A DNA stretch of 64,000 bases from Candidatus Lindowbacteria bacterium RIFCSPLOWO2_12_FULL_62_27. Lineage in GTDB: Bacteria > Lindowbacteria > 2-12-FULL-62-27. Below the pieces are notes generated by a model. It was given only the letters and a program-made list of their open reading frames with translations, ran no database searches and was not told where the DNA came from. Below are positions 1 through 64,000 of the stretch, piece after piece (the first letter of the stretch is position 1; each line of letters opens with the position of its first letter). The DNA lies in assembly GCA_001784175.1 (NCBI GenBank), contig MFPR01000020.1:124001-188000 (forward strand), read 5' to 3'. The translations under genes were made by a program, and so were the position numbers.

Positions 1-695
1 TTGACCAACGCGCGTTCGGCTCGCAGCGCCGTGGCGGTCGGCGCGTCGGTCAGTTCAGAGAAGGCCGGCGCGTCGGCCGTCCTCGATACGAGCATGAGCG
101 CGCCCTGCCCGGGTGCGGGCAAAAAATCGGCGGTGGGAATCCGCGCGTATTTCAATCCGCGCGATTCGATGACACGGGCTGCGCCACCCAGCCGGTTGAT
201 CCCTGCGGCCGCCACCACGACGGCGTCGCACACGGATGGATCGCCCAGAATCTTTCCCAGCCGCGTCTCCACATTGCCCCGGATTTCGACGATCTCAAGA
301 TCCGGGCGCAAATAGAGAAGCTGGGCCGAACGCCTCAGCGACGCGGTCCCCACCCGGCCGCCGGCTGGCAATGCCTTCAAGTCGGCGCCGGTCCGGCTGA
401 CCAGAAGATCCCCGGCGTCCTCGCGGGCCGGCACGGCGGCTACGATCAGGCCGGGCGCTATCTCCACAGGCACGTCTTTCGCGCTGTGCACGGCCAGATC
501 GATCCGGCCGGCCAGGAGCGCCTCGTCCAGCGCCTTCACGAACATTCCCTTGTCACGCAACAGCCCTCTGTCACCCTCCGTCACTATCCCAATCAGTTCA
601 ACCGCCATGTCCCTGTTCCTCAGCAGCCCGGCGACCCACTCCGCCTGCGCAAGGGCCAGCGGACTTTTGCGCGTGCCGATTCTGACGGTTGCCAT
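1..695 (-). CDS. hemC: Porphobilinogen deaminase (hydroxymethylbilane synthase), C-terminus cut by window edge
   Basis: Polymerises four porphobilinogen molecules into hydroxymethylbilane in cytosolic tetrapyrrole synthesis. The reverse-strand translation opens MATVRIGTRKSPLALAQAEW, the typical HemC start, followed by VTEGDRGLLRDKGMFVKALD, AVHSAKDVP (about residue 70), GTASLRR, EIRGNVETRLGKI and PAPGQGAL. About 231 residues are present; the remaining domain 3, with the dipyrromethane-carrying cysteine, lies beyond position 1. The ATG (693-695) is four bases beyond the hemA stop, so the gene is the last visible member of the sirC-like/ccsA/hemA/hemC operon and is probably translationally coupled. 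The family assignment is secure. Confidence 0.95.
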   Translation of the reverse strand, partial: MATVRIGTRKSPLALAQAEWVAGLLRNRDMAVELIGIVTEGDRGLLRDKGMFVKALDEALLAGRIDLAVHSAKDVPVEIAPGLIVAAVPAREDAGDLLVSRTGADLKALPAGGRVGTASLRRSAQLLYLRPDLEIVEIRGNVETRLGKILGDPSVCDAVVVAAAGINRLGGAARVIESRGLKYARIPTADFLPAPGQGALMLVSRTADAPAFSELTDAPTATALRAERALV

Positions 696-699
696 GCGG

Positions 700-1959
700 C
701 TACAATCCGAAAAATTCTTTCAGCGCCTGGACCAGCGCCTGGCGGTCCTGCGCCCGGCCGCCCCTGCGGCTCTTGGCAAACGCCTCCGACAACACGCGGT
801 TCGGGATGCTTTTCTTCAGAGACTCGAGCGAATCCGGCGAAATGTTGGATCGGCGCAGTTCCTCCTCCACGACGCTGGTGATTCGCGCATGAAACCGCCG
901 GAGCGGCTCCTCGAGCTGCGCGTGGGCCAGCCGGTCCCAGAACGACTCCGTCTCCTCCCGGATGATCGCCTCGCAGCGCGGAATTTCCTGCTCGCGCTCA
1001 TGCCGGTGGTCTCGCGCAATTTCGTCCAGGTCGTCGAGGTTGTACAGAAAAACGTTGTCAAGGCCCGCTGACGCAGGGTCGATGTCCCGAGGGATCGCAA
1101 GATCCACCAGAAACAGCGGCCGGCCGGCGCGCTGCTTCTGCGCGATCCGCACGGCGTCGGCCGTGAGAAGCAGGTGTGGCGCGCCGCTGCCGCTGATCAC
1201 GATGTCCGCGTCCGGCAGCCGGCCGGCCAGCGATTCAACCGGCAGGCACGGCGCCGAAAACGAGCGTGCCAGCGCCTCGGCCGGCTCGCGGCTGCGGGTC
1301 GAGAAAATTTCGAGCCGCGCGCCGCGCTCGTGCAGATGTTCGGCCGCAATCGTCGAAATCTCTCCGGCGCCGACCACCAGCACGCGACGGCCCTCCAGCC
1401 GGCCGAATATTTTTTCGCATAGCCGCACCGCCACCGAACTCACCGACACCGGCGTCTCGGCCAGCCGCGTCTCCGCGCGGATGCGCTTGCCGACGGTCAG
1501 CGCGCGTTGAAACAGCATGTTCAGAATCTGGCCGGTCATCCCGTGTTGCCTCGAAATTTCGTACGCCTCCTTGACCTGCCCGAGAATCTGCGTTTCGCCC
1601 AGAACCTGCGCCTCCAGACCGCCGGCCACGGAAAAGAGATGCCGTACCGCGTCTTTTTCCTTGAAGGTCGTCAGGCGGCTGGACAGTTCCGGCGCGAACT
1701 CCGGCGCCCGGCGGCCAATCCATCCGGCGGCGTCACGGTCGGCCGGGGAATAAATTTCAAACCGGTTGCAGGTGGAAAGAATGACGGCTTCCTCGAGCCC
1801 GCAGGTTTCCCGCAGGTCCGCCAGCGCCTCCGGCAGGACCGAAGGCCGCAGATGAATCCGCTCGCGAAGCGACAGGTCCGCGGTGTGATGGGACACGCCG
1901 ACACAAAGTAGTCGGACAGGAACGTCCTGGTGATTCGGGCTAGAACTGGTGTCGGCCAC
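700..1959 (-). CDS. hemA: Glutamyl-tRNA reductase
   Basis: Reduces glutamyl-tRNA to glutamate-1-semialdehyde, the first committed step of C5-pathway tetrapyrrole synthesis. The 419 residues match the family length. LSTCNRFEIY (61-70) carries the nucleophilic Cys64, GETQILGQVK follows near 120, and VLVVGAGEIS near 195 is the NADPH-binding glycine motif. The C-terminal dimerisation helix ends in LVQALKEFFGL. The start codon lies 20 bp inside the preceding ccsA gene and the stop is four bases from hemC, so the three are cotranscribed. The pairing with a cytochrome c assembly gene suggests heme made here largely supplies c-type cytochromes (inference). Confidence 0.97.
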   Translation of the reverse strand: MADTSSSPNHQDVPVRLLCVGVSHHTADLSLRERIHLRPSVLPEALADLRETCGLEEAVILSTCNRFEIYSPADRDAAGWIGRRAPEFAPELSSRLTTFKEKDAVRHLFSVAGGLEAQVLGETQILGQVKEAYEISRQHGMTGQILNMLFQRALTVGKRIRAETRLAETPVSVSSVAVRLCEKIFGRLEGRRVLVVGAGEISTIAAEHLHERGARLEIFSTRSREPAEALARSFSAPCLPVESLAGRLPDADIVISGSGAPHLLLTADAVRIAQKQRAGRPLFLVDLAIPRDIDPASAGLDNVFLYNLDDLDEIARDHRHEREQEIPRCEAIIREETESFWDRLAHAQLEEPLRRFHARITSVVEEELRRSNISPDSLESLKKSIPNRVLSEAFAKSRRGGRAQDRQALVQALKEFFGL

Positions 1960-2743
1960 TGGAGATGAAATTCACGGCGAAAAAGGAAATCAGGCAGATC
2001 AGAAATCCCGCCACCACGATCGCCGAATACTGACGGCTCGTCAGACCCGCGCGCTTCCGCGCCGGAACCAGCATCGCATAGAGCGCAAACACAAATCCCG
2101 TCATCACGACCTTCGGCTCCGCCAGGACCGACCACGCCTCCCGGACCGCCCAGCAAAATCCGAACAGGATGCCGCCCCCAAGCGAGCCAAGGCCGATTCC
2201 GATCAGTCTCGGCTGCATCGTCTCCAGCATTTCGAGCGGCGGGAGGCGCAGGATCACGGCCTGGCGGCCCTTTTCCTTCAACCGCCGGTATTCCACCAGA
2301 TAGCCGCAGGCCGCCAGCGCCGCAAGACAAAATGCCGCATAGGAGAAGACGGACAGGCCGATATGAATCGAGGTGACCCAGTCCCTGAGCGCCGGGCGGT
2401 CGACGGCCGGCGGCACGCTGGGAATGAGCCACGTGGGGAGAATGAAAAGCAGGGCTAGGAGCACTGTGAAAAAAGAGAGAATCTCAAACCGGTATCGCAA
2501 GAGCAGCGCTCCGTACAGAAGAACAATGCACCACGAAAAAAACATGAGGGCGTTCCGCAAATCGTACAGCGGAAACATCCCGCTCGCCGCGCCCAGCCGC
2601 ACCAGCTCCGCGCCGTGCATTAGACCCGCCAGAATCAAAAACGTTTTGCCGAGCCGCGCGTTCTTCAGAAGCCCCTTGGCCCAGAGTGCGTGACCGGCCG
2701 CCGCGAGCGCATAACAGGCGCCTGCGGCCCAGAAGAGTTTCAT
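1940..2743 (-). CDS. CcsA/HemX-type cytochrome c assembly membrane protein
   Basis: A multi-spanning membrane protein of 267 residues belonging to the cytochrome c assembly (CcsA/CcmC/HemX) superfamily, which delivers or handles heme at the cytoplasmic membrane. About eight hydrophobic segments are visible. His-containing stretches such as LAGLMHGAELVRLG and TSIHIGLSVFSYAAFCLAAL are candidate heme ligands; the second matches the family's conserved histidine region. The family's tryptophan-rich WWD signature is not obvious, so the HemX-like branch next to hemA is more likely than a full cytochrome c synthetase. The start MKLFWAAG (ATG 2741-2743) was chosen because the upstream extension is charged and overlaps the neighbouring gene. 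It sits one base after the preceding stop. Confidence 0.85.
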   Translation of the reverse strand: MKLFWAAGACYALAAAGHALWAKGLLKNARLGKTFLILAGLMHGAELVRLGAASGMFPLYDLRNALMFFSWCIVLLYGALLLRYRFEILSFFTVLLALLFILPTWLIPSVPPAVDRPALRDWVTSIHIGLSVFSYAAFCLAALAACGYLVEYRRLKEKGRQAVILRLPPLEMLETMQPRLIGIGLGSLGGGILFGFCWAVREAWSVLAEPKVVMTGFVFALYAMLVPARKRAGLTSRQYSAIVVAGFLICLISFFAVNFISSGRHQF

Positions 2744-2744
2744 G

Positions 2745-3389
2745 TCAGGTCTGTCCTCCCGCCAATTTCTTGAGCGCCGCCTTCCGGTCGCGCGGTGATC
2801 TTCGGGCAAGCCTCGCCAGCGCGCCGGTCTCGATGAGACGGGTCAATATCCGTTTCCGCCGCGCCGGGCTATCGACCGTCTTTTTCAGCAGCGTTCGAAG
2901 GTGCGCCAGCATCCGGAGTTCCTCCGGCACGCTGGACCCGATCGCCCGCTCCAGACGCTTGCGAAGATATTTTACATAACCCGGACTCTGTCCGCCGGAA
3001 AAAATAGCAACCTGCAGGCCTCCGCCCAGCTGCGCCACCGCCGGCACGTGCAGCGCGGACTTCGGCGTGTCCGCGCGGTTCACCCACAGCCCCCGCGCCG
3101 CCGCCCAGCGCTCGATCCGCTTATTGATCACAGGATCATCTGTGCAGGCGAACACCAGCGCTGGCCCGCCGGGCCGCGCGGTTGTGGCCGGCGAAAACCG
3201 CCGCCGTCGCCACACAATCCTTCCTGCGGCAGCCATCTTCCTTACTTCCGGCCGGACCTCCGGCGAAACCACCAGGACCTTCGCGCCGCACCGGCCGAGC
3301 ATCCGGATTTTCCGCAATGCGACCGCGCCGCCGCCCACCACGAGCGCCGGGCGGCCTTCGACGTTCAATCCAACAGGCAACAGGTTCAT
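2745..3389 (-). CDS. Precorrin-2 dehydrogenase / sirohydrochlorin ferrochelatase-like (siroheme synthase N-terminal type)
   Basis: NAD-dependent oxidation of precorrin-2 to sirohydrochlorin, sometimes with iron insertion, on the siroheme/heme d1 branch. The protein of 214 residues opens MNLLPVGLNVEGRPALVVGG; the GGGAVALRK motif (about 19-27) is the Rossmann NAD site. VFACTDDPVINKRI and SGGQSPGYVKYLRKRLE match the CysG-N/Met8 family. No methyltransferase domain is attached, so this is the stand-alone form. It is the first gene of the heme operon and lies divergent from the flippase-like gene, with a 67-bp intergenic region holding the likely promoters. Confidence 0.92.
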   Translation of the reverse strand: MNLLPVGLNVEGRPALVVGGGAVALRKIRMLGRCGAKVLVVSPEVRPEVRKMAAAGRIVWRRRRFSPATTARPGGPALVFACTDDPVINKRIERWAAARGLWVNRADTPKSALHVPAVAQLGGGLQVAIFSGGQSPGYVKYLRKRLERAIGSSVPEELRMLAHLRTLLKKTVDSPARRKRILTRLIETGALARLARRSPRDRKAALKKLAGGQT

Positions 3390-3456
3390 GTCTGATCGAT
3401 GCCCTTATACCTTATTTCGTGTTCACAGGCTGCTGGCGCCATGATACGAGAGAGCC

Positions 3457-4368
3457 ATGACGAAGGTTCAGTCGGGGATCGTTCGATGGTCGGTCCGATG
3501 CATCGGGTTTGTGATTTTCGGGTACCTGCTTCACCGGATCGGTCCGGAGAATCTGTGGCGCGCGATCCGGGGCGTGCAGCCCGTTTATTTTCTTGCGGCC
3601 TTGCCCGTCTTTTTTTTCATGATCGGCGTGAAAACTCTCAAAATGCGGGCGCTCCTCCGGAGCCCCATCGGGTTCTCCGAACTGTTTGACCTCAACGCCT
3701 TCGGGTTCTCCATCGGGTCCATCACGCCGGGCCGGCTCGGCGAGTTTTCGAAAATCATTTTTCTCAACCGCCTCAATGTTCCGGTCGCTGAATCCTTCGC
3801 GGTGACGCTCGTGGACCGCATGTCGGATGTGGCGCTCATGCTGGTATGCGCGGTGGGCGGACTGTTCGTCTTCTTCGGCCCGCCGGCCGGCTGGCTCGGC
3901 GTGGCGGCGGTGGCGGCGGCGACGGCCGCGGCGGGGTCGCTCTGGTTTTCGGATCGCGTGCTTCGCAAACTGACGTGGGGGAAACTCCGGGAGCTGGTGA
4001 CGCTCGAAGGCGCCACGATCCGGGCGTTTCTCGCGCGCGTGCCCCCCGGCGTGTGGGCCGCCGCCGCGGCCCTGACGGTCGCCTATCTTGGATTGTACTT
4101 TCTTCAAATGTGGATCCTGGCCAAAGGACTGAATCTGCCGATCACGTATGTCCAGACCACCATGGCGATCTCCGCCTCGGCTGTGCCGGCCATCCTGCCC
4201 ATCAGCGTCTTCAACGTGGGCCCGCGGGACGCGGTCCTTGCCGCGATTTTCTCTCGAATGGGCTGGGGCGCGGAAAATGGCGTCGCGCTTTCCACGCTGA
4301 TCCTCGCGCTCTTCCTGGTCAACGGCTGTTTTGGACTTCTCTTCGTTCCGCGCGAAACCCGGCCATGA
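3457..4368 (+). CDS. Lysylphosphatidylglycerol synthase TM region/AglD-like flippase family membrane protein
   Basis: Integral membrane protein of 303 residues with about seven or eight hydrophobic segments. The features match the LPG_synthase_TM family (UPF0104): an early KTLKMRALL basic segment, a SIGSITPGRLGEFSKI motif, AVTLVDRMSDVALML near residue 110, and the late PISVFNVGPRDAVLAAIF motif. Members are membrane domains linked to lipid or polyisoprenoid-linked substrate handling, but the substrate of stand-alone members is generally unknown. It lacks the soluble aminoacyl-transferase domain of MprF. It is divergently oriented from the heme operon. Confidence 0.8.
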   Translation: MTKVQSGIVRWSVRCIGFVIFGYLLHRIGPENLWRAIRGVQPVYFLAALPVFFFMIGVKTLKMRALLRSPIGFSELFDLNAFGFSIGSITPGRLGEFSKIIFLNRLNVPVAESFAVTLVDRMSDVALMLVCAVGGLFVFFGPPAGWLGVAAVAAATAAAGSLWFSDRVLRKLTWGKLRELVTLEGATIRAFLARVPPGVWAAAAALTVAYLGLYFLQMWILAKGLNLPITYVQTTMAISASAVPAILPISVFNVGPRDAVLAAIFSRMGWGAENGVALSTLILALFLVNGCFGLLFVPRETRP

Positions 4369-4375
4369 TATGCAG

Positions 4376-4415
4376 AAAAAAAATTCCCCCAATCCACGGT
4401 GAGGTGGATCGGGGG
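4376..4415 (-). terminator. Rho-independent-type hairpin oriented for minus-strand transcripts
   Basis: CCCCCAATCCAC (4386-4397) pairs with GTGGATCGGGGG (4404-4415) with one G-T type mismatch. Read on the minus strand it is followed by AA and eight T residues (4376-4383). No minus-strand gene is visible immediately to the right, so it may end a small antisense or minus-strand RNA. Confidence 0.5.
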
Positions 4416-4500
4416 CCGCGACCGCTGCTGCGTGTGCTGTTGCGTCTGGTCTGCGTCTTGTTCCGCGGTTGGTATAAGTGTTCAAGGACGACCCTATGAT

Positions 4501-4598
4501 AAAAAAAGAGGCCATCGAGTTTGCCCGCGTCGGGCATCCGTCCATGGCCCTCTTTGCCTATCCGTTAGGCTTGTATGATGGAGCGGGCTTTCGCCCGC
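4501..4598. other. Cluster of three or four hairpins between the flippase-like gene and acpS
   Basis: AAAGAGGCCAT (4505-4515) pairs with ATGGCCCTCTTT (4544-4555, one bulged C) around an inner TGCCCG/CGGGCA stem. GCCTA/TAGGC (4556-4560, 4566-4570) and GCGGGC-TTTC-GCCCGC (4583-4598) follow. On the minus strand the first hairpin runs into seven T residues (4501-4507), a second terminator-like signal. On the plus strand the cluster could be an acpS leader. I do not recognise a riboswitch class. Confidence 0.45.
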
Positions 4599-4614
4599 CC
4601 GTACCAACTATCGG

Positions 4615-5031
4615 ATGAAACGGATGGAAACTTTACCAAACGGAATGAGATTTCAGGTGGGCGTGGACATCGCCGAAGTGGACCGGATCGCTGCGTCCTT
4701 GAAAAAGTTCGGCGACCGGTTCAAGGAACGGAATTTCAGCCCGGCGGAAATCGCTTATTGCGACGCGAAGCGCCAGCCCGAAATGCACTACGCGGGCCGG
4801 TGGGCCGCCAAGGAGGCGTTCCTCAAGGCCGTCGGGATCGGCATCATGCGCGGGGTGCCCATGAGCGCGATGTCGATCACGGCGCCCGCCGGACGCACCC
4901 GCCCCGTCCTCACGGTGACCGCCGCAGCGGCGGCTGTGCTGAAGGCGCGCAAGGTCACTGCGTGGGACCTCAACATCACGCACAGCCGGACACTCGCCGT
5001 CGCCTGCGCGGTGGCGTTTTTTTCGGAGTGA
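4615..5031 (+). CDS. acpS: Holo-[acyl-carrier-protein] synthase
   Basis: Transfers 4'-phosphopantetheine from CoA to acyl carrier protein in the cytosol. VGVDIAEVDRIAASLKKFGD contains the Mg-binding aspartate, and HYAGRWAAKEAFLKAVG the conserved F/WAAKEA glutamate-lysine motif. NITHSRTLAVACAV near the C-terminus is the expected SHT-like segment. The length is 138 residues from the first ATG. In-frame ATGs at 4615, 4624 and 4645 are all possible, and the last (MRFQVGVDI) best fits family N-termini. The stop is four bases before nnr, the common acpS-nnr pair. Confidence 0.93.
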   Translation: MKRMETLPNGMRFQVGVDIAEVDRIAASLKKFGDRFKERNFSPAEIAYCDAKRQPEMHYAGRWAAKEAFLKAVGIGIMRGVPMSAMSITAPAGRTRPVLTVTAAAAAVLKARKVTAWDLNITHSRTLAVACAVAFFSE

Positions 5032-5035
5032 TCTG

Positions 5036-6541
5036 ATGATGGAAATTCTCACCGCCGCCCAGATGCGCGAAGCGGATCGAGTCGCCATCGTTGAAATGAA
5101 AATCCCCGGGCTCCGCCTTATGGAATCCGCCGGCTTGGCGGTCGCGCGGGAGGCGGCGCGGATGGTCCGGAAAAAATCCGGCCGCATCGCTGTCCTATGC
5201 GGAAAAGGCAACAACGGCGGCGACGGCCTCGTCGCAGCGAGACTCCTCGCCCGGCAGGGCCGCCTGGTCTCCGCAGTTTTGCTGTCAAAAGACTTCTCGC
5301 CGGACGCGGCCACACAGTTTCGGCGTTTGCCCGGGCGCGTTGAGGTTGTCCGTGCCCACTCGCAGGCCTTGTGGAACCGCGCTTGCCGCCGCCTCGAAAC
5401 TTGCGCGCTGGTGATCGATGCCATCTTCGGCACCGGCCTCGGCCATCCGCTGGGAGGGTTGATGAAACAGGTCGTCGACGATCTGAATCGCCTCTCGATT
5501 CCAGTTCTGGCGGTCGACATTCCGAGCGGCGTCGATGCCACGACGGGCAGAATTCTCGGCGCCGCCGTCCGCGCCTCGGTCACGGTCACCTTCGCCAGGC
5601 CCAAACTCGGCCACATCCTTTTCCCGGGCGCCGCGCACACCGGCCGGCGGGTCACGGCCGATATCGGGATTCCGGACACGGCGATCTCGCGGGCACGGCC
5701 CGACACGTATTTGATCGACCGGAATCTCGCCGCTCGACTCCTTCCGCCCAGACCCGACGACAGCCATAAGGGAACGTACGGCCGAAGCGTCATTCTGGCG
5801 GGATCGCGCGGCATGATCGGCGCGGCGGTCCTGGCGGCCGAGGCGGCCATGCGGATCGGATCGGGCCTGACCCGGCTCTGCGTGCCGGCCTCCGTCTACT
5901 CGATCGCGGCGCGCAAACTGCCGCCGGAAGCGATGTGCGCCCCAGTGTCGGAAAAATCGATTGCAAAATATTTGAATGACGCCACCGCCGTGCTGATCGG
6001 CCCCGGCCTCGGCCGCGACCCGCGGACCCTCCGATGGGTCGGGCGCGTCGCAAAATCGCTGAGACACGATCAACGATGCGTCCTGGATGCCGACGCACTC
6101 TTCGCACTCGCAGCCCTTCCGCCCGCCGCCGACACCGTCCTCACGCCCCACGCGGGTGAAATGGCAAGACTCATCGGAAAATCCCGCGCGGCAGTCGAGG
6201 CTGACAGCTGCGCGGTCGCGCGGAGTTTCGCGCGGCGATGCAGGCTGTCGGTAGTTCTCAAAGGCAGCCGGACAAAAATCGCCGACCGATACGGCGACGT
6301 TTACGTCAACCCCACCGGCAACGCAGCGCTCGCCAAAGGCGCCACCGGCGACGTCCTGGCCGGCCTCATCTGCGGCCTCGCGGCGCAGGGTCTCTCCGCC
6401 TTCGACGCCGCGCGCTTGGCCGTCTATCTGCACGGTCGCGCGGCCGACCTCGCGGTGGAACAGGGCCGGGACAAACGGACGTTTCTGGCGTCCGATATTT
6501 TCAAGTACTTGGACGCGGCGCTCCTCGAGCTTTCGGGCTGA
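5036..6541 (+). CDS. nnr: Bifunctional NAD(P)H-hydrate epimerase / ADP-dependent NAD(P)H-hydrate dehydratase
   Basis: Repairs hydrated NAD(P)H: the N-terminal domain epimerises the R form and the C-terminal domain dehydrates the S form using ADP. The 501 residues match fused Nnr proteins. The N-terminal half shows GKGNNGGDGLVAARLLARQG (about 57-76), IDAIFGTGL and AVDIPSGVDATTG. The C-terminal ribokinase-like half shows DSHKGTYGRSVILAGSRGMI, LTPHAGEMARLIG and NPTGNAALAKGATGDVLAGL, with the NxGN/GTGDVLAG nucleotide site. The 3' end overlaps the convergent mazG-like gene by 41 bp. Confidence 0.95.
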   Translation: MMEILTAAQMREADRVAIVEMKIPGLRLMESAGLAVAREAARMVRKKSGRIAVLCGKGNNGGDGLVAARLLARQGRLVSAVLLSKDFSPDAATQFRRLPGRVEVVRAHSQALWNRACRRLETCALVIDAIFGTGLGHPLGGLMKQVVDDLNRLSIPVLAVDIPSGVDATTGRILGAAVRASVTVTFARPKLGHILFPGAAHTGRRVTADIGIPDTAISRARPDTYLIDRNLAARLLPPRPDDSHKGTYGRSVILAGSRGMIGAAVLAAEAAMRIGSGLTRLCVPASVYSIAARKLPPEAMCAPVSEKSIAKYLNDATAVLIGPGLGRDPRTLRWVGRVAKSLRHDQRCVLDADALFALAALPPAADTVLTPHAGEMARLIGKSRAAVEADSCAVARSFARRCRLSVVLKGSRTKIADRYGDVYVNPTGNAALAKGATGDVLAGLICGLAAQGLSAFDAARLAVYLHGRAADLAVEQGRDKRTFLASDIFKYLDAALLELSG

Positions 6542-7172
6542 TCAGCTTCGAGCGAAGTTTCCGCACCTCACCCCGCAGCGCGCGTTCCGGATCGATGCCG
6601 CGTTGCGCCGCCGCAAGCGCCAGCGCCAGCAGGCGCCGGCCGATGGCCCGGGCGGAGAGCCGCCGTGCCGATCTTCGCTTTCGGACCAGTTTGAGCCGCG
6701 CCGCCTTTTCGTAGATGCGTTTCGCCTGATAAAGGGCCGGCAGATGAACGGGAACGCTCTCGATCGGATGGCGGCCGCGCCGTGCGGCTTTCATGGTTTC
6801 CCACTGGACCAGAATCTGGTCCGGCGTCATCCGCCGCCTCGACTTGAAGACGTGCGGGTGACGGGAAATGTATTTGGCCGCCGTGTCCCGGACCAGATCG
6901 CGATACGTCAGGCGCCCACGCGATTCGCACGCGTGAACGATCGACAGCAACAAAAAAAGCAGGTCGCCGAGTTCCTCGCCGGTGGCTGCGATCCGGCGCC
7001 GCTCGATCGCCTCCACCGCCTCGTGCGCCTCCTCGATGAGCAGCGGCGCCAGGCTCTCGGCCGTCTGCCGCCGGTCCCACGCGCATCCGTGCGGCCCGCG
7101 CAGAACGGTGATCAGCTTCCGGATTTTTTCCGCGTCATTCTTCAAACGCAAAATCGGCTGGGCGGTTGGCAT
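6501..7172 (-). CDS. mazG: MazG-family nucleoside triphosphate pyrophosphohydrolase
   Basis: Hydrolyses NTPs or dNTPs to the monophosphate and pyrophosphate as a nucleotide-pool cleaner. HGCAWDRRQTAESLAPLLIE begins the MazG domain; EEAHEAVEAIE and EELGDLLFLLLSIVHA provide the EExxE and ExxxD metal-binding motifs. The protein has 223 residues from ATG 7170-7172. The second half is basic (many R and K) and less conserved, and the usual second MazG repeat is degenerate. The start was set at MPTAQPILRL because upstream residues overlap rlmN. It is transcribed just after rlmN. Confidence 0.88.
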   Translation of the reverse strand: MPTAQPILRLKNDAEKIRKLITVLRGPHGCAWDRRQTAESLAPLLIEEAHEAVEAIERRRIAATGEELGDLLFLLLSIVHACESRGRLTYRDLVRDTAAKYISRHPHVFKSRRRMTPDQILVQWETMKAARRGRHPIESVPVHLPALYQAKRIYEKAARLKLVRKRRSARRLSARAIGRRLLALALAAAQRGIDPERALRGEVRKLRSKLISPKARGAPRPST

Positions 7173-7186
7173 CGTCGAGGGGGTGG

Positions 7187-8239
7187 TCAGGCCGTGACGG
7201 CCAGTTGCCCGCAGGCCGCGCTCACGTCCAGGCCCTGGCTCCACCGGATGTACGCCTGCAGTTCCGAATCCCAGAGAACTTTCTGAAACGCGAGGACCTG
7301 CTGCGGATCCGGCCGCTTGAAGTCCGAACCCGGAAATGGATTGAACGGAATGAGATTCACTTTGCACCGGATGCCGCTCAAGAGCCGCACCAGTTCCTTT
7401 GCCTGCGCTGTCTGGTCGGTCACGCCCGCCAGAAGCACATATTCAAACGTGACGGGCTTCCGCCGCGTTTTTCCGACCTCCCGCGCGGCTTCCAGGAGCG
7501 CCGCGAGGTCGTGCCGCTCGGCGACGCGCGGCATGAGGCCCAGCCGGAGTTTTGCGGACGGGGCGTTCAGGGAAATCGCGATGTTCACCGCGAAGCGCTC
7601 GGCCAGTTCCGTCAGGCGCGGCGCGACGCCGGCGGTCGACACGGTGATCCGCGCCGGCGATATCCCGAGCGCTTCCGGCGACGTCAGATTCGCCAGCGCC
7701 ACGCACACGTTGTCAAAGTTCAGCAGCGGCTCGCCCATGCCCATGAAGACGATGTTGCTCAGCCGTTTTCCCCGCTCCTCCAGCCGAAGCAGGGCCAGAA
7801 TCGCCTGTCCGAGGATTTCCGACGGCGCGAGGTTCCGTTTGAAGCCCATGGCGGCGGTCGCGCAAAACCGGCAGTCGAGCGCGCAGCCGGCCTGGCTCGA
7901 CACGCACAGCGTCATCCGCTCGTCCGCCGGCATCAGCACGCTCTCGATCCGGTGCGGCTCCCCGGTTTTCTTGTCCACGGTCGCCAGCCGCAGCAGAAAT
8001 TTTTCGGTCCCATCCTCCGCGGTGACCTGCCGCTCCACGGCCGGAAAGCCCACCTCCCATTCCTCCGCGATCCGCCGCCGCAGCGCCTCCGGCAGATTGC
8101 TCATCCGGCCCGGATCGGACACGCGCTTCGCGTAGATCCACTCGAAGACCTGCTTCGCGCGATACGCCGGCTCTGCATACTCGGCCATCCGGCCCGACAG
8201 CTCCTCCATCGTGACGTCGTAAATGTTCGGTTTGGACAT
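7187..8239 (-). CDS. rlmN: Dual-specificity 23S rRNA/tRNA adenine-C2 methyltransferase (radical SAM)
   Basis: Methylates C2 of A2503 in 23S rRNA and A37 of some tRNAs by radical SAM chemistry with an S-methylcysteine intermediate. The 350 residues show the N-terminal LPEALRRRI accessory region, the CALDCRFCAT cluster motif (CX3CX2C), NIVFMGMGEPLLNFDNV, and PARITVSTAGVAPRL. Downstream are NIAISLNAPSAKLR, VLLAGVTDQ, NLIPFNPFPGSDFKRP, and a C-terminal DVSAACGQLA with the expected second catalytic cysteine. Confidence 0.97.
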   Translation of the reverse strand: MSKPNIYDVTMEELSGRMAEYAEPAYRAKQVFEWIYAKRVSDPGRMSNLPEALRRRIAEEWEVGFPAVERQVTAEDGTEKFLLRLATVDKKTGEPHRIESVLMPADERMTLCVSSQAGCALDCRFCATAAMGFKRNLAPSEILGQAILALLRLEERGKRLSNIVFMGMGEPLLNFDNVCVALANLTSPEALGISPARITVSTAGVAPRLTELAERFAVNIAISLNAPSAKLRLGLMPRVAERHDLAALLEAAREVGKTRRKPVTFEYVLLAGVTDQTAQAKELVRLLSGIRCKVNLIPFNPFPGSDFKRPDPQQVLAFQKVLWDSELQAYIRWSQGLDVSAACGQLAVTA

Positions 8240-8280
8240 GAATCCATCCTATCAGTACTTCCGGTTTCTGTAAAAAGCTC

Positions 8281-8309
8281 TTGCCCTTCCGCCCGGCCTG
8301 ACATAGAGT
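8281..8309 (+). promoter_or_regulatory. Possible sigma70-type promoter upstream of permease-like gene
   Basis: TTGCCC (8281-8286) and TAGAGT (8304-8309) are separated by 17 bp. A strong ribosome site AAAGGAGG (8343-8350) follows, seven bases before ATG 8358. The promoter match is moderate. Confidence 0.35.
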
Positions 8310-8357
8310 CTGGGGTCAGGTGTCATTGAAACCAACGATCGTAAAGGAGGTTTGTCC

Positions 8358-9101
8358 ATGAATGTCCGCCCCGTACAGGTGATCGCAGCGCTCCTGAGCG
8401 TCCTGTGCCTCGGCTTTATGACCGGCTCCCTGATTTATCTGCTCCTCACGACCGTGTTCCTTCCCGATCCGCAATCCCTCGAAAATATCGGATTGATCAT
8501 TTATGACGAGGGTGGATCGATCGCGGCCATCGTCGGCCATTTCTTCATGATCACGGCCTTTGGGGTCGCCGCCGCCTACATCCTCGGACGCGAAACGGGC
8601 CGGTTCCTTGCAGAATCCGCCGGCACCCCCAATTGGAGCTACCGGCTGCTCGTGACCCTCACCGTCTACCTCTCCCGCTTCCCGGCGATCTTCATCGGGC
8701 TGGTCGGGTACTTCCTTCTCGTCATCCAGTTCGGCGCGCCTTGGACCTTGCCGACCCAGTGCCTCGTGTTTTTCCTGATGGTTCTGCCGACGGCCATCGA
8801 CGTGTGCCGGATCGGAAAGGACGACCCCAAGGCCGTCGGGGACGGGGTGCTCCTCGGCACCATCCGCGTCTGGCTCGAATTCCTCGTCATGTTCTGGATC
8901 ATCGCCTTCACGGCATACGATTACACCAAGCCCGATCCGGAAACCCATCGCTCGATCGCCGACTTTGTGTCCTCTGTCTGCGAAAGCGGCATCATGCCCA
9001 ATAACCCGGTGAACGCGCTCATGGTCTCGCTCCTCGCCGTCAGCTCCATCACGGCCCTCATCAACTGGTTCTTCCGCAACTACGCGCTGAGACAGAAATA
9101 A
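8358..9101 (+). CDS. Integral membrane protein distantly resembling PstA/PstC-type ABC permeases
   Basis: A 247-residue protein with about six hydrophobic segments. The central part (AYILGRETGRF, YLSRFPAIFIGLVGYFLLV, LVFFLMVLPTAIDVCRIGK) recalls the phosphate-permease pattern of a cytoplasmic loop after a PxIxxGLxGYxxxV helix. The EAA-like coupling loop (KDDPKAVGDGVLLGTIRVW) is degenerate. No ATP-binding or substrate-binding partner is adjacent, so a working transporter is not shown. ATG 8358 was preferred to TTG 8352 because of the AAAGGAGG spacing. The resemblance is by eye only, and a different fold is possible. Confidence 0.5.
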   Translation: MNVRPVQVIAALLSVLCLGFMTGSLIYLLLTTVFLPDPQSLENIGLIIYDEGGSIAAIVGHFFMITAFGVAAAYILGRETGRFLAESAGTPNWSYRLLVTLTVYLSRFPAIFIGLVGYFLLVIQFGAPWTLPTQCLVFFLMVLPTAIDVCRIGKDDPKAVGDGVLLGTIRVWLEFLVMFWIIAFTAYDYTKPDPETHRSIADFVSSVCESGIMPNNPVNALMVSLLAVSSITALINWFFRNYALRQK

Positions 9102-9108
9102 GACTCTG

Positions 9109-9152
9109 CCACCCCTCCCGCCGCCGGCGGGAGAGGGTCGGGGTGAGGGTGG
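9109..9152 (+). repeat. REP-like palindromic repeat, copy 1
   Basis: CTCCCGCC-GCC-GGCGGGAG (9115-9133) is followed by AGGG, two variable bases and GGGGTGAGGG. The same core (GCGGGAGAGGG, NN, GGGGTGAGGG) recurs inverted at 60291-60335. This copy sits between two genes, just before the promoter at 9157. Confidence 0.7.
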
Positions 9153-9156
9153 CCGA

Positions 9157-9186
9157 TTGACAGAGGTTCGCCGGTACTTTTATACT
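9157..9186 (+). promoter_or_regulatory. Sigma70-type promoter for the secreted-protein operon
   Basis: TTGACA (9157-9162) and TATACT (9181-9186) are separated by 18 bp. The distance to GTG 9191 or ATG 9197 is so short that the transcript should start within a few bases of the start codon. Confidence 0.75.
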
Positions 9187-9196
9187 GAATGTGTAT

Positions 9197-12100
9197 ATGA
9201 CGAAGTCTCTCTCTTGCTCATTGTTCACCGTGATGGCTCTCTGTTTGGTCTGCGCGCCCGGCATTCCGGAAGCGCGGGCCGGTGCGGACGAGGACTACCA
9301 GACGGCCCTGACGTACCTGGATGACACCAGCAACCTCCACGTCGATTCGGCCCTGATCTACTTGCATTCCGCGCTCGCCTCCAGTCCCTCCCACGGCGCG
9401 GCCAACGTGTTCGCCGCCGTCCTCGAGTTCGCCCAGATGGTGGACGACCGCGCCCTCGTGGCCTACCGCAAGAGTTTCTCCAACAACGCCGACTCGGCGA
9501 GCTTGAGCGAGTACCTCTCGCGGCTCATCGGCCGGGAGGAGCATTTTGATTCGATGGTCGATTACCGCGACTACTCCTGGGGTTCCGACCCGGTGGCGTC
9601 GGATGTCCAGTCGATCCTCAACCACATTCTGGCCGACTCGATCCCTCACATCGAAAGCCACATCCTGACGGCGATCCAGACGAGCGCGGTTTTTGATTTC
9701 CCGAAGAACCTCATCGAAGAAGGCAAGCGAAGTGACACGTTCGAGATCGACAAGACCGAGCTCTACGCGCTCCATTCCGGGCTCCTCGCGATCAAGGCCC
9801 TTTTGGTGATCCTGACCTCCTACGATCTCGACGTCCGCGACACCCTTGACCGGATCCCCGACACTGTGAGCTGGGACGATTTCCGCGATTCCTACCCGAA
9901 CCTGCTCGGCGGCAAGGGCGACTGGGACACGGCCTGGGCGGCCCTCCAGCAAATCGATACGAACCTCTATGAAGGTCTGACCTACCTCAATTCCGAAAGC
10001 GATTCGCAGGATTCGGATTTCATCCGCCGCATCTCCAACGCCGATACGGACAACGACCGTTACATCAACGACACCCACTTGAGCGACGCGCTCGACTGGC
10101 ATTCCGACACCCTCCAGCGGCTCATCTACAAGGGTGATTCCCTCGCCGGTGACCCGGACGATGGCAACGAGGAACTGGACAGCTTCTATTTCGTCCCCAG
10201 CGCGCTCTTCGCCGCTCCCCCCGACCGGACGGATTTCGGGGGGCTGAGACTGGGCCCGCGCGGCCGGGGATTGGAATGGAACGACGAGGCGTGGATCGAT
10301 CCGACCTTCGGGGGCATCTTCCCGCGCATGACGCTCGACAACCTTTTCCTGCACGCGTTTCACCCGGACACGTTTTTCATCATCTCTTCCGAACAACAGA
10401 CGATTGATATCAACAGTCTCTTTCCATACTGGAACTGGACGCCTGAAATCATCGACCTCCGTTTCGACGCCGCCGCGCCCGTCACCCTCATCCGCCGCAA
10501 CAGCTACTACGACACGCGGCTCTGGAAAATCGACATCACGCCCAAGACCACCGGGTTCCACGTCCGGCTGCTGTTCGATCGCTTCGACGACGAGGATTTC
10601 TTCCCGTGGGAAACTTATAAAATCCACCGGTTCGGCGATTTCTCCGGCCCGACGCTCCGTGTGGTGCCATGGTCGGCGAGCGGCGGCCAGGCCTCGGACG
10701 CGGGGTCGTCCGCGTCCGCGTTCGACGCGAAATTCACGTCCTTCAAAGTCGCCAACTCGTGGCTCACCTATGGCGCCGACACCCTCCAGATGTATGCCAT
10801 GCGGAACGGCAAAGCCTTCTTTGACACGATCGCGTCTTCGACCATCATCCCCTCCTCCAATGACACGACTCTCGTGAGCGGCGCCGCCACTGAACTTGGC
10901 TGGTTCATCCCCGGTGCGCCCGCGACGCCGTCCGATTCGGTCCAGATCGTCGCAAATTACACGTGGCTTACCGGCGATACGGGTTCGCCGCTCTCCAGCG
11001 ATTTCGTCGTGAAGGTCTCGAAACGCAAGATATTCACGGATACGCGGTATGGATTCTTTACCGATACGAACACGGATGTCCCGCTCAGCGGAGAGACGGT
11101 CACGTTCAGCGTGGTCGATTATCCTTCCGGCGCGACGGGGTTCGATCTCGATACAGAATCCGCCGTGACGAACTCGTCCGGCTACGCATACACGCGGCTG
11201 ACGCTCGGAAACAAGCCCGGTGTCTACGTGGTGAAAGCGTCTCTCGTGGCGGCCAGCGGCGGCGCGGATGCCCTCATGTTCGGAGCGACAGCGGGGATCG
11301 CCTACTGGTATGGCGTGGCGGCCAAGACCGGCCCCTGGTTCATTTTCTCGCTCCCCCGGACACCTTCCAGCCTGGTTCCGTCCTCAGTCATCGAGTCGAG
11401 AACATTTTCCTCGGGTGACTGGAAGATGTACGAATACAATACGTCCGCCGGCGCATACGAAGTGCCGGCCGCGTTGGAGTTGGGCGCCGCCTACTGGCTG
11501 AAAACTCTCGATGAAGGTCTCATCGATCTGAGCGCCGCCTCATCGTTGAGCACGACGCAATATATCCCGCTCGCCGCCGGCTGGAATATGGTTGGAATTC
11601 CGTTTGAGCAGGCGTATTCGACAAGGAACCTGTTCGTGCAAACAGCGGCCGGCAATACCGTATCCATCGATACGGCCATCGACAGCGGGATTCTGGAGCG
11701 TTACTTTCACTCTTGGGATGGTTCCACCTATGACAAATGCCCCGACGAGACCTTTGACCGGTCTGGCTGCTACTTTTATCCCTACGAAGGTCAGTGGGTC
11801 TACGCCGCCCAAGCCTGCACCTTGGTCGCGCCGCCGGTCTCTACGGCGGCATTCACCGGGCCGCGGATCACCAGCGCCACCTATCGGGCGCCCAACTTTT
11901 CGGCAGGCATGGGCCGGTCGGCAAAACTGCTCTCAAGCGCGCCGCTGGCGCCCAAGAAAAGCGATGACTGGACCGTCCAGCTCATCGCGCGGAGCGGATC
12001 GTATTCGGACATGTCCAACGCCATAGGCGTCCGGCCGACTTCGGTGGAACCGATCCGCAAGGCGCCCAAACCTCCGGCCGGGGTACATCTGGCGATACGG

Positions 12101-12529
12101 TCGGCGGGGACCGGCTACTCGTCGCTCTTCGCTTCGCCCGCCGATCCGCGCGAATGGGAGTTCGATGTTACGTCCACGTCGGCCGGCGTGGTCCACGTCA
12201 GCGCGGCGAACATCGAGTCCGTCCCGGACGACGTGCCGCTGACCCTCATGGATCAGTCGACCGGCCACAAGGTTGATCTGCGGCAAAGCGCGTCCTATTC
12301 GTATTTCTCCGGCGCCGCCGAATCGCGTTCGTTCCTCCTGTCGACCGGCGGGTTTAGCGTCCTTGATAAGCTCGCCTATCCCGCCGCGTGCGTCGTCCGG
12401 CGCGCGGTCGGATTTGACGGCGCCGTCACGGAGTTGCTCCGGCGGTGGCGCGACGGCTGGCTCGCAAACTCCTTCGGCCGGCGCCTCACGCGTACCTATT
12501 ACGGCTGGTTTGGGTCTCCGCTGCCATGA
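9197..12529 (+). CDS. Large secreted/surface protein with CFI-box-like C-terminal sorting motif
   Basis: A 1110-residue protein with a signal peptide (MTKSLSCSLFTVMALCLVCA, cleavage near EARA). An alpha-helical N-terminal region follows (residues about 30-110, TPR-like DYQTALTYLDDTSNLHVDSA). The middle is beta-rich and includes an invasin/Ig-like stretch (VPLSGETVTFSVVDYPSGAT, ending NKPGVYVVKASLV). After it comes an AGWNMVGIPFE repeat-type segment common in cell-surface proteins. The last about 50 residues (PAACVVRRAV, then LLRRWRDGWLANSFGRRLTR and YYGWFGSPLP) resemble CFI-box-CTERM tails with a degenerate C-F-I box. An alternative GTG start is at 9191. The stop overlaps the next start (ATGA), so it heads a four-gene envelope operon. 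Its substrate is unknown. Confidence 0.7.
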   Translation: MTKSLSCSLFTVMALCLVCAPGIPEARAGADEDYQTALTYLDDTSNLHVDSALIYLHSALASSPSHGAANVFAAVLEFAQMVDDRALVAYRKSFSNNADSASLSEYLSRLIGREEHFDSMVDYRDYSWGSDPVASDVQSILNHILADSIPHIESHILTAIQTSAVFDFPKNLIEEGKRSDTFEIDKTELYALHSGLLAIKALLVILTSYDLDVRDTLDRIPDTVSWDDFRDSYPNLLGGKGDWDTAWAALQQIDTNLYEGLTYLNSESDSQDSDFIRRISNADTDNDRYINDTHLSDALDWHSDTLQRLIYKGDSLAGDPDDGNEELDSFYFVPSALFAAPPDRTDFGGLRLGPRGRGLEWNDEAWIDPTFGGIFPRMTLDNLFLHAFHPDTFFIISSEQQTIDINSLFPYWNWTPEIIDLRFDAAAPVTLIRRNSYYDTRLWKIDITPKTTGFHVRLLFDRFDDEDFFPWETYKIHRFGDFSGPTLRVVPWSASGGQASDAGSSASAFDAKFTSFKVANSWLTYGADTLQMYAMRNGKAFFDTIASSTIIPSSNDTTLVSGAATELGWFIPGAPATPSDSVQIVANYTWLTGDTGSPLSSDFVVKVSKRKIFTDTRYGFFTDTNTDVPLSGETVTFSVVDYPSGATGFDLDTESAVTNSSGYAYTRLTLGNKPGVYVVKASLVAASGGADALMFGATAGIAYWYGVAAKTGPWFIFSLPRTPSSLVPSSVIESRTFSSGDWKMYEYNTSAGAYEVPAALELGAAYWLKTLDEGLIDLSAASSLSTTQYIPLAAGWNMVGIPFEQAYSTRNLFVQTAAGNTVSIDTAIDSGILERYFHSWDGSTYDKCPDETFDRSGCYFYPYEGQWVYAAQACTLVAPPVSTAAFTGPRITSATYRAPNFSAGMGRSAKLLSSAPLAPKKSDDWTVQLIARSGSYSDMSNAIGVRPTSVEPIRKAPKPPAGVHLAIRSAGTGYSSLFASPADPREWEFDVTSTSAGVVHVSAANIESVPDDVPLTLMDQSTGHKVDLRQSASYSYFSGAAESRSFLLSTGGFSVLDKLAYPAACVVRRAVGFDGAVTELLRRWRDGWLANSFGRRLTRTYYGWFGSPLP

Positions 12530-13995
12530 CCGCCTTGCGAATTTCTCTATGGATGTTTCTCCTGTTATCCCTGACCTGTTATCCATTGCCGTCGTATGCC
12601 CAGCAGTCCGAAGAGGAGGCGCGCGTCGGGATGGTCGAGTCGGTCGAGGAGATGCGCTACACGGAGGAACTGACCGCCACCGCGTTCCGCGCGCGGCGCG
12701 ACAAACTCGGCTGGTTGTTCGATTACGGATACACCGCCGGCTTTTCCTACACCGCCGCTGAGGAGGGCGACCGCGACCGGACCTCGCAGGACGATCCGGA
12801 CCACACGTGGGACCACGAGTTCAATATCTTCGGCGCGGTCGCGAGCGTCGACCGCAAGGCCAAGGTTTATGCGCGCGCGAAAACGGTCTACACCGACAAC
12901 GCCAAGATTTCGCCCACCACGCGGGAGTCGGACGTCGACCAGCCGAAAATCGACATGATGTATTACGAGCGCGTCTTCAAGGGGCAGCGCCTCAAACACA
13001 CGCTGACGGTCGGCCGGCAGTTCTACAAGTTCGGCCGCGGGATCGCCTACGGCCTGACCGCCGACGGGTTTTTGTGGGAGTCGAAGGGCCGGAAAATGCA
13101 GATCAACGCGATGTTTTCGCGGCAAAAACCCGGCGACAACAATATTGACAACCTCGCGCCCGGATCGGGACGCACCAAACGATGGTTTTTCGGCGGCGAG
13201 TACAAACACAAATTCAAAGGATGGCTCAAGCTCGACGTGTTCGGGCTCATGAACATCGACCGCAACACCGAAGAAGCCTACGCGCCCGCCGCCGGACTCG
13301 TCCAGCGCAGCCAGTTCGATTCCCGGTATTTCGGGCTGGGGCTGGATGGGACGTTTTTCTCCAAACTCAATTACTGGTGGGAATACATCGTCGTTCAGGG
13401 AAAAACCTACAATGCCGCCCTGGCCGCCGCCGCGGCGTCCAAGGTCAGCGTGAACGCGGACGCGCTCGATTTCGGTCTCCGCTATCTCTTCGGCGGCGAC
13501 CTCGCGCCCACGCTCTTCACCGAATACGCCTTCGGCAGCGGCGATGCCGACCGCGGAAATAATGTCACCTCCTCCAGTTTCGGATCGCAGTTCGGCAAGG
13601 ACTCGGTGTTCCGGTCGTTTGGCGGCCTGCCCATGGGTCACGCGCTGGCCCCAAGCCTTGCCAATATCCGCATCGGCAAAATCGGCGGTAGCGTCCAGCC
13701 CTTCGGCCGGATGGCCTCGGCGCGGTGGAATGATATGACCCTCAACTTGACCGCCTACACCTACTGGGCCGACGCCCCGGGCGGCCCGACGTCCGACGGA
13801 GGGAAGATTTTTCCGACGGTGGCGTCGGAAGCCTCGGACGATGTCGGCGACGAATATGACCTCACGGTCTCATGGAAATTCTTTAACGACGTCAACTACC
13901 AGCTCAAATGGGGCGTCTTCATGCCGGGCCCCGCCTACGGCGGCAATCGCGCGCATGAAGAGTACATGAAACTGAAAGTGTCGTTCGACTTATGA
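12526..13995 (+). CDS. Outer-membrane beta-barrel of the alginate-export/porin type
   Basis: A 489-residue protein with a clear signal peptide (ISLWMFLLLSLTCYPLPSYA, then QQSEEE). The mature part alternates amphipathic strands and polar turns, ending in the aromatic EEYMKLKVSFDL expected of an outer-membrane barrel. LTVGRQFYKFGRGIAYGL and LKLDVFGLMNIDRNTEE match the alginate-export (AlgE-like) pattern. It probably forms an outer-membrane pore; the substrate cannot be read from sequence. ATG 12526 overlaps the stop of the large secreted protein, and the next gene starts four bases inside its end, so all are translationally coupled. Confidence 0.75.
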   Translation: MTALRISLWMFLLLSLTCYPLPSYAQQSEEEARVGMVESVEEMRYTEELTATAFRARRDKLGWLFDYGYTAGFSYTAAEEGDRDRTSQDDPDHTWDHEFNIFGAVASVDRKAKVYARAKTVYTDNAKISPTTRESDVDQPKIDMMYYERVFKGQRLKHTLTVGRQFYKFGRGIAYGLTADGFLWESKGRKMQINAMFSRQKPGDNNIDNLAPGSGRTKRWFFGGEYKHKFKGWLKLDVFGLMNIDRNTEEAYAPAAGLVQRSQFDSRYFGLGLDGTFFSKLNYWWEYIVVQGKTYNAALAAAAASKVSVNADALDFGLRYLFGGDLAPTLFTEYAFGSGDADRGNNVTSSSFGSQFGKDSVFRSFGGLPMGHALAPSLANIRIGKIGGSVQPFGRMASARWNDMTLNLTAYTYWADAPGGPTSDGGKIFPTVASEASDDVGDEYDLTVSWKFFNDVNYQLKWGVFMPGPAYGGNRAHEEYMKLKVSFDL

Positions 13996-14474
13996 GGACG
14001 ATCGTAATTATTCTCCTCCTCCTGACCTCCGGTCTCACCGGCTGGGCGCAGAGCGAAAACGATTTTTACCGGGACATGATCAAAAAACCGGTCGCGTCCA
14101 AGGAGGACCTGGTCCGGGCCGTGGCGAGATTCCGGGGATACCGCGGGCCGGACATGGCGCAGGAGGAGGCGCAGCACCTCCTGAACCAGGGCGTGCGGTT
14201 CAGGAAGAGCATCATGAAGGCCATTCGCGCGCCGGTCACGAAGGGCGAGGCTGTCAACCTGTTTTTGAACGCGATGGACTCCGCCGCCGACCAGCGCGGC
14301 CTCATGGGCCGGCTGTTCACCCGGAGCGTCCGCTACGCCGCGCGTGACGGGATGGCGCAGAAGTTGCTCCCGTCGGGCAGCTACGCGCACGAATTCATGA
14401 GCGGCGCCGAGCTTTTGGCCATGCTCGGCCGCGCGGTCGAACAAGCGCAGAAGAAGGGAGGCGCCGCGCCATGA
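13992..14474 (+). CDS. Small secreted protein of unknown function
   Basis: A 160-residue protein with an N-terminal signal peptide (MRTIVIILLLLTSGLTGWAQ) and a helical, charged mature region of about 140 residues containing several basic stretches (VRFRKSIMKAIR, FTRSVRYAARDG). No catalytic motif is recognised. It overlaps the barrel gene and the FecR-domain gene by four bases each (ATGA), so it is the third member of the envelope operon. A periplasmic partner of the barrel or FecR protein is possible by context only. Confidence 0.7.
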   Translation: MRTIVIILLLLTSGLTGWAQSENDFYRDMIKKPVASKEDLVRAVARFRGYRGPDMAQEEAQHLLNQGVRFRKSIMKAIRAPVTKGEAVNLFLNAMDSAADQRGLMGRLFTRSVRYAARDGMAQKLLPSGSYAHEFMSGAELLAMLGRAVEQAQKKGGAAP

Positions 14475-15613
14475 GAACGCTCCGCAGGGTTTCACTGGTT
14501 GTCCTCTGTTGCCTGACTCATCCCGCTCACGCGGCCGAACAGAAAACCGCGCTGATCGGCACGATCGCCGAATCGGCCGGCGCCGTCGAGGTGCTCAAAC
14601 GCGGCAGCACGGAATGGGTCCGCGTGACGGTCGGCACAAAAGTCGGCACGGGGGACCAGATCAACACGGGGATCGATGGCCGGGCCGTTTTGAAATTCGA
14701 CAACAGCGCAACCGAAATCCGGCCGCTCACACAATTCGTCGTCGGGCGCGCCATGCAGGACGACAAGGAATTCACCACCGAGATGTTCCTGCAGGTCGGC
14801 AAGCTCGTGAATTCGGTGGACAAGGAGAGCGGCAAGAAGAACAAATTCACGGTGACGACGCCCACGGCCGTCGCGGGGATCCGCGGCACTCAGCAGGAAA
14901 TCGGATTCGGCGAGGGATTCGGCACGGAATGCAAGATTGAGGACGGCGAAGGTTACATGGCGCCCGTTCAGGCCGAAAAGTTGCCGCCGGCCGTGCAGAT
15001 GGCCCTCGGCGTCGGGCCGGCCGCCGCAGCGGCGCCGGCGGGTCTTGCCGCCGGAGGCGAACCCAGGGCGGAAGCCGGAGCGCCGGGCGCCGGCGGTCCG
15101 CCTGGTGCGGGCGGCGCCGTCTCAGAAGCCGCAACAGGCGCGGCCGGCGGTGGACAGGCAACGGCCGAAGCGGTCGCTGCGGCGCTCGACAATTGGCTGC
15201 AGGCTTCCTTTGACGACAAGGTTGCCGGTGAAGAGGGCGGCGCCGAAGAAGCGCCTGCCGAGGAGATTCCGCTGGAGGAGGCGCAAGGCGGAGAAGAAAT
15301 TGTGATCGGCGACGGTGAGGAGGCTGGAGTCAGAGATCCGGACGATGTCGAGGGTAACGTGGACCCGCTGGACGTCATCCTCGTGCAATCTGTGACCAAC
15401 ATCACCTCGGCCGCCGCGTCCGAGGCCGAACAGGAAGCCGCGCTGATCTCAACGGAAGTCTCCGATGTGCCGGCGTCCGAAACCGCACTGGACGAGGCCG
15501 AAAAAGCCGCCGAGGAGGTCGCAAAGGACGTCGGTCAGACGACGGGCGACGGAACGACCACAGCGGAACTGGAGGATCTTTTCGGCAACCCGCCCGCTCA
15601 CCCAACAAATTAG
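14471..15613 (+). CDS. Secreted FecR-domain protein with long acidic tail
   Basis: A 380-residue protein with signal peptide MRTLRRVSLVVLCCLTHPAH. The FecR-like domain (about 25-170) includes GTIAESAGAVEVLKRGSTEW, GTGDQINTGIDGRAVLKFDN and TPTAVAGIRGTQQ, the hallmark AxxGxRGT segment. From about residue 175 the sequence is low-complexity Ala/Gly/Pro, then strongly acidic (many Glu/Asp). There is no FecI or FecA nearby, so this is the stand-alone secreted type rather than an anti-sigma factor. It is the last gene of the envelope operon and convergent with acs (7-bp gap). A paralogue lies at 31607. Confidence 0.85.
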   Translation: MRTLRRVSLVVLCCLTHPAHAAEQKTALIGTIAESAGAVEVLKRGSTEWVRVTVGTKVGTGDQINTGIDGRAVLKFDNSATEIRPLTQFVVGRAMQDDKEFTTEMFLQVGKLVNSVDKESGKKNKFTVTTPTAVAGIRGTQQEIGFGEGFGTECKIEDGEGYMAPVQAEKLPPAVQMALGVGPAAAAAPAGLAAGGEPRAEAGAPGAGGPPGAGGAVSEAATGAAGGGQATAEAVAAALDNWLQASFDDKVAGEEGGAEEAPAEEIPLEEAQGGEEIVIGDGEEAGVRDPDDVEGNVDPLDVILVQSVTNITSAAASEAEQEAALISTEVSDVPASETALDEAEKAAEEVAKDVGQTTGDGTTTAELEDLFGNPPAHPTN

Positions 15614-15620
15614 CTTACAG

Positions 15621-17578
<1,958 letters not shown>

Positions 17579-17582
<4 letters not shown>

Positions 17583-18196
17583 TTCAGGCCCGCCGCTTGC
17601 GACTCGACCGCCGCCACCGCCGCCTCCTCCGCCGCCTTCACCTGCGCCTCCGTGCCCGACATCCACAACCGCCCGTAGACGCCGCGCACCCGCGCGTCGA
17701 TCAGCCGGATCGACCCGATCGCCTTCTCGGCTGCGTTCGCCGCCAGCACGCTGTTCACCGCCGGCTGGACCTCGAGAATAAACAGGGATTCACCCGCCAC
17801 GATCATGTTCCCGTACCGGTCCCGGTTCAGGACCTGCGCGTGATAGGGATTGATGCCGGTGATGATCTGGCTGGTGAGGATTTTCGGCTTGAGGACGTCC
17901 TTCAGGGTGAGCCGGTAGTGGTCCAGCACCTTTTGCGCGGAATTTCGGACCTCCTCCTGCGAGTACGAGTGAAACTCCAGGATCCCGAACTCGCGCTCCT
18001 CAATCAGCGTCGCCGGCCGGACCTCCGTCTGCTTGAGCGCAATGTCCGCCACCCGGTTGATCTCCACGCCGGGGATGACCTCGATCCACTGCGAGGCCAT
18101 CCCCTCCACCGGGATGTCCCCCACGGCGGTCTTGGCCATGAGCGTCGCCAGTTGCGGCTGCAATCGGTCCAGATACACGTACGATCGGAGTTCCAT
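17579..18196 (-). CDS. Tandem BMC-domain (microcompartment shell-like) protein
   Basis: A 205-residue protein with two repeats of bacterial-microcompartment-domain character. The C-terminal half ([20 protein letters not shown], then [16 protein letters not shown] and [18 protein letters not shown]) fits the BMC beta-alpha pattern. The N-terminal half ([58 protein letters not shown]) is a diverged copy. Tandem BMC proteins form trimeric shell tiles. No hexameric or pentameric shell gene is visible in the window, so a complete compartment is not shown. ATG 18194-18196 was chosen; a TTG at 18227-18229 would add 11 residues. It is coupled to acs. The assignment is by pattern and needs a profile search. 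Confidence 0.65.
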
Positions 18197-18269
18197 CTGA
18201 AGCCGCCAAACTAATATAGGGCGGCTCAAAATGAAAGATCATACTCCTCAAAAGGAAAGCATACCGGCG

Positions 18270-19505
18270 TCAGTTGAACAAATATTTCAAAATATCGCCG
18301 ACCCGCGCGGACCACGCGCGCTCCGAATGATCCGCGCCCTCCGCGACGAACTCCATGAAGTCCCGGCCGCGCGCGTATCCCTTTTTCTCGAGAAGACTGC
18401 CGAGCCGCCGGAGCGTGTCGACGTTGAATTCCGGATGGCCGCCCTCGGCGGTGCCCATATCGATCCACAGCCGGGAAATTTTCGGAGGCCGCTGCGACCG
18501 CTCGATCCGCCGGAAAATCTCGCCGTCGGCCCACCAGAGCGCCGGGGAGACGACGCCGGCGCGGGAAAAAACGTCCGACCTCTCCCACGCCAGGCGCAGC
18601 GACAGAAGCCCGCCAAGGGACGATCCCATGACCGCCGTGTGCTCGCGGCCGCGCTTCGTCCGGTAGACGCGGTCGATGTATGGCTTGACTTCCTCGATCA
18701 GAAACTTCTCGTACAACCGCCCGCGCCCGCCCTGCCCGTGTCCGGTGTCGACGGCGGTCGTGTATTCGCTCATCCGGTCGTCGCTGTTCCAGACGGCGAC
18801 GACGATCACCGGCGGAATTTCGCCGCTCTCGATCAACTCTTGGCACCGCTCGTCGATCCCCCACTCGACGCCGATGACCGACGAATGAGCGTCAAAGGCG
18901 TTCTGGCCGTCGTGAACGTACAGCACCGGGTATCGGGCCTTCGACGTCTCGTATCCGGGCGGCAGATACACGGCGATCGTCCGCTCGTTGCCGAGATGCC
19001 GGGAGCCGAACCGCTCGTGAAACCGGATGTCTCCTGTCAACGTCGACGCCGGGCGCGGAGCCGCGTCGGCCCAAGCGGCCACGTCGGCGCGCACAACAAC
19101 GCCGTCCCTGCCGTGTTCGCTTGCCGCCGGGACGACAAAAAGACGGTTTGGAATATCCTCGTAGGCGGAGTCCTTCTCAACCGTCGACCACGATCCCCGC
19201 GTGATCTTGTACTCCAGGACCGACCCCGCCGGCAGCCGCGCGACGCCGACCGCCAGATCGTGCCCGTTCCGATCGAGCGCCATCCCGTCCGGCCTCCACG
19301 CGCCCGCTTCCTTCAGATTGCCCGAAAGGTAGATCGTGTCCGGGGAAGATACGGCCGGAAACCGGACCTCGAACCGGACAGCGACCCGCGCCTCCGCAGC
19401 AGCCTTCCGGTTCTCCACTTTCCTCGTCCTTGTTGTTTTGCTCGACACGCTTACCCCTCCCGCCAACAGGACGGCCAAGGCCGCCCCAAGAATGATGTGG
19501 ACCAT
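18270..19505 (-). CDS. Secreted esterase with N-terminal carbohydrate-binding-like domain
   Basis: A 411-residue protein with a signal-like N-terminus (MVHIILGAALAVLLAGGVSV). Residues about 40-130 resemble a CBM20/CBM48-type starch-binding fold (FEVRFPAVSSPDTIYLSGNL; SVLEYKITRGSW). The rest is an esterase-D/enterochelin-esterase-like alpha/beta hydrolase: RTIAVYLPPGYET, PVLYVHDGQNAFD, nucleophile motif MGSSLGGLLSLRLA, and a late GADHSERAW with the catalytic histidine. It probably hydrolyses an ester on a glycan or siderophore in the periplasm or outside; the substrate is unknown. It is divergent from the AsmA-like gene. Confidence 0.85.
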   Translation of the reverse strand: MVHIILGAALAVLLAGGVSVSSKTTRTRKVENRKAAAEARVAVRFEVRFPAVSSPDTIYLSGNLKEAGAWRPDGMALDRNGHDLAVGVARLPAGSVLEYKITRGSWSTVEKDSAYEDIPNRLFVVPAASEHGRDGVVVRADVAAWADAAPRPASTLTGDIRFHERFGSRHLGNERTIAVYLPPGYETSKARYPVLYVHDGQNAFDAHSSVIGVEWGIDERCQELIESGEIPPVIVVAVWNSDDRMSEYTTAVDTGHGQGGRGRLYEKFLIEEVKPYIDRVYRTKRGREHTAVMGSSLGGLLSLRLAWERSDVFSRAGVVSPALWWADGEIFRRIERSQRPPKISRLWIDMGTAEGGHPEFNVDTLRRLGSLLEKKGYARGRDFMEFVAEGADHSERAWSARVGDILKYLFN

Positions 19506-19649
19506 AAGAAGGGCATCGAATCACAGACCAAAAGAGGGATCAACCGTTTACGTGTCGCCGGAAGGTGTCACAGGTGCTTATTCAGAAACTCGATGACATC
19601 TGTTTTTCAGCGGCCTGTTATGGCGCGGAATTTGGTACACTGGCCGCCA

Positions 19650-21056
19650 ATGAAAATGTCCCGGAGGTTGCGGCTGGTCTTTGTGATTCTGCTTGCGGCT
19701 GTGGCGGTGGTCATTGCGGTGGCTTGTATGTGGGGTCCCCGGTGGGCGATCGAGTATCTGAACCGGCCGGACACGGATCTCAGGCGGAAGATTTCCGAAA
19801 CGCTGTCCGGCGCGCTCGGCGAGCCCGTGCGGCTGGCGTTCACGGTATCGGATGCGCGGCTCACACCCGCGTTCAAGATTGAAATTGAGCTTTCGCCTGT
19901 CGAAATATCCTCCCCAACCTTTGACCGGCTGGGCGGCCGGATTGACGCCGCTTTCTTTGAAATACCGCTGATCGAATGCATTCTCCACCGCACGGCGCGG
20001 GTCGACCGGGTGCGCGTGCATGCGCCGTTTCTTCGGATCAGTCCGGAACCGAACGGTTCATGGCCCTTCCAAACACGTCCCGGATCCGTCCACGACAACA
20101 CCCCGCCGAAGACAGCGGTGGCCCCTTCGAACCGGCCTCCGCCGGGATTGCCGGAAATGGAATTGCGGATCGATTCGGCGATGGTGCGATTTCGGGCGCC
20201 TCCGGAAAATTCGGACTGGCACCATCTCCAACACATCAATGTCCAAATCCTCCCGGCGCAGAAACCCGGCGTATTCCTTCTGGACGGCCGCATTCGTTCC
20301 ATCAATGGCTACCCCGCCGGCCTCGCCTTTCGCGCCGGCCCTGACCTCGCACGGCCGGGCGCATGGAAGGGTCATATCGAGGCCGAGCAGATCGTCCTGA
20401 AAGAAAACGTCCGATTGTCGGGAAATGCGGACATCCAGGTCGACCTGCATAACGTGTCGGACAATCTCAAAACGATGTCGGGGTCCGTGTCACTCTCCGG
20501 AACCTCCGTGCGCGTGATCGGCCTGCCGACCTTCAGCGCGCTCGCGCATACCCTGAACGACATCGCGGACGCGCTCGGAAAAATCCTCGAAGGCCGATGG
20601 ATCGCGTCGCTCTCGGACCTCCTGGACCGCGTCACGCGGTCGAAACAGACCCTGGTCACGGAACAGGGAACAACGGCGTTCGACCGCGTGGTCGCGGAGG
20701 CGCGAATCGCCGATGGCCGGGCGCAAATCGACCGCGCGCGCTTTGAAAACGCCGAGATGGACATCTCCGCCGAGGGATCCGTCGGACTGGAAAAAGGGGA
20801 AATGGATCTCACCACCCGGATCACCTTCCGGGCGCCGGCGCTGCAGAAGGTCGAATCGCGCCTCGCGCGCGCCGCCCTCGCGCGGGGATTCGTCCTTCAC
20901 ATCCGCGGGACCCTCGACCGTCCGGTATTCGACAAGGAGTCCGTCCTCAAACCGTTTTTGCGCGAAGCGAAAGAGAAAATTCTGAATGGAAAGGTGGGCG
21001 ATTTCCTCTTCAAAAAGTTGGGCGTGCGCCGTTCAGGGAACGATGTCCAGCAATAA
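19650..21056 (+). CDS. AsmA-family inner-membrane-anchored periplasmic protein
   Basis: A 468-residue protein with one N-terminal transmembrane segment (RLRLVFVILLAAVAVVIAVA) and a large periplasmic part. Repeated beta-rich segments end in the AsmA C-terminal pattern: ADIQVDLHNVSDNLKTMSGS, then VTEQGTTAFDRVVAEARIAD and SAEGSVGLEKGEMDLTTRIT. AsmA-like proteins are linked to phospholipid traffic and outer-membrane homeostasis. The long upstream open frame is antisense to the esterase; ATG 19650 precedes the basic MKMSRRLR and is preferred. The 3' end overlaps convergent hisZ by 24 bp. Confidence 0.8.
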   Translation: MKMSRRLRLVFVILLAAVAVVIAVACMWGPRWAIEYLNRPDTDLRRKISETLSGALGEPVRLAFTVSDARLTPAFKIEIELSPVEISSPTFDRLGGRIDAAFFEIPLIECILHRTARVDRVRVHAPFLRISPEPNGSWPFQTRPGSVHDNTPPKTAVAPSNRPPPGLPEMELRIDSAMVRFRAPPENSDWHHLQHINVQILPAQKPGVFLLDGRIRSINGYPAGLAFRAGPDLARPGAWKGHIEAEQIVLKENVRLSGNADIQVDLHNVSDNLKTMSGSVSLSGTSVRVIGLPTFSALAHTLNDIADALGKILEGRWIASLSDLLDRVTRSKQTLVTEQGTTAFDRVVAEARIADGRAQIDRARFENAEMDISAEGSVGLEKGEMDLTTRITFRAPALQKVESRLARAALARGFVLHIRGTLDRPVFDKESVLKPFLREAKEKILNGKVGDFLFKKLGVRRSGNDVQQ

Positions 21057-22004
21057 CCCGACGTTGAGCGCGAACCCCGTGGCCGCGATCGCCTTTCCGT
21101 ACGCGTCCGCCAGCCGGTCGTACCGGCCGCCCGAGGCGATCGGCTGGCCGATCCGGCGCGCATAGGCTTCAAAGACGGCGCCGGTGTAATAGTCGAGGGA
21201 TTGAACCACGCCGAGATCCACGGTGGCGCGCTCGCCCAGGCCGCCCTTCGATTCCGGCACGGCCAGCGATTCGTAGACGCGACGCAGGGTCCCCAGACCC
21301 TCACGGCTTCGATCGCTCTCCACCCTTGACTCGGCGAGTCCGAATACTTCCCGGCCGCCAAACCACGATGGCATCGATTCGAGCGCGCGCATCTTGGGAT
21401 CCGGCAGACCCGATTTTCCAAGCGCCATTTTGAGTGCGCCGGAATCCTTGCGGTGAATCGCCTCCCGAATGTCGGCCAGCACGTCCGCGGGAATTTGCGT
21501 GCCGTCCACGATGCCCTTGAAGACCTCGACGGTGCCGAGATCCACGTGAAAGTCCGACAGGCCGACGGCCCGGAGGGTCCGGGCGAGGACCCGGACGATC
21601 TCGATGTCGGTCTCCACGCCGCTTCCGCCGAGAATCTCCGCGCCGATCTGCGCGACCTCCACGATGCCGCCGGTCAGTTTCTGCCGGCGAAACACGACGC
21701 CCGTGTAGAAAAGCCGGGCCGGCAGCTCGAAGGATTCCTGCGTGGCGATGAACCGGATGAGCGAGGCGGTGTGATCGTACCGGAGACCCAGGAGCCGGCC
21801 GTCGGGCGCGACGAATTTGCAGCGGTCGTCCGCGCCGCCGGCCGCATCCTCTGCAGGCGCGTATTCCAGCGTCGGCAGCTCAATCGGAGAAAATCCGGCC
21901 TCCGACAAACTCGTAGACGCGGCGCGCTCGATTTTCTGTTTCTTGATCGCCAGCGCCGGCGGAAGGCACAAGCCTCCCTCGGGCCAGCCCAACCCGTTGG
22001 CCAT
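21033..22004 (-). CDS. hisZ: ATP phosphoribosyltransferase regulatory subunit (HisRS paralogue)
   Basis: HisZ activates the short-form HisG in histidine synthesis. The 323-residue protein has the class II synthetase-like core (LPPALAIKKQKIERAASTSL; LRYDHTASLIRFIA; FYTGVVFRRQKLTGG; QIGAEILGG; VVQSLDYYTGAVFEAYA; IASGGRYDRLADAYG). It lacks the anticodon-binding domain and the catalytic HisA motifs of true HisRS, and it is shorter than HisRS. No hisG is adjacent. It starts immediately at the end of serA with no gap. Confidence 0.88.
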   Translation of the reverse strand: MANGLGWPEGGLCLPPALAIKKQKIERAASTSLSEAGFSPIELPTLEYAPAEDAAGGADDRCKFVAPDGRLLGLRYDHTASLIRFIATQESFELPARLFYTGVVFRRQKLTGGIVEVAQIGAEILGGSGVETDIEIVRVLARTLRAVGLSDFHVDLGTVEVFKGIVDGTQIPADVLADIREAIHRKDSGALKMALGKSGLPDPKMRALESMPSWFGGREVFGLAESRVESDRSREGLGTLRRVYESLAVPESKGGLGERATVDLGVVQSLDYYTGAVFEAYARRIGQPIASGGRYDRLADAYGKAIAATGFALNVGLLLDIVP

Positions 22005-22955
22005 CTAGTTGACGACGTTGATCGCGCGGTTGGATTTGAAAAATTCGATGATCTGGCTCGACAGCATCTCCGCGCAGGTGTCCTGGGACTCGCCCGTGGC
22101 CGCGCCGATGTGCGGCGTCAGGATCAGCCGCTCGTCCTCCAAAAGCGCCTTGTAGGCGGGCGGCTCCTCCGAGTAGACGTCGAGGGCGGCGCCGGCGACC
22201 TTGCCGTCGTGCAGGTATCGCATGAGGGCCTTTTCATCGAGTATGCCGCCGCGCGCGGCGTTGATGATCCGGACGCCCGGTTTCATGAGGTCGAAGGCCT
22301 CATGGCTGACCATCCCGCGGGTTTCGTCGGTGAGAGGCGTGTGAATGGAGATGAAATCGGACCGGCGATAAATATCCTCCGGCGTTTTGACCGGCTCGCA
22401 AACCGACCGCAGGGTCTTTTCGTCCAGATACGGATCGTATCCGAGGATCGACATCCCGAACGCCTTCGCGCGCCGCGCAACTTCCGCGCCGATCCGGCCG
22501 ACCCCAAGCAACCCGAGGACCTTGCCCTTGAGCTCGATCCCCTTCAGCGTCTTTTTCTCCCACTGGCCCGACTTCATCGACCGGTCGGCCTTCGGGATCT
22601 GGCGCGCGAGCGCCAGCATGAATCCCAGGGTCAGCTCCACCACGGCGTTGGCGTTGCCGCCGGGCGTGTTCATGACCTTGACCTTCGCGGCGGTCGCGGC
22701 CTTCACGTCGATGTTGTCGACCCCGACGCCGGCCCGGCCCACGAGCTTCAGGCCGCCGGCCGACACGAACACGGGCTGGGTGACCGTGGTGGAACTGCGG
22801 ACCACGAGGCACTCGACCGGGCGCGCGCGCAACCTGTCAATCAGGTCGTTCTCCTTGAGGGCCGGCGTCTCCTCGATTTCAAAGCCCGCCTCGGCCAGCA
22901 TCGTGACGGCTTTTTTCGCCACGCCGTCGCACAAGAGTGCCTTGGTCGCCATCAC
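22005..22955 (-). CDS. serA: D-3-phosphoglycerate dehydrogenase-type 2-hydroxyacid dehydrogenase
   Basis: Oxidises 3-phosphoglycerate to 3-phosphohydroxypyruvate with NAD, opening serine synthesis. The 316 residues are the short form without an ACT or ASB regulatory domain. LKLVGRAGVGVDNIDVKAAT, the NAD motif LLGVGRIGAEVARRAKAFGM, the RGGILDEKAL arginine segment, and LILTPHIGAATGE with the catalytic histidine are all visible. It overlaps the upstream aminotransferase by four bases, and the pair matches the SerA plus class V aminotransferase arrangement used in place of SerC in several lineages. Confidence 0.93.
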   Translation of the reverse strand: MMATKALLCDGVAKKAVTMLAEAGFEIEETPALKENDLIDRLRARPVECLVVRSSTTVTQPVFVSAGGLKLVGRAGVGVDNIDVKAATAAKVKVMNTPGGNANAVVELTLGFMLALARQIPKADRSMKSGQWEKKTLKGIELKGKVLGLLGVGRIGAEVARRAKAFGMSILGYDPYLDEKTLRSVCEPVKTPEDIYRRSDFISIHTPLTDETRGMVSHEAFDLMKPGVRIINAARGGILDEKALMRYLHDGKVAGAALDVYSEEPPAYKALLEDERLILTPHIGAATGESQDTCAEMLSSQIIEFFKSNRAINVVN

Positions 22956-24094
22956 GGTTTCTCCTCGATGACCTTCATCGCCGCTCCCATGCCCGCTCCG
23001 ATGTCGACCCGGTGGCCCAGCCGGCCCAGCCCCATGCCGAGGGCGCCCAACGCGGCCAGGCCGTCGAAGGGATCCATGTATCCCATGTGCGCGATCCGGA
23101 CCACCTTGCCTTTGATGGCGTCCTGCCCGCCGGCCACGGTGATCCCGAAATCGGTTTCGAACATCTTCTTCAGTTTCCCGCCGTCCACGCCCGCCGGGAC
23201 GTTCACGGCCGTTGCGACGTCCACTGGGCGCTTCGCGAACAGCGTCAGGCCCATCGCCCCGACCCCCTCGCGCATCGCGCGGCCGAGGCGCTGGTGTCGC
23301 TCAAAAATCGCATCCATGCCCTCGGCCACCATCCGGTCCAGCGCGGCCTTCAGCGCAAAGATGAGCGACACGGCCGGCGTGTAGGGCGTCGTGTCCTTGG
23401 CGATGTTCTTGTGGTGCTTGTCAAACGAAAAATAATACTTGGGCAGATTCGATTCCTTGACCTTCGCCCACGCGCGGTCGGATACCGACGCCATGGCGAG
23501 GCCGGGCGGAATCATGAGCGCCTTCTGCGAACCCGCGATGACCACGTCCACCTGCCACTCGTCCGTGCGGCATTCCTGGCCGCCAAGCCCGGAAATGCCG
23601 TCCACGACGAGCACGGTGTCGGTCGCGCGCGTGATCGCGCCGAGGTCCCGGATCGGATGCGCGACGCAGGTCGATGTTTCGGACAGCGTCGTGAACACGG
23701 CGCTCGTCTGGGGCTTCGCCTTCAGATGCTTCTCCACCAGCGCCGGATCAACGGCCTCACCCCACGGAACGTCGATGACGTCCGTCGGCACGCCGTAGGC
23801 CTTCGTGATCTCGCCCCAGCGCTCCCCGAATTTCCCGCCGCGGATCACCAGCGCCGGCCGGTCGGTCCGGCAGAGGTTCGCGACGGCGGCCTCCATGGCG
23901 CCGGTACCGGAACTGGTAAAGAGCAGGACCGGCGATTTCGTCAGGAACACCGTCTTCAACTGTTCGAACACCTGCTTGAGTACTGCGTTAAACTCGTCTG
24001 TCCGGTGATGAATCATGGGCCGGGCCGACGCCAGAAGCGCGTCTTCCAAAACGGGCGTGGGTCCGGGCGCGAGCAATCTTCGTTTGTAGAACAT
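22952..24094 (-). CDS. Class V aminotransferase (phosphoserine/serine-pyruvate/alanine-glyoxylate type)
   Basis: A 380-residue PLP enzyme. RRLLAPGPTPVLEDALLASA, MIHHRTDEFN, FTSSGTGAMEAAVANL, VVDGISGLGGQE and the PLP-lysine motif IAGSQKALMIPPG match the AGXT/SPT family. The overlap with serA suggests it makes phosphoserine from phosphohydroxypyruvate in a SerC-less serine pathway (inference). Ribosome site AAGGAGG lies just upstream of ATG 24092-24094. Alanine-glyoxylate transamination remains possible. Confidence 0.92.
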   Translation of the reverse strand: MFYKRRLLAPGPTPVLEDALLASARPMIHHRTDEFNAVLKQVFEQLKTVFLTKSPVLLFTSSGTGAMEAAVANLCRTDRPALVIRGGKFGERWGEITKAYGVPTDVIDVPWGEAVDPALVEKHLKAKPQTSAVFTTLSETSTCVAHPIRDLGAITRATDTVLVVDGISGLGGQECRTDEWQVDVVIAGSQKALMIPPGLAMASVSDRAWAKVKESNLPKYYFSFDKHHKNIAKDTTPYTPAVSLIFALKAALDRMVAEGMDAIFERHQRLGRAMREGVGAMGLTLFAKRPVDVATAVNVPAGVDGGKLKKMFETDFGITVAGGQDAIKGKVVRIAHMGYMDPFDGLAALGALGMGLGRLGHRVDIGAGMGAAMKVIEEKP

Positions 24095-24131
24095 GTCCTT
24101 GGCCTCCTTATCAGTCCTTTATGGTTTCAAC

Positions 24132-26555
24132 TCAGTGCGCCGCGTGCAGCGGAATCGCGCCGCGCGCGGGTTCGGCCTCGGGGGATACCGTGCGGCTCGG
24201 ACGATCGGTCCCGCCGGTGGCTGGAAACAATAGCGTCATCGCCTCCGAAATACTTTCCACGTAGCGCAATTTCAATCCCTGTATTTCGTTGGCCGGTATT
24301 TCGCTCACCTGCGCCTCGTTTTCCTTCGGCAGTATCACCTCTTCCATTCCATATCGTTGCGCCGCCAGAAGCTTGGACCGAAGTCCCCCCACGGGCAGAA
24401 CGCGGCCGCGCAGCGTGATTTCTCCGGTCATGGCCACGGCCGGCCTGACCGGCCGGCCCAGGAGGGCCGAGAGGAGCGCGGCGGCGAGGGTGATGCCGGC
24501 GGACGGGCCGTCTTTTGGAATCGCTCCCTCGGCCACATGGATGTGGAAATCATTTTTTCGGAATACTTCCGGCATAAGTCCGAGTTGCCCGCACATGCTC
24601 CGTGCAAACGTCAGCGCGGCCTGCCCCGACTCTTTCATTACTTCGCCCAACCGCCCGGTCAGAATCAGCGTTCCCCGGCCCGGCACCAGCGCGGCCTCGA
24701 CCAGGAGTACGTCGCCGCCGAGTTCCGTCCACGCGAGGCCCGCCGCTGCGCCGGCTTCCATCCGCGCTGAAAGGAGCGTCCGCTTTTCGTGCACCTGCGG
24801 CACGCCCAGGATTTTCTGCAGGTGTCCCGCCTGAACCGCGCGCGGCCCCTTGCGGCCCTCGGCCACGCGTTTTGCGCTCTGCCGCAGAACCTTGCCGATG
24901 TTCCGCTCGAGGTCCCGGACGCCGGCTTCGTTGGTGTACCGCCGGACGATGACGCGGATCGCGGCGTCGGCGATCCGGACGGGCGTCGATTCAAGTCCAT
25001 TTTCGCGCATTTGCTTCGGCAGGAGAAACTGCCTGGCGATTTGAAGTTTCTCCGGTTCGGTGTAGCCCGGCAGATCGATCACTTCCATCCGGTCCAGCAG
25101 CGGATACGGGATCGCGAAGCGGACGTTTGCCGTCGTGATGAACAGGCACTCGGACAGGTCAAAGCCGAGTTCGAGATAGTGGTCGACAAAATGGTGGTTC
25201 TGTTCCGGATCGAGTACCTCGAGGAGCGCCGAGGAGGGATCGCCGCGGAAATCCACGCTCATCTTGTCGACCTCGTCCAGGAGAAATACCGGGTTTTTCG
25301 ATTTGGCCTTCGCCAGAAGCTGCAGGATGCGCCCTGGCAGGGCGCCGATGTACGTCCGGCGGTGGCCCCGGATCTCCGCCTCGTCCCGCACGCCGCCCAG
25401 GGACATCCGCACAAACTCCCGGCCCAGGGCGCGAGCAATCGACCGGCCCAGGCTTGTCTTGCCGACGCCGGGCGGGCCGACGAAACAGAGGATAGGCCCT
25501 TTGATTTTCCCCGCGAGCTTGCAGACCGCGAGGTACTCCAGAATCCGCTCCTTGGGTTTCTCCAGCCCGTAATGGTCCTCGTCCAGGATTTTTTTCGCCC
25601 GCCGCACGTCATGAACGTCGGTCGTCCGCCGGTTCCATGGTAGGTCCGTCAGCCACGTGAGGTACGATCGCGCGACGGTGGCCTCGGGCGTCAGCGACGG
25701 CATCTTCTCGAGCCGGCCCAGCTCCTTTTCGGCCTTCTCCCGCGCCTCGTCCGGCATCTCCGCCTTGCGGATCGCCTCCCGGATCGCGTCGAATTCTTCC
25801 CGACTGTCCGGCTTGCCCAGTTCCCGCTGGATCGCCTTGACCTGCTCGTTCAGATAATACTCGCGCTGCAGCGTCTCCATCTGCTTGCGGACCCGCGACC
25901 GGATTTTGTTCTCAAGGTTCGCGATCTCGATCTCGCGCTCAAGAATCTCTGACAGGGAAAACAGCCGGGCGGGAACGGCGGTCTCGTCCAGGAATTTCTG
26001 GCGGATGTCCGTGTGGACCGCAAGGTGCGCCGCGACGGCGTCGGCGAGCTTGTCCGGATCCTCCAGATGCAGAATGGCCATCGCCGCCTCGGCGGGCAAC
26101 TTCTGCGTCAGTTTGATGTATTCCTCAAACCGGTGCCGAACGTTTCGCGCGAGCGCCTCCAGCTCCTCCATCGGCGCGTCGCCCGGCGTGGTCTCGATGG
26201 GCTGGACGTGGGCCGTGAGATGATCGCGCCCGGCGGCGACTTTCTCGATCCGCGCCCGCTGGAGGCCCTCCACCAGCACCTTGAGCGTGCCGTCCGGAAG
26301 CCGCGTTACCTGGGAAATTTCGACGATGCAGCCGGTGTCATGCAGGTGTTCCCGCTTCGGATCCTGAATGTCGGAATTCTTCTGCGCGACGACGAACAGC
26401 CGGTTCCTTTTTCCGGCCGACTCCACCGCCCCCACCGACCCCGCCCGGCCGACAAACAACGGCACCGACATCCCCGGGAACACCACCATGTCCCGAAGCG
26501 GCAGGCAGGGCAACAGGAGTACGGCCTTCTGGGTCTGCGAATCCGACGTCATCAC
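24132..26555 (-). CDS. lon: ATP-dependent Lon protease
   Basis: A cytosolic AAA+ protease of 807 residues. The N-terminal substrate-binding domain ([19 protein letters not shown]) and coiled coil ([17 protein letters not shown]) are present. The AAA+ module has Walker [14 protein letters not shown] (about 358), Walker [10 protein letters not shown] and sensor TANVRF. The C-terminal protease domain has PKDGPSAG (Ser near 682) and the catalytic lysine in [11 protein letters not shown] (near 727). The C-terminal about 25 residues are Pro/Ala-rich and not conserved. It degrades misfolded and regulatory proteins. Confidence 0.98.
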
Positions 26556-26635
26556 TCCAACCTCCGGGAGGACTCGCTCGTGCGGCCCTCACAAACGGCG
26601 AGTCTCTCTCAGGCGCGGCGAAAACACAATAGAGA

Positions 26636-27037
26636 TCACCCGCCGTCGCCGAGCATGCGGATGAGCGCCGCGGAGAGTTCATCGACGGGCGACGGCTTCG
26701 GGACGAAGGTCGTCGCGGCGTAAGTCTCGGCGTGGAGGTGGTCCTCCGGCTCGCCGTAGACGACCAGCGGCGCGGGGTAGTGGCGGGACTTTTTGATGAA
26801 CCGGATGAGATCCATGCCGTTGATGTCGGAGGCGGTATGGCCGAAGTCGGCATCGAGAATGACGGCGTCGGGCCTTTCCGACGAGAAAAAGTCTACGGCG
26901 CTATGCCACGTGAAGGCCTGCAGGACGCGGCAGCCGTCCGTTTCCAGGCGCGCCTTGAGGGTTTTCTGTAACGCGTCCTCTTCGGCGACGACCAGGATTT
27001 TCGGAGACTGCCGCGGCACCATTTCACACGCCTCCAT
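26636..27037 (-). CDS. Single-domain response-regulator receiver protein
   Basis: A 133-residue protein. KILVVAEEDALQKTLKARLE gives the acidic pocket, AVILDADFGHTASDINGMDL carries the probable phosphoacceptor aspartate, and TTFVPKPSPVDELSAAL holds the conserved lysine. No output domain is attached. The conserved Thr/Ser after strand 4 reads YGEP, so the switch may be atypical. It is four bases downstream of the small secreted protein gene and upstream of lon. The partner kinase is unknown; the hybrid kinase at 29058 is nearby. Confidence 0.85.
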   Translation of the reverse strand: MEACEMVPRQSPKILVVAEEDALQKTLKARLETDGCRVLQAFTWHSAVDFFSSERPDAVILDADFGHTASDINGMDLIRFIKKSRHYPAPLVVYGEPEDHLHAETYAATTFVPKPSPVDELSAALIRMLGDGG

Positions 27038-27040
27038 CCA

Positions 27041-27487
27041 TCACTTCTTGGGCGCTTCGACCATGATCAGGCGCGAATACCCGTCACTGTAAACATCCAC
27101 GGCCGCCGCTCGGTCGATCTTGAGGCCGTTCACCCACTTCACGAAGTCTTCGCCGGGTTTGTACTTCTTGCTGTCCTTGTCCTCGAACCACCGAACGTGG
27201 ATCATGACCTTCTTGCCCTTCAATGCGTCCGGCTTCTTCGCCTTGTTCCACTGGGCGTACTTCGGCACGGTCTTGACTTTTTCGACCTTGATCACAAACG
27301 CGGTCCCGGTGTCGTCTTTCGTCAGGACTTTGCCTTCCAGCGTTCCCGCGAACCCGCGCGCCAAAATCGGCAGAGCGTCCGGCTCGGCCGCCTTCTTTTT
27401 GTCGGCGGCCGGGACCGGATTCGTCGCGGACAGCAAAAATACAAAGGCCGCCAGGCACGCGCAATAAATGGAAAAATACTTCTTCAT
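27041..27487 (-). CDS. Small secreted protein of unknown function
   Basis: A 148-residue protein with a signal peptide (MKKYFSIYCACLAAFVFLLS, cleavage near PAADKKK). The mature part has one predicted beta-rich domain (FAGTLEGKVLTKDDTGTAFV, VMIHVRWFEDKDS, WVNGLKIDRAAAVDVYSD). Ribosome site AAAGGGGAT precedes ATG 27485-27487, which decides this start over a longer frame. It is upstream of the receiver gene. I do not recognise the family; an OB-like fold is a guess. Confidence 0.75.
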   Translation of the reverse strand: MKKYFSIYCACLAAFVFLLSATNPVPAADKKKAAEPDALPILARGFAGTLEGKVLTKDDTGTAFVIKVEKVKTVPKYAQWNKAKKPDALKGKKVMIHVRWFEDKDSKKYKPGEDFVKWVNGLKIDRAAAVDVYSDGYSRLIMVEAPKK

Positions 27488-27693
27488 GGTGTATCCCCTT
27501 TCATTCGGTTTTGGCGTCCGCACAGCACATGTCGGATCGCCTGTTCTCCTTTCCATTCGCAAACGCCGGTCCCGGATCGACCGGCGGCAGGATTCCCGTC
27601 GCAACTGCTCATTCCAGTGATGGATCGGAAACGGGACCCGGCCGCCGGTGGCGCGCCGGAAGGGGATACTGTTAACGGGGGAAGGTTAAAGTG

Positions 27694-29061
27694 TTAAGCG
27701 GATTTCAGGTCTTTGACGTTGATGCGGAACTGCCGGATCTTTTTCCAGACGGTAACGCGGCTGACCCCCAGGAGTTTTGCGGCGTCCCGCTGGTTGCCGC
27801 CGGTCTTTCGCAGGGCGTCGAGAAGTTGTTGCCGTTCGGTTTTCACATCTCCTTCACCCGATTTCCGTCCCGCGATCTCGTCCGGCAAATCGAAAAGCTT
27901 GATTTGGTTACCGGACGCCGTGACAAAGGCGCGCTCGATGGCGTTGCGCAGCTCCCGGACGTTGCCGGGCCAGCCGTGTTTCATGAGCCGCTCAAGCGCG
28001 GTTCGGGCGATCCCGACCTCCGCCCGGTGATAGGACTTCGAAAATTCGGACAGGAACTGCTTCACGAGAAGAGGGATATCCTCCTTGCGATGGCGCAGGG
28101 CGGGCAGAAGAATTTCAAAGACCCGGATGCGATAGTAAAAATCCTCCCGGAGCGTGCCGGCGGACAAAAGCCCGGAGAGGTCTTTGTTGGTGGCCGTGAT
28201 GAGCCGCACATCTATTTTTTCCGGCCGGCCGGCCCCGACCGGATGGATTTCCCGCTCCTGCAAAACGCGCAGAAGCTTCTGCTGAAGGGCGCCGTCCATG
28301 TCGCCGACCTCGTCGAGAAAGATCGTTCCGCCGTTCGCGACCTGGAAGATGCCGGCCTTGTCGCGGATCGCGCCCGTAAACGACCCCCGCACATGGCCGA
28401 AGAGCTCGGACGCCAGAAGCGTTTCCGGCATCGCCGAACAGTTGACACCGATGAAGGGCCGGTCCTTTCTGGCGCTCATCGAATGGATGCCGCGCGCCAC
28501 CAGCTCCTTGCCGGTGCCCGATTCGCCCAGAATGAGGACCGTCACGTCGGACTGCGCGGCCAGCCGGAGGCGCCGGAAGATTTCCTGCATCGGCTCGCTT
28601 TTTCCCGTGATTCCCGCAAACGCCTCGCGGCTCCGCGATTGTTCCTCAAACAGGGCGATCTTTTCGTTCGCTTGAAACAGGCTGTTCCGCTCCTGTACCC
28701 GATGCTCCGCGATCGCCAGCCGCACCCGCAACAGTTTCGGCTCGACCGGTTTCGTCAGGTAATCGTCCGCGCCGGCGGCCAGCGCCGCCTGAAGGTCCTC
28801 CGGAGAATCCTTGGCCGTGACCACCAGGACCGTGCCGTATTCTCCCTGCGGCGTCGCGCGCAGCCTCCGGCAGAATTCAAGGCCGTCCATGCCCGGGAGG
28901 GTCAGGTCCAGAACCACCAGCGCGTGCGCGTCGCGCCGGAAGACCTCCCACGCGGTTTCGGCGTCCGGGCAGGCGGTCACGTCATGGCCTTGCGACCGGA
29001 GGACGTCCTCCAAAAGACGGCGCATGGCGGGTTCGTCCTCGACGAGAAGCGTCTTGATCAA
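27694..29061 (-). CDS. NtrC-family sigma54-dependent response regulator
   Basis: Activates sigma54 promoters on phosphorylation. The 455-residue protein has a receiver domain (LVEDEP, Asp52 in LVVLDLTLPGMDG, LTKPV), then an AAA+ domain with GESGTGKEL (near 176), GSFTGAIRDKAG (the GAFTGA loop with Ser in place of Ala) and FLDEVGDM. A Fis-type helix-turn-helix ends the protein (RDAAKLLGVSRVTVWKKIRQ). The start is TTG 29059-29061, overlapping the kinase stop (TTGA), so translation is coupled to the sensor. Confidence 0.93.
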   Translation of the reverse strand: MIKTLLVEDEPAMRRLLEDVLRSQGHDVTACPDAETAWEVFRRDAHALVVLDLTLPGMDGLEFCRRLRATPQGEYGTVLVVTAKDSPEDLQAALAAGADDYLTKPVEPKLLRVRLAIAEHRVQERNSLFQANEKIALFEEQSRSREAFAGITGKSEPMQEIFRRLRLAAQSDVTVLILGESGTGKELVARGIHSMSARKDRPFIGVNCSAMPETLLASELFGHVRGSFTGAIRDKAGIFQVANGGTIFLDEVGDMDGALQQKLLRVLQEREIHPVGAGRPEKIDVRLITATNKDLSGLLSAGTLREDFYYRIRVFEILLPALRHRKEDIPLLVKQFLSEFSKSYHRAEVGIARTALERLMKHGWPGNVRELRNAIERAFVTASGNQIKLFDLPDEIAGRKSGEGDVKTERQQLLDALRKTGGNQRDAAKLLGVSRVTVWKKIRQFRINVKDLKSA

Positions 29062-30863
29062 CGGCGAACCTCGACGGCCTGAAGACAGTTTGTAAATTCG
29101 CGCAGGCGCGCCCGGACCTCTTCGGCGTTCTTGTTTTTCGCGCCCTCTTCGATCGCCCGGCCGCCCGCCGATAGTTCCGGAAAGCCGTAACTTCCGCCGC
29201 ATCCCTTGATGCCGTGGCCCAGCCGGCGGACGGTTTCAAAATCGTTCCGCGCCACGGCCTCCTCCATCTCCTTCAAATGTTCACGCATGTCCGCGAGAAA
29301 TTGCGGGATGAGATGTTCGAGCGCGGGATCGACGCGCCCTTGCGGAAGCGACCGGGTGAGGTCGTGGATGCATTTCAGGAGGGTCGGCCGGGTCAGGGGT
29401 TTGGTCAGATGCGCGTCGCACCCCACGGCAAGGCTTCTTTCGGCCTCCTCCTTCAAGGCGTGCGCGGTGAGGGCGACGATCGGCGTCGGCGTCGACCCGT
29501 TGCGCCGCTCCCACTCGCGGATTTCCCGGACGGCCGTGTAGCCGTCCATGACCGGCATCTGCACATCCATGAGAACGAGGTCGTAGGCGCGCGATTGGAA
29601 TTTCGCAAGCGCCTCCCGGCCGTCTTCGGCGATGTCCATCTCGTGGGTGATGCCCTTCAGATAAGCCTCGACCACCACCCGATTGGATTTGATGTCCTCC
29701 GCCAAAAGAATTCGGATTGGTCGGGCACCGCGGTTCAGGGCCGGCGCCCAATCGATGTCCTCCGGCGGGGGCTCGGATACTTTTACCACCGGCCGGGTGT
29801 GGGCTTCCAGGGGGATCGTCACGTGGAACGTGCTCCCACGCCCGGTCGCGCTTTTCGCGGCGATCCGGCCGCCCATGCCTTGCGCCAGGATTCTCGAAAT
29901 ATGCAGCCCCAATCCCGTGCCGCCATGTTGACGCGTCAAAGACGGATCAGCCGTTGCGAACCGCTCGAAAATCACGTCCAGTTTTTCCGGCGATATGCCG
30001 ATGCCGGTGTCGGACACCGAAAAACGGATCTGGCCGGGCGCCGATCTGTTCGGGTCCCGCTCGACCCGCACCCGGATTTCCCCCCGTTCCGTGAACTTGA
30101 TGGAATTGCCGATGATGTTCAAAAGCACCCGGCGCAAACAATCCGCGTCCCCGATCACCCGCGGCGGAACGTCCGGGTCGATGGCGCACGCAAGCGTCAG
30201 CCCTTTTTCAGCGGCCCGGACGGATTGGGCCGAAACGAGTCGGTCGACCAGCCGCAGCAGGTCGAAATCCTTTTTTTCAAACTCGAACATCCCCGCTTCG
30301 ACCTTGGACAGATCCAAAATGTCATTGATGATCCGCAGAAGATGCTCGCCCTCCGTTTTTAAAATCTCCGCATATTTCCGCCCATCGGGCGTCGTCAGGA
30401 GAGGCGCCACGAGATCGGACATGGCGATGACGGCATTCATCGGCGTGCGGATTTCGTGGCTCATGTTGGCGAGAAACTCGGATTTCACGCGGGAGGCCAG
30501 CAGGGCCGCCTGCTGGGCCTTGCGCTCGCGCTCGACGGTGACCCGCAGTTTCGAGAGAATGAGGGCGATCAACAGGAACACGGTCAGCCTCATGAGGGCG
30601 TTCCAATAGGGAGTGAAGGGATGCGTATAGGTGTCCTGCAAATCGGCGGCCAGCCATTCGAGCGTGCAAAGGATTGACACGAAAGCCCCGTATCGCAGAC
30701 CAATGTACCAGGCCATCATGGAGACGGGGATGGTGTAAAACACGGAGAAACTGACCTGCACCCCGGTCAGATAATCGATGATGCCCACGAGAACGGCCAG
30801 CCCCACACTCAATACGAACAACCACGACCGGGGCTTCTTATCGAGGTATTCGAGGATGCCCAT
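29058..30863 (-). CDS. Hybrid sensor histidine kinase with receiver and HPt domains
   Basis: A 601-residue membrane kinase. Several N-terminal transmembrane segments (about 15-110) carry no obvious periplasmic sensor. [17 protein letters not shown] gives the phospho-His near 136; the ATPase motifs [35 protein letters not shown] and [12 protein letters not shown] follow. A receiver domain has Asp near 428 ([13 protein letters not shown]), and a C-terminal HPt domain has His near 550 ([19 protein letters not shown]). An internal phosphorelay is therefore likely, feeding the coupled sigma54 activator. The PEBP gene lies 13 bp upstream. Confidence 0.95.
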
Positions 30864-30876
30864 GGACAGGGACCGC

Positions 30877-31470
30877 TTACCGCGACCGCGAGTACAGGCC
30901 GATCAGCGTCGCCTCCGACAGAATGTGGCCCTTCATCGCCGCTTCAAGGCCCGCCTTCAAGGTCCGGGCCGGCAGCTTCAGGACGGTGTCCAGCGCGTAC
31001 AACTTGAAAAAATACCGGTGCGTCCCCGACGGCGGACACGGCCCCCAGTAGCCGACGCGGTCGCCATCGTCCACGCCCCAGCACAGTCCCTGCACCGCGC
31101 CGTTCGGCAATGTTTCAGACCTCGGCAGGTTCTCGCCCAGGCTTGTCGTGTCGCCCGGGATGTTCCAGAGGATCCAGTGCACCCACGCGCCGGATGACGC
31201 GTCCGGATCGTCGTTGATGATCGCAAAGCTTTTTGCGCCCTTCGGCGCGCCGGACCAGGCAAACGCCGGCGATAGGTCTTCGCCGTCGCAGGTGTGCCTG
31301 GAAGGGATCTTCGCGTTGTGCGCGAACGACGGGCTGGTCAACGTCATGGCCATGGGAGTTGCTCCTTTGGTTTTTTTCTTTTTTTTAACAACCGCCGCGC
31401 CCTCCGCCGCGCCGCCGAACAGAAGCGCCAGACCCAGAACGGGCATCAGAATGGAATTTCGCGGCGTCAT
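30877..31470 (-). CDS. PEBP/YbhB-type Raf-kinase-inhibitor-like protein, probably secreted
   Basis: A 197-residue phosphatidylethanolamine-binding-protein family member. A hydrophobic N-terminus (ILMPVLGLALLFGGAAEGAA) suggests export. A lysine run (VVKKKKKTKG) then precedes the PEBP domain: IPSRHTCDGEDLSPAFAWSG, the ligand motifs NDDPDASSGAWVHWILWNIP and VGYWGPCPPSGTHRYFFKLY. YbhB-like bacterial members have unknown ligands. It lies upstream of and close to the hybrid kinase, so cotranscription is likely. A longer frame exists, but MTPRNSILM is the best signal-peptide start. Confidence 0.9.
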   Translation of the reverse strand: MTPRNSILMPVLGLALLFGGAAEGAAVVKKKKKTKGATPMAMTLTSPSFAHNAKIPSRHTCDGEDLSPAFAWSGAPKGAKSFAIINDDPDASSGAWVHWILWNIPGDTTSLGENLPRSETLPNGAVQGLCWGVDDGDRVGYWGPCPPSGTHRYFFKLYALDTVLKLPARTLKAGLEAAMKGHILSEATLIGLYSRSR

Positions 31471-31526
31471 GGCGCAAAGCCTAATCCGCCCCCGGCCGCC
31501 TGTCAATCCTCGCCCCGTATTTCTGC

Positions 31527-31555
31527 TTGACATTTTCCCCATAACCGGCGAGAAT
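31527..31555 (+). promoter_or_regulatory. Sigma70-type promoter for FecR-domain gene
   Basis: TTGACA (31527-31532), 17-bp spacer, GAGAAT (31550-31555). About 45 bases of leader with the ribosome site AGGGGAGG separate it from ATG 31607. Confidence 0.6.
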
Positions 31556-31606
31556 CCCAGCTTCTCGACACGACCACGTCGATATTACACTAGGGGAGGC
31601 GACTTG

Positions 31607-32275
31607 ATGAAAAACTTTCGTAGGACCGCTTGTGTATTCATGTTGAGTCTCTTGATCCTGACGCCGGCGGTTTGGGCGCAGGAGGAAACGGCGGCGCCCG
31701 CGGCGGCCGCGCCTGAAGGCAAGCTCCTGCGGCTCGATGGACAGGCCCAGATCAAAGGGCCGGCCGATACGGAGTTCCGCGCTGTCTCCGGCGGCGACAT
31801 GCTCCCGCTCGCCGGGACCTTTCGCGTCCTGCCCGGCGGCAAGGCGCAGATCGAATTGCCCAACGGCGGGATCATTCTCGTCAAGGAATTCACGGTCGTT
31901 CAGCTCGACCAGATCGCCAAGGACCAGAACGCGCAAATTTCCATTCCCGTGGGGGAATTCTTGATCGGCTTTAAGGCGCCGCTCCCGTCCGGACAGGTCT
32001 TCAAGGTCCGAACGCCGGCGGCGGTCGCCGGCATCCGCGGCACGCTTTTCTGGGGACTTTCCGCGCCCGATCTCACCACCACCTTCGCCTGCTTCCACGA
32101 CACCATCACGCTCGAAGCCGGCGGCAAGACGGTGGACCTGGTGCCGGGCATGGTGAGCTCCACGAAATACGGAGAGGCCCCGGCCGACCCGGCGCCCCAC
32201 AGCGTCCCGGCGAGCTATTTGGAAACGTTCGCGGTGGAGGGAAATCTCGAAGGATTGCCGGACCTGCTCAAATAA
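31607..32275 (+). CDS. Secreted FecR-domain protein
   Basis: A 222-residue protein with signal peptide (CVFMLSLLILTPAVWA, then QEETAAP). The FecR-like core includes GKLLRLDGQAQIKGPADTEF, VLPGGKAQIELPNGGIILVK, and the hallmark VRTPAAVAGIRGTLFW. It shares the TPxAVAGIRGT block with the FecR protein at 14471 but lacks the acidic tail. It has its own promoter and ribosome site and is not linked to a sigma factor or a TonB receptor, so a regulatory FecI/FecR role is unlikely. Convergent with clpX. Confidence 0.85.
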   Translation: MKNFRRTACVFMLSLLILTPAVWAQEETAAPAAAAPEGKLLRLDGQAQIKGPADTEFRAVSGGDMLPLAGTFRVLPGGKAQIELPNGGIILVKEFTVVQLDQIAKDQNAQISIPVGEFLIGFKAPLPSGQVFKVRTPAAVAGIRGTLFWGLSAPDLTTTFACFHDTITLEAGGKTVDLVPGMVSSTKYGEAPADPAPHSVPASYLETFAVEGNLEGLPDLLK

Positions 32276-32278
32276 CGG

Positions 32279-33538
32279 TCAGGCCGTCGCTTTTTCTTCC
32301 TTGAGCGCAATGAGAGGCTTCGCCTTGCGGGCGACCGCCTCTTCGGTGATGACGATCTCCTTGATGTTCGTGTTGGAGGGAATTTCGTACATGAGTTCCA
32401 GCATGATGTCCTCGAGGATGGCCCGGAGCGCCCTCGCGCCCGTGCCGCGTTCCCGGGCGAGCGTGGCGACCTCTTGCAGGGATTCCGGCGTGAAGATGAG
32501 GTTGACACCCTCCATCTCGAAGAATCTCTGATACTGCTTCGCCAGCGCGTTCTTCGGCTCCGTCAGCACCTTCACCAGCGCCCGCTCGTCGAGGTCGTCC
32601 AGGACGGTGAGGACCGGCAGCCGGCCGACAAACTCCGGGATCATGCCGAACTTCAATAAATCCTCCGGCACCAGTTCCCTGAGCACGTTGTCGGTCCGCT
32701 TCTCCAGGCGCGTCTTGATATCGGCCGTGAATCCCATCTGCTTCTTGCCGATCCGGCTCTCCACGATCTTGTCCAGGCCCACAAAGGCGCCCCCGCAGAT
32801 GAAGAGGATGTTGGTCGTGTTGATCTGGATGAAATCCTGGTGCGGGTGCTTCCGGCCCCCCTGCGGCGGCACATTGGCGATGGTGCCCTCCAGAATCTTC
32901 AGGAGCGCCTGCTGCACGCCTTCGCCCGACACGTCCCGCGTGATGGACGGGTTGTCGCCCTTGCGGGCGATCTTGTCGATCTCGTCGATGTAGATGATCC
33001 CTTTCTGCGCGCGGGCCAGGTCGAAATCGGCGTTCTGCAGGAGCCTGAGCAGTATGTTTTCAACGTCTTCGCCCACGTAGCCGGCCTCCGTCAGGGCGGT
33101 CGCGTCGGCGATCGCGAACGGGACGTTCAATATCCTGGCGAGGACCTGCGCCATCAAAGTCTTGCCCACGCCGGTCGGGCCCACGAGAAGCACGTTGCTC
33201 TTCTGAAGCTCAACGTCCTCCTTCGCCGTCTTTTTGCCGCCTTCGATCAGAATGCGCTTGTAATGGTTGTAGACCGCCACCGACAGCGCCTTCTTCGCGT
33301 GGTCCTGGCTGACCACGTAGCTGTCAAGCAGGGCTTTGATCTCCTTGGGCGTGTGGAGGCCGTCGGTCCGGGTTGCAACCTGGGCCGCGTCCTCGCCGAT
33401 GATCTGGAAACACGTTTCGATGCACTCGTCGCAGATCGCGGCCGTCGGCGCCGTGATCAGACGGCGACGCACGTCCTCCTGGGCCTTGCCGCAAAAACTG
33501 CACCGCTGGCTGCCCGCGCCCTCGGTGAATCTCACCAT
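32279..33538 (-). CDS. clpX: ATP-dependent unfoldase ClpX
   Basis: Unfolds and feeds substrates to ClpP. The 419 residues contain the N-terminal zinc-binding domain (CSFCGK and CDEC, Cys13, 16, 36, 39), Walker [14 protein letters not shown] (near 118), Walker [17 protein letters not shown], pore-loop [12 protein letters not shown], and the ClpP-docking loop [16 protein letters not shown], with RIGKKQMGF following. It ends two bases from clpP in the usual tig-clpP-clpX order, all on the minus strand. Confidence 0.98.
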
Positions 33539-33539
33539 C

Positions 33540-34160
33540 CTAGATTCGCTCTTTCTTCTGGCTGCTCGGCGGAAGTTCCCGCTTCTCGATCACGCGGTCG
33601 ATGAGCCCGTACGTGCAGGCGGATGGCCCGTCCATGAAAAAGTCCCGGTCGGTGTCTTTCCGGACCTTCTCGAGCGTCTGCGCGGTGTGCTTGACGAGGA
33701 TGTCGTTGATGATGTCCCTCATGCGGAGGATCTCCTTGGCGCGGATGTCGATGTCCGTCGCCTGGCCCTCCACCCCGCCCAGGGGCTGGTGGATCATGAT
33801 CCGCGCATTCGGCAGCGAAAACCGCTTGTCCTTCGTGCCGGCACACAACAAGAGCGCGCCCATCGACGCCGCCTGGCCCACGCAGATCGTCGAAACTGGG
33901 CACTTGATGTACTGCATCGTGTCGTAGACTGCCAGACCCGCGGTGACCGAACCGCCGGGACTGTTGAGATAGAGATGGATGTCCTTGTCGGGGTCCTCCG
34001 CCTCCAGAAACAGCATCTGTGCGATCACCACGTTGGCGACCAGGTCGTCGATCGGAACACCCAGGAATATGATCCGGTCCTTGAGCAACCGCGAGTAGAT
34101 GTCGTAGGACCGCTCCCCGCGGCTGGTCTGTTCAATCACGAATGGAATCATATAGGACAT
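33540..34160 (-). CDS. clpP: ATP-dependent Clp protease proteolytic subunit
   Basis: Serine protease subunit of 206 residues. [31 protein letters not shown], the nucleophile motif [11 protein letters not shown], and the catalytic histidine in [20 protein letters not shown] are typical. A purine-rich ribosome site (GAGGGGAAGGGG) precedes ATG 34158-34160; a second ATG nine bases on ([20 protein letters not shown]) is also plausible. It forms the ClpXP complex with the downstream clpX. Confidence 0.98.
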
Positions 34161-34181
34161 TGTTGGCCCCTTCCCCTCTTT

Positions 34182-35486
34182 CTATCGAATATCGGCGTGT
34201 TCGAGGAGGAACTGAACCACCTTCTCGTCCAGAATGGAATACCGAAGGTCCTCCAGCCGGTCCTCCTTCGCCAGCGCATTGCGCACGGCGTCGGGCGTGG
34301 CCTGACTCTGGTCGGCGATCCGCGCGATCCGGGTCTCGACGTCCTCGTCGGTTACATGGATGTGCTTGAATTTCGCGACCGCGTCAAGAATCAAACTGTT
34401 TTTCACCTGACGGCGCGCCCGCGCGCGCAGGTCCGCGTCCAGGTCCGCCTCTGTCTTGCCTTCCTTCGCCAATTGGTCGACCATCTCCTGCCGGCCGCCG
34501 CGGTACTGGCGCTCGAGGTTCTTCTGAAGGTTCTCCGCCTGCCGGTCCACAAACGATTTCGGCGGATCAAACGTGATCTGCTCGTCCAGCGCGCGGAACA
34601 GCGCCTGCCGCAACTCCTGTTCCGCCACCTCCCGCGCGCCCCGCTCCATGTCGGCGCGGATCTTCGCGCGCATGTCGGCCAGATTCTCGTAGCCGGCGTC
34701 CTTCGCAAACTGGTCCGTCAAGTCCGCCATCAGGCGCTTCTTGATCGATCGCAGCGTGACATGAAAATAGGCGGCCCGGTCGCGCAAATCCTCGTCGTAA
34801 AAATCCTTGGGAAAAACGATCTCTATCCGTTTCTGGTCGCCCGCCTTCATTCCCACCACATGCTCGTCAAACCCGGGCAGAAACCGGCCGCTTCCCATCT
34901 CCATCAGCGCCCCCTCGCCCTTGCCGCCCTCCAGGGCCTTGTCGGTGTCCTTCATGAAGCCCTCATAATCGACGACGGCAAAATCTCCGTTCCGCGCCGG
35001 ACGGTCCTCCAGTTCCGGTTGGAACGTCGCTTGGGCGCGGCGTTCGTTTTCGAGCGCTGCGTCCACGTCCGCATCGGTCACCGACATCCCTTCCGGCTTC
35101 GACAGACGAATCCTCAGGATCTGTTCGTCGGTCAGCTTCACCTCCGGTTTCACTTCCACGGTGACGCGGAACCGGATCCGGCCGTCGTCCATCTTGATGT
35201 CCGAAATCTTCGGCGTGTCGATCGGAGAGAGCTTCTGCCGCTCGAATGCCTCCTGCACCGCCTCCTTCAACAGACCGTCCAGTCCCTCCGCCGTCGCCTG
35301 CGACCCGAATCGCTTCTCGAGAATGGACTTCGGCACGTGTCCCTTCCGGAATCCCGGCAACTCTATCCGGTCCCGCAGGTCCGCGAGGATCGTGTCCTTC
35401 CGGCTCTCCAGTTCGCTGCCCGGCACCGAGATGGATAAATCAATCTGATTGCCTTCCGTTTTCTCAACCTCTACGGCCAGTTCCAT
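34182..35486 (-). CDS. tig: Trigger factor (ribosome-associated chaperone/prolyl isomerase)
   Basis: Binds nascent chains at the ribosome exit tunnel. The 434-residue protein has the N-terminal ribosome-binding signature LPGFRKGHVPKSILEKRFG (about residue 45), an FKBP-type PPIase domain (NGDFAVVDYEGFMKDTDKAL and later GRFLPGFDEHVVGMKAGDQK) and a helical C-terminal domain. ATG 35484-35486 (MELAVEVEKTEG) is the family-like start. A strong promoter places the transcription start within about three bases of this ATG, so the mRNA appears leaderless and has no Shine-Dalgarno sequence. Confidence 0.96.
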   Translation of the reverse strand: MELAVEVEKTEGNQIDLSISVPGSELESRKDTILADLRDRIELPGFRKGHVPKSILEKRFGSQATAEGLDGLLKEAVQEAFERQKLSPIDTPKISDIKMDDGRIRFRVTVEVKPEVKLTDEQILRIRLSKPEGMSVTDADVDAALENERRAQATFQPELEDRPARNGDFAVVDYEGFMKDTDKALEGGKGEGALMEMGSGRFLPGFDEHVVGMKAGDQKRIEIVFPKDFYDEDLRDRAAYFHVTLRSIKKRLMADLTDQFAKDAGYENLADMRAKIRADMERGAREVAEQELRQALFRALDEQITFDPPKSFVDRQAENLQKNLERQYRGGRQEMVDQLAKEGKTEADLDADLRARARRQVKNSLILDAVAKFKHIHVTDEDVETRIARIADQSQATPDAVRNALAKEDRLEDLRYSILDEKVVQFLLEHADIR

Positions 35487-35495
35487 AAGTTGGAA

Positions 35496-35525
35496 ACTAT
35501 ACGTCGGTCCGGCAGGCACCGTCAA
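35496..35525 (-). promoter_or_regulatory. Sigma70-type promoter of tig, giving a leaderless mRNA
   Basis: On the minus strand TTGACG (35520-35525), 18-bp spacer, TATAGT (35496-35501). Only nine bases separate the -10 box from the tig ATG at 35486, so the expected start site is at or just before the start codon. Confidence 0.75.
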
Positions 35526-35580
35526 GGACTCCCTGTGTCTTGGCGCACACAAGGACCGCCCGGCTAATCCTCCAACCTCT

Positions 35581-35609
35581 GAGTCCCGATTGGGACTCAT
35601 TCTTTTTTT
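35581..35609 (+). terminator. Rho-independent terminator, plus-strand orientation, no assigned gene
   Basis: GAGTCCC-GATT-GGGACTC (35581-35598) is followed by ATTC and seven T residues. It works only for plus-strand transcription, where no gene lies upstream. A small plus-strand RNA from about 35490 antisense to the tig promoter is possible. Confidence 0.7.
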
Positions 35610-35642
35610 CTGCTGTGGGTGCTTCAGGGACGCGACGTTTGT

Positions 35643-35738
35643 TTAAGATCCTTCGACAAAAAAGATCGAAACAAACATCAAAATCGCCAGAAACGCTAGA
35701 TACGCTACAAAAAATTTCTCTTCTTTCAGAAGAGTCAT
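35643..35738 (-). CDS. 31-residue single-pass membrane microprotein
   Basis: ATG 35736-35738 is preceded by GGAGGTGG at good spacing. The product opens MTLLKEEKF, continues with a hydrophobic span (FVAYLAFLAILMFVSIFF) and ends VEGS. The charge pattern, with acidic/basic residues before the helix and E at the end, suits a small integral membrane subunit. It lies on the same strand downstream of the heme A/oxidase-assembly genes, so a small cytochrome oxidase subunit is one idea (inference). Between it and DUF420 are about 200 bases of AT-rich sequence (TATAAAATATG and similar) that could hold a promoter; I see nothing else there. Confidence 0.6.
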   Translation of the reverse strand: MTLLKEEKFFVAYLAFLAILMFVSIFFVEGS

Positions 35739-35936
35739 TCGAACCACCTCCAATGTCAATCTATGCCGAAGGCATCCTCGTTTGTATCAGCAAAATCCGC
35801 CCCAATACCGTTTCTATATCGGCATATTTTATAATTTTATGAGCAATATATTTTTAGTGGACCTGTGGAAAACTTGGCGGCTGGCAGACTTTGGAGCTTT
35901 TCTTCCCACTTTTGAATACACACCGTCTGCTTTTGT
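35739..35936. other. AT-rich intergenic stretch upstream of the microprotein
   Basis: No gene is seen. On the minus strand it includes TTGCTCATAAAATTATAAAA-type sequence and a small ATGCC-TTC-GGCAT hairpin close to the microprotein ribosome site. It probably holds a promoter for the microprotein, but the boxes cannot be placed with confidence. Confidence 0.4.
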
Positions 35937-36353
35937 TTAGTAATGATACAATAGTGTATAAACTACAATTCCTGTAATAGATACATATAACCACACAGGG
36001 AATGTCCATCTCGCCAGCCGGCGGTGCTCATCAATCCGCTCTTTTTCAGCAAGATACAGTAAGCGAAGAACCAACGGCACTGTGACTACGGCCAGCGCCA
36101 TGTGGCTATATAATATTGATATATATATAAGCTTTGCTGCTCCCGTACCCTGAAAATGGGTTGTCCCGGTCAGCGCATGCCGCGTCAGATAGCCGGTCAG
36201 AAAAAGCGTCGAAGCGACGACCGCGCCAAGCATACAGATCCGATGAGCTTGAATTTGTTTGCGCCGAACATAGACCAAGCCCGCGATCAGAAGAGTGGCG
36301 CTTGTGGCGTTCATCGACGCATTGAAATGAGGGAGGATCTGGGAGAAAGACAC
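35937..36353 (-). CDS. DUF420/CtaM-like membrane protein
   Basis: A 138-residue protein with four predicted transmembrane segments. NASMNATSATLLIAGLVYVR, KQIQAHRICMLGAVVAS, GTGAAKLIYISILYSHMALA and HRRLARWTFPVWLYVSITGI match the DUF420 family, whose conserved histidines (QAHR, YSHM, EHRRLARWTFP) may bind heme. Members such as CtaM assist heme-copper oxidase maturation. It sits six bases from ctaB at the end of the heme A operon, in keeping with that role. Confidence 0.9.
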   Translation of the reverse strand: MSFSQILPHFNASMNATSATLLIAGLVYVRRKQIQAHRICMLGAVVASTLFLTGYLTRHALTGTTHFQGTGAAKLIYISILYSHMALAVVTVPLVLRLLYLAEKERIDEHRRLARWTFPVWLYVSITGIVVYTLLYHY

Positions 36354-36359
36354 GGTGAA

Positions 36360-37259
36360 TCAGAAACCAGACACGAGAGCGCCAAAAAGGACGACGAGAT
36401 AAACTATGGAATAAAGGAAAAACCGGCGGCACCACTGTTCTTCCCCCCCGATTTGATGACCCTGAAGGGCCAGACCCAGGAAAATGGCTCCTGTACTCAA
36501 GGCAATACACAAATAAACCGGGCCCGCGCCCAGCACGCCATAAGGCAGGAGACTCACGGGCACCAAAGCGGCCGTATAGAGCAGAATCAAATCCAGAGTC
36601 TTCCCGCTTCCCTCCACCACCGGATACATCGGCAGGCCTGCTTCCTCGTACTCGCAACGTCTCGCCAGTGCGAGGGCCAGAAAATGCGGGATCTGCCATA
36701 GAAACTGGATGGAAAACAAAACAAACGCCAGCCCATCCACCTCCGCCCGGATGGCCGCCCAGCCGATGACCGGAGGAAGCGCTCCCGGAACGGCGCCGAT
36801 CAGCGTGCAGAGCGGGGAACGGGATTTTAGCGGCGTGTAAATGCCGACGTAGGCGCCGAAGGCCAGCATCGTCAGATAGGCCGTGAGAGGATTGACGAGA
36901 AAGTAAAGCAGGAAATAGGAACATATCCAAAAGAGAGTTCCCAGCGCCAGCGCTTCCACCGGTTTCATCCGCCCGCTCGCCAGCGGCCGGTGGGCCGTGC
37001 GGGCCATCCGCGCGTCCCGGTCCCGCTCGATGAAACAGTTCAGCGCGCCGCCCGCGCCGACCGCCAGCGCCACGCCGATCAGCGTGGGCCAGGCCATCCC
37101 GAGGGCCGGCCACGATCCGCCGGCGGCGACGGCCATGGTGCCGTAGACCGTCAGGAGGACGAGAAGCAGGATCCGGGGCTTGATGAGATCCAGATAATCC
37201 AGCGCCTTCTGCCGAAACGGCGTGGAACGATCCTGCGCCAGCTCCGCCGGAATGCTCAT
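36360..37259 (-). CDS. ctaB: Protoheme IX farnesyltransferase (heme O synthase)
   Basis: Adds a farnesyl group to heme b to make heme O, an intrinsic membrane UbiA-family prenyltransferase. The 299-residue protein shows LDLIKPRILLLVLLTVYGTM, GGALNCFIERDRDARMARTA (the ND/ExxxD-type diphosphate site), YTPLKSRSPLCTLIGAVPGA, and the second aspartate-type region QFLWQIPHFLALALARRCEY. ATG 37257-37259 overlaps the ctaA stop; a long upstream in-frame extension is antisense and was discarded. Works with CtaA next door to supply heme A. Confidence 0.96.
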   Translation of the reverse strand: MSIPAELAQDRSTPFRQKALDYLDLIKPRILLLVLLTVYGTMAVAAGGSWPALGMAWPTLIGVALAVGAGGALNCFIERDRDARMARTAHRPLASGRMKPVEALALGTLFWICSYFLLYFLVNPLTAYLTMLAFGAYVGIYTPLKSRSPLCTLIGAVPGALPPVIGWAAIRAEVDGLAFVLFSIQFLWQIPHFLALALARRCEYEEAGLPMYPVVEGSGKTLDLILLYTAALVPVSLLPYGVLGAGPVYLCIALSTGAIFLGLALQGHQIGGEEQWCRRFFLYSIVYLVVLFGALVSGF

Positions 37260-38098
37260 GAAGTTTTCGCCGCCGGAACCGCAAGGCACAGGATCAGCGC
37301 CATCGCGAGTCCCAGATGGACCATGACCGACCCTAGGGACAGTTTCGTCAGAACGGCGGCCATGCCCGCCAGAACCTGTGTCACACATAGTGCCAGTGCC
37401 ACAGCCGACCACTGCCGTAGTGCCTCGACGCGCCGGCAGGCGAGAAAAACCCATGACACCGCCGCCACCGCCGCCACTGCGCCGTAGCGGTGAAGCATGT
37501 GTAACCCGCCGGGCGTTTGTATCGGAGGCAGCCAGGTCCCATGACAGTACGGAAGATCCGGACAGGCGCCGCCGGACTCTGTGTGGCGCACGAACGCGCC
37601 AAGAATCGTCTGGCAGTATACAAGCACGATCCCGGTCCAGATCGCAGCCCGGCAGGCGCTCGCCTCCGGGCTTGGCGATGAATCCTGACCACGGGCGGTT
37701 TTGACGGAGAGAACCACAAGCAACGCAAAAAAAGCCGTCCCGACCGCAAGATGCGCCGTGGAGACCAAGTCCGGCAAACGATAAATCACCGTGAGGCCGC
37801 CCAAAATGATCTGCACGACAATCGCCAGAACCGCCGCCACGACCAAGGGCCGCAGCGTCGCGCGCTCTTTGAACCACACCAGGGCGGACGTGATCAGTGT
37901 GAGAATCCCCACCGTGCCGGCGATCAGGCGGTGGCTGTGCTCAAACCGGATGTTGCCGACCATCGGCGGAAGCCACATGCCGTAACAGAGCGGCCAGTCC
38001 GGGCAGGCCAGCCCTGCGCCGGTGCTGTGAACGAGGCCGCCCGCCAAAAGGAGGATGTAGGTGGCGGCGGCGGTGACTACGGCGGTGCGATGGGCCAT
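37256..38098 (-). CDS. ctaA: Heme A synthase
   Basis: Oxidises the heme O C8 methyl group to give heme A in the membrane. The 280-residue protein has eight predicted segments and the two-fold repeat: GGLVHSTGAGLACPDWPLCY and NIRFEHSHRLIAGTVGIL in the first half, GAFVRHTESGGACPDLPYCH and LHMLHRYGAVAAVAA in the second. These carry the heme-ligand histidines and paired cysteine loops. ATG 38096-38098 overlaps the stop of the 55-residue gene. Order: cupredoxin-like, 55-residue, ctaA, ctaB, DUF420. Confidence 0.95.
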   Translation of the reverse strand: MAHRTAVVTAAATYILLLAGGLVHSTGAGLACPDWPLCYGMWLPPMVGNIRFEHSHRLIAGTVGILTLITSALVWFKERATLRPLVVAAVLAIVVQIILGGLTVIYRLPDLVSTAHLAVGTAFFALLVVLSVKTARGQDSSPSPEASACRAAIWTGIVLVYCQTILGAFVRHTESGGACPDLPYCHGTWLPPIQTPGGLHMLHRYGAVAAVAAVSWVFLACRRVEALRQWSAVALALCVTQVLAGMAAVLTKLSLGSVMVHLGLAMALILCLAVPAAKTS

Positions 38099-38265
38099 CA
38101 AAGCGCCAGAAACAACCCCGCGCCAAGGGCGGGCGGGACCGCGATCCATATCCAGTCAAAATTCGAAGTCGCCCCTTGGCGGGCGCGCCGGTATGCTACG
38201 TAACAGAAAACCGCCGCGGACAGCAGAAGCGCCAGCGCGAAGGCGCCGCGATACAATAACGCCAT
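38098..38265 (-). CDS. 55-residue two-span membrane protein in the heme A operon
   Basis: ATG 38263-38265 overlaps the stop of the cupredoxin-like gene (TAATG), and its own stop overlaps the ctaA start (TGATG-type junction), so it is embedded by translational coupling on both sides. The product has one hydrophobic span near the start (GAFALALLLSAAVFCYVA), a basic loop (YRRARQG) and a second span (WIWIAVPPALGAGLFLAL). Small CcoS/CtaG-adjacent membrane proteins of this size exist, but I do not recognise the family. Context predicts an oxidase assembly role. Confidence 0.65.
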   Translation of the reverse strand: MALLYRGAFALALLLSAAVFCYVAYRRARQGATSNFDWIWIAVPPALGAGLFLAL

Positions 38266-39038
38266 TACGCCCCGGGGGCGCTGAAGGTGAAGTTGGCCTC
38301 CACGGTTTTGCCGGTCTCGACCGTCACGGCCGATTCCTGGGCGCCAAACTTCTCATGCCAGGCTTCCAGCGTGTACTGGCCCGGCGGGATCATCTCCAGC
38401 TTGAATGCGCCGTCCGCGCCGGTGACGGCCGCTGGCGACTCCAGGACCGCCACGTAGGCCCGCATCCACGGGTGGACATCGCACTTGAACGAAATGATTT
38501 CCGGTTTGCTGAATTTCGCGTCGATCTCGCTCGGCGTCGGCTGCGCGCGGTTGAACGCCTGATTGAGTTTCGGCTCCGCGTGCACGTTGTGCAGCGTGTT
38601 GTCGCTGCTCTTGATCTTCAGCACACCGGGCTTCATGACCAGAATGTGCGGCGTATACATGCAGCCGTTCTGGTCCAGCATCGGCGACTCGGCCGGGGCC
38701 GGGTAGCTGTATTCCTCCAAACCTTTCTTCACGTACACCACAACGTTCATCAGCGTGCCGTCGCTGTTGACCATCACCGACTGGTCCCGGACCGTCTCAG
38801 CGTGCTTCCCGGCGCAGAACGCGTCCGCGCCCATGTCCAGCTTGCCCATCTTCGGCGTCGCGCCGGTGAACATCACCTTGCCGGACACCGACCCGGCGGT
38901 CGCGGCGTCCACGCTCTTCTTGGCCGCCGGCCCCGCCGTCTGCAGGGTGACGTCCTCTTCTGCCTTGCCTCCGCAGGCCGCGAAACCGACGGCCAGCGCC
39001 AGGATTGGTACAGTTCTCTTCCAGAATGTTGTGCTCAT
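38265..39038 (-). CDS. Cupredoxin-like lipoprotein or periplasmic protein
   Basis: A 257-residue exported protein; PILALAVGFAAC followed by GG looks like a lipobox (Cys near 22). The central part resembles a plastocyanin-like domain: NTLHNVHAEPK offers a copper-ligand histidine, and ISFKCDVHPWMRAYV offers the Cys-His-Met cluster. The C-terminus (GADGAFKLEMIPPGQYTLEA) looks like a carboxypeptidase-regulatory-like Ig fold. It is the first gene of the heme A operon, with TTGACA-type promoter and the ribosome site AAGGAGGG. Roles in copper delivery to an oxidase or as an electron carrier are inferred. Confidence 0.8.
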   Translation of the reverse strand: MSTTFWKRTVPILALAVGFAACGGKAEEDVTLQTAGPAAKKSVDAATAGSVSGKVMFTGATPKMGKLDMGADAFCAGKHAETVRDQSVMVNSDGTLMNVVVYVKKGLEEYSYPAPAESPMLDQNGCMYTPHILVMKPGVLKIKSSDNTLHNVHAEPKLNQAFNRAQPTPSEIDAKFSKPEIISFKCDVHPWMRAYVAVLESPAAVTGADGAFKLEMIPPGQYTLEAWHEKFGAQESAVTVETGKTVEANFTFSAPGA

Positions 39039-39104
39039 GATGAACCCTCCTTTTTTCCGGATTGCGCCCTCTTGGCCCGACGGGCCGTACGGGGAATCGC
39101 CGAT

Positions 39105-39133
39105 ACTTAATCTTCACCCGCTGGTCCTGTCAA
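39105..39133 (-). promoter_or_regulatory. Promoter of the heme A operon
   Basis: On the minus strand a perfect TTGACA (39128-39133), 17-bp spacer, then a weak TTAAGT (39105-39110). The first gene has AAGGAGGG before its ATG. Confidence 0.5.
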
Positions 39134-39185
39134 TCCCCGAGCCGAGCCCCTTGCAACCGCCGCCGGACGGACGTAGGGTTGGGGC

Positions 39186-39800
39186 GTGCGGCGGAAAAAC
39201 GCGACGATGTTTCTGGAGGACGTTCTGGTGCTGGAAAACGGCCGGCCGGGCGCGGCCGGCGCCGAAAATATCGTGCTCGTGAGTCTCATCTGGCCCCGGC
39301 CCATGATCGACCTTCGCACGGCGGCCAAATCGGTGCGGCTGGAGGACGGGCACGTGGCCGTTTTTTCGGACAAGCCCTTTCATGAAAAAATACTGTTCAA
39401 GGAAATCGTCGGGGGGCCGTTCGGTGTGACGGTCGAGGTCACGGAACGCAAGAGCCCCGGGGTGATCGCGCAGTTTCTCGCCGCCATCGCTTCCGATCTC
39501 GTCAACGCCGCTTTCCCCCTTCCCCCCTCCAGCGAAACATTCCGGCGGATCGTTCATGCCGGCGTGAGCGGCGTCGGGCAGAAGATTCGCACGGCGCCCA
39601 GGGAATCGTTCCTCCGGATTGCGTTCGGTCATGCCCTCATCGATCCGGCGACGGCCACGTCCGGGAGACTCGAAATTCCTCTGTCCGCGCCCGAAACTCT
39701 CTCGGCGCCGTCCACCGGCCGCTCCCGAAAAACACCATACCTCGTCCGAGGACAACCCAACGGCACGGCGGCGATCCGTTACAGAATCGAGGAGGATTAA
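39186..39800 (+). CDS. Protein of unknown function
   Basis: A 204-residue soluble-looking protein from GTG 39186; ATG 39207 (MFLEDVLVLENGRPGA) is an equally likely start. The sequence alternates hydrophobic strands and polar turns (ENIVLVSLIWPRP, HVAVFSDKPFHEKILFKEIV, FGVTVEVTERKSPGVIAQFL), consistent with a folded beta-rich domain. No signal peptide or known motif is seen. A competing reverse-strand open frame (39114-39755) is composed of Arg/Gly-rich antisense. The stop overlaps the convergent DUF115 gene by three bases. Confidence 0.6.
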   Translation: MRRKNATMFLEDVLVLENGRPGAAGAENIVLVSLIWPRPMIDLRTAAKSVRLEDGHVAVFSDKPFHEKILFKEIVGGPFGVTVEVTERKSPGVIAQFLAAIASDLVNAAFPLPPSSETFRRIVHAGVSGVGQKIRTAPRESFLRIAFGHALIDPATATSGRLEIPLSAPETLSAPSTGRSRKTPYLVRGQPNGTAAIRYRIEED

Positions 39801-41443
39801 GGCACTCTGACAAGGCCCCCAAGCCGGTCCCGCAGCTCTGTCAGAATCGTACGCTCGAGCCCGCCCTGTTCGCCGCCGTAGCGGCTCACCGCAACCACCG
39901 GCTGCACGACCGACTCGATGACGTCCCGGATGTCCGATGCCGCCAGCGCCTCATCCAGCTGGTCCGCGCTGGAAAAATTGCCTGGCGCCAGGAATTTTTC
40001 GAGGTTCCGCCGGAAGTCCGACAGCGCTTCGCGAATCCACGGGTTCGTCACGCGGCCGTTCACAGGCAGTTTCGAATGGAACATGCGCTCGTCAAATCCC
40101 GTGGGGAATCGTTCAGCCGGCATCCTTGTCGCGCCGTCCGTCGGCAGAAATTCGGCCAATAAGCCGGTCGAATGGAGGAGGACAGTGGGCTGCGCCGTCC
40201 GGCCGATTTCGTCCTTGAACCAGCGGTAGTAATTGTACAGGTTGTCCTGGGTGGCCCGGCCTGATACGACGCGCTCGGTCCGCTCCTGCTTCATGCGGTA
40301 CATTTTGTGTTCCACCGGCTCGAACCGGTATTGCGCCTCCGCCGCCCGCCGCTCGTAGGCGACGCCCCGGCAGTAGATGCGGTGGGCCGAGAAGGAAAGA
40401 TCGATTCCGGTGAAGTAGATCGGCGAACAGCCGGCCTGACGCGCCAGATCGAACGCGCTCGTCGCCACGCTCCCGCCCTGCTTCAGGCTTCCCGCTTGAA
40501 ACTGCCCGCGCCTCTCCAGCCACGACAAGAGTCCCTGATCGCAGCTCGCCACCAGGAGATTCCGCCACCGGCGCTCGAAGACCGACGGGTGCACGTCCAG
40601 CGAGACCGCCAGGTTCTGCGCGCCGGCATCGATCCGTTCGACCAGGCGCGAGTTTTCATACTGGCTGTCGAGGAGAAACGCGAGATGGGGAACCACGCCG
40701 TGCGTTTGCATGGGCTCCAGCGCCGTGTCGACCGCCAGTTTCAGGACCTCGGCTCGTTGGACAATCTCCCAGGAGTTGTCCAGGCTCGGCCCGGCGCCGA
40801 TGACGAGCGCCGCGGGCGGCGCCGCCCGCAGGGCGGGCGCGATCTGGTTGAGAAAGGGCAGGTCCGGCAGGCGCGGCGCGTTTCGGAGGGCGTTTTCGAT
40901 CCACTCGAATCCGAATCCCCAGCCGGTCGTCAGCGACATCGCGATCTGGTCGACGGTCGCGTGAATCTGGGCCAGAATCGTCTGATAGCTCGCCGGGTCC
41001 AGCTCAACGGACGGCGGATGGCCGGCGATCAGAATGTCGTTGATCCGCGTCGGCGTCAGCACCTCCGCCACCGCGTCCACCACGTCTTGCGGCCGGGGGT
41101 TGGGCCACAGCCGCACGTTGTCGATGCTCTGTTTCACCTTGGCGGCATAGGTGGTCACCAGCTCGGTGACGGGCTCGAACACCACAATCGGCGCGCCGGC
41201 CGGCAGCGCCTCCCGGAGCGCCCGGATGTGATAGGCGAATCCCATGCCCAGGATGACCGCCACCTGGGCGTTCGGCTTGAGGGCCAGTTTCTCCTGAACC
41301 CACCGGCGGGCCTCGGCTTCGGGATCGTACCGGCTGTGCAATGTCTTCCCGTTCACCACCGGCACCGGCCGCCCGCTTCGGGATTCAACCACGTCGATCG
41401 TATAGAGGCTCTTCGATGGCCGGAGCGGGGCGCGTATGTCCAT
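39797..41443 (-). CDS. DUF115 (MptE-like/motility accessory factor) protein
   Basis: A 548-residue cytosolic protein. The central domain (PPAALVIGAGPSLDNSWEIV, then LKLAVDTALEPMQTHGVVPH and FLLDSQYENSRLVERI) matches DUF115/MAF_flag10, a family related to 6-hydroxymethylpterin pyrophosphokinase MptE and to Maf flagellin-glycosylation proteins. The N-terminal part (VAVILGMGFAYHIRALREAL) is also typical. In many genomes such proteins act on flagellin or on nonulosonic-acid transfer, but no flagellar gene is in the window. Divergent from the sigma factor gene. Confidence 0.85.
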   Translation of the reverse strand: MDIRAPLRPSKSLYTIDVVESRSGRPVPVVNGKTLHSRYDPEAEARRWVQEKLALKPNAQVAVILGMGFAYHIRALREALPAGAPIVVFEPVTELVTTYAAKVKQSIDNVRLWPNPRPQDVVDAVAEVLTPTRINDILIAGHPPSVELDPASYQTILAQIHATVDQIAMSLTTGWGFGFEWIENALRNAPRLPDLPFLNQIAPALRAAPPAALVIGAGPSLDNSWEIVQRAEVLKLAVDTALEPMQTHGVVPHLAFLLDSQYENSRLVERIDAGAQNLAVSLDVHPSVFERRWRNLLVASCDQGLLSWLERRGQFQAGSLKQGGSVATSAFDLARQAGCSPIYFTGIDLSFSAHRIYCRGVAYERRAAEAQYRFEPVEHKMYRMKQERTERVVSGRATQDNLYNYYRWFKDEIGRTAQPTVLLHSTGLLAEFLPTDGATRMPAERFPTGFDERMFHSKLPVNGRVTNPWIREALSDFRRNLEKFLAPGNFSSADQLDEALAASDIRDVIESVVQPVVAVSRYGGEQGGLERTILTELRDRLGGLVRVP

Positions 41444-41472
41444 ACATCTTACTTATCGACCCGTGCGGGAAT

Positions 41473-41501
41473 TTGACTTGACCCCCCTCGAACCATATAC
41501 T
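41473..41501 (+). promoter_or_regulatory. Near-consensus sigma70 promoter of the sigma-factor gene
   Basis: TTGACT (41473-41478), 17-bp spacer, TATACT (41496-41501). The start codon ATG is at 41509, seven bases after the -10 box, so the transcript is expected to be leaderless. Confidence 0.8.
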
Positions 41502-41508
41502 TGGGCTA

Positions 41509-42081
41509 ATGGTTTATTCGACACCTTTGTCCGTGGAGGATATGAACCGGCAGGTGAGGCCGGCTCTGGAAGGGGAGAGCGAGGCACAGCGGAAGCTGCT
41601 CCGGTACTTTGCCGTGTACATCCGGTCGTGCGCCAGGAAATTTTTCCTCGCCGAGGAGGATCGGCAGGACCTTCAGCAGGAGGGCCAGATCGCCCTGTTT
41701 CGCGCCATCGAACGGTACCGCGAGGCGCGCGGCCCCTTTGGTCCGTACGCCCGCCTGGTGATCCGGCGGCACATCAACCGCGCGGCGGAAAAAATGATTC
41801 ATCGCAACGCCGTCGAGCGCGCGAGGGACCTATCCGAAGACATCGGTGAGATGACGAACTTTCGGCAAATCGGCGACCCCGAAACCGAGGTGATGGAACG
41901 GGAGCGGTTCCGGGAACTGGAGACGCAAATGCGGAACAAATTGACGGACCTCGAATCCGGGGTCCTCGCCATGTTCCTGCAGGGCCACACGTACAGGGAA
42001 ATCGGCCGGCGGCTCAAAAAGCCCACCAAGTCGATCGACAACGCGCTCCGCCGCATTCGCGTCAAAATCAAAACTGCGTAA
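41509..42081 (+). CDS. Sigma-70 family RNA polymerase sigma factor (ECF/SigH-like)
   Basis: A 190-residue alternative sigma factor. Region 2 (QRKLLRYFAVYIRSCARKFF, then EEDRQDLQQEGQIALFRAIE and GPYARLVIRRHINRAAEKM) and region 4 with a helix-turn-helix (LESGVLAMFLQGHTYREIGR, RLKKPTKSIDNALRRIRVKI) are clear, with no region 1 or 3. The pattern is close to sporulation-sigma-H-type factors. The promoter leaves no room for a ribosome site. The last eight bases overlap the deacetylase's apparent CTG start. No anti-sigma factor is adjacent. Confidence 0.88.
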   Translation: MVYSTPLSVEDMNRQVRPALEGESEAQRKLLRYFAVYIRSCARKFFLAEEDRQDLQQEGQIALFRAIERYREARGPFGPYARLVIRRHINRAAEKMIHRNAVERARDLSEDIGEMTNFRQIGDPETEVMERERFRELETQMRNKLTDLESGVLAMFLQGHTYREIGRRLKKPTKSIDNALRRIRVKIKTA

Positions 42082-42760
42082 GTTTTTTTTTGCTGCGGCT
42101 GTCCTGCTCTGTCTGGATATCCCTGTCTGCACACACGCTGAAACATTCCGGCACGGTCCCCGCGCCCGGCCTGCGGTCGCCCTCACGTTTGACGACGCGC
42201 CCTTCGAGCCCTACACGTCACATATCCTGGATATCCTGGACCGGCACAAGGTCCGGGCGACCTTTTTTGTGGTTGGGCTCCACGCCCGAACCTGGCCCCG
42301 GACCTTGAAAAGTATTCTTGCCGCGCACGAGATCGGCAACCACACGGAAATGCACCGCGTATTGAGCGGGCTGGCCAAACCGGCCATCGAAACGGAACTG
42401 CTCAGCCTTCAGGCGTATCTCCGATCCACCTATGGCGTCCGGCCGAGATTCTTCAGGCCGCCGGAGGGAAAAATCAACGGCGATGTGATCGACACGATCC
42501 GGTCGGCGGGGATGGATCTCATCTTGTGGGACGTCGACTCCATCGACTGGACCCGGCCGGGATTCCTCAAAATCGCGCGCACGGTTGCCGAGGAAACCAA
42601 ACCCGGCAGCATCATCCTCATGCACACCCTCAACCCCCAAACCGTCGAAACCCTCCCGGTCCTCATCGAATATCTCCAAGCCGCCGGATTCAGGCTGGTC
42701 CCGGTGTCCGAACTTCTCAATCGACCCGCCTATCTGGACACCTCACCTCCCCCCCCTTAA
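42074..42760 (+). CDS. Secreted polysaccharide deacetylase (NodB family), apparent CTG start
   Basis: Removes N- or O-acetyl groups from a glycan in the periplasm or outside; 228 residues. From CTG 42074 the product begins M(CTG)RKFFFAAAVLLCLDIPV, a textbook signal peptide ending THA. NodB motifs follow: ALTFDDAPF (Asp40-Asp41), HEIGNHTEMH (metal His-x3-His), FFRPPEG, LILWDVDSIDW and SIILMHT. The frame is open back to 41945 but contains no ATG, GTG or TTG before the signal peptide, and ATG 42269 would remove the catalytic TFDD. A nine-T run at 42083-42091 could hide a sequencing indel. The stop lies inside a C/G hairpin. Confidence 0.8.
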   Translation: MRKFFFAAAVLLCLDIPVCTHAETFRHGPRARPAVALTFDDAPFEPYTSHILDILDRHKVRATFFVVGLHARTWPRTLKSILAAHEIGNHTEMHRVLSGLAKPAIETELLSLQAYLRSTYGVRPRFFRPPEGKINGDVIDTIRSAGMDLILWDVDSIDWTRPGFLKIARTVAEETKPGSIILMHTLNPQTVETLPVLIEYLQAAGFRLVPVSELLNRPAYLDTSPPPP

Positions 42761-42780
42761 AAAGGGGGGGAAAGGGGGGG
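42749..42780. repeat. C/G homopolymer inverted repeat at the deacetylase-htrA convergence
   Basis: CCCCCCCTT (42750-42758) pairs with AAGGGGGGG (42762-42770), and a second AAAGGGGGGG follows. It encodes the terminal proline run and stop of the deacetylase. It probably works as a terminator or as a dispersed intergenic repeat for both convergent genes. Confidence 0.6.
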
Positions 42781-42794
42781 TTACCTCCTGTTTT

Positions 42795-44363
42795 CTATTT
42801 TTTCTCCAGCGTCACGTAAAACGTGTTGTTGTTTCGTAAAACGAGCAGCAGGATGGTCCGGCCCGATTTTGTATTGTCGTAGGCGTCCTTCAGATCGCTC
42901 ACGGTGTTGATCGGCCGGTTGTTGATTTCGAGAAGAATGTCGTTGGGCCGGAGGTCCACGTCGTCGGCCGGGCTGCCGCGCCGGATCATCACGACCCGCA
43001 GGCCCTGGCCGGGGTCGAGGTCCCGCTCTTCCGATTCTTCCCGCGTCATCGTCCGGACGCGGACGCCCAGTTTTTCGATGTCGCCTTCCGTTTCTTTCGT
43101 CTCCTCGCGCGTCGTCTCCGCTTTCTCCTCGCCGACGTTCGCCGGAAGCTCGGTCAGTTTCACCAGGACGCGCTGGTCCTTGCCGTCGCGGATGATATCG
43201 ATCTGGACGACATCCCCGATGTTCTTGAGCAGGATCTTTTGCTGCAAATCCCGCACGCCCATGAGCGCCGCGCCGTCCACGGATTTGATCACATCGCCGC
43301 GCCCAATCCCCGCCTTCTCCGCCGGGCTGCCCTTGTAGATCTGCGACACCAGGACACCGACCTTGGCCGGCAGATTGAAGTGCCGGGCCTTCTCCGGATC
43401 CAGTTCCTGAATCCCCACGCCCAGCCACGGCCGCTGCACCTTGCCGTGCCGCATCAGGTCCTCGGCCACGCGCTTCGCCATCTTGGACGGGATCGCAAAG
43501 CCGATGCCCATGTATCCGTACGATCGCGTGTAAATCGCGTTGTTGATCCCGATGACCTCCCCGTTCAGATTCACGAGCGGGCCGCCGGAATTTCCCGGAT
43601 TGATCGCGGCATCCGTCTGGATGAAATTCTCGAACCGGCCCGGATGGTCGAATATCCCGCCCCGGCCCAGCGCCGACACCACGCCCACCGTCACGGTGTG
43701 GTCGAATCCAAACGGGTTGCCGATCGCGATGACCCACTGGCCCGGCGCCATCTTGTCCGAATCACCGAACTTCACGGCCGGCAGCGTCTCCCGAGACGTG
43801 ATTTTTAGAACCGCCACGTCCGTCTTTTCGTCTTTCCCGATCACCTTCGCCTTGAAACTGTCCACCAGCTTGCTGGTCCGCACCTGAACGGTGATCTGGT
43901 CGGCGCCTTCAATGACATGCGCGTTGGTCAGGATGTGGCCGGCCCCATCGAGGATGATCCCGGACCCCAGGCTCGTCCGTTTCTGCGCGCTCTCCGGCAT
44001 CTCAAACTCGAAAAACCGGCGGAACATCTCGTCAAACGGCTCGCCTTGCGGATCCTCCGGATCAATGAACGGATGCCGGGACGGCCGGCGCTGCGTCTTG
44101 ATTTCTTGCTCCGTGTAGATGCTCACCACGCTCTCCGAAACCTGCCGCGCGACACGGCTGAAGGCTTCCTGGAGTTGCTCCGCAACGGCGATGCCGGTGA
44201 TGCCGGCGCTCGACGTCGCCGGCGCCGCGGGACTTTCGACCGCGGCGGCTTCCTCCGTTGTCCGGCGGAGAATATCGGCCGGCGCCGGCGCCCGACGCCA
44301 TGTGCGCGCGGCCAGGATCGCCACGACCACGGCCATCAATGCAATGAGCAGCGCTTTTTTCAT
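42795..44363 (-). CDS. HtrA/DegP-type periplasmic serine protease with two PDZ domains
   Basis: A 522-residue envelope quality-control protease. An N-terminal membrane anchor or signal (ALLIALMAVVVAILAARTW) is followed by a trypsin-like domain with the triad His near 144 (ILTNAHVIEGA), Asp near 178 (KTDVAVLKI) and Ser near 254 (AAINPGNSGGPLVN). Two PDZ domains follow: WLGVGIQELDPEKARHFNLP and, after an acidic linker rich in Glu/Thr, LRVVMIRRGSPADDVDLRPN. It degrades or refolds misfolded periplasmic proteins. No stress-type regulatory site is seen. Divergent from the FAH-like gene. Confidence 0.95.
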   Translation of the reverse strand: MKKALLIALMAVVVAILAARTWRRAPAPADILRRTTEEAAAVESPAAPATSSAGITGIAVAEQLQEAFSRVARQVSESVVSIYTEQEIKTQRRPSRHPFIDPEDPQGEPFDEMFRRFFEFEMPESAQKRTSLGSGIILDGAGHILTNAHVIEGADQITVQVRTSKLVDSFKAKVIGKDEKTDVAVLKITSRETLPAVKFGDSDKMAPGQWVIAIGNPFGFDHTVTVGVVSALGRGGIFDHPGRFENFIQTDAAINPGNSGGPLVNLNGEVIGINNAIYTRSYGYMGIGFAIPSKMAKRVAEDLMRHGKVQRPWLGVGIQELDPEKARHFNLPAKVGVLVSQIYKGSPAEKAGIGRGDVIKSVDGAALMGVRDLQQKILLKNIGDVVQIDIIRDGKDQRVLVKLTELPANVGEEKAETTREETKETEGDIEKLGVRVRTMTREESEERDLDPGQGLRVVMIRRGSPADDVDLRPNDILLEINNRPINTVSDLKDAYDNTKSGRTILLLVLRNNNTFYVTLEKK

Positions 44364-44406
44364 GATCCCGCTTTAACTTTTATCTCCGAACTTGTAAACT
44401 GCCTTC

Positions 44407-45465
44407 ATGCGACTGGTCCAATGGCTCGAACCCAAATCGCGGCGCCGACACGTGGGGATGCTTCGGGAGGAACAGGGCGAGGAGCGCGCAGTGAGCGCGA
44501 CGTCCATATTCCCCAAACTGAAAACCACGTTGGATGTTCTCCGTGCTCGCGAGATCGGACGCCCGCGGGGGGATGCGGATCGGGCGTTCTGGGATCGTTT
44601 CTCTCGCGCCACCCGTCGACCATGGCCCGATCTGTGGAACACGCCCTTCGACGCTTCGTCCCCCCATCTGCTCCCGCCCATCGATGTCCCCGAAAATCCC
44701 TATGCCTTCACGCTCTGGGGCGCCGGCGTGACGCATCTGCGCAGCGCCAAGGCGAGAGAAGAGGAGGCCAAGGCCGTCCGGGGCCGGCCCGCGTCGTTTT
44801 ACGATCTCATCTATCAGACGGGTCTCGCCGGCGGCAAACCCAGGAGGCTCCCGGGCGCGCGGCCCGAAATATTTTACAAGGCGGACGGCTATTATGCCGT
44901 CGGTCCCAACCAGCCGCTTCGCATCGCCCGGTCTGCCGTCCGGTGCGTGCCGGAACCTGAAATCGTTTCCTACTATGCCGCCCGGAGCGGCCGTCTGAAG
45001 ACGCATATCATATATGGAGGGGCGGCCGTCAGGCTGGGGTACACCTTGGGCAACGATTTTTCCGACCAGGGATGGGAATCCCAAAACCCGCTGTATCTGC
45101 CGCACGCCAAGACCCAAAGGGGCCTGGCCGCCATCGGCCCCATTTTCGTGACGGTCGACGATGCTCTCTTCGATTCGCGCGAAATCGCGATCCGCTGTCG
45201 CGTGTTTCGGCGCGGCGCGGTCCAGCAGGACAGCGGCGCCTTGCGGACCGGAGAAAAACACATGGCCCACAGCCTCGCCAACCTCGAGTGCCACCTCTTC
45301 GACAACCGCCCCCTGCGCCCGGCCGAAATCCGCGGCCTCTTCTGGGGCACCAGTGCCGTCTTCAAACTTCCCCTCAAATCGGGCGATCGCATCGAAATCG
45401 AAGCCTCCTCGGGACTCGGCGCGCTCCGCAACCCCGTCCTTGACTCCCGCCCGGGGATGGGATAA
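44407..45465 (+). CDS. Fumarylacetoacetate-hydrolase-family protein
   Basis: A 352-residue protein with the FAH fold in its C-terminal two thirds. RPEIFYKADGYYAVGPNQPL, VPEPEIVSYYAARSG (metal-binding glutamates), LGYTLGNDFSDQGWESQNPL, AAIGPIFVT and SGDRIEIEASSGLG align with 2-keto acid hydrolases/dehydratases of the family, including 2-keto-3-deoxy-sugar dehydratases. The substrate cannot be deduced. N-terminal residues 1-60 are basic and variable. It is 13 bases upstream of the M23 peptidase gene; no sugar-catabolic neighbours are present. Confidence 0.8.
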   Translation: MRLVQWLEPKSRRRHVGMLREEQGEERAVSATSIFPKLKTTLDVLRAREIGRPRGDADRAFWDRFSRATRRPWPDLWNTPFDASSPHLLPPIDVPENPYAFTLWGAGVTHLRSAKAREEEAKAVRGRPASFYDLIYQTGLAGGKPRRLPGARPEIFYKADGYYAVGPNQPLRIARSAVRCVPEPEIVSYYAARSGRLKTHIIYGGAAVRLGYTLGNDFSDQGWESQNPLYLPHAKTQRGLAAIGPIFVTVDDALFDSREIAIRCRVFRRGAVQQDSGALRTGEKHMAHSLANLECHLFDNRPLRPAEIRGLFWGTSAVFKLPLKSGDRIEIEASSGLGALRNPVLDSRPGMG

Positions 45466-45477
45466 AGTATTTATCCA

Positions 45478-46401
45478 TTGAAAAAAGACGACCGCTACAC
45501 CCTGCTCCTCGTCCCTCAAACCGGAGGGCCTACGAGGAAAATCAGCTTCTCCGAAGGCCGCCTGCGGGTGTGGAAACGCGTGGTGGTGGGCATTGGAGCG
45601 CTCCTCTTCGCCAATGTCACTTTGTTCGTTTATCTCTACGCGATTGATCGCGGCAACATTTTGAAATATCTCTCTTTTAAATCTGAAAACGCCAGGCTCC
45701 GGACGGAACAGAAACGCGAAATGCTCGACCTCCGCGTCCGGCTGCAGAAGCTGACCGAACTCCACGAAGCGTCGCTGACCAAAATGGTCGAAATCGAGAC
45801 CATCACCGGATTTCGGGCGTTTGATCCCCAGCAGTTCCTCAACGCCATGGGCGGGCCCGAAGGCCGGGCCGTTCAGGCGGCTGCGGCGGCGACGACCGAG
45901 AGCCTGCGGCAAAAGATCGAGAACATCGACTCGGAACACAATACGCTGGACGAGCGGATGAAGAAAATTCATCTCTTCGTCCGCGCCAACGAAGAGCGCA
46001 TGCGGCATACGCCGGCCGGCTGGCCGGTCAATGGCTGGATGTCGTCCTCCTTCGGCTGGCGAAGGGACCCATGGACGCTCCGGAGCGAACATCACGACGG
46101 CCTCGACATCTCGGCCTGGTACGGAACGCCGGTACGCGCGCCGGCCGACGGCGAGGTCCGGTTCGCCGCAAGGTCCGGCGGGTATGGACAAATGGTCGTT
46201 CTTGCGCATAATTATGGGTATGAAAGTTATTTCGGGCATATGAGCCGGCTGGCCGTGCGGCCGAAACAGAAAGTGGCGCGCGGTGATGTCATCGGATATG
46301 TGGGATCCAGCGGGCGCTCGACGGGCGCCCACACCCACTACGAAATTCGGGTCAACAACCGGCCGGTCGATCCCTGGCCGTACCTTGGCCTGATGCCTTA
46401 A
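45478..46401 (+). CDS. Membrane-anchored M23-family peptidoglycan peptidase
   Basis: A 307-residue protein from TTG 45478, an N-in protein with one transmembrane segment (VVVGIGALLFANVTLFVYLY). A coiled-coil region (about 60-160, SENARLRTEQKREMLDLRVR) precedes a C-terminal LytM/M23 domain. Zn ligands are visible in HHDGLDISAWYG, YFGHMSRLAV and TGAHTHYEIRVNNRPVDP. It cleaves or regulates cleavage of peptidoglycan cross-links. It lies just upstream of the bactofilin gene, a frequent pairing in cell-shape control. Confidence 0.93.
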   Translation: MKKDDRYTLLLVPQTGGPTRKISFSEGRLRVWKRVVVGIGALLFANVTLFVYLYAIDRGNILKYLSFKSENARLRTEQKREMLDLRVRLQKLTELHEASLTKMVEIETITGFRAFDPQQFLNAMGGPEGRAVQAAAAATTESLRQKIENIDSEHNTLDERMKKIHLFVRANEERMRHTPAGWPVNGWMSSSFGWRRDPWTLRSEHHDGLDISAWYGTPVRAPADGEVRFAARSGGYGQMVVLAHNYGYESYFGHMSRLAVRPKQKVARGDVIGYVGSSGRSTGAHTHYEIRVNNRPVDPWPYLGLMP

Positions 46402-46421
46402 ACGCAAAAGGAGGAACGGAT

Positions 46422-46892
46422 ATGCTCAAAAAGTTCATGAACCAGGTGGCGGCGACGGCGCCGGCCGGCGAAACCATCGACACCGTCCTCGGCGCTTCGA
46501 CCCATGTGAAGGGCGTCCTCACGTTCGAAGGCTCCGTCCGAATCGACGGGAAATTCGACGGGGAAATATCGGCCGGGGGAACGCTTGTGATCGGGGAAGG
46601 GTCCATCGTGAACGCCAACGTTCGCGTCGCTCGCGTGGTCGTCGCCGGGCAGGTCCACGGCGATATCGCGGCCACCGAGTCTTTGGAGGTCCAGCCGACC
46701 GGCCGGATTTACGGCGACATCCAGACACCGGAACTCCAGCTCTCCCGCGGGGTGACCTTGGAAGGCAAGTGCGTCATCAATCGCAAACCCGATGGATCCC
46801 TGGCGGTGAACATCGGCGAGCCCCAGTCGCCCAGGGCCCAGGCATCCGGACGGGACGGCAACACTCTGAGAGTCGCGCAGAACGTCGGGTAA
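46422..46892 (+). CDS. Bactofilin
   Basis: A polymer-forming cytoskeletal protein of 156 residues. The central beta-helix repeats are obvious: GVLTFEGSVRIDGKFDGEIS, AGGTLVIGEGSIVNANVRVA, VVVAGQVHGDIAATESLEVQ and PTGRIYGDIQTPELQLSRGV. The N-terminus MLKKFMNQV is a short flexible tail. Good ribosome site AGGAGGAA precedes ATG. Bactofilins often act with an adjacent M23 peptidase in cell shape; the gene is directly downstream of one here. Confidence 0.95.
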   Translation: MLKKFMNQVAATAPAGETIDTVLGASTHVKGVLTFEGSVRIDGKFDGEISAGGTLVIGEGSIVNANVRVARVVVAGQVHGDIAATESLEVQPTGRIYGDIQTPELQLSRGVTLEGKCVINRKPDGSLAVNIGEPQSPRAQASGRDGNTLRVAQNVG

Positions 46893-46925
46893 GTTCCGGC
46901 GGCCTCTGCCTCTTTGTTTCTTCCG

Positions 46926-47597
46926 GTGCGCGGATTTTTCCTGACGTTGGAGGGACCGGAAGGCAGCGGCAAGTCCACCCAGGCCGTCAAAATCGTCGCC
47001 TATCTTCGGCGGCTCGGCCGGCGGGTCGTTCATACCCGCGAGCCCGGCGGCACGCCCCTCGGGGAATCCATACGAAAACTTCTCCTCGACCCCGCCTATC
47101 ACTCGGTCTGCCCCGAAACGGAATTTCTCCTCTACGAAGCCGTTCGCGCCCAGCATACGCGCGAGAAAATTCTCCGGCACCTGCGGGGCGGCGGCGTGGT
47201 CGTCTGCGAGCGCTATTCCGACGCTTCCCTGGCCTATCAGGGATTTGGCCGCGGCCTGAACCTTCGAACGCTCATGGCGGTCGACCGGTTCGCGACCGCC
47301 GGCCTGAAACCCTCGCTCACCCTTCTCTTCGATCTGCCTGTTGAAACGGGCCTGCGGAAGGCCGTCGCGGCCAAGAAGGAATTCGCCGCGCGCGGCGACC
47401 GCATTGAACGCGCGGGTCTCGCGTTCCACCGCCGCGTTCGACGCGGGTATCTCACCCTCGCCAAACGCTCGAAGCGCCTCCGGGTCATCCCCATCGTCCC
47501 GGCCTCCACCCCGGAGTCCACCTTCGGGATCGTCCGAAAGATATTGGACGGGTACTTGAACAAATCGGCAGCCGATGCGCGTCACGCGAAAAGGTGA
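46926..47597 (+). CDS. tmk: Thymidylate kinase
   Basis: Phosphorylates dTMP to dTDP. The 223-residue protein begins M(GTG)RGFFLTLEGPEGSGKST, with the P-loop at about 9-16; a TTG 12 bases upstream is possible. HTREPGGTPLGESIRKLLL (the DRX/EPGG region), VCERYSDASLAYQGFGRGL and LLFDLPVETGLRKAVA are family-typical. It heads tmk-yaaR-holB-ricT-metG-tatD, with yaaR beginning inside its 3' end, closely resembling the Bacillus tmk region. Confidence 0.95.
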   Translation: MRGFFLTLEGPEGSGKSTQAVKIVAYLRRLGRRVVHTREPGGTPLGESIRKLLLDPAYHSVCPETEFLLYEAVRAQHTREKILRHLRGGGVVVCERYSDASLAYQGFGRGLNLRTLMAVDRFATAGLKPSLTLLFDLPVETGLRKAVAAKKEFAARGDRIERAGLAFHRRVRRGYLTLAKRSKRLRVIPIVPASTPESTFGIVRKILDGYLNKSAADARHAKR

Positions 47598-48090
47598 AGT
47601 CGTCACGGGCGGCTCCGAGGGCCAGTCCGGCGCAGGCGCAGAGGTGGTCAGGTCCGGAAAGCCGGTCCCGATGGCCGACGTCGTCGGGCCGGCCAAGGGT
47701 CAGCCGTTCGTGGATCGCCTCTTCAGCGCCGTCCTGTCGGAAATCCACGCCGATCTCGAGACCCTCCTCGGGAGCGTCGATCGCACGGCCAAGGCGCTCG
47801 TGGCGCAGCCCAATCAGGTCAACGTCGACGCCTACAAGGAAGCCGTGTCTCATTTTCTCGCGCTCATCATCGACCAGACATCCGCCGTTCGGGAAGTTCA
47901 GGCGCTGAAGCGCGCAAAGGACGGCAAACCCAAAATGCTCCTGCGGGTGGAGATCATCAATCAGAAACTGGCGGACCTCGCGGCGGAAATCCTCCGCACA
48001 CAAAAACCGGTCATTGATCTGGTGGCCAACCGCCTGGACGAAATCAGGGGATTGCTCGTCGATCTGTATGACTGGAAGTCCCCCGGATGA
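47575..48090 (+). CDS. YaaR-family (DUF327) protein
   Basis: A 171-residue cytosolic helical protein. ADVVGPAKGQPFVDRLFSAV, LGSVDRTAKALVAQPNQVNV and FLALIIDQTSAVREVQALKR match the YaaR family found next to tmk and holB in Firmicutes and some Gram-negative genomes. Function is unknown. The start overlaps tmk by 23 bases, and the stop overlaps holB by four (ATGA), so the genes are tightly coupled. Confidence 0.8.
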   Translation: MRVTRKGEVVTGGSEGQSGAGAEVVRSGKPVPMADVVGPAKGQPFVDRLFSAVLSEIHADLETLLGSVDRTAKALVAQPNQVNVDAYKEAVSHFLALIIDQTSAVREVQALKRAKDGKPKMLLRVEIINQKLADLAAEILRTQKPVIDLVANRLDEIRGLLVDLYDWKSPG

Positions 48091-49022
48091 AACCGCCGGC
48101 CGGATCAGCGCCTCCGGCGCCCCAAGTGCCGGCGTCTCCGACGCCGGCCCTCCCCGCGCGCCATCTCGCGGCGCTGGCGCGTAGCGCGCAGCCGGTCTTT
48201 CTTGTCGGCCTCAGCCACTTCGCGCGACGCGTCGCCGCCAACGCCATTCTCCAGAAGTGGATCGGCGCGGATATGGATTCGGCCGCGCCGCCTGTGGACC
48301 TCGCCCTGCTCTTGCCGGCGGCCCGGGAGGACGGCAGTCCCGGAAGGTCGATCGGCATCGACGCCGTCAAATCCTTTGTCGACCGGCTCTGCCTCACGCC
48401 CTATGCGGGGCCGCTTCGCGCCGGATTCGTCGAGCCGGCTTCGGCGCTTACCATCGAGTCACAGAACGCGCTCCTTCGGTACGTCGAAGAACCTACCGTT
48501 ACCAGCCGCATCCTCTTCTCATCCCGCCGGTCCGATGACCTCATCCCCACGCTCCTTTCCAGATGCCGCGTCGTTCGGCTGCCCGGCAGCGCCGGCGACC
48601 GGGGCGAGGCGAAGTGGATCATGAACCTTTCGGGAAGCGAAGAAACCGAAGAAACCGTTCTCAAGCTCTATGAAATTCTCGACGATGCGGAGGCCGTCGA
48701 AAAGATTCTGGAATTCCGGCTCGCGCGCAAGGCGATCGATCTGTTCGACGCCGTTTCGGCCGGCAAGCGCCCATCCGACAAATCGGTGGCGGCCTTCATG
48801 GACCGCCGGATTCCCGCGGCCGACGGGTCGGCGCTCCTGGTCGAAATCGTCCTCGCCGCTGTCTGCTCCAATCTCCGGCATCCCGAGCCCGACCGGCGCC
48901 TCCTCGACGTCGCCCGGCGCCTTCTTGTGTTGCAGGCCGAACTCCGATACAATCCAAGCCGACTGCTGGTGTTCTCGGCAGTTCAAGAATGGCTGGATGG
49001 CCTCAGCGAAGGATATGGATAG
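48087..49022 (+). CDS. holB: DNA polymerase III delta-prime-like clamp-loader subunit
   Basis: A 311-residue AAA+ type protein. SIGIDAVKSFVDRLCLTPYA, GFVEPASALTIESQNALLRY, VEEPTVTSRILFSSRRSDDL and LLSRCRVVRLPG match HolB. The usual P-loop is replaced by VFLVGLSHFARRVAANAI, and the zinc-binding cysteines are absent. That suits a delta-prime stator, which need not bind ATP, but is more degenerate than most. Context (tmk, yaaR before; ricT after) supports the call. The stop abuts the ricT ATG. Confidence 0.88.
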   Translation: MKPPAGSAPPAPQVPASPTPALPARHLAALARSAQPVFLVGLSHFARRVAANAILQKWIGADMDSAAPPVDLALLLPAAREDGSPGRSIGIDAVKSFVDRLCLTPYAGPLRAGFVEPASALTIESQNALLRYVEEPTVTSRILFSSRRSDDLIPTLLSRCRVVRLPGSAGDRGEAKWIMNLSGSEETEETVLKLYEILDDAEAVEKILEFRLARKAIDLFDAVSAGKRPSDKSVAAFMDRRIPAADGSALLVEIVLAAVCSNLRHPEPDRRLLDVARRLLVLQAELRYNPSRLLVFSAVQEWLDGLSEGYG

Positions 49023-49850
49023 ATGGCATCAGGACTGACCTGCGCACCGCCCCGGGCCGTGGCGGTACGGTTCGAGCCGGTGACGCAACCCAAATATTAT
49101 ACGTGCGCCGACCCCGATCTTCCGGCGGGAGGCCTCGTGGTCGTGCAGGAGGAGAAATGCCTCGAAAGCGGCACGGTCGTTCATCCGCTGCAGGAATTGA
49201 AGGATCCCTCCACGCTCATCTCAGGAAAAATCCTGCGCGCGGCCTCCGAAGATGACCGGCTCGTCATCGTCAAGAACAGCCTGTCGGCCCGGCAGGCGCT
49301 TGTCCAGGCGAAGGTCCAGGTCGAACGCCGGCAGCTTCCCATGGCGCTCTTTCACGCCCGATACAGCTTCGACCGCACCCGCCTGACCTTCCAGTTTACC
49401 GCCGAGGGACGGATCGATTTTCGCGAACTCCTGAAAGACCTCGCCGCGCTCTTCCGCGCGCGAATTGAACTGAGGCAGGTGGGCGCCCGGGAGGAAACGC
49501 GCGTCATCGGCGGATTCGGTCCCTGCGGCCGCCGCACCTGCTGCTCGACCTTTCTGGCCGACTTGCGGTCGATCTCGATCAAGATGGCCAAGGACCAGGG
49601 ATTGCAGCAGAATCCCAATAAAGTCACGGGACTCTGCGGCAAGCTCATGTGTTGTCTCCGGTACGAAGTCGAGTTTTACAGAAACACGCTCGCGGCCTAT
49701 CCCCCCATCGATTCGCAGGTCGTGGGGGACAATATTCGTGGAACGGTCATCCATCAGAATCCCGTCAAGGGCACGGTCACGCTCGGTGTCGCCGAGGGTC
49801 TGACGCGGGAAGTCCCGGTCGGCGCCGTTCAGGCCGTTCAAACGGCCTGA
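49023..49850 (+). CDS. ricT: PSP1-domain regulatory protein RicT (YaaT)
   Basis: A 275-residue protein. The PSP1 domain covers the middle (LVIVKNSLSARQALVQAKVQ; DRTRLTFQFTAEGRIDFREL; FRARIELRQVGAREETRVIG). Cysteine motifs GPCGRRTCCSTFL and GLCGKLMCCLRYE are the Fe-S ligand set of RicT/YaaT, which in Bacillus forms the Y complex affecting mRNA maturation through RNase Y. The partner RicA/RicF proteins are not nearby. It directly follows holB and precedes metG, as in Firmicutes. Confidence 0.9.
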   Translation: MASGLTCAPPRAVAVRFEPVTQPKYYTCADPDLPAGGLVVVQEEKCLESGTVVHPLQELKDPSTLISGKILRAASEDDRLVIVKNSLSARQALVQAKVQVERRQLPMALFHARYSFDRTRLTFQFTAEGRIDFRELLKDLAALFRARIELRQVGAREETRVIGGFGPCGRRTCCSTFLADLRSISIKMAKDQGLQQNPNKVTGLCGKLMCCLRYEVEFYRNTLAAYPPIDSQVVGDNIRGTVIHQNPVKGTVTLGVAEGLTREVPVGAVQAVQTA

Positions 49851-49867
49851 CGGGTTTCGAGTCTCCC

Positions 49868-51754
49868 ATGCCTGCCGCGCGGCCGATCCTCATCACCACG
49901 CCGATCTATTACGTCAATGACGTGCCCCACATCGGTCATGCCTACACCACCATCGCGGCGGACGTCGTCGCGCGGCATCACCGGGCGTTCGGCCGGCCCG
50001 TGTTCTTCCTCACGGGAACCGACGAGCACGGCCTCAAGGTGCAGAAGGCGGCGGAGGAGCGCGGCGTCAGTCCCAAACGGCATTGCGACGAAACGGTCGA
50101 ACGGTTCCTGAGCCTCTGGCGCGTTCTCAACATCTCCTTCGATGCCTTCATCCGCACGACCGACTCCGACCACGAGCAATTCGTCCGCGGCGCGCTCGAG
50201 GATCTTTGGAAAAAGGGCGAAATCGTGGCCCGGGATTATGTCGGGTGCTATTGCGTGCCTTGCGAGCGCTTCTGGACGGACAAGGATCTTCAGGACGGTA
50301 ATTGCCCCGATTGCCGCAGGCCGGTCGAACGGCTCTCGGAAAAAAATTATTTTTTCTTGATGAGCCGCCGGCAGGACGAACTCCGCGCAGCGATCCGGAG
50401 CGGCCGCATGTCGGTCCTGCCGGAGTCCCGGAGAAACGAGGTGCTGGGATTCCTGGAAAAACCGCTGGAGGATCTCTGCATCTCGAGACCCAAAAAACGG
50501 CTCGAATGGGGAATTCCCCTGCCCTTTGACGCCGACTACGTCACCTACGTCTGGTTTGACGCCCTGCTCAATTACGCCTCCGCGCTTGTCTACACCCCGC
50601 GCGGCCGGCCCGGCGCAACGCCGCCCGACTGGCAGACGGCCGACATCGTGCATCTGATCGGAAAAGACATCCTCACGACGCACTCGGTCTACTGGCCCTC
50701 GATGCTGCTCGGCCTCGGATGGGCATTGCCCGCGCGGATCGTCGCGCACGGATGGTGGACGGTCGAAGGCCAGAAGATGTCGAAGTCGCTTGGAAACGCG
50801 ATCGATCCAAATGTCATCACCGCAACCTACGGGGTCGACGCGTTCCGGTATTTTCTGCTCCGAGAAGTTCCTTTCGGCCAGGACGGCGATTTTTCGGCGG
50901 CGGGACTGCTCGGCCGGATCCATCACGACCTCGCCGACGAGTTCGGAAATCTGGTCGGCCGGCTGGCGGCGCTGGTCAAGCAGAAGGAGAACGGAAAGAT
51001 CGCGTTGGATGCGTTTCGGCCGGAGGCGGCCAGGCGAAAGCTGCTGGACGACGCCCGGGCGGCCACCGAATCGTTCCAATTCTCCGTCGCCCTCACGGCA
51101 TTGAGTGCGCTCTTCGCCGATCTCAACAAAAAAATAAACGACGAGCGGCCATGGGAATCCGAGGCCTCCCGGCGGCGCGAGACGCTCGCCACCGCCGCGG
51201 TGGAACTTGCGCGCGCCGTCTTCCTGCTCTCCGCCTACACGCCGGACCTCGCGAAAAGTGCGGCAGAGCGGCTGGGCTGCGCGCGCGATTTCCAGGACGC
51301 CGCGCGGCTTTTTTCGGACGACGAGGTTCGTCGCGCGGCGCCGTGGACGGTGTCGGCGGGAAAACCGCTGGTTGAAAAACTGGTTATCCCTTTATCCCCG
51401 GCAACTCTTCCTGAAGGCAAGGCTGTGATTGACTTCGCTGACTTTCAGAAAATCGAACTCAAAACCGCCAGGATCCTCACGGCCGAACGCGTTGCGGGCA
51501 GCGACAAGCTCATCCGGCTGGAGGTGGCGCTCGGGGAGGAACCTGTAATCAAACGCCAGCTCGTCGCCGGCATCGGCCGCCGGTACGCGCCGGAACAGCT
51601 TGTCGGCAAGTCCGTGATCGTGGTGGCCAACTTGAAGCCCAGAAAAATCTTCGGCGTCGAATCCAACGGCATGATCCTGGCGGCCGGAACCGAAACGGGC
51701 CTCTGCCTTCTGACGCCGGACGGCGAGATCGACCCGGGAACGCCCGTTCAGTAA
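49868..51754 (+). CDS. metG: Methionyl-tRNA synthetase with C-terminal tRNA-binding domain
   Basis: Charges tRNA-Met. The 628-residue protein shows the class I HIGH motif (PHIGHAY, 20-26), GTDEHGLKVQKAAEE, a zinc-ribbon-type CYCVPCERFWTDKDL and CPDC set, YVWFDALLNY, and GQKMSKSLGN. The C-terminal about 100 residues (FADFQKIELKTARILTAERV, LVGKSVIVVANLKPRKIFGV) are a Trbp111/EMAP-type dimerisation and tRNA-binding domain. ATG 49868 follows the ricT stop by 17 bases. The stop precedes the apparent tatD CTG by one base. Confidence 0.97.
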   Translation: MPAARPILITTPIYYVNDVPHIGHAYTTIAADVVARHHRAFGRPVFFLTGTDEHGLKVQKAAEERGVSPKRHCDETVERFLSLWRVLNISFDAFIRTTDSDHEQFVRGALEDLWKKGEIVARDYVGCYCVPCERFWTDKDLQDGNCPDCRRPVERLSEKNYFFLMSRRQDELRAAIRSGRMSVLPESRRNEVLGFLEKPLEDLCISRPKKRLEWGIPLPFDADYVTYVWFDALLNYASALVYTPRGRPGATPPDWQTADIVHLIGKDILTTHSVYWPSMLLGLGWALPARIVAHGWWTVEGQKMSKSLGNAIDPNVITATYGVDAFRYFLLREVPFGQDGDFSAAGLLGRIHHDLADEFGNLVGRLAALVKQKENGKIALDAFRPEAARRKLLDDARAATESFQFSVALTALSALFADLNKKINDERPWESEASRRRETLATAAVELARAVFLLSAYTPDLAKSAAERLGCARDFQDAARLFSDDEVRRAAPWTVSAGKPLVEKLVIPLSPATLPEGKAVIDFADFQKIELKTARILTAERVAGSDKLIRLEVALGEEPVIKRQLVAGIGRRYAPEQLVGKSVIVVANLKPRKIFGVESNGMILAAGTETGLCLLTPDGEIDPGTPVQ

Positions 51755-51755
51755 G

Positions 51756-52550
51756 CTGATTTACGCCGCCGACACTCACTGTCACCTCGATGATCCGGCC
51801 TTTGCGCCGGATCTGGCCGAAGTCATCCAACGGGCGGCGGAAGCCGGCGTTCGGCCGATTGTCGCGCCGGCCGAATCTCTGCCTTCCGCAAAACGCATCC
51901 TCGAAATCGCGGCGGTTCACCCCTCCGTCCTTCCCTGTGTCGGCGTTCATCCGCACAAGGCGCAGTCGTTCGATGAATCTCAAATGCCTCTCTTTGAGTC
52001 GATGGCCGCCCGCCCAGAGGTCGTCGGGATCGGGGAAATCGGCCTCGATTATTATTATGAATTCAGCCCGCCCGACACCCAGATGCGGACGCTCTCCTTT
52101 TTTCTAGAAATGGCCGCACGGCTCAACAAGCCGGCTTGCCTCCACGTGCGGGACAAGTCCGGGGAGAGTCGCGCCGTGGATGATCTTCTGGGCGCGCTCC
52201 GACCGCTGGCGGGCCGGCTCCGCGGCGTCGTCCACTGCTTTTCCGGCGGTCTCGAGGATGCCCGCCGCATCCTTGATCTGGGACTCCACCTGTCCTTCAC
52301 CGGCATCCTGACGTTCAAGAATGCGTCCGCCCTTCGCGATGTCTTCGCGCGCCTTCCTGCCGACCGGATCCTGCTCGAAACCGACGCGCCGTATCTCGCG
52401 CCCGACCCCCATCGGGGACACCGCAACGAACCCATGTTTCTCACGCGCATCTTTACCCTCTCGGCCGGCCTCCTGCGCCTCGCCGAACCCGACTGGTCCG
52501 ACCGCCTGCGGCTGAACCAGACGCAGGTGTTCGGCCGGGCCTGCGCATGA
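51756..52550 (+). CDS. tatD: TatD-family metal-dependent DNase, apparent CTG start
   Basis: A 264-residue TIM-barrel hydrolase. From CTG 51756 the product reads M(CTG)IYAADTHCHLDD, with metal ligands His8 and His10. GIGEIGLDYYYEFSPPDTQM, ACLHVRDKSGE, GVVHCFSGGLEDARRI and LLETDAPYLAPDPHRGHRNE complete the family motifs. The frame is closed by a TGA at 51711 and holds no ATG, GTG or TTG before the catalytic N-terminus; the first ATG (51984) would delete it. CTG is the most credible start (ACG 51720 and ATT 51759 are alternatives). It lies one base after the metG stop. Confidence 0.87.
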   Translation: MIYAADTHCHLDDPAFAPDLAEVIQRAAEAGVRPIVAPAESLPSAKRILEIAAVHPSVLPCVGVHPHKAQSFDESQMPLFESMAARPEVVGIGEIGLDYYYEFSPPDTQMRTLSFFLEMAARLNKPACLHVRDKSGESRAVDDLLGALRPLAGRLRGVVHCFSGGLEDARRILDLGLHLSFTGILTFKNASALRDVFARLPADRILLETDAPYLAPDPHRGHRNEPMFLTRIFTLSAGLLRLAEPDWSDRLRLNQTQVFGRACA

Positions 52551-52580
52551 GGAAGCGCCGCCCCTGTTAAAAAAATCCTA

Positions 52581-52609
52581 TTGACAGGAGGCGCCCGATC
52601 AGGTTTAAG
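52581..52609 (+). promoter_or_regulatory. Sigma70-type promoter upstream of the TPR-protein gene
   Basis: TTGACA (52581-52586), 17-bp spacer, TTTAAG (52604-52609). About 90 bases of AT-rich leader separate it from GTG 52703. Confidence 0.55.
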
Positions 52610-52702
52610 GAGGATACAGGAAGAGAGATACGGCATCCGAACATACAATGTGTTTTTTGTTTTCGGATTTTTCTCATAACTTTTGACACTGAGGGGTGTC
52701 GG

Positions 52703-55183
52703 GTGCCGTGTAAGCACGAGCAGGACGTGAAGGCGGGGTTGTGCACTCGAAGGCCGTATTATCTCTCGGTCTTTCTCTCCATATTGATATGGTCCTCCCT
52801 CGGATCGAGTTCTCTTGCCCTCACTCCCCGAGAGGAACTGCAACAGATTCTGAATCAAATCCCCGCCGAGTGGTGGAACGGCGGATGGGACAAGCTCGCC
52901 GAATTGGAATCGTTTATCCAAGCCTATCCGGATAAACCCGAACTTTGCGCCACGGCGCAGTTTTACATCGGGGCGTATTACAACGGCGTCAAACAATATG
53001 AAAAATCCGTCGAGGCCCATCAGACGTTGCTGACGAAATATCCAACGGCAAAGGAATGCGTGAAATCTCTGTGGGAAATCGGCTATATCCAGCAACATAG
53101 GTTGAAGAACCTGTCTGAAGCTCTTCAGGCCTATAAGCGGATCATCAATCAATATGGAGAGAGCGCCGAGACGCCGAAGGCGATGCTGGCGGCGGGCATT
53201 ATCTATCACCGGGCCAAACAACCCGATGTGGCGATCCAGACTTATCAAGACTTGATCCGAGCACATCCAGAGGCCGATGAATCTCCACGGGCTCTGTTGA
53301 AAACAGGGATCATCTACCGCGAGGTGAAGAAAAGAGATCAGGAACTCCAACCGTATGAGCAGGTGCTTCAAACTTATGGCCACACCAAGTATGCTCCGGA
53401 GGCCAAATTGTTGATCGGCGAATATCATATGCGAGCGAAGGACCATGAGAAGGCCATCGCCATATTTCAGGAAATGATCCAGGATTATCCGAGCGCGGAA
53501 AAAGTGCCGGAGGCATTGATCAATATTGGCGTGTGTTACCGGGAGCAAAGGAAATGGAAAGAGGAGATGACAGCCTATCAGGAGGTGCTGAAAAAATATG
53601 GAAACACGGAATATGCGCCCCGCGCGAAATTTGAGATGGGGGAGTGCTATCAGATCGCGAAGGACTACAACACGGCCATAGAAGTTCTGCGGGATCTGAT
53701 CTGGAAATATCCGAAATCGGAGGAGGCCCCGCGGGCGTTGTTAAAGATCGGGCTTATCTACCGCCAGTTGAATGATTTTGACCAAGAGTTGGCAACGTAC
53801 CAGAAGGTAGTCGAGCATTTTGGAAGCACCAAATACGCGGCGGCCGCCCAACTCAAGATCGGAGGGGTTTACCAACGGGCCAAGAAATACGAGAAAGCGA
53901 TCGAGGCGTATGGTGATTTGGTTAGTAACGTCCCGGATGTGGATGAAGCTCCGCGCGCGCTTATGAACACGGCCGAATGCTATTTATTGTTGAAGGATCC
54001 CGCACGTGCCATCCGGACGTTTCAGCAAGTGAGCGAGTCCTATCCCACAGGCGAATACGCGGCGAGGGCAAAACTCGCAATAGGGCGTCAGTATCTCACC
54101 TTGGGAGAAGTTGAAAAGGCAAGGGCATATCTTTCTCAAGTAGTGTCAGATCAAAAACTGATTCCCGGCCGGCCTTTAATGGAAGCACGTTTGGTGATGG
54201 GAGATATTGCAAGATCAATGGGAGAACGCGGGGAGGCATTCGGTCACTACAAAGAAGCGTATCGTGAGCCATATCACAATGTGAAATTGCTGAAGGAGGT
54301 GATCGAGAAACTATATCACGAATTTTATCACCAAGATCGCAATTATAATCGAGCAAACCGTTTCATCGCGTATCAGGCGTATGGGCCCACCGGAGAAGAT
54401 GGAGCGGGAGGAACAACAGATGACCTGAAAGACCCGTTAATTGAGGATGCGCTTGAGGCGGCGAGCATCATCCAGCGGAGGAATGAGGCATTGAGCCAAG
54501 AGGATTTGTTGGAATTGTTAAGCTATCTATTACCGAAAATAGGCAAGTTTGAGGCGGCCGAAGCCGCGAGCAAAGAAGCGATGTCAATGCAGACAAGTAA
54601 GGCGATTGATCCGACGGTCACGGTAGGGGTACGGGTGACAGCGTTGAAACAGTTGGTGAAGAATGTGGCCGCAAGTCCATTACCAATGAGCCATGTTGAA
54701 TTGTATCGGGAGGCGATCTGGAGAAAGCAGCAGAGATATAGAGATATCATTCCGTTGGTGAGGCAGTCATTGGTGGAGTACGGCGGAGCGACTGCGATTC
54801 GGGAGGTGCAGGCTGAAGCGGAGAATCTGATCGCGAATGCGTATGAACTGCTCGGCGATCTGGATCGAAGCATTCAGGAATATGAGATTCTGGCAAACAA
54901 CGCGCCGACACTGGATTGGGAATTGTTCTGGCGGTTTATTCTGGCCGAGTTATATATTGACAAGGGCGAAGATGAGAAAGGGATATCGATTTATCGCAGC
55001 GTGATTCAGAATCATTTTCAGCATGAGAACTGGCCTGCCTCTGCGCATTTTGAACTGGCGATATATTTCAAGGATATAGGGGAAGTCGCCCAAGCACGTA
55101 AAGAATTACAGGAGATCGTGGCACATTATCCGAAATCGGCATGGTTCGACCCTGCGACAATAAATCTGACGACATGGAAATGA
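52703..55183 (+). CDS. Secreted TPR-repeat protein
   Basis: An 826-residue protein from GTG 52703, with a signal-like segment (YYLSVFLSILIWSSLGSSSL). Residues about 50-520 are tandem TPR/YbgF-type repeats of 34-36 residues, often paired (FYIGAYYNGVKQYEKSVEAH, LLKTGIIYREVKKRDQELQP, FEMGECYQIAKDYNTAIEVL, LKIGGVYQRAKKYEKAIEAY). A C-terminal helical region also ends in TPRs (GDLDRSIQEYEILANNAPTL). It probably forms a periplasmic scaffold for protein contacts. Base composition here is visibly lower in GC than in the preceding genes, and it opens the accessory island. Confidence 0.8.
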   Translation: MPCKHEQDVKAGLCTRRPYYLSVFLSILIWSSLGSSSLALTPREELQQILNQIPAEWWNGGWDKLAELESFIQAYPDKPELCATAQFYIGAYYNGVKQYEKSVEAHQTLLTKYPTAKECVKSLWEIGYIQQHRLKNLSEALQAYKRIINQYGESAETPKAMLAAGIIYHRAKQPDVAIQTYQDLIRAHPEADESPRALLKTGIIYREVKKRDQELQPYEQVLQTYGHTKYAPEAKLLIGEYHMRAKDHEKAIAIFQEMIQDYPSAEKVPEALINIGVCYREQRKWKEEMTAYQEVLKKYGNTEYAPRAKFEMGECYQIAKDYNTAIEVLRDLIWKYPKSEEAPRALLKIGLIYRQLNDFDQELATYQKVVEHFGSTKYAAAAQLKIGGVYQRAKKYEKAIEAYGDLVSNVPDVDEAPRALMNTAECYLLLKDPARAIRTFQQVSESYPTGEYAARAKLAIGRQYLTLGEVEKARAYLSQVVSDQKLIPGRPLMEARLVMGDIARSMGERGEAFGHYKEAYREPYHNVKLLKEVIEKLYHEFYHQDRNYNRANRFIAYQAYGPTGEDGAGGTTDDLKDPLIEDALEAASIIQRRNEALSQEDLLELLSYLLPKIGKFEAAEAASKEAMSMQTSKAIDPTVTVGVRVTALKQLVKNVAASPLPMSHVELYREAIWRKQQRYRDIIPLVRQSLVEYGGATAIREVQAEAENLIANAYELLGDLDRSIQEYEILANNAPTLDWELFWRFILAELYIDKGEDEKGISIYRSVIQNHFQHENWPASAHFELAIYFKDIGEVAQARKELQEIVAHYPKSAWFDPATINLTTWK

Positions 55184-55319
55184 GATCAAACCAGATGCGG
55201 CTCTGTCGATTAGTGTCTCTTCCGGGCCTGGTGGACATCCCTCACATTCGGTCGATATCGAGGGGCTGGCGAAATGGTCGCACAGCAACAATGAGACGAT
55301 TGTTTCCCTTGGAAATACA

Positions 55320-56318
55320 ATGTCGACTTGGAGTCGACAATCATCAGCCAGCTCCGAAGAGTTTTTCATAAGCATGGCCTCTCAGAACGAGTTTCGAACC
55401 CCTCGGCTTGGGCCGAGGCTCGTTGACATAAAATATGTCCTAAAAATGCTCTTCTGGTTTATGCTATGCTCTGCCATCATGATCATCTTTGTCGTCCCTA
55501 TTGCTATAGCTTGGGTTCGAGTAACAATAACGATTCCCGGCTCTGCGGACAGGTGGTTCGTTTATTGTAACGAAACGGTTACTGTCCACGCGAGAGTTCG
55601 CTCAGGATTATGGAGACCCAACAAAGGACATAATGATATTAGTAATCCTAATTATTATCAAATACCCGTCAGCGTTATATGGTCATTGACCACAGATATG
55701 CCGACGGGCGCGGGTTCTATATCTTCGCCGTCGACCACCGATTCCTATGGTCTTACGACCACCACCTATACGGCTCCAGGTACAACCGGAGGACCTTCCA
55801 AGCTTGGGCATACCACAGTTAACGGATTAACGGCCGCGCCCGGCACTGGAGCAAAAAGCTTCCAAATACGTGGCATCCCCTCGAAACCACCTTCGCCGGA
55901 TCCAAGTGCAACTCAGTTCAGCGACTATCTTGCTTTAGTAAAGAAGTATATTAATCTTTCAACAGAACAAACGGCTAAAGATGTCTTGTCTGAACAGGAG
56001 AATGAATGTCCTGCTATCACATATGATCCTTCGCTGCCTGACACCAGGTCCGGGCTCACAAAAATAGACAAAAATACAAATGCATGTAAATCGGTTTCGT
56101 TTGGGAAGAGCGCGTTACGCGATGTTGATGAGTTTATTAAAACCGTAATACACGAGGCCGGACACATTCGGGCAAAGAATAGCACACAACCGGATAAAGA
56201 TAATGATGGTGCTCGCGAGGATTTTGACTTGGACGACAATTCATGGGAACCGAATGCATTAGAAGATTTTCTTCACCAATTCGAAACAGATCATAATCCC
56301 GGTAATATTTGTAGCTAG
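55320..56318 (+). CDS. Membrane-anchored protein with HEAGH zinc-metallopeptidase-like motif
   Basis: A 332-residue protein from ATG 55320 (MASQNEF at 55374 is an alternative start). One transmembrane segment (FWFMLCSAIMIIFVVPIAIA, about residues 44-65) is followed by an Ig-like extracytoplasmic region rich in Ser, Thr and Gly (residues 90-180). Near the C-terminus is FIKTVIHEAGHIRAK, a HExxH zinc motif, followed by the acidic DKDNDGAREDFDLDDNSWEP, which resembles a calcium-binding loop. The frame stays open upstream to 55170, past the start, so the N-terminus may be longer. No family recognised. Confidence 0.65.
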   Translation: MSTWSRQSSASSEEFFISMASQNEFRTPRLGPRLVDIKYVLKMLFWFMLCSAIMIIFVVPIAIAWVRVTITIPGSADRWFVYCNETVTVHARVRSGLWRPNKGHNDISNPNYYQIPVSVIWSLTTDMPTGAGSISSPSTTDSYGLTTTTYTAPGTTGGPSKLGHTTVNGLTAAPGTGAKSFQIRGIPSKPPSPDPSATQFSDYLALVKKYINLSTEQTAKDVLSEQENECPAITYDPSLPDTRSGLTKIDKNTNACKSVSFGKSALRDVDEFIKTVIHEAGHIRAKNSTQPDKDNDGAREDFDLDDNSWEPNALEDFLHQFETDHNPGNICS

Positions 56319-56447
56319 TGTTTAGAAAAATGCCAATAATTGATAACGTGCGATCGGCTTCCTAATGGATGTAGATAAGGGTTTAGAGGTTGCGCGACCA
56401 GACGTACTATTCTGCCGACGAGTAAGGAATTTTACAGGAGGTGGGTC

Positions 56448-57485
56448 ATGATGGTAAGAATGAACAAGGCTCTTCTTTCGTTACTTGCACTGGTTATATT
56501 TACATGTGGTTCGCACAGAAATGCGTACCCAGATGATAAGCCGCATGACGATGATATTGATCAAGTACTCTTTATTAAATCGCCCGATCTGAATACTTTT
56601 ATTCTTCATTACTTGAAGCTTAACATTGATTCTGAAAGGGGAAAGAGAAAATCAGGAGAAGCATTCTCGTTTATATTCTCAGGTCAGTTCAATGATGAAG
56701 AAAGGATGGTGTGGCGAAAGGGCGGTCGGATCGGTCGTGAACCGGCACGGAGTATCTGGAGTCTTCGGAGTGCCGGAAAGGGTGTCTTTCCTGATGGCGA
56801 ACGCCAGACGATGAATGAAACCGTAAGAAAAGTTCTGGCTGATGGGGAGCAAAAAATGAACCCCAGGATACTTAGCACGCAGGGGTCCGGAATGATCTAT
56901 GTGGGCGAGGACAATGATTTCGAATTGGTGAGTATGATTGGTATTTATCCACTGACCAAGCAGGAATTATCGTCATTCCAAGAGGACATTACTTATACGC
57001 CGATTGAATCGGCATATTTGCAGATTGACGAATTATTCTCGAAAGCTGCTTGGACGGTCCCGGCGGATACACCAATCCGACTTGCCATGTTTCTTGTCGA
57101 TCAAATTGCATCTATTGACAGAGCTAGAAATGGACAGAGGGTGAGGATTGTTCCAGCGATTGAAATTTCACATCAGCTACGAGTAAGGGTCAATATCAAC
57201 GTGAGGGGATATCTGGATAAAACGCAACGCTTGCTTTTGGATAAAATAGCGACAAGTTTCAAGGCCTCGACGGAAAAACACAAGTGGATTAAAATATCTT
57301 TTACCGGTGTGGGACTCGTGGAAACGAAAACCAAGGGTCCACTCAGTGATTTTGAGATGGCACTGATTGAATTGTTGGTTGCCGAGATTCAATCGAAACA
57401 GACAGTTGCTGAGATAAAAATAGACGCGAAATTTAACAAGGGCGTGGGCGATGCCAAGAGCGATAACGACGATCATGATAGGTGA
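56448..57485 (+). CDS. Secreted protein of unknown function
   Basis: A 345-residue protein; AGGAGGTGGG precedes ATG 56448, deciding the start. The N-terminus (KALLSLLALVIFTCGSHRNA) is a signal peptide, possibly a lipoprotein (FTC). The mature protein is charged, with no recognised motif: RKSGEAFSFIFSGQFNDEER, LVSMIGIYPLTKQELSSFQE and LRVRVNINVRGYLDKTQRLL. The C-terminus is acidic/His-rich (SDNDDHDR). It lies in the accessory island between the HEAGH protein and the broken nucleosidase. Confidence 0.7.
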   Translation: MMVRMNKALLSLLALVIFTCGSHRNAYPDDKPHDDDIDQVLFIKSPDLNTFILHYLKLNIDSERGKRKSGEAFSFIFSGQFNDEERMVWRKGGRIGREPARSIWSLRSAGKGVFPDGERQTMNETVRKVLADGEQKMNPRILSTQGSGMIYVGEDNDFELVSMIGIYPLTKQELSSFQEDITYTPIESAYLQIDELFSKAAWTVPADTPIRLAMFLVDQIASIDRARNGQRVRIVPAIEISHQLRVRVNINVRGYLDKTQRLLLDKIATSFKASTEKHKWIKISFTGVGLVETKTKGPLSDFEMALIELLVAEIQSKQTVAEIKIDAKFNKGVGDAKSDNDDHDR

Positions 57486-57542
57486 CATTTGACACTCTGT
57501 CCGCTCAAATGCTGGCTAATGGCGAATTATCTGCAATAGGGG

Positions 57543-58371
57543 TTATTGCCTTTCGCCAATCCGCTTTATAATTTCAAGCACAAGCTGTGCCGAAATATCT
57601 GCGGCCATGCGGAACTGTTTACTAAAGTCCCCAGTGGCGTTTGAATTCGCCATATCACTGACGCTTCGAAGTGCCAGATATGGCACTCCCTGTTGCCAAC
57701 AAACCTGTGCGATCGCCGCCGCCTCCATTTCAACCGCGTCGGCGTGGAAAACCTTACGCAAAGACGCCTTTTTTGATGGTGAATGAAATAAATAGGTCAC
57801 CGGATACGATAACGCCTTTTAGAATATGTTGGAATCTCCTGAGTTCGTCGCTTGATTTCAGATTTATTGCAGCCGTCTCGGCGATATTCACAAGCCGAAT
57901 GGCAGCCGGGAAGAAATCCGGATTTCTGCTACCGATGATCGGATTTTTGACGCCTCGACTTGTGGTGGCTCCTTTTTCATCCAACGTTCCAAGGTCGTGT
58001 TGAGCCGTTTTCGTTGCAATTACCACGTCCCCAGTGGAGAGTTCCGGGTTGATGGCTCCGGCAACACCCGTCGAAATTACTTCATTGGGTCTAAAGTGTT
58101 CGATGAGGACGGTGGTGGTCATAGCCGCGTTGACCTTGCCGACGCCGGTGGCTGCTATGACAATTTTCCTTCCACCAATTTCTCCAATGTTGAACCTGAT
58201 TCCCTCGATGATGTGCTCCCGACCATTGCCCAAATCTGTTTTTAACAGCTCTACTTCGACATCCAATGCTCCTATGACAGCGGTTATGGAATCTTGCGCA
58301 TGGGCCATCGAATAAAACAACGGCATGTAAAGTAGGATGATGGTTTGTAGGATTCTGAAAAGGGCAGTCAT
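57543..58371 (-). pseudogene. Periplasmic-type 5'-methylthioadenosine/SAH nucleosidase, frameshifted
   Basis: The first part (from ATG 58369-58371) has a signal peptide (ILQTIILLYMPLFYSMAHAQ) and the MTAN N-terminal half: ITAVIGALDVEVELLKTDLG, IVIAATGVGKVNAAMTTTVL, ISTGVAGAINPELSTGDVVI and IVSGDLFIS. Its frame ends after FTIKKGVFA. The second part, in the next frame, continues the family (SPSKKASLRKVFHADAVEME, then AAAIAQVCWQQGVPYLALRS, VSDMANSNATGDF) to 57543. A one-base insertion near 57765-57790 therefore splits the gene. The secretion signal is unusual, as MTANs are normally cytosolic. It may be broken, or a sequencing error, or a real frameshift. Confidence 0.75.
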
Positions 58372-58441
58372 AAAGGTATATGGCCGCTTCTCGGCCGTCG
58401 GACAGTTTTTTATTTGACCTGAACTTGTATCCTGATAAGAC

Positions 58442-58585
58442 TTAATTTCGCGCTCCGGACGCGGCTTGGGATTTCGATATTTTATTGTAGCACCCTTTCC
58501 TGACCTTGGCGGATTGAGGATGCCGCTTTTCAAAAACAGAGAGTTTTTGAGATTTCTTTTTACCACCAGCATAGGCACCGGGCAT
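58442..58585 (-). CDS. 47-residue basic protein downstream of the reverse transcriptase
   Basis: ATG 58583-58585 is preceded by a strong ribosome site AAAAGGAGG. The product begins MPGAYAGGKKKSQKLSVFEK, is rich in Lys, Arg and Ser (KRHPQSAKVRKGCYNKISKS), has one cysteine, and lacks a membrane span. The GG near residue 8 recalls a double-glycine leader, but it is very short. It lies 188 bases after the reverse-transcriptase stop on the same strand, across the structured region. It could bind nucleic acid or be an exported peptide; neither is shown. Confidence 0.6.
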   Translation of the reverse strand: MPGAYAGGKKKSQKLSVFEKRHPQSAKVRKGCYNKISKSQAASGARN

Positions 58586-58624
58586 AAGTAAGCCTCCTTT
58601 TGAATTATTCTAGTGAATATGAAA

Positions 58625-58774
58625 AATGGAGCCTAGGCTTGCCTTAACAAGCCACGCTTAAACTGGCGAAGTGTCATGGGATGTTAATACTTACTTTCAA
58701 AAATGTAGCGAAAATTAGAACTCGTTCTGGTTTTCGCTGCAACTCATTGCCAGTGAGCGTTTGTTGGCTCCATT
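58625..58774 (-). ncRNA. Candidate structured RNA or element after the reverse transcriptase
   Basis: AATGGAGCC (58625-58633) and GGCTCCATT (58766-58774) form a perfect 9-bp inverted repeat closing a 150-nt region whose outer arm overlaps the RT stop. Inside are AGCGAAAA/TTTTCGCT (58707-58714 with 58731-58738) with an inner AGAAC/GTTCT-type stem, and GGCTTG-CCTTAA-CAAGCC (58636-58653). On the minus strand the closing arm runs into TTTTT. The layout of inverted arms around hairpins next to an RT recalls RT-associated RNAs, but there is no sequence match I can name. Confidence 0.5.
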
Positions 58775-60284
58775 AGGAAGTCAAGCTAACTCGGCGTTGC
58801 TTGTCAACCTTGCCGCCTTCTATTTTTAAGGTCCGAATCCAGCCCTCCAATTCTTCGGCGGCGTGGGTAAAAAACACACGATGAAAATATTGACCCCACG
58901 ATCTCGCGGTCCGATAGAACAATTCTGTTTTTTCTTCTGGGGTGTAGGGTGATGACAAAATATCAAGAAGTGCTTCCTTGCACAACTCGATGTTTTCTTT
59001 GCTCGGCTGAACCACCCCCTTCTCAATGTCGAATCCAAGCAAAGAGACGGGCTCGGTGTGCACATCGCGGGTTCCGCTCTTGCTCATGTTGATGATGAGT
59101 CCCAAATGGGTCTCAAGATATTCTTTGGCTTGGGTCAGGGTTTTTTCAGCGCCGAACTTTTTTCTGGCCACGAAGGTGACATCGTCGGCAAACCGCACCA
59201 TACGAAAGCCTTTTTGCTTGGCCCACACATCCAGCCGATGGAGAACCATGTTGCCTAGCATGGGCGACAGTGGCCCGCCCTGTGGGACACCCCGACCCCG
59301 CCGAACAAGCTCTCCATTCTCCTTTACGAGCTTGGCTCTGGCCTGGGCCATGATCCATGTGACGAGTCGCCAGTCTCCACGAAGGTCTTGCTTCAAAATC
59401 TTTCTCAATACGGGATGTGGGATCGAATCGAAAAAGTCCTTGATGTCGATGGCCACGACCCAGCGGTATCCCTCGTCCAGATAACTTCTGAAACACCGCA
59501 GCGCGTCGACCGCGCTTCTGCCGGGCCTGAACCCGAACGAAGAGGGCAGGAAGTAGGTTTCGGTGTACGGGCCGAGGACCTCGAACATCGCCGCCTGAAT
59601 GAGATGGTCTCGGACGGCGGGGATGGCCAATTCACGAACCCGCCCGTCCTTCTTGGGGATGAGCTTCTGCCGCAGCGGCCTGGGCTGAACCTGGTCCTCC
59701 AGAAATCGTTGCCGGACATCGTTGATAAACTCATCATGATTCTTAATCCGGTCGACGGATATCCCATCAACCCCGGCCGCCGGCCCGCGTTGCAGCAATC
59801 TATGCATGGCCGACTCCAGGACAAATCGTTGAGGGATCAGCGCCGACAACGGGAAGCGGATGGGATAATAGATGGACAACGACGCCGGTATGCCGCCGCG
59901 CCGAAGAGAGATCATGGCGCCTTTGGCCCTCCGCATATCGCCCGTGGGCGCCGGCGTGCGGATTCGACAGTCGCCGCCGTCCTTCGGCCGGATCAAAATT
60001 TCGCCGTTTTCGTAAGCGATGGCCGCAGGATAGAAATGAACACGGGACGCGTACCGTTGCGGAACCCATGCGTCTATGTCCCGTATGACAGGGAAGAAAT
60101 ACGGCAGTTTGGGGATGAAAAGTTTTTCCTCGTAGGGAAGGATTTCGTCCGGCTGAACACTGTCGCTTGTCAGCGCCTCCTGGAGTTGCCGTTCGGACAA
60201 TTGGGCCAGCATGAGGCGCGTGTCCGGCGCGGCAGACAAATAGTCTGTTATCACCTCTGCCAATAGCGGTGGGGGCTTGGTCAA
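58773..60284 (-). CDS. Group II-intron-like reverse transcriptase without endonuclease domain
   Basis: A 503-residue protein. The N-terminal about 165 residues are unfamiliar (VITDYLSAAPDTRLMLAQLS; FYPAAIAYENGEILIRPKDG). The RT domain follows: AAGVDGISVDRI (169-180), LIPKKDGRVRELAIPAVRDH, FGFRPGRSAVDALRCFRSYL, catalytic Asp280 in VVAIDIKDFFDSIPH, VPQGGPLSPMLGN (333-345) and VRFADDVTF (FADD 365-368), a variant of YADD. A short maturase/thumb-like tail (SWGQYFHRVFFTHAAEELEG) is present, with no HNH endonuclease. It starts at TTG, overlapping the exporter stop (TTGA). It belongs to the group II-like lineage; retron and DGR signatures are absent. Confidence 0.85.
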   Translation of the reverse strand: MTKPPPLLAEVITDYLSAAPDTRLMLAQLSERQLQEALTSDSVQPDEILPYEEKLFIPKLPYFFPVIRDIDAWVPQRYASRVHFYPAAIAYENGEILIRPKDGGDCRIRTPAPTGDMRRAKGAMISLRRGGIPASLSIYYPIRFPLSALIPQRFVLESAMHRLLQRGPAAGVDGISVDRIKNHDEFINDVRQRFLEDQVQPRPLRQKLIPKKDGRVRELAIPAVRDHLIQAAMFEVLGPYTETYFLPSSFGFRPGRSAVDALRCFRSYLDEGYRWVVAIDIKDFFDSIPHPVLRKILKQDLRGDWRLVTWIMAQARAKLVKENGELVRRGRGVPQGGPLSPMLGNMVLHRLDVWAKQKGFRMVRFADDVTFVARKKFGAEKTLTQAKEYLETHLGLIINMSKSGTRDVHTEPVSLLGFDIEKGVVQPSKENIELCKEALLDILSSPYTPEEKTELFYRTARSWGQYFHRVFFTHAAEELEGWIRTLKIEGGKVDKQRRVSLTS

Positions 60285-62683
60285 CGATCACCCTCACCCC
60301 AGCCCTCTCCCGCAAGCGGGAGAGGGGGAGGGGCGCCGGTCAATTCGGTGCCTGTATCCAGATTTCGGGCGATGTGAATTCTCTGGCCGGCGTCTCTGAT
60401 TGCTTCCAGCCGGTAGACTACAAAAAATATGGCGCATTTATAAATTTCAGAAAATTCCCGGAGCAGTTCAAGGATTTCCGTTTCCAAGCCGGGGTCCAGG
60501 GCGTCGATGACCTCGTCCAGCAGCAAGATTTTTGGCCTGCGCAGGAGCGCGCGCGCCAAGGCCAATCGTTTCCGTTCTCCGTGGGACAGCGATTGTGGGC
60601 CATCCAGTTTCAGGAGCAGCCCGCCCCGCCGCTCGATCATGTCCCATAATTTTACCTTTCTCAGAATTCCCTCGGCTTCGTCGGCGTCCGGCGGTCGGTT
60701 CAGTCCCAAGGACAGATTTTCCAGGACCGTGCCGTGAACGATCACGTCATCCGTTGGGACCATGACGACATGATTGCCCCATTCGATTTCACCGATTGAA
60801 TGGATCGGGATTTTGTCGATTCTGATCTCTCCGCTCGTGGGTAGAACGGTTTGATTTAGAACCAGCAGGAAAGTCGTCTTCCCTGCCCCGCTCGGTCCTG
60901 TGATCGCCGTCAATCCCTCCAATCTGTATTTCCCATGTACCGTCCAAAGAAGATGGCCGCCGTCTGGAGCATAACAAGTCAGCTTTTCCAAACGCAGGGT
61001 CTTGGGATTCTCGGGGAATTTTTCCCGGCCGGGCGCGATGCCGTCCATGGCGTCGTGTTGCCGATAGACCTCAAGGAACCTTCTGGCCCTGACAAGCACC
61101 CGCTGGATGTCCGGGCCGATATCGAACAGATCGAGGATGGGCGACAGGATCAGGGCGAACCAAGCGCCGATTCCAAAGGCGAAGCCCGGATCGAGTTCGC
61201 CATTTTTGACCGCAAGGATGGCCTGAACGATCAAGAGGACCGGCCCGATGGTCGCCAATGCATGGACCGCGACGTGGACCGCGCCGGATATGATTTGAAG
61301 TTTGACCTGTTCGTCCCTGAAGGGCGATGCCTTCTCTCGTACCCGGCGAAGCGCGTCTCGCAGGATGCGCATGGCGCGGATCGAATCCGCCTTGCCAAGA
61401 ACCTCCACCATCCGTTCGTTGGTCTGGCCGCGCAGACGCGCTATGCCCCACGAGTAGTGATAAACAAGGGCGCTGAAAACGGCGTATAAAACACCGATGA
61501 CTACGACGAGAACGGTTAGTTGTACGACGAAGTTCAGCGGCAACATAAACAGAAAAATCGGCAGTGGAAGCAAATGGGCCAGCCCTGTCGCAAATGTTGT
61601 GACGATTGAAATGGTTCCATCGAAGGCGGCATCGGCGTCGTCGAATCGCGTCAACAACTCCCCGGCCGGGTAACGCGTTTTGCGCTTCAGGACTCGTTGC
61701 ACAAATTTCAGTTGCCATTGCAGCCACAAGGAACTCACGGCGGAGGATTCGTAGGCTTCTTTCGTTGCGGAAACAACCAAGCCCACAACGACCAATAGTC
61801 CGATGATCCCGGCGCCCATGAGAATTTCGTTTATTTCGCCCGCGTGCCATATCGACGCGATGAGAAACGGCACAGGAACGAGGAGCAATGAGGAGACGAT
61901 GTCGAAAACGAACAATGTGGCGGGAATTCGCCAGTAAGGTTTCAGGAGCCGCAGCATTCCAAAGATGGGCCAGAGGCGCGATCTTTCCTGCCGGAAAAGG
62001 TCTGTAAAGAAAGTGAACGGGTGCCAGAAAACAGATAAGGGTCCGAAACGTTCCTGTGACATCCATCGTCGTGTAAACGACCTCGGCGGTGGAAAAGTCT
62101 CTTTCAAAATATTGATGAACCGATGAAGTCCTTCCAGTTTGTCGGCGATGTTGTTCAACCGGACCACGTCACCAGCCGTGATGGATAGTTGCAAGTCGAT
62201 GTCAGCCAGCCGGGGAATTCTTTGGCCCGGTGGCGGGGCCCATCGACAGGCCAGTGCGAAGGCCGCGTCGATCGCCGCCCAGAGCGCGATGTCAAGAAGG
62301 GGGAGAGCATCCGCGCTGCCGCCCGCCCGAAGCGCCGCGTCCCGTTTTGAAAAAAAGTCTTCCCACAGACTTGCGGCCTCTGACGGGGTGAGGGGATGGG
62401 GTCTTTCCCACGCTTGGGATGCCATCGATATAAACGTGTCGGCCATGCCGGAAACAGCTTTCCCCTGAGCGATCTTTCGGAAGAAGGGGCCGTTTCGTTG
62501 TCTTCGCGCCGTTATTCTCTCTATGAGGTCGCTTCGGCTCGTGTAATCGACAACGAAGTCCCGGACGTTCTCCGAGTGGGTCTCTCGGGTTCTCGGGCCG
62601 GCGGTTGTGACAACCAGAAATTCGTTGTCCGAGAACCGGATGACCGCTTCTGTTCCGGAGGACTTTAGAAAATCAAGAGCCAT
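60281..62683 (-). CDS. ABC exporter, fused membrane and ATP-binding domains, with N-terminal extension
   Basis: An 800-residue half-exporter of type-I secretion/peptide-export style. Residues 1-about 240 are a soluble, unrecognised extension without a C39 peptidase motif. Six transmembrane segments follow (about 245-520, e.g. LLVPVPFLIASIWHAGEINE, FLFMLPLNFVVQLTVLVVVI). The ATPase has Walker A GPSGAGKTT (596-604), signature LSHGERKRLALARALL and Walker B ILLLDEVIDALD. The Q-loop glutamine is Thr (VPTDD) and the H-loop histidine is Tyr (FVVYRLEAI). The last about 17 residues are encoded by a REP-like repeat. It is six bases after the HlyD-like gene and overlaps the RT gene. Confidence 0.85.
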   Translation of the reverse strand: MALDFLKSSGTEAVIRFSDNEFLVVTTAGPRTRETHSENVRDFVVDYTSRSDLIERITARRQRNGPFFRKIAQGKAVSGMADTFISMASQAWERPHPLTPSEAASLWEDFFSKRDAALRAGGSADALPLLDIALWAAIDAAFALACRWAPPPGQRIPRLADIDLQLSITAGDVVRLNNIADKLEGLHRFINILKETFPPPRSFTRRWMSQERFGPLSVFWHPFTFFTDLFRQERSRLWPIFGMLRLLKPYWRIPATLFVFDIVSSLLLVPVPFLIASIWHAGEINEILMGAGIIGLLVVVGLVVSATKEAYESSAVSSLWLQWQLKFVQRVLKRKTRYPAGELLTRFDDADAAFDGTISIVTTFATGLAHLLPLPIFLFMLPLNFVVQLTVLVVVIGVLYAVFSALVYHYSWGIARLRGQTNERMVEVLGKADSIRAMRILRDALRRVREKASPFRDEQVKLQIISGAVHVAVHALATIGPVLLIVQAILAVKNGELDPGFAFGIGAWFALILSPILDLFDIGPDIQRVLVRARRFLEVYRQHDAMDGIAPGREKFPENPKTLRLEKLTCYAPDGGHLLWTVHGKYRLEGLTAITGPSGAGKTTFLLVLNQTVLPTSGEIRIDKIPIHSIGEIEWGNHVVMVPTDDVIVHGTVLENLSLGLNRPPDADEAEGILRKVKLWDMIERRGGLLLKLDGPQSLSHGERKRLALARALLRRPKILLLDEVIDALDPGLETEILELLREFSEIYKCAIFFVVYRLEAIRDAGQRIHIARNLDTGTELTGAPPPLPLAGEGWGEGDR
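60291..60335 (-). repeat. REP-like palindromic repeat, copy 2
   Basis: CCCTCTCCCGC-AA-GCGGGAGAGGG (60303-60326) is a perfect 11-bp stem, flanked by CCCTCACCCC. It is the inverted form of the element at 9109-9152. It lies in the 3' end of the ABC exporter gene and encodes the residues PPPLPLAGEGWGEG. Confidence 0.75.
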
Positions 62684-62689
62684 GGGGGG

Positions 62690-63472
62690 CTATTGTCCAA
62701 ACTTGATAACCGCTCCCTCCGGCCTTTGGGCCAGGAGCACACCAAACAGAGAGCCTTTGTAATGTACGGCCTCGACGACCACTTCCGATCCGATTGGAGG
62801 GACGGTCGTATCCGTGAATGCGACGGTGCAGTTGACATGAGATTCATAAGAACGGTTCGGCCGGATGAGGCCAACACCCCGGAAAACAACTCTGCCTGAA
62901 TAACGCTTGCCCCAGACATCCGTTATCGAAACAAGAGAGCCTTCGCCAAACGCCCTAAACCCGCGTTCGGGCACAGGCACATCAATTGTCGGAGAATCCG
63001 ATTGATAAATACGAAACAGCGGTCGGTCTTCGATGACCGTGCGGCCTTCCTCCAAAAAATCGAATAATTCGACGATCCCGGTCACGGGTGCGCGAAGAAC
63101 CACGGCCTTCATATTCTCTTCGAGCCGCTGCATCCGCGTTTTGACGTGTTCATCTCGCGGGAGCGGTATGTCAATCCATCCAGTTTCGAGTTTGGATTGT
63201 AAAGATGAGATTTCATCTGCGAAGCCGCCCGTATCCAGAATCAGGACGGGATCGCCCGCAGAAACCTTCACGCCTGTTGAGGCGACGATTTTTTTCAGAG
63301 GCGCCTTAAACGGTGCGGAGACCAGGATGGTCTTGCCGGTCACTGTTCCGGCCGCCGGAACCACGATGCGGACGGGAACGAATATTGTCAGGGCGACAGC
63401 GACCATGACCGCGAGGCCCAAAACGGTCCTGCCGATTCGAGCGATGAATTTGGGTGAAATCCAGCGGTTCAT
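62690..63472 (-). CDS. HlyD-like membrane fusion (periplasmic adaptor) protein
   Basis: A 260-residue protein with one N-terminal transmembrane segment (VLGLAVMVAVALTIFVPVRI). A lipoyl/barrel-sandwich motif follows (VSAPFKAPLKKIVASTGVKV, SAGDPVLILDTGG), then a short helical hairpin, a second lipoyl half (APVTGIVELFDFLEEGRTVI) and beta-barrel (EGSLVSITDVWGKRYSGRVV). It is shorter than classic HlyD and would couple the ABC exporter to the periplasm or outer membrane. No TolC-like gene is in the window. The start overlaps the upstream gene by four bases. Confidence 0.85.
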   Translation of the reverse strand: MNRWISPKFIARIGRTVLGLAVMVAVALTIFVPVRIVVPAAGTVTGKTILVSAPFKAPLKKIVASTGVKVSAGDPVLILDTGGFADEISSLQSKLETGWIDIPLPRDEHVKTRMQRLEENMKAVVLRAPVTGIVELFDFLEEGRTVIEDRPLFRIYQSDSPTIDVPVPERGFRAFGEGSLVSITDVWGKRYSGRVVFRGVGLIRPNRSYESHVNCTVAFTDTTVPPIGSEVVVEAVHYKGSLFGVLLAQRPEGAVIKFGQ

Positions 63473-64000
63473 TCTTCCACGTCCGTCGATTTTTCTTCAA
63501 TCAGTTCCTTGTTCAAGGCGACAAGAGACGATCCCGGTGAGCCCGGATAGGGCGTTGGATTCTCCATAAACAGTCTGTCGCACTGGGGACAGCTTGTCAC
63601 ATCCGGCTGTAAATCGAGAGACCTCTTTTTTCCATCCTCGCGCGGTGGGACAAGGTGAACGAAACTCGACGGCGAGTACCATTCGGCGGGAGGCTTGCCG
63701 CCCACGCGCCTGAGAAGGTCCTCCGCCAGATCCAACAGCGTCTTCACCGCGCTCATGAACGCCGTTTTTGAAGCGGAGGCTCGGCCAAGATAAGGCGACA
63801 TGCCGCGGGCCAGGTCGTGACTGTTGGTGATCCGGCGGCTGATGCTCGCCACTTCCAGATAAATCTTGAACAGGAGGTCCATCGATTGGTCCCCTCGGGC
63901 CAACAGTTCATTGAGGTTGTCGATCCACGTATCGAGACGAATCCGGTGATGGAACAATTCGCGCGATGGGATGAGGCGCGTTCGATGAGCGTTCTCGGCG
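63469..64000 (-). CDS. Unknown protein of the exporter operon, N-terminus beyond window edge
   Basis: The reverse frame stays open to position 64000, so only the C-terminal about 176 residues are seen. They are helical (LDTWIDNLNELLARGDQSMD, ASKTAFMSAVKTLLDLAEDL) and contain a CPQC pair (VTSCPQCDRLFMENPTPYP), not obviously a complete zinc site. No transmembrane segment is visible. The stop overlaps the HlyD-like start (ATGA), making it the first visible gene of the exporter/RT cluster. Not recognised. Confidence 0.65.
   Translation of the reverse strand, partial: AENAHRTRLIPSRELFHHRIRLDTWIDNLNELLARGDQSMDLLFKIYLEVASISRRITNSHDLARGMSPYLGRASASKTAFMSAVKTLLDLAEDLLRRVGGKPPAEWYSPSSFVHLVPPREDGKKRSLDLQPDVTSCPQCDRLFMENPTPYPGSPGSSLVALNKELIEEKSTDVEE

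Follow-up and report, generated by a model that had tools for sequence, protein, structure and literature searches.

Reverse transcriptases (RTs) that serve their hosts have arisen repeatedly from group II introns, the CRISPR-associated RTs and G2L4 being examples. G2L4 RT provides a comparison, in terms of how such an enzyme might work, for a cellular polymerase or end-joining role (PMC12337344). The distinctive feature of G2L4 is a YIDD active-site motif, while G2L3/UG10 is defined by V replacing the A of the YADD motif. The substitution of F for Y is common among the CRISPR-associated group II-like RTs (PMC4244168). Among mobile introns, those of class C insert after terminator hairpins, and their targets comprise terminators and attC sites (PMC4424553).

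The locus described here lies within a 64-kb window (the whole stretch of DNA analysed; C20:124001-188000), which has a GC content of 0.61 and belongs to a contig of a 4.39-Mb draft genome that is 94% complete. The family of the source genome includes two other genomes only, and these are the sole other sampled genomes of the phylum. The window contains a free-standing, group II-like RT gene. The reading preferred here, at a probability of about 0.55, is that it encodes a domesticated, lineage-restricted RT, which is specified at the 3' end of an exporter operon and presumably serves the exporter. The RT is known from one genome in a poorly sampled lineage, and its value is that of a lead.

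Affinities of the reverse transcriptase

The RT gene (58773..60284, minus strand) begins with a TTG start codon and encodes 503 amino acids. Residues 1-150 constitute a novel N-terminus and residues 155-486 a group IIC-like RT and thumb, within which the active site reads FADD (365-368) instead of YADD and the motif PQGGPLSP is present. Profile searches matched the protein to RVT_1 in Pfam (2.8e-29) and to the group II RT/maturase model TIGR04416 in NCBIfam (residues 155-484, model positions 4-343 of 353), with a score of 242 bits that falls below the cut-off of 300 bits. No endonuclease domain was matched in profile searches and no C..C pair was found in a motif scan. The C-terminus was shortened and ended shortly past the thumb; group II RTs extend from there into the D region.

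The closest solved relative of the core was GsI-IIC RT (sequence search, 1.5e-47). Structural comparison gave the same partner (Z = 36.9, 355 residues, 2.3 A) for a model that was itself partly guided by group II sequences. This AlphaFold model was confident only from about residue 141, and the comparison covers residues 139-503; residues 1-140 mostly had pLDDT below 50. When searched alone, the N-terminus matched no family in Pfam and no relative among plasmids, and its codon-position composition was coding-like overall.

Alignment with 51 group II-type RTs showed that D280, D367 and D368 were invariant, and that the RT was changed at 18 other positions, each of which was at least 90% conserved in the 51 sequences. 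In a phylogenetic tree the RT fell among group II RTs, and its position there was uncertain; its branch was very long (2.7 changes per column) and no starred clade contained it. A survey of some 1,110 distinct genomes, together with plasmids, phages and viral contigs, turned up no orthologue. The genomes sampled were the source genome itself, a broad sample of 97, the two of its phylum, 348 from the phylum of a Polyangiaceae locus and 371 from the phylum of a Planctomycetota locus, plus a further broad sample of 385 that overlaps the set of 97. Matches in these genomes were ordinary group II-type RTs only, at ~30-40% identity over residues ~150-485. A larger genome scan with generic motifs, which a rare orthologue could escape, returned none among the matches listed.

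Neither the 64-kb window nor locus L011 (20 kb) gave any match to a group II ribozyme, domain V included, in searches with Rfam. The same searches were positive for control introns of other genomes and for both other RT loci of this genome, identifying group II D1-D4 and domain V at L013, and domain V at L014. A mobile group II intron was rejected on these grounds. The two other RT loci are ordinary group II introns (L013:4776-6652 and L014:4925-5701), of which one has a complete-looking ORF and the other a short RT fragment. The RT thus fits G2L enzymes in the general sense, being group II-related, free-standing and without a ribozyme. Membership of G2L4 was rejected because the active site is FADD and not YIDD, and membership of G2L3/UG10 because it is FADD, without V replacing A. 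As regards G2L5, a group to which planctomycete sequences belong, 372 genomes from the phylum of the Planctomycetota locus contained no detected orthologue. A CRISPR-associated RT was likewise rejected, since neither the RT nor its scanned neighbours carried a Cas domain and repeat searches identified no array. The RT lacked the NAxxH and VTG motifs of retrons, and no long near-identical direct repeats of the kind found in DGRs occurred within 14-20 kb of it; both assignments were dismissed. The preliminary description had stated that the RT is group II-like and without endonuclease, and that no domain V, retron or DGR signature is seen; these statements were supported, and its suggestion of a possible retroelement-derived origin was well supported.

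The exporter operon

The preliminary description missed the operon context of the RT, which is the 3' gene after ABC and HlyD genes on the minus strand. The first gene of the operon encodes an orphan protein of 297 aa (63469..64362, past the window end at 64000; L011:7470-8363). It is followed by a HlyD-like membrane fusion/adaptor protein of 260 aa (62690..63472), identified through weak RND_mfp and HlyD matches, and by an ABC exporter permease/ATPase of 800 aa (60281..62683; ABC_tran, 2.8e-24), the stop codon of which overlaps the start of the RT, the fourth and last gene, by 4 nt. From first gene to last, the spacing was -4, +6 and -4 nt, and GC3 was 0.70, 0.59, 0.65 and 0.67. Matches of the ABC protein to CydC- and NHLM-type exporter models were weak and far under the cut-offs. 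The 297-aa protein had no family, no relative in PDB and no match in 385 other genomes, and its predicted structure had a pLDDT of 37. None of the ABC, 297-aa and RT genes was found in the two family-member genomes tested. A transposase-like ORF of 498 aa (L011:17009-18505) is situated ~9 kb upstream of the first gene.

The preferred reading is supported by the short gaps, the similar GC3 from gene to gene, the lack of a detectable ribozyme, the affinity of the core to GsI-IIC RT, the 18 altered positions beside conserved catalytic residues, the long branch and the coding-like N-terminus. It is weakened because the junction of the ABC and RT genes carries a REP-like, 11-bp perfect palindrome (60303..60326). 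This occupies the last part of the ABC gene, ending 18 nt ahead of the RT start codon, and an identical copy occurs once more in the genome. The ABC frame runs through it into a Pro/Gly-rich tail, so that the ABC C-terminus is partly repeat-encoded. Since the palindrome lies on or beside both ends that meet at this junction, the overlap of 4 nt may have arisen recently by accident and need not reflect a long-standing coupling.

The palindrome also bears on the strongest rival to a domesticated RT, namely that the gene is a relic in decay, derived from a group IIC-like intron that would have inserted beside the palindrome and lost its RNA, leaving an ORF that persists without function. Besides the proximity of the palindrome to the RT start, the preference of class C introns for terminators and attC sites (PMC4424553), the many altered positions among otherwise conserved residues, the long branch and the restriction to one genome are all consistent with such a history. 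It is nonetheless unlikely; the frame is intact over 503 codons with codon-position bias, the catalytic residues are kept, a coding-like new N-terminus occupies the place where domains I-III would lie, and the GC3 of the RT resembles that of the operon.

If the RT is domesticated, then by analogy with G2L4 RT it would be an active, free-standing polymerase in the cytosol, copying or extending cellular or invading nucleic acid, and its output or its regulation may be tied to the exporter. A bolder version would unite the domesticated RT and its particular N-terminal domain, the dedicated ABC/HlyD exporter and the orphan in a new kind of RT system, one that might for example make or sense cDNA for export or competition; this was considered very improbable.

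Alternatively, the RT might belong to an anti-phage system, with the exporter genes as its effector or accessory parts. A free-standing RT in a sporadic operon would suit this explanation, and the protein does resemble DRT/UG models and the structures of DRT2 and DRT9, although less than it resembles group II RTs. Group II models outscored those of DRTs by far (242 bits, against 114 bits for the best UG model); Drt2, Drt3a and Drt4 were far under their cut-offs, and assignment to a DRT/UG family was rejected. In addition, profile scans recognized no known defence neighbours, and nothing relevant on RT operons with ABC/HlyD partners was found in the literature searched. A defence system of this kind is quite unlikely.

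The region 3' of the reverse transcriptase

Immediately 3' of the RT is a hairpin-rich element of 150 bp (58625..58774), closed by a 9-bp perfect inverted repeat (58625-58633/58766-58774) and containing an 18-nt inverted repeat. Its predicted fold was more stable on the plus strand (-63.2 kcal/mol, z = -6.7) than on the minus strand (-50.5 kcal/mol, z = -5.3), and 0 of 200 shuffles were as good. When the region from 50 to 64 kb was tiled (292 windows), a single score was lower, and this came from a plus-strand window overlapping the element itself. Within the inner 18-nt stem, three positions that are not perfectly complementary read as G-U pairs on the plus strand and as A-C mismatches on the minus strand. 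To judge from the sequence, this pattern tends to favour an RNA made from the plus strand, the one opposite to the RT, but it could be due to chance. A DNA search identified no second copy of the element in the genome, and it matched no Rfam family. An integron cassette or attC site was rejected, since there was no RYYYAAC...GTTRRRY core-site pair at the inverted repeat; no integron integrase exceeded the cut-off in the source genome.

Beyond the element is an ORF for a basic protein of 47 aa (58442..58585, minus strand), with a perfect Shine-Dalgarno sequence (AGGAGG) 7 nt before its ATG. ORFs preceded by such a site within the window are mostly long genes, and translation of the 47-aa ORF is plausible for that reason. 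The protein had no relatives in the genomes, plasmids or phages tested. Its GC3 was 0.44 (binomial P = 0.002 against 0.65), and that of the genes beyond it was about 0.40-0.46. Composition drops at the RT stop codon, where the gap has a GC content of 0.41; intergenic DNA is often AT-rich, and so this last value is supporting rather than decisive.

The sequence from 52700 to 58700 is a low-GC tract (0.42-0.53), encoding a TPR protein, a protein with an HExxH-like motif (HEAGH), an orphan and a nucleosidase. It is possibly an acquired region that ends at the RT stop. The gene for the MTA/SAH nucleosidase (57543-58372, minus strand), which has a signal-peptide-like start, is interrupted by a one-base frameshift close to an A6 run at ~57770 that divides it between two frames, and represents either a pseudogene or an assembly error.

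The preliminary description had regarded the RT, the structured region and the 47-residue protein as a single module on one strand. Its individual observations of a closed, hairpin-rich region of ~150 nt and of a small ORF with a strong ribosome site held good. The RT and the 47-aa ORF do share the minus strand, whereas for the structured region the better fold is that of the plus strand. As a unit, the three parts would imply an RNA that acts as template or cofactor in the manner of a DRT or retron, and a small protein acting as toxin, primer or chaperone. The parts adjoin within 190 nt, and over 14 kb the element ranks first in stability among stretches of 150 bp. Its closing inverted repeat and internal hairpins loosely recall the a1/a2 layout of retrons, and the ribosome site of the ORF is strong. 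Against this, composition breaks at the RT stop, the element folds best opposite the RT strand, and neither copies of the element nor relatives of the protein were found. The RT appears to be coupled to the ABC genes and lacks the retron motifs. Moreover, retron RNAs are usually placed 5' of the RT, and the element is 3' of it. The grouping into one module is not supported and was considered very unlikely. Most likely, the element and the 47-aa gene would belong to the adjoining low-GC region, either as a separate transcript or as a processing or termination signal.

Comparison with described systems

DRT2, DRT9 and the retrons share with this locus a free-standing RT and, possibly, a nearby structured RNA, but profile scores were much weaker for these systems, the retron motifs are missing and the orientation of the element is mismatched. 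The CRISPR-associated RTs (G2L1/G2L2) are similarly group II-like and lack a ribozyme; here, however, there is no fusion to Cas1 or Cas6, no cas genes were recognized among the scanned flanks and no CRISPR array was found nearby. G2L4 (PMC12337344) resembles the present RT in being free-standing, derived from group II introns and without intron RNA; the two differ in the active site, which is FADD here and not YIDD, and structure alignment gave an identity of only 17-18%.

The best match by both sequence and structure was to GsI-IIC RT (PDB 6ar1), of group IIC, with which the protein shares an RT and thumb without endonuclease, the PQGGxLSP motif and the catalytic aspartates. It departs from GsI-IIC RT in that no ribozyme was found, in having FADD for YADD, a novel N-terminus of 150 aa and a short C-terminus, and in its location within an ABC operon. 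Should the preferred reading of a domesticated RT in an exporter operon be true, a long-branch group II-like RT with a novel N-terminus and an apparent link to an exporter would add one more case of independent domestication, in a context where none would be expected. The intact polymerase residues make this idea testable.
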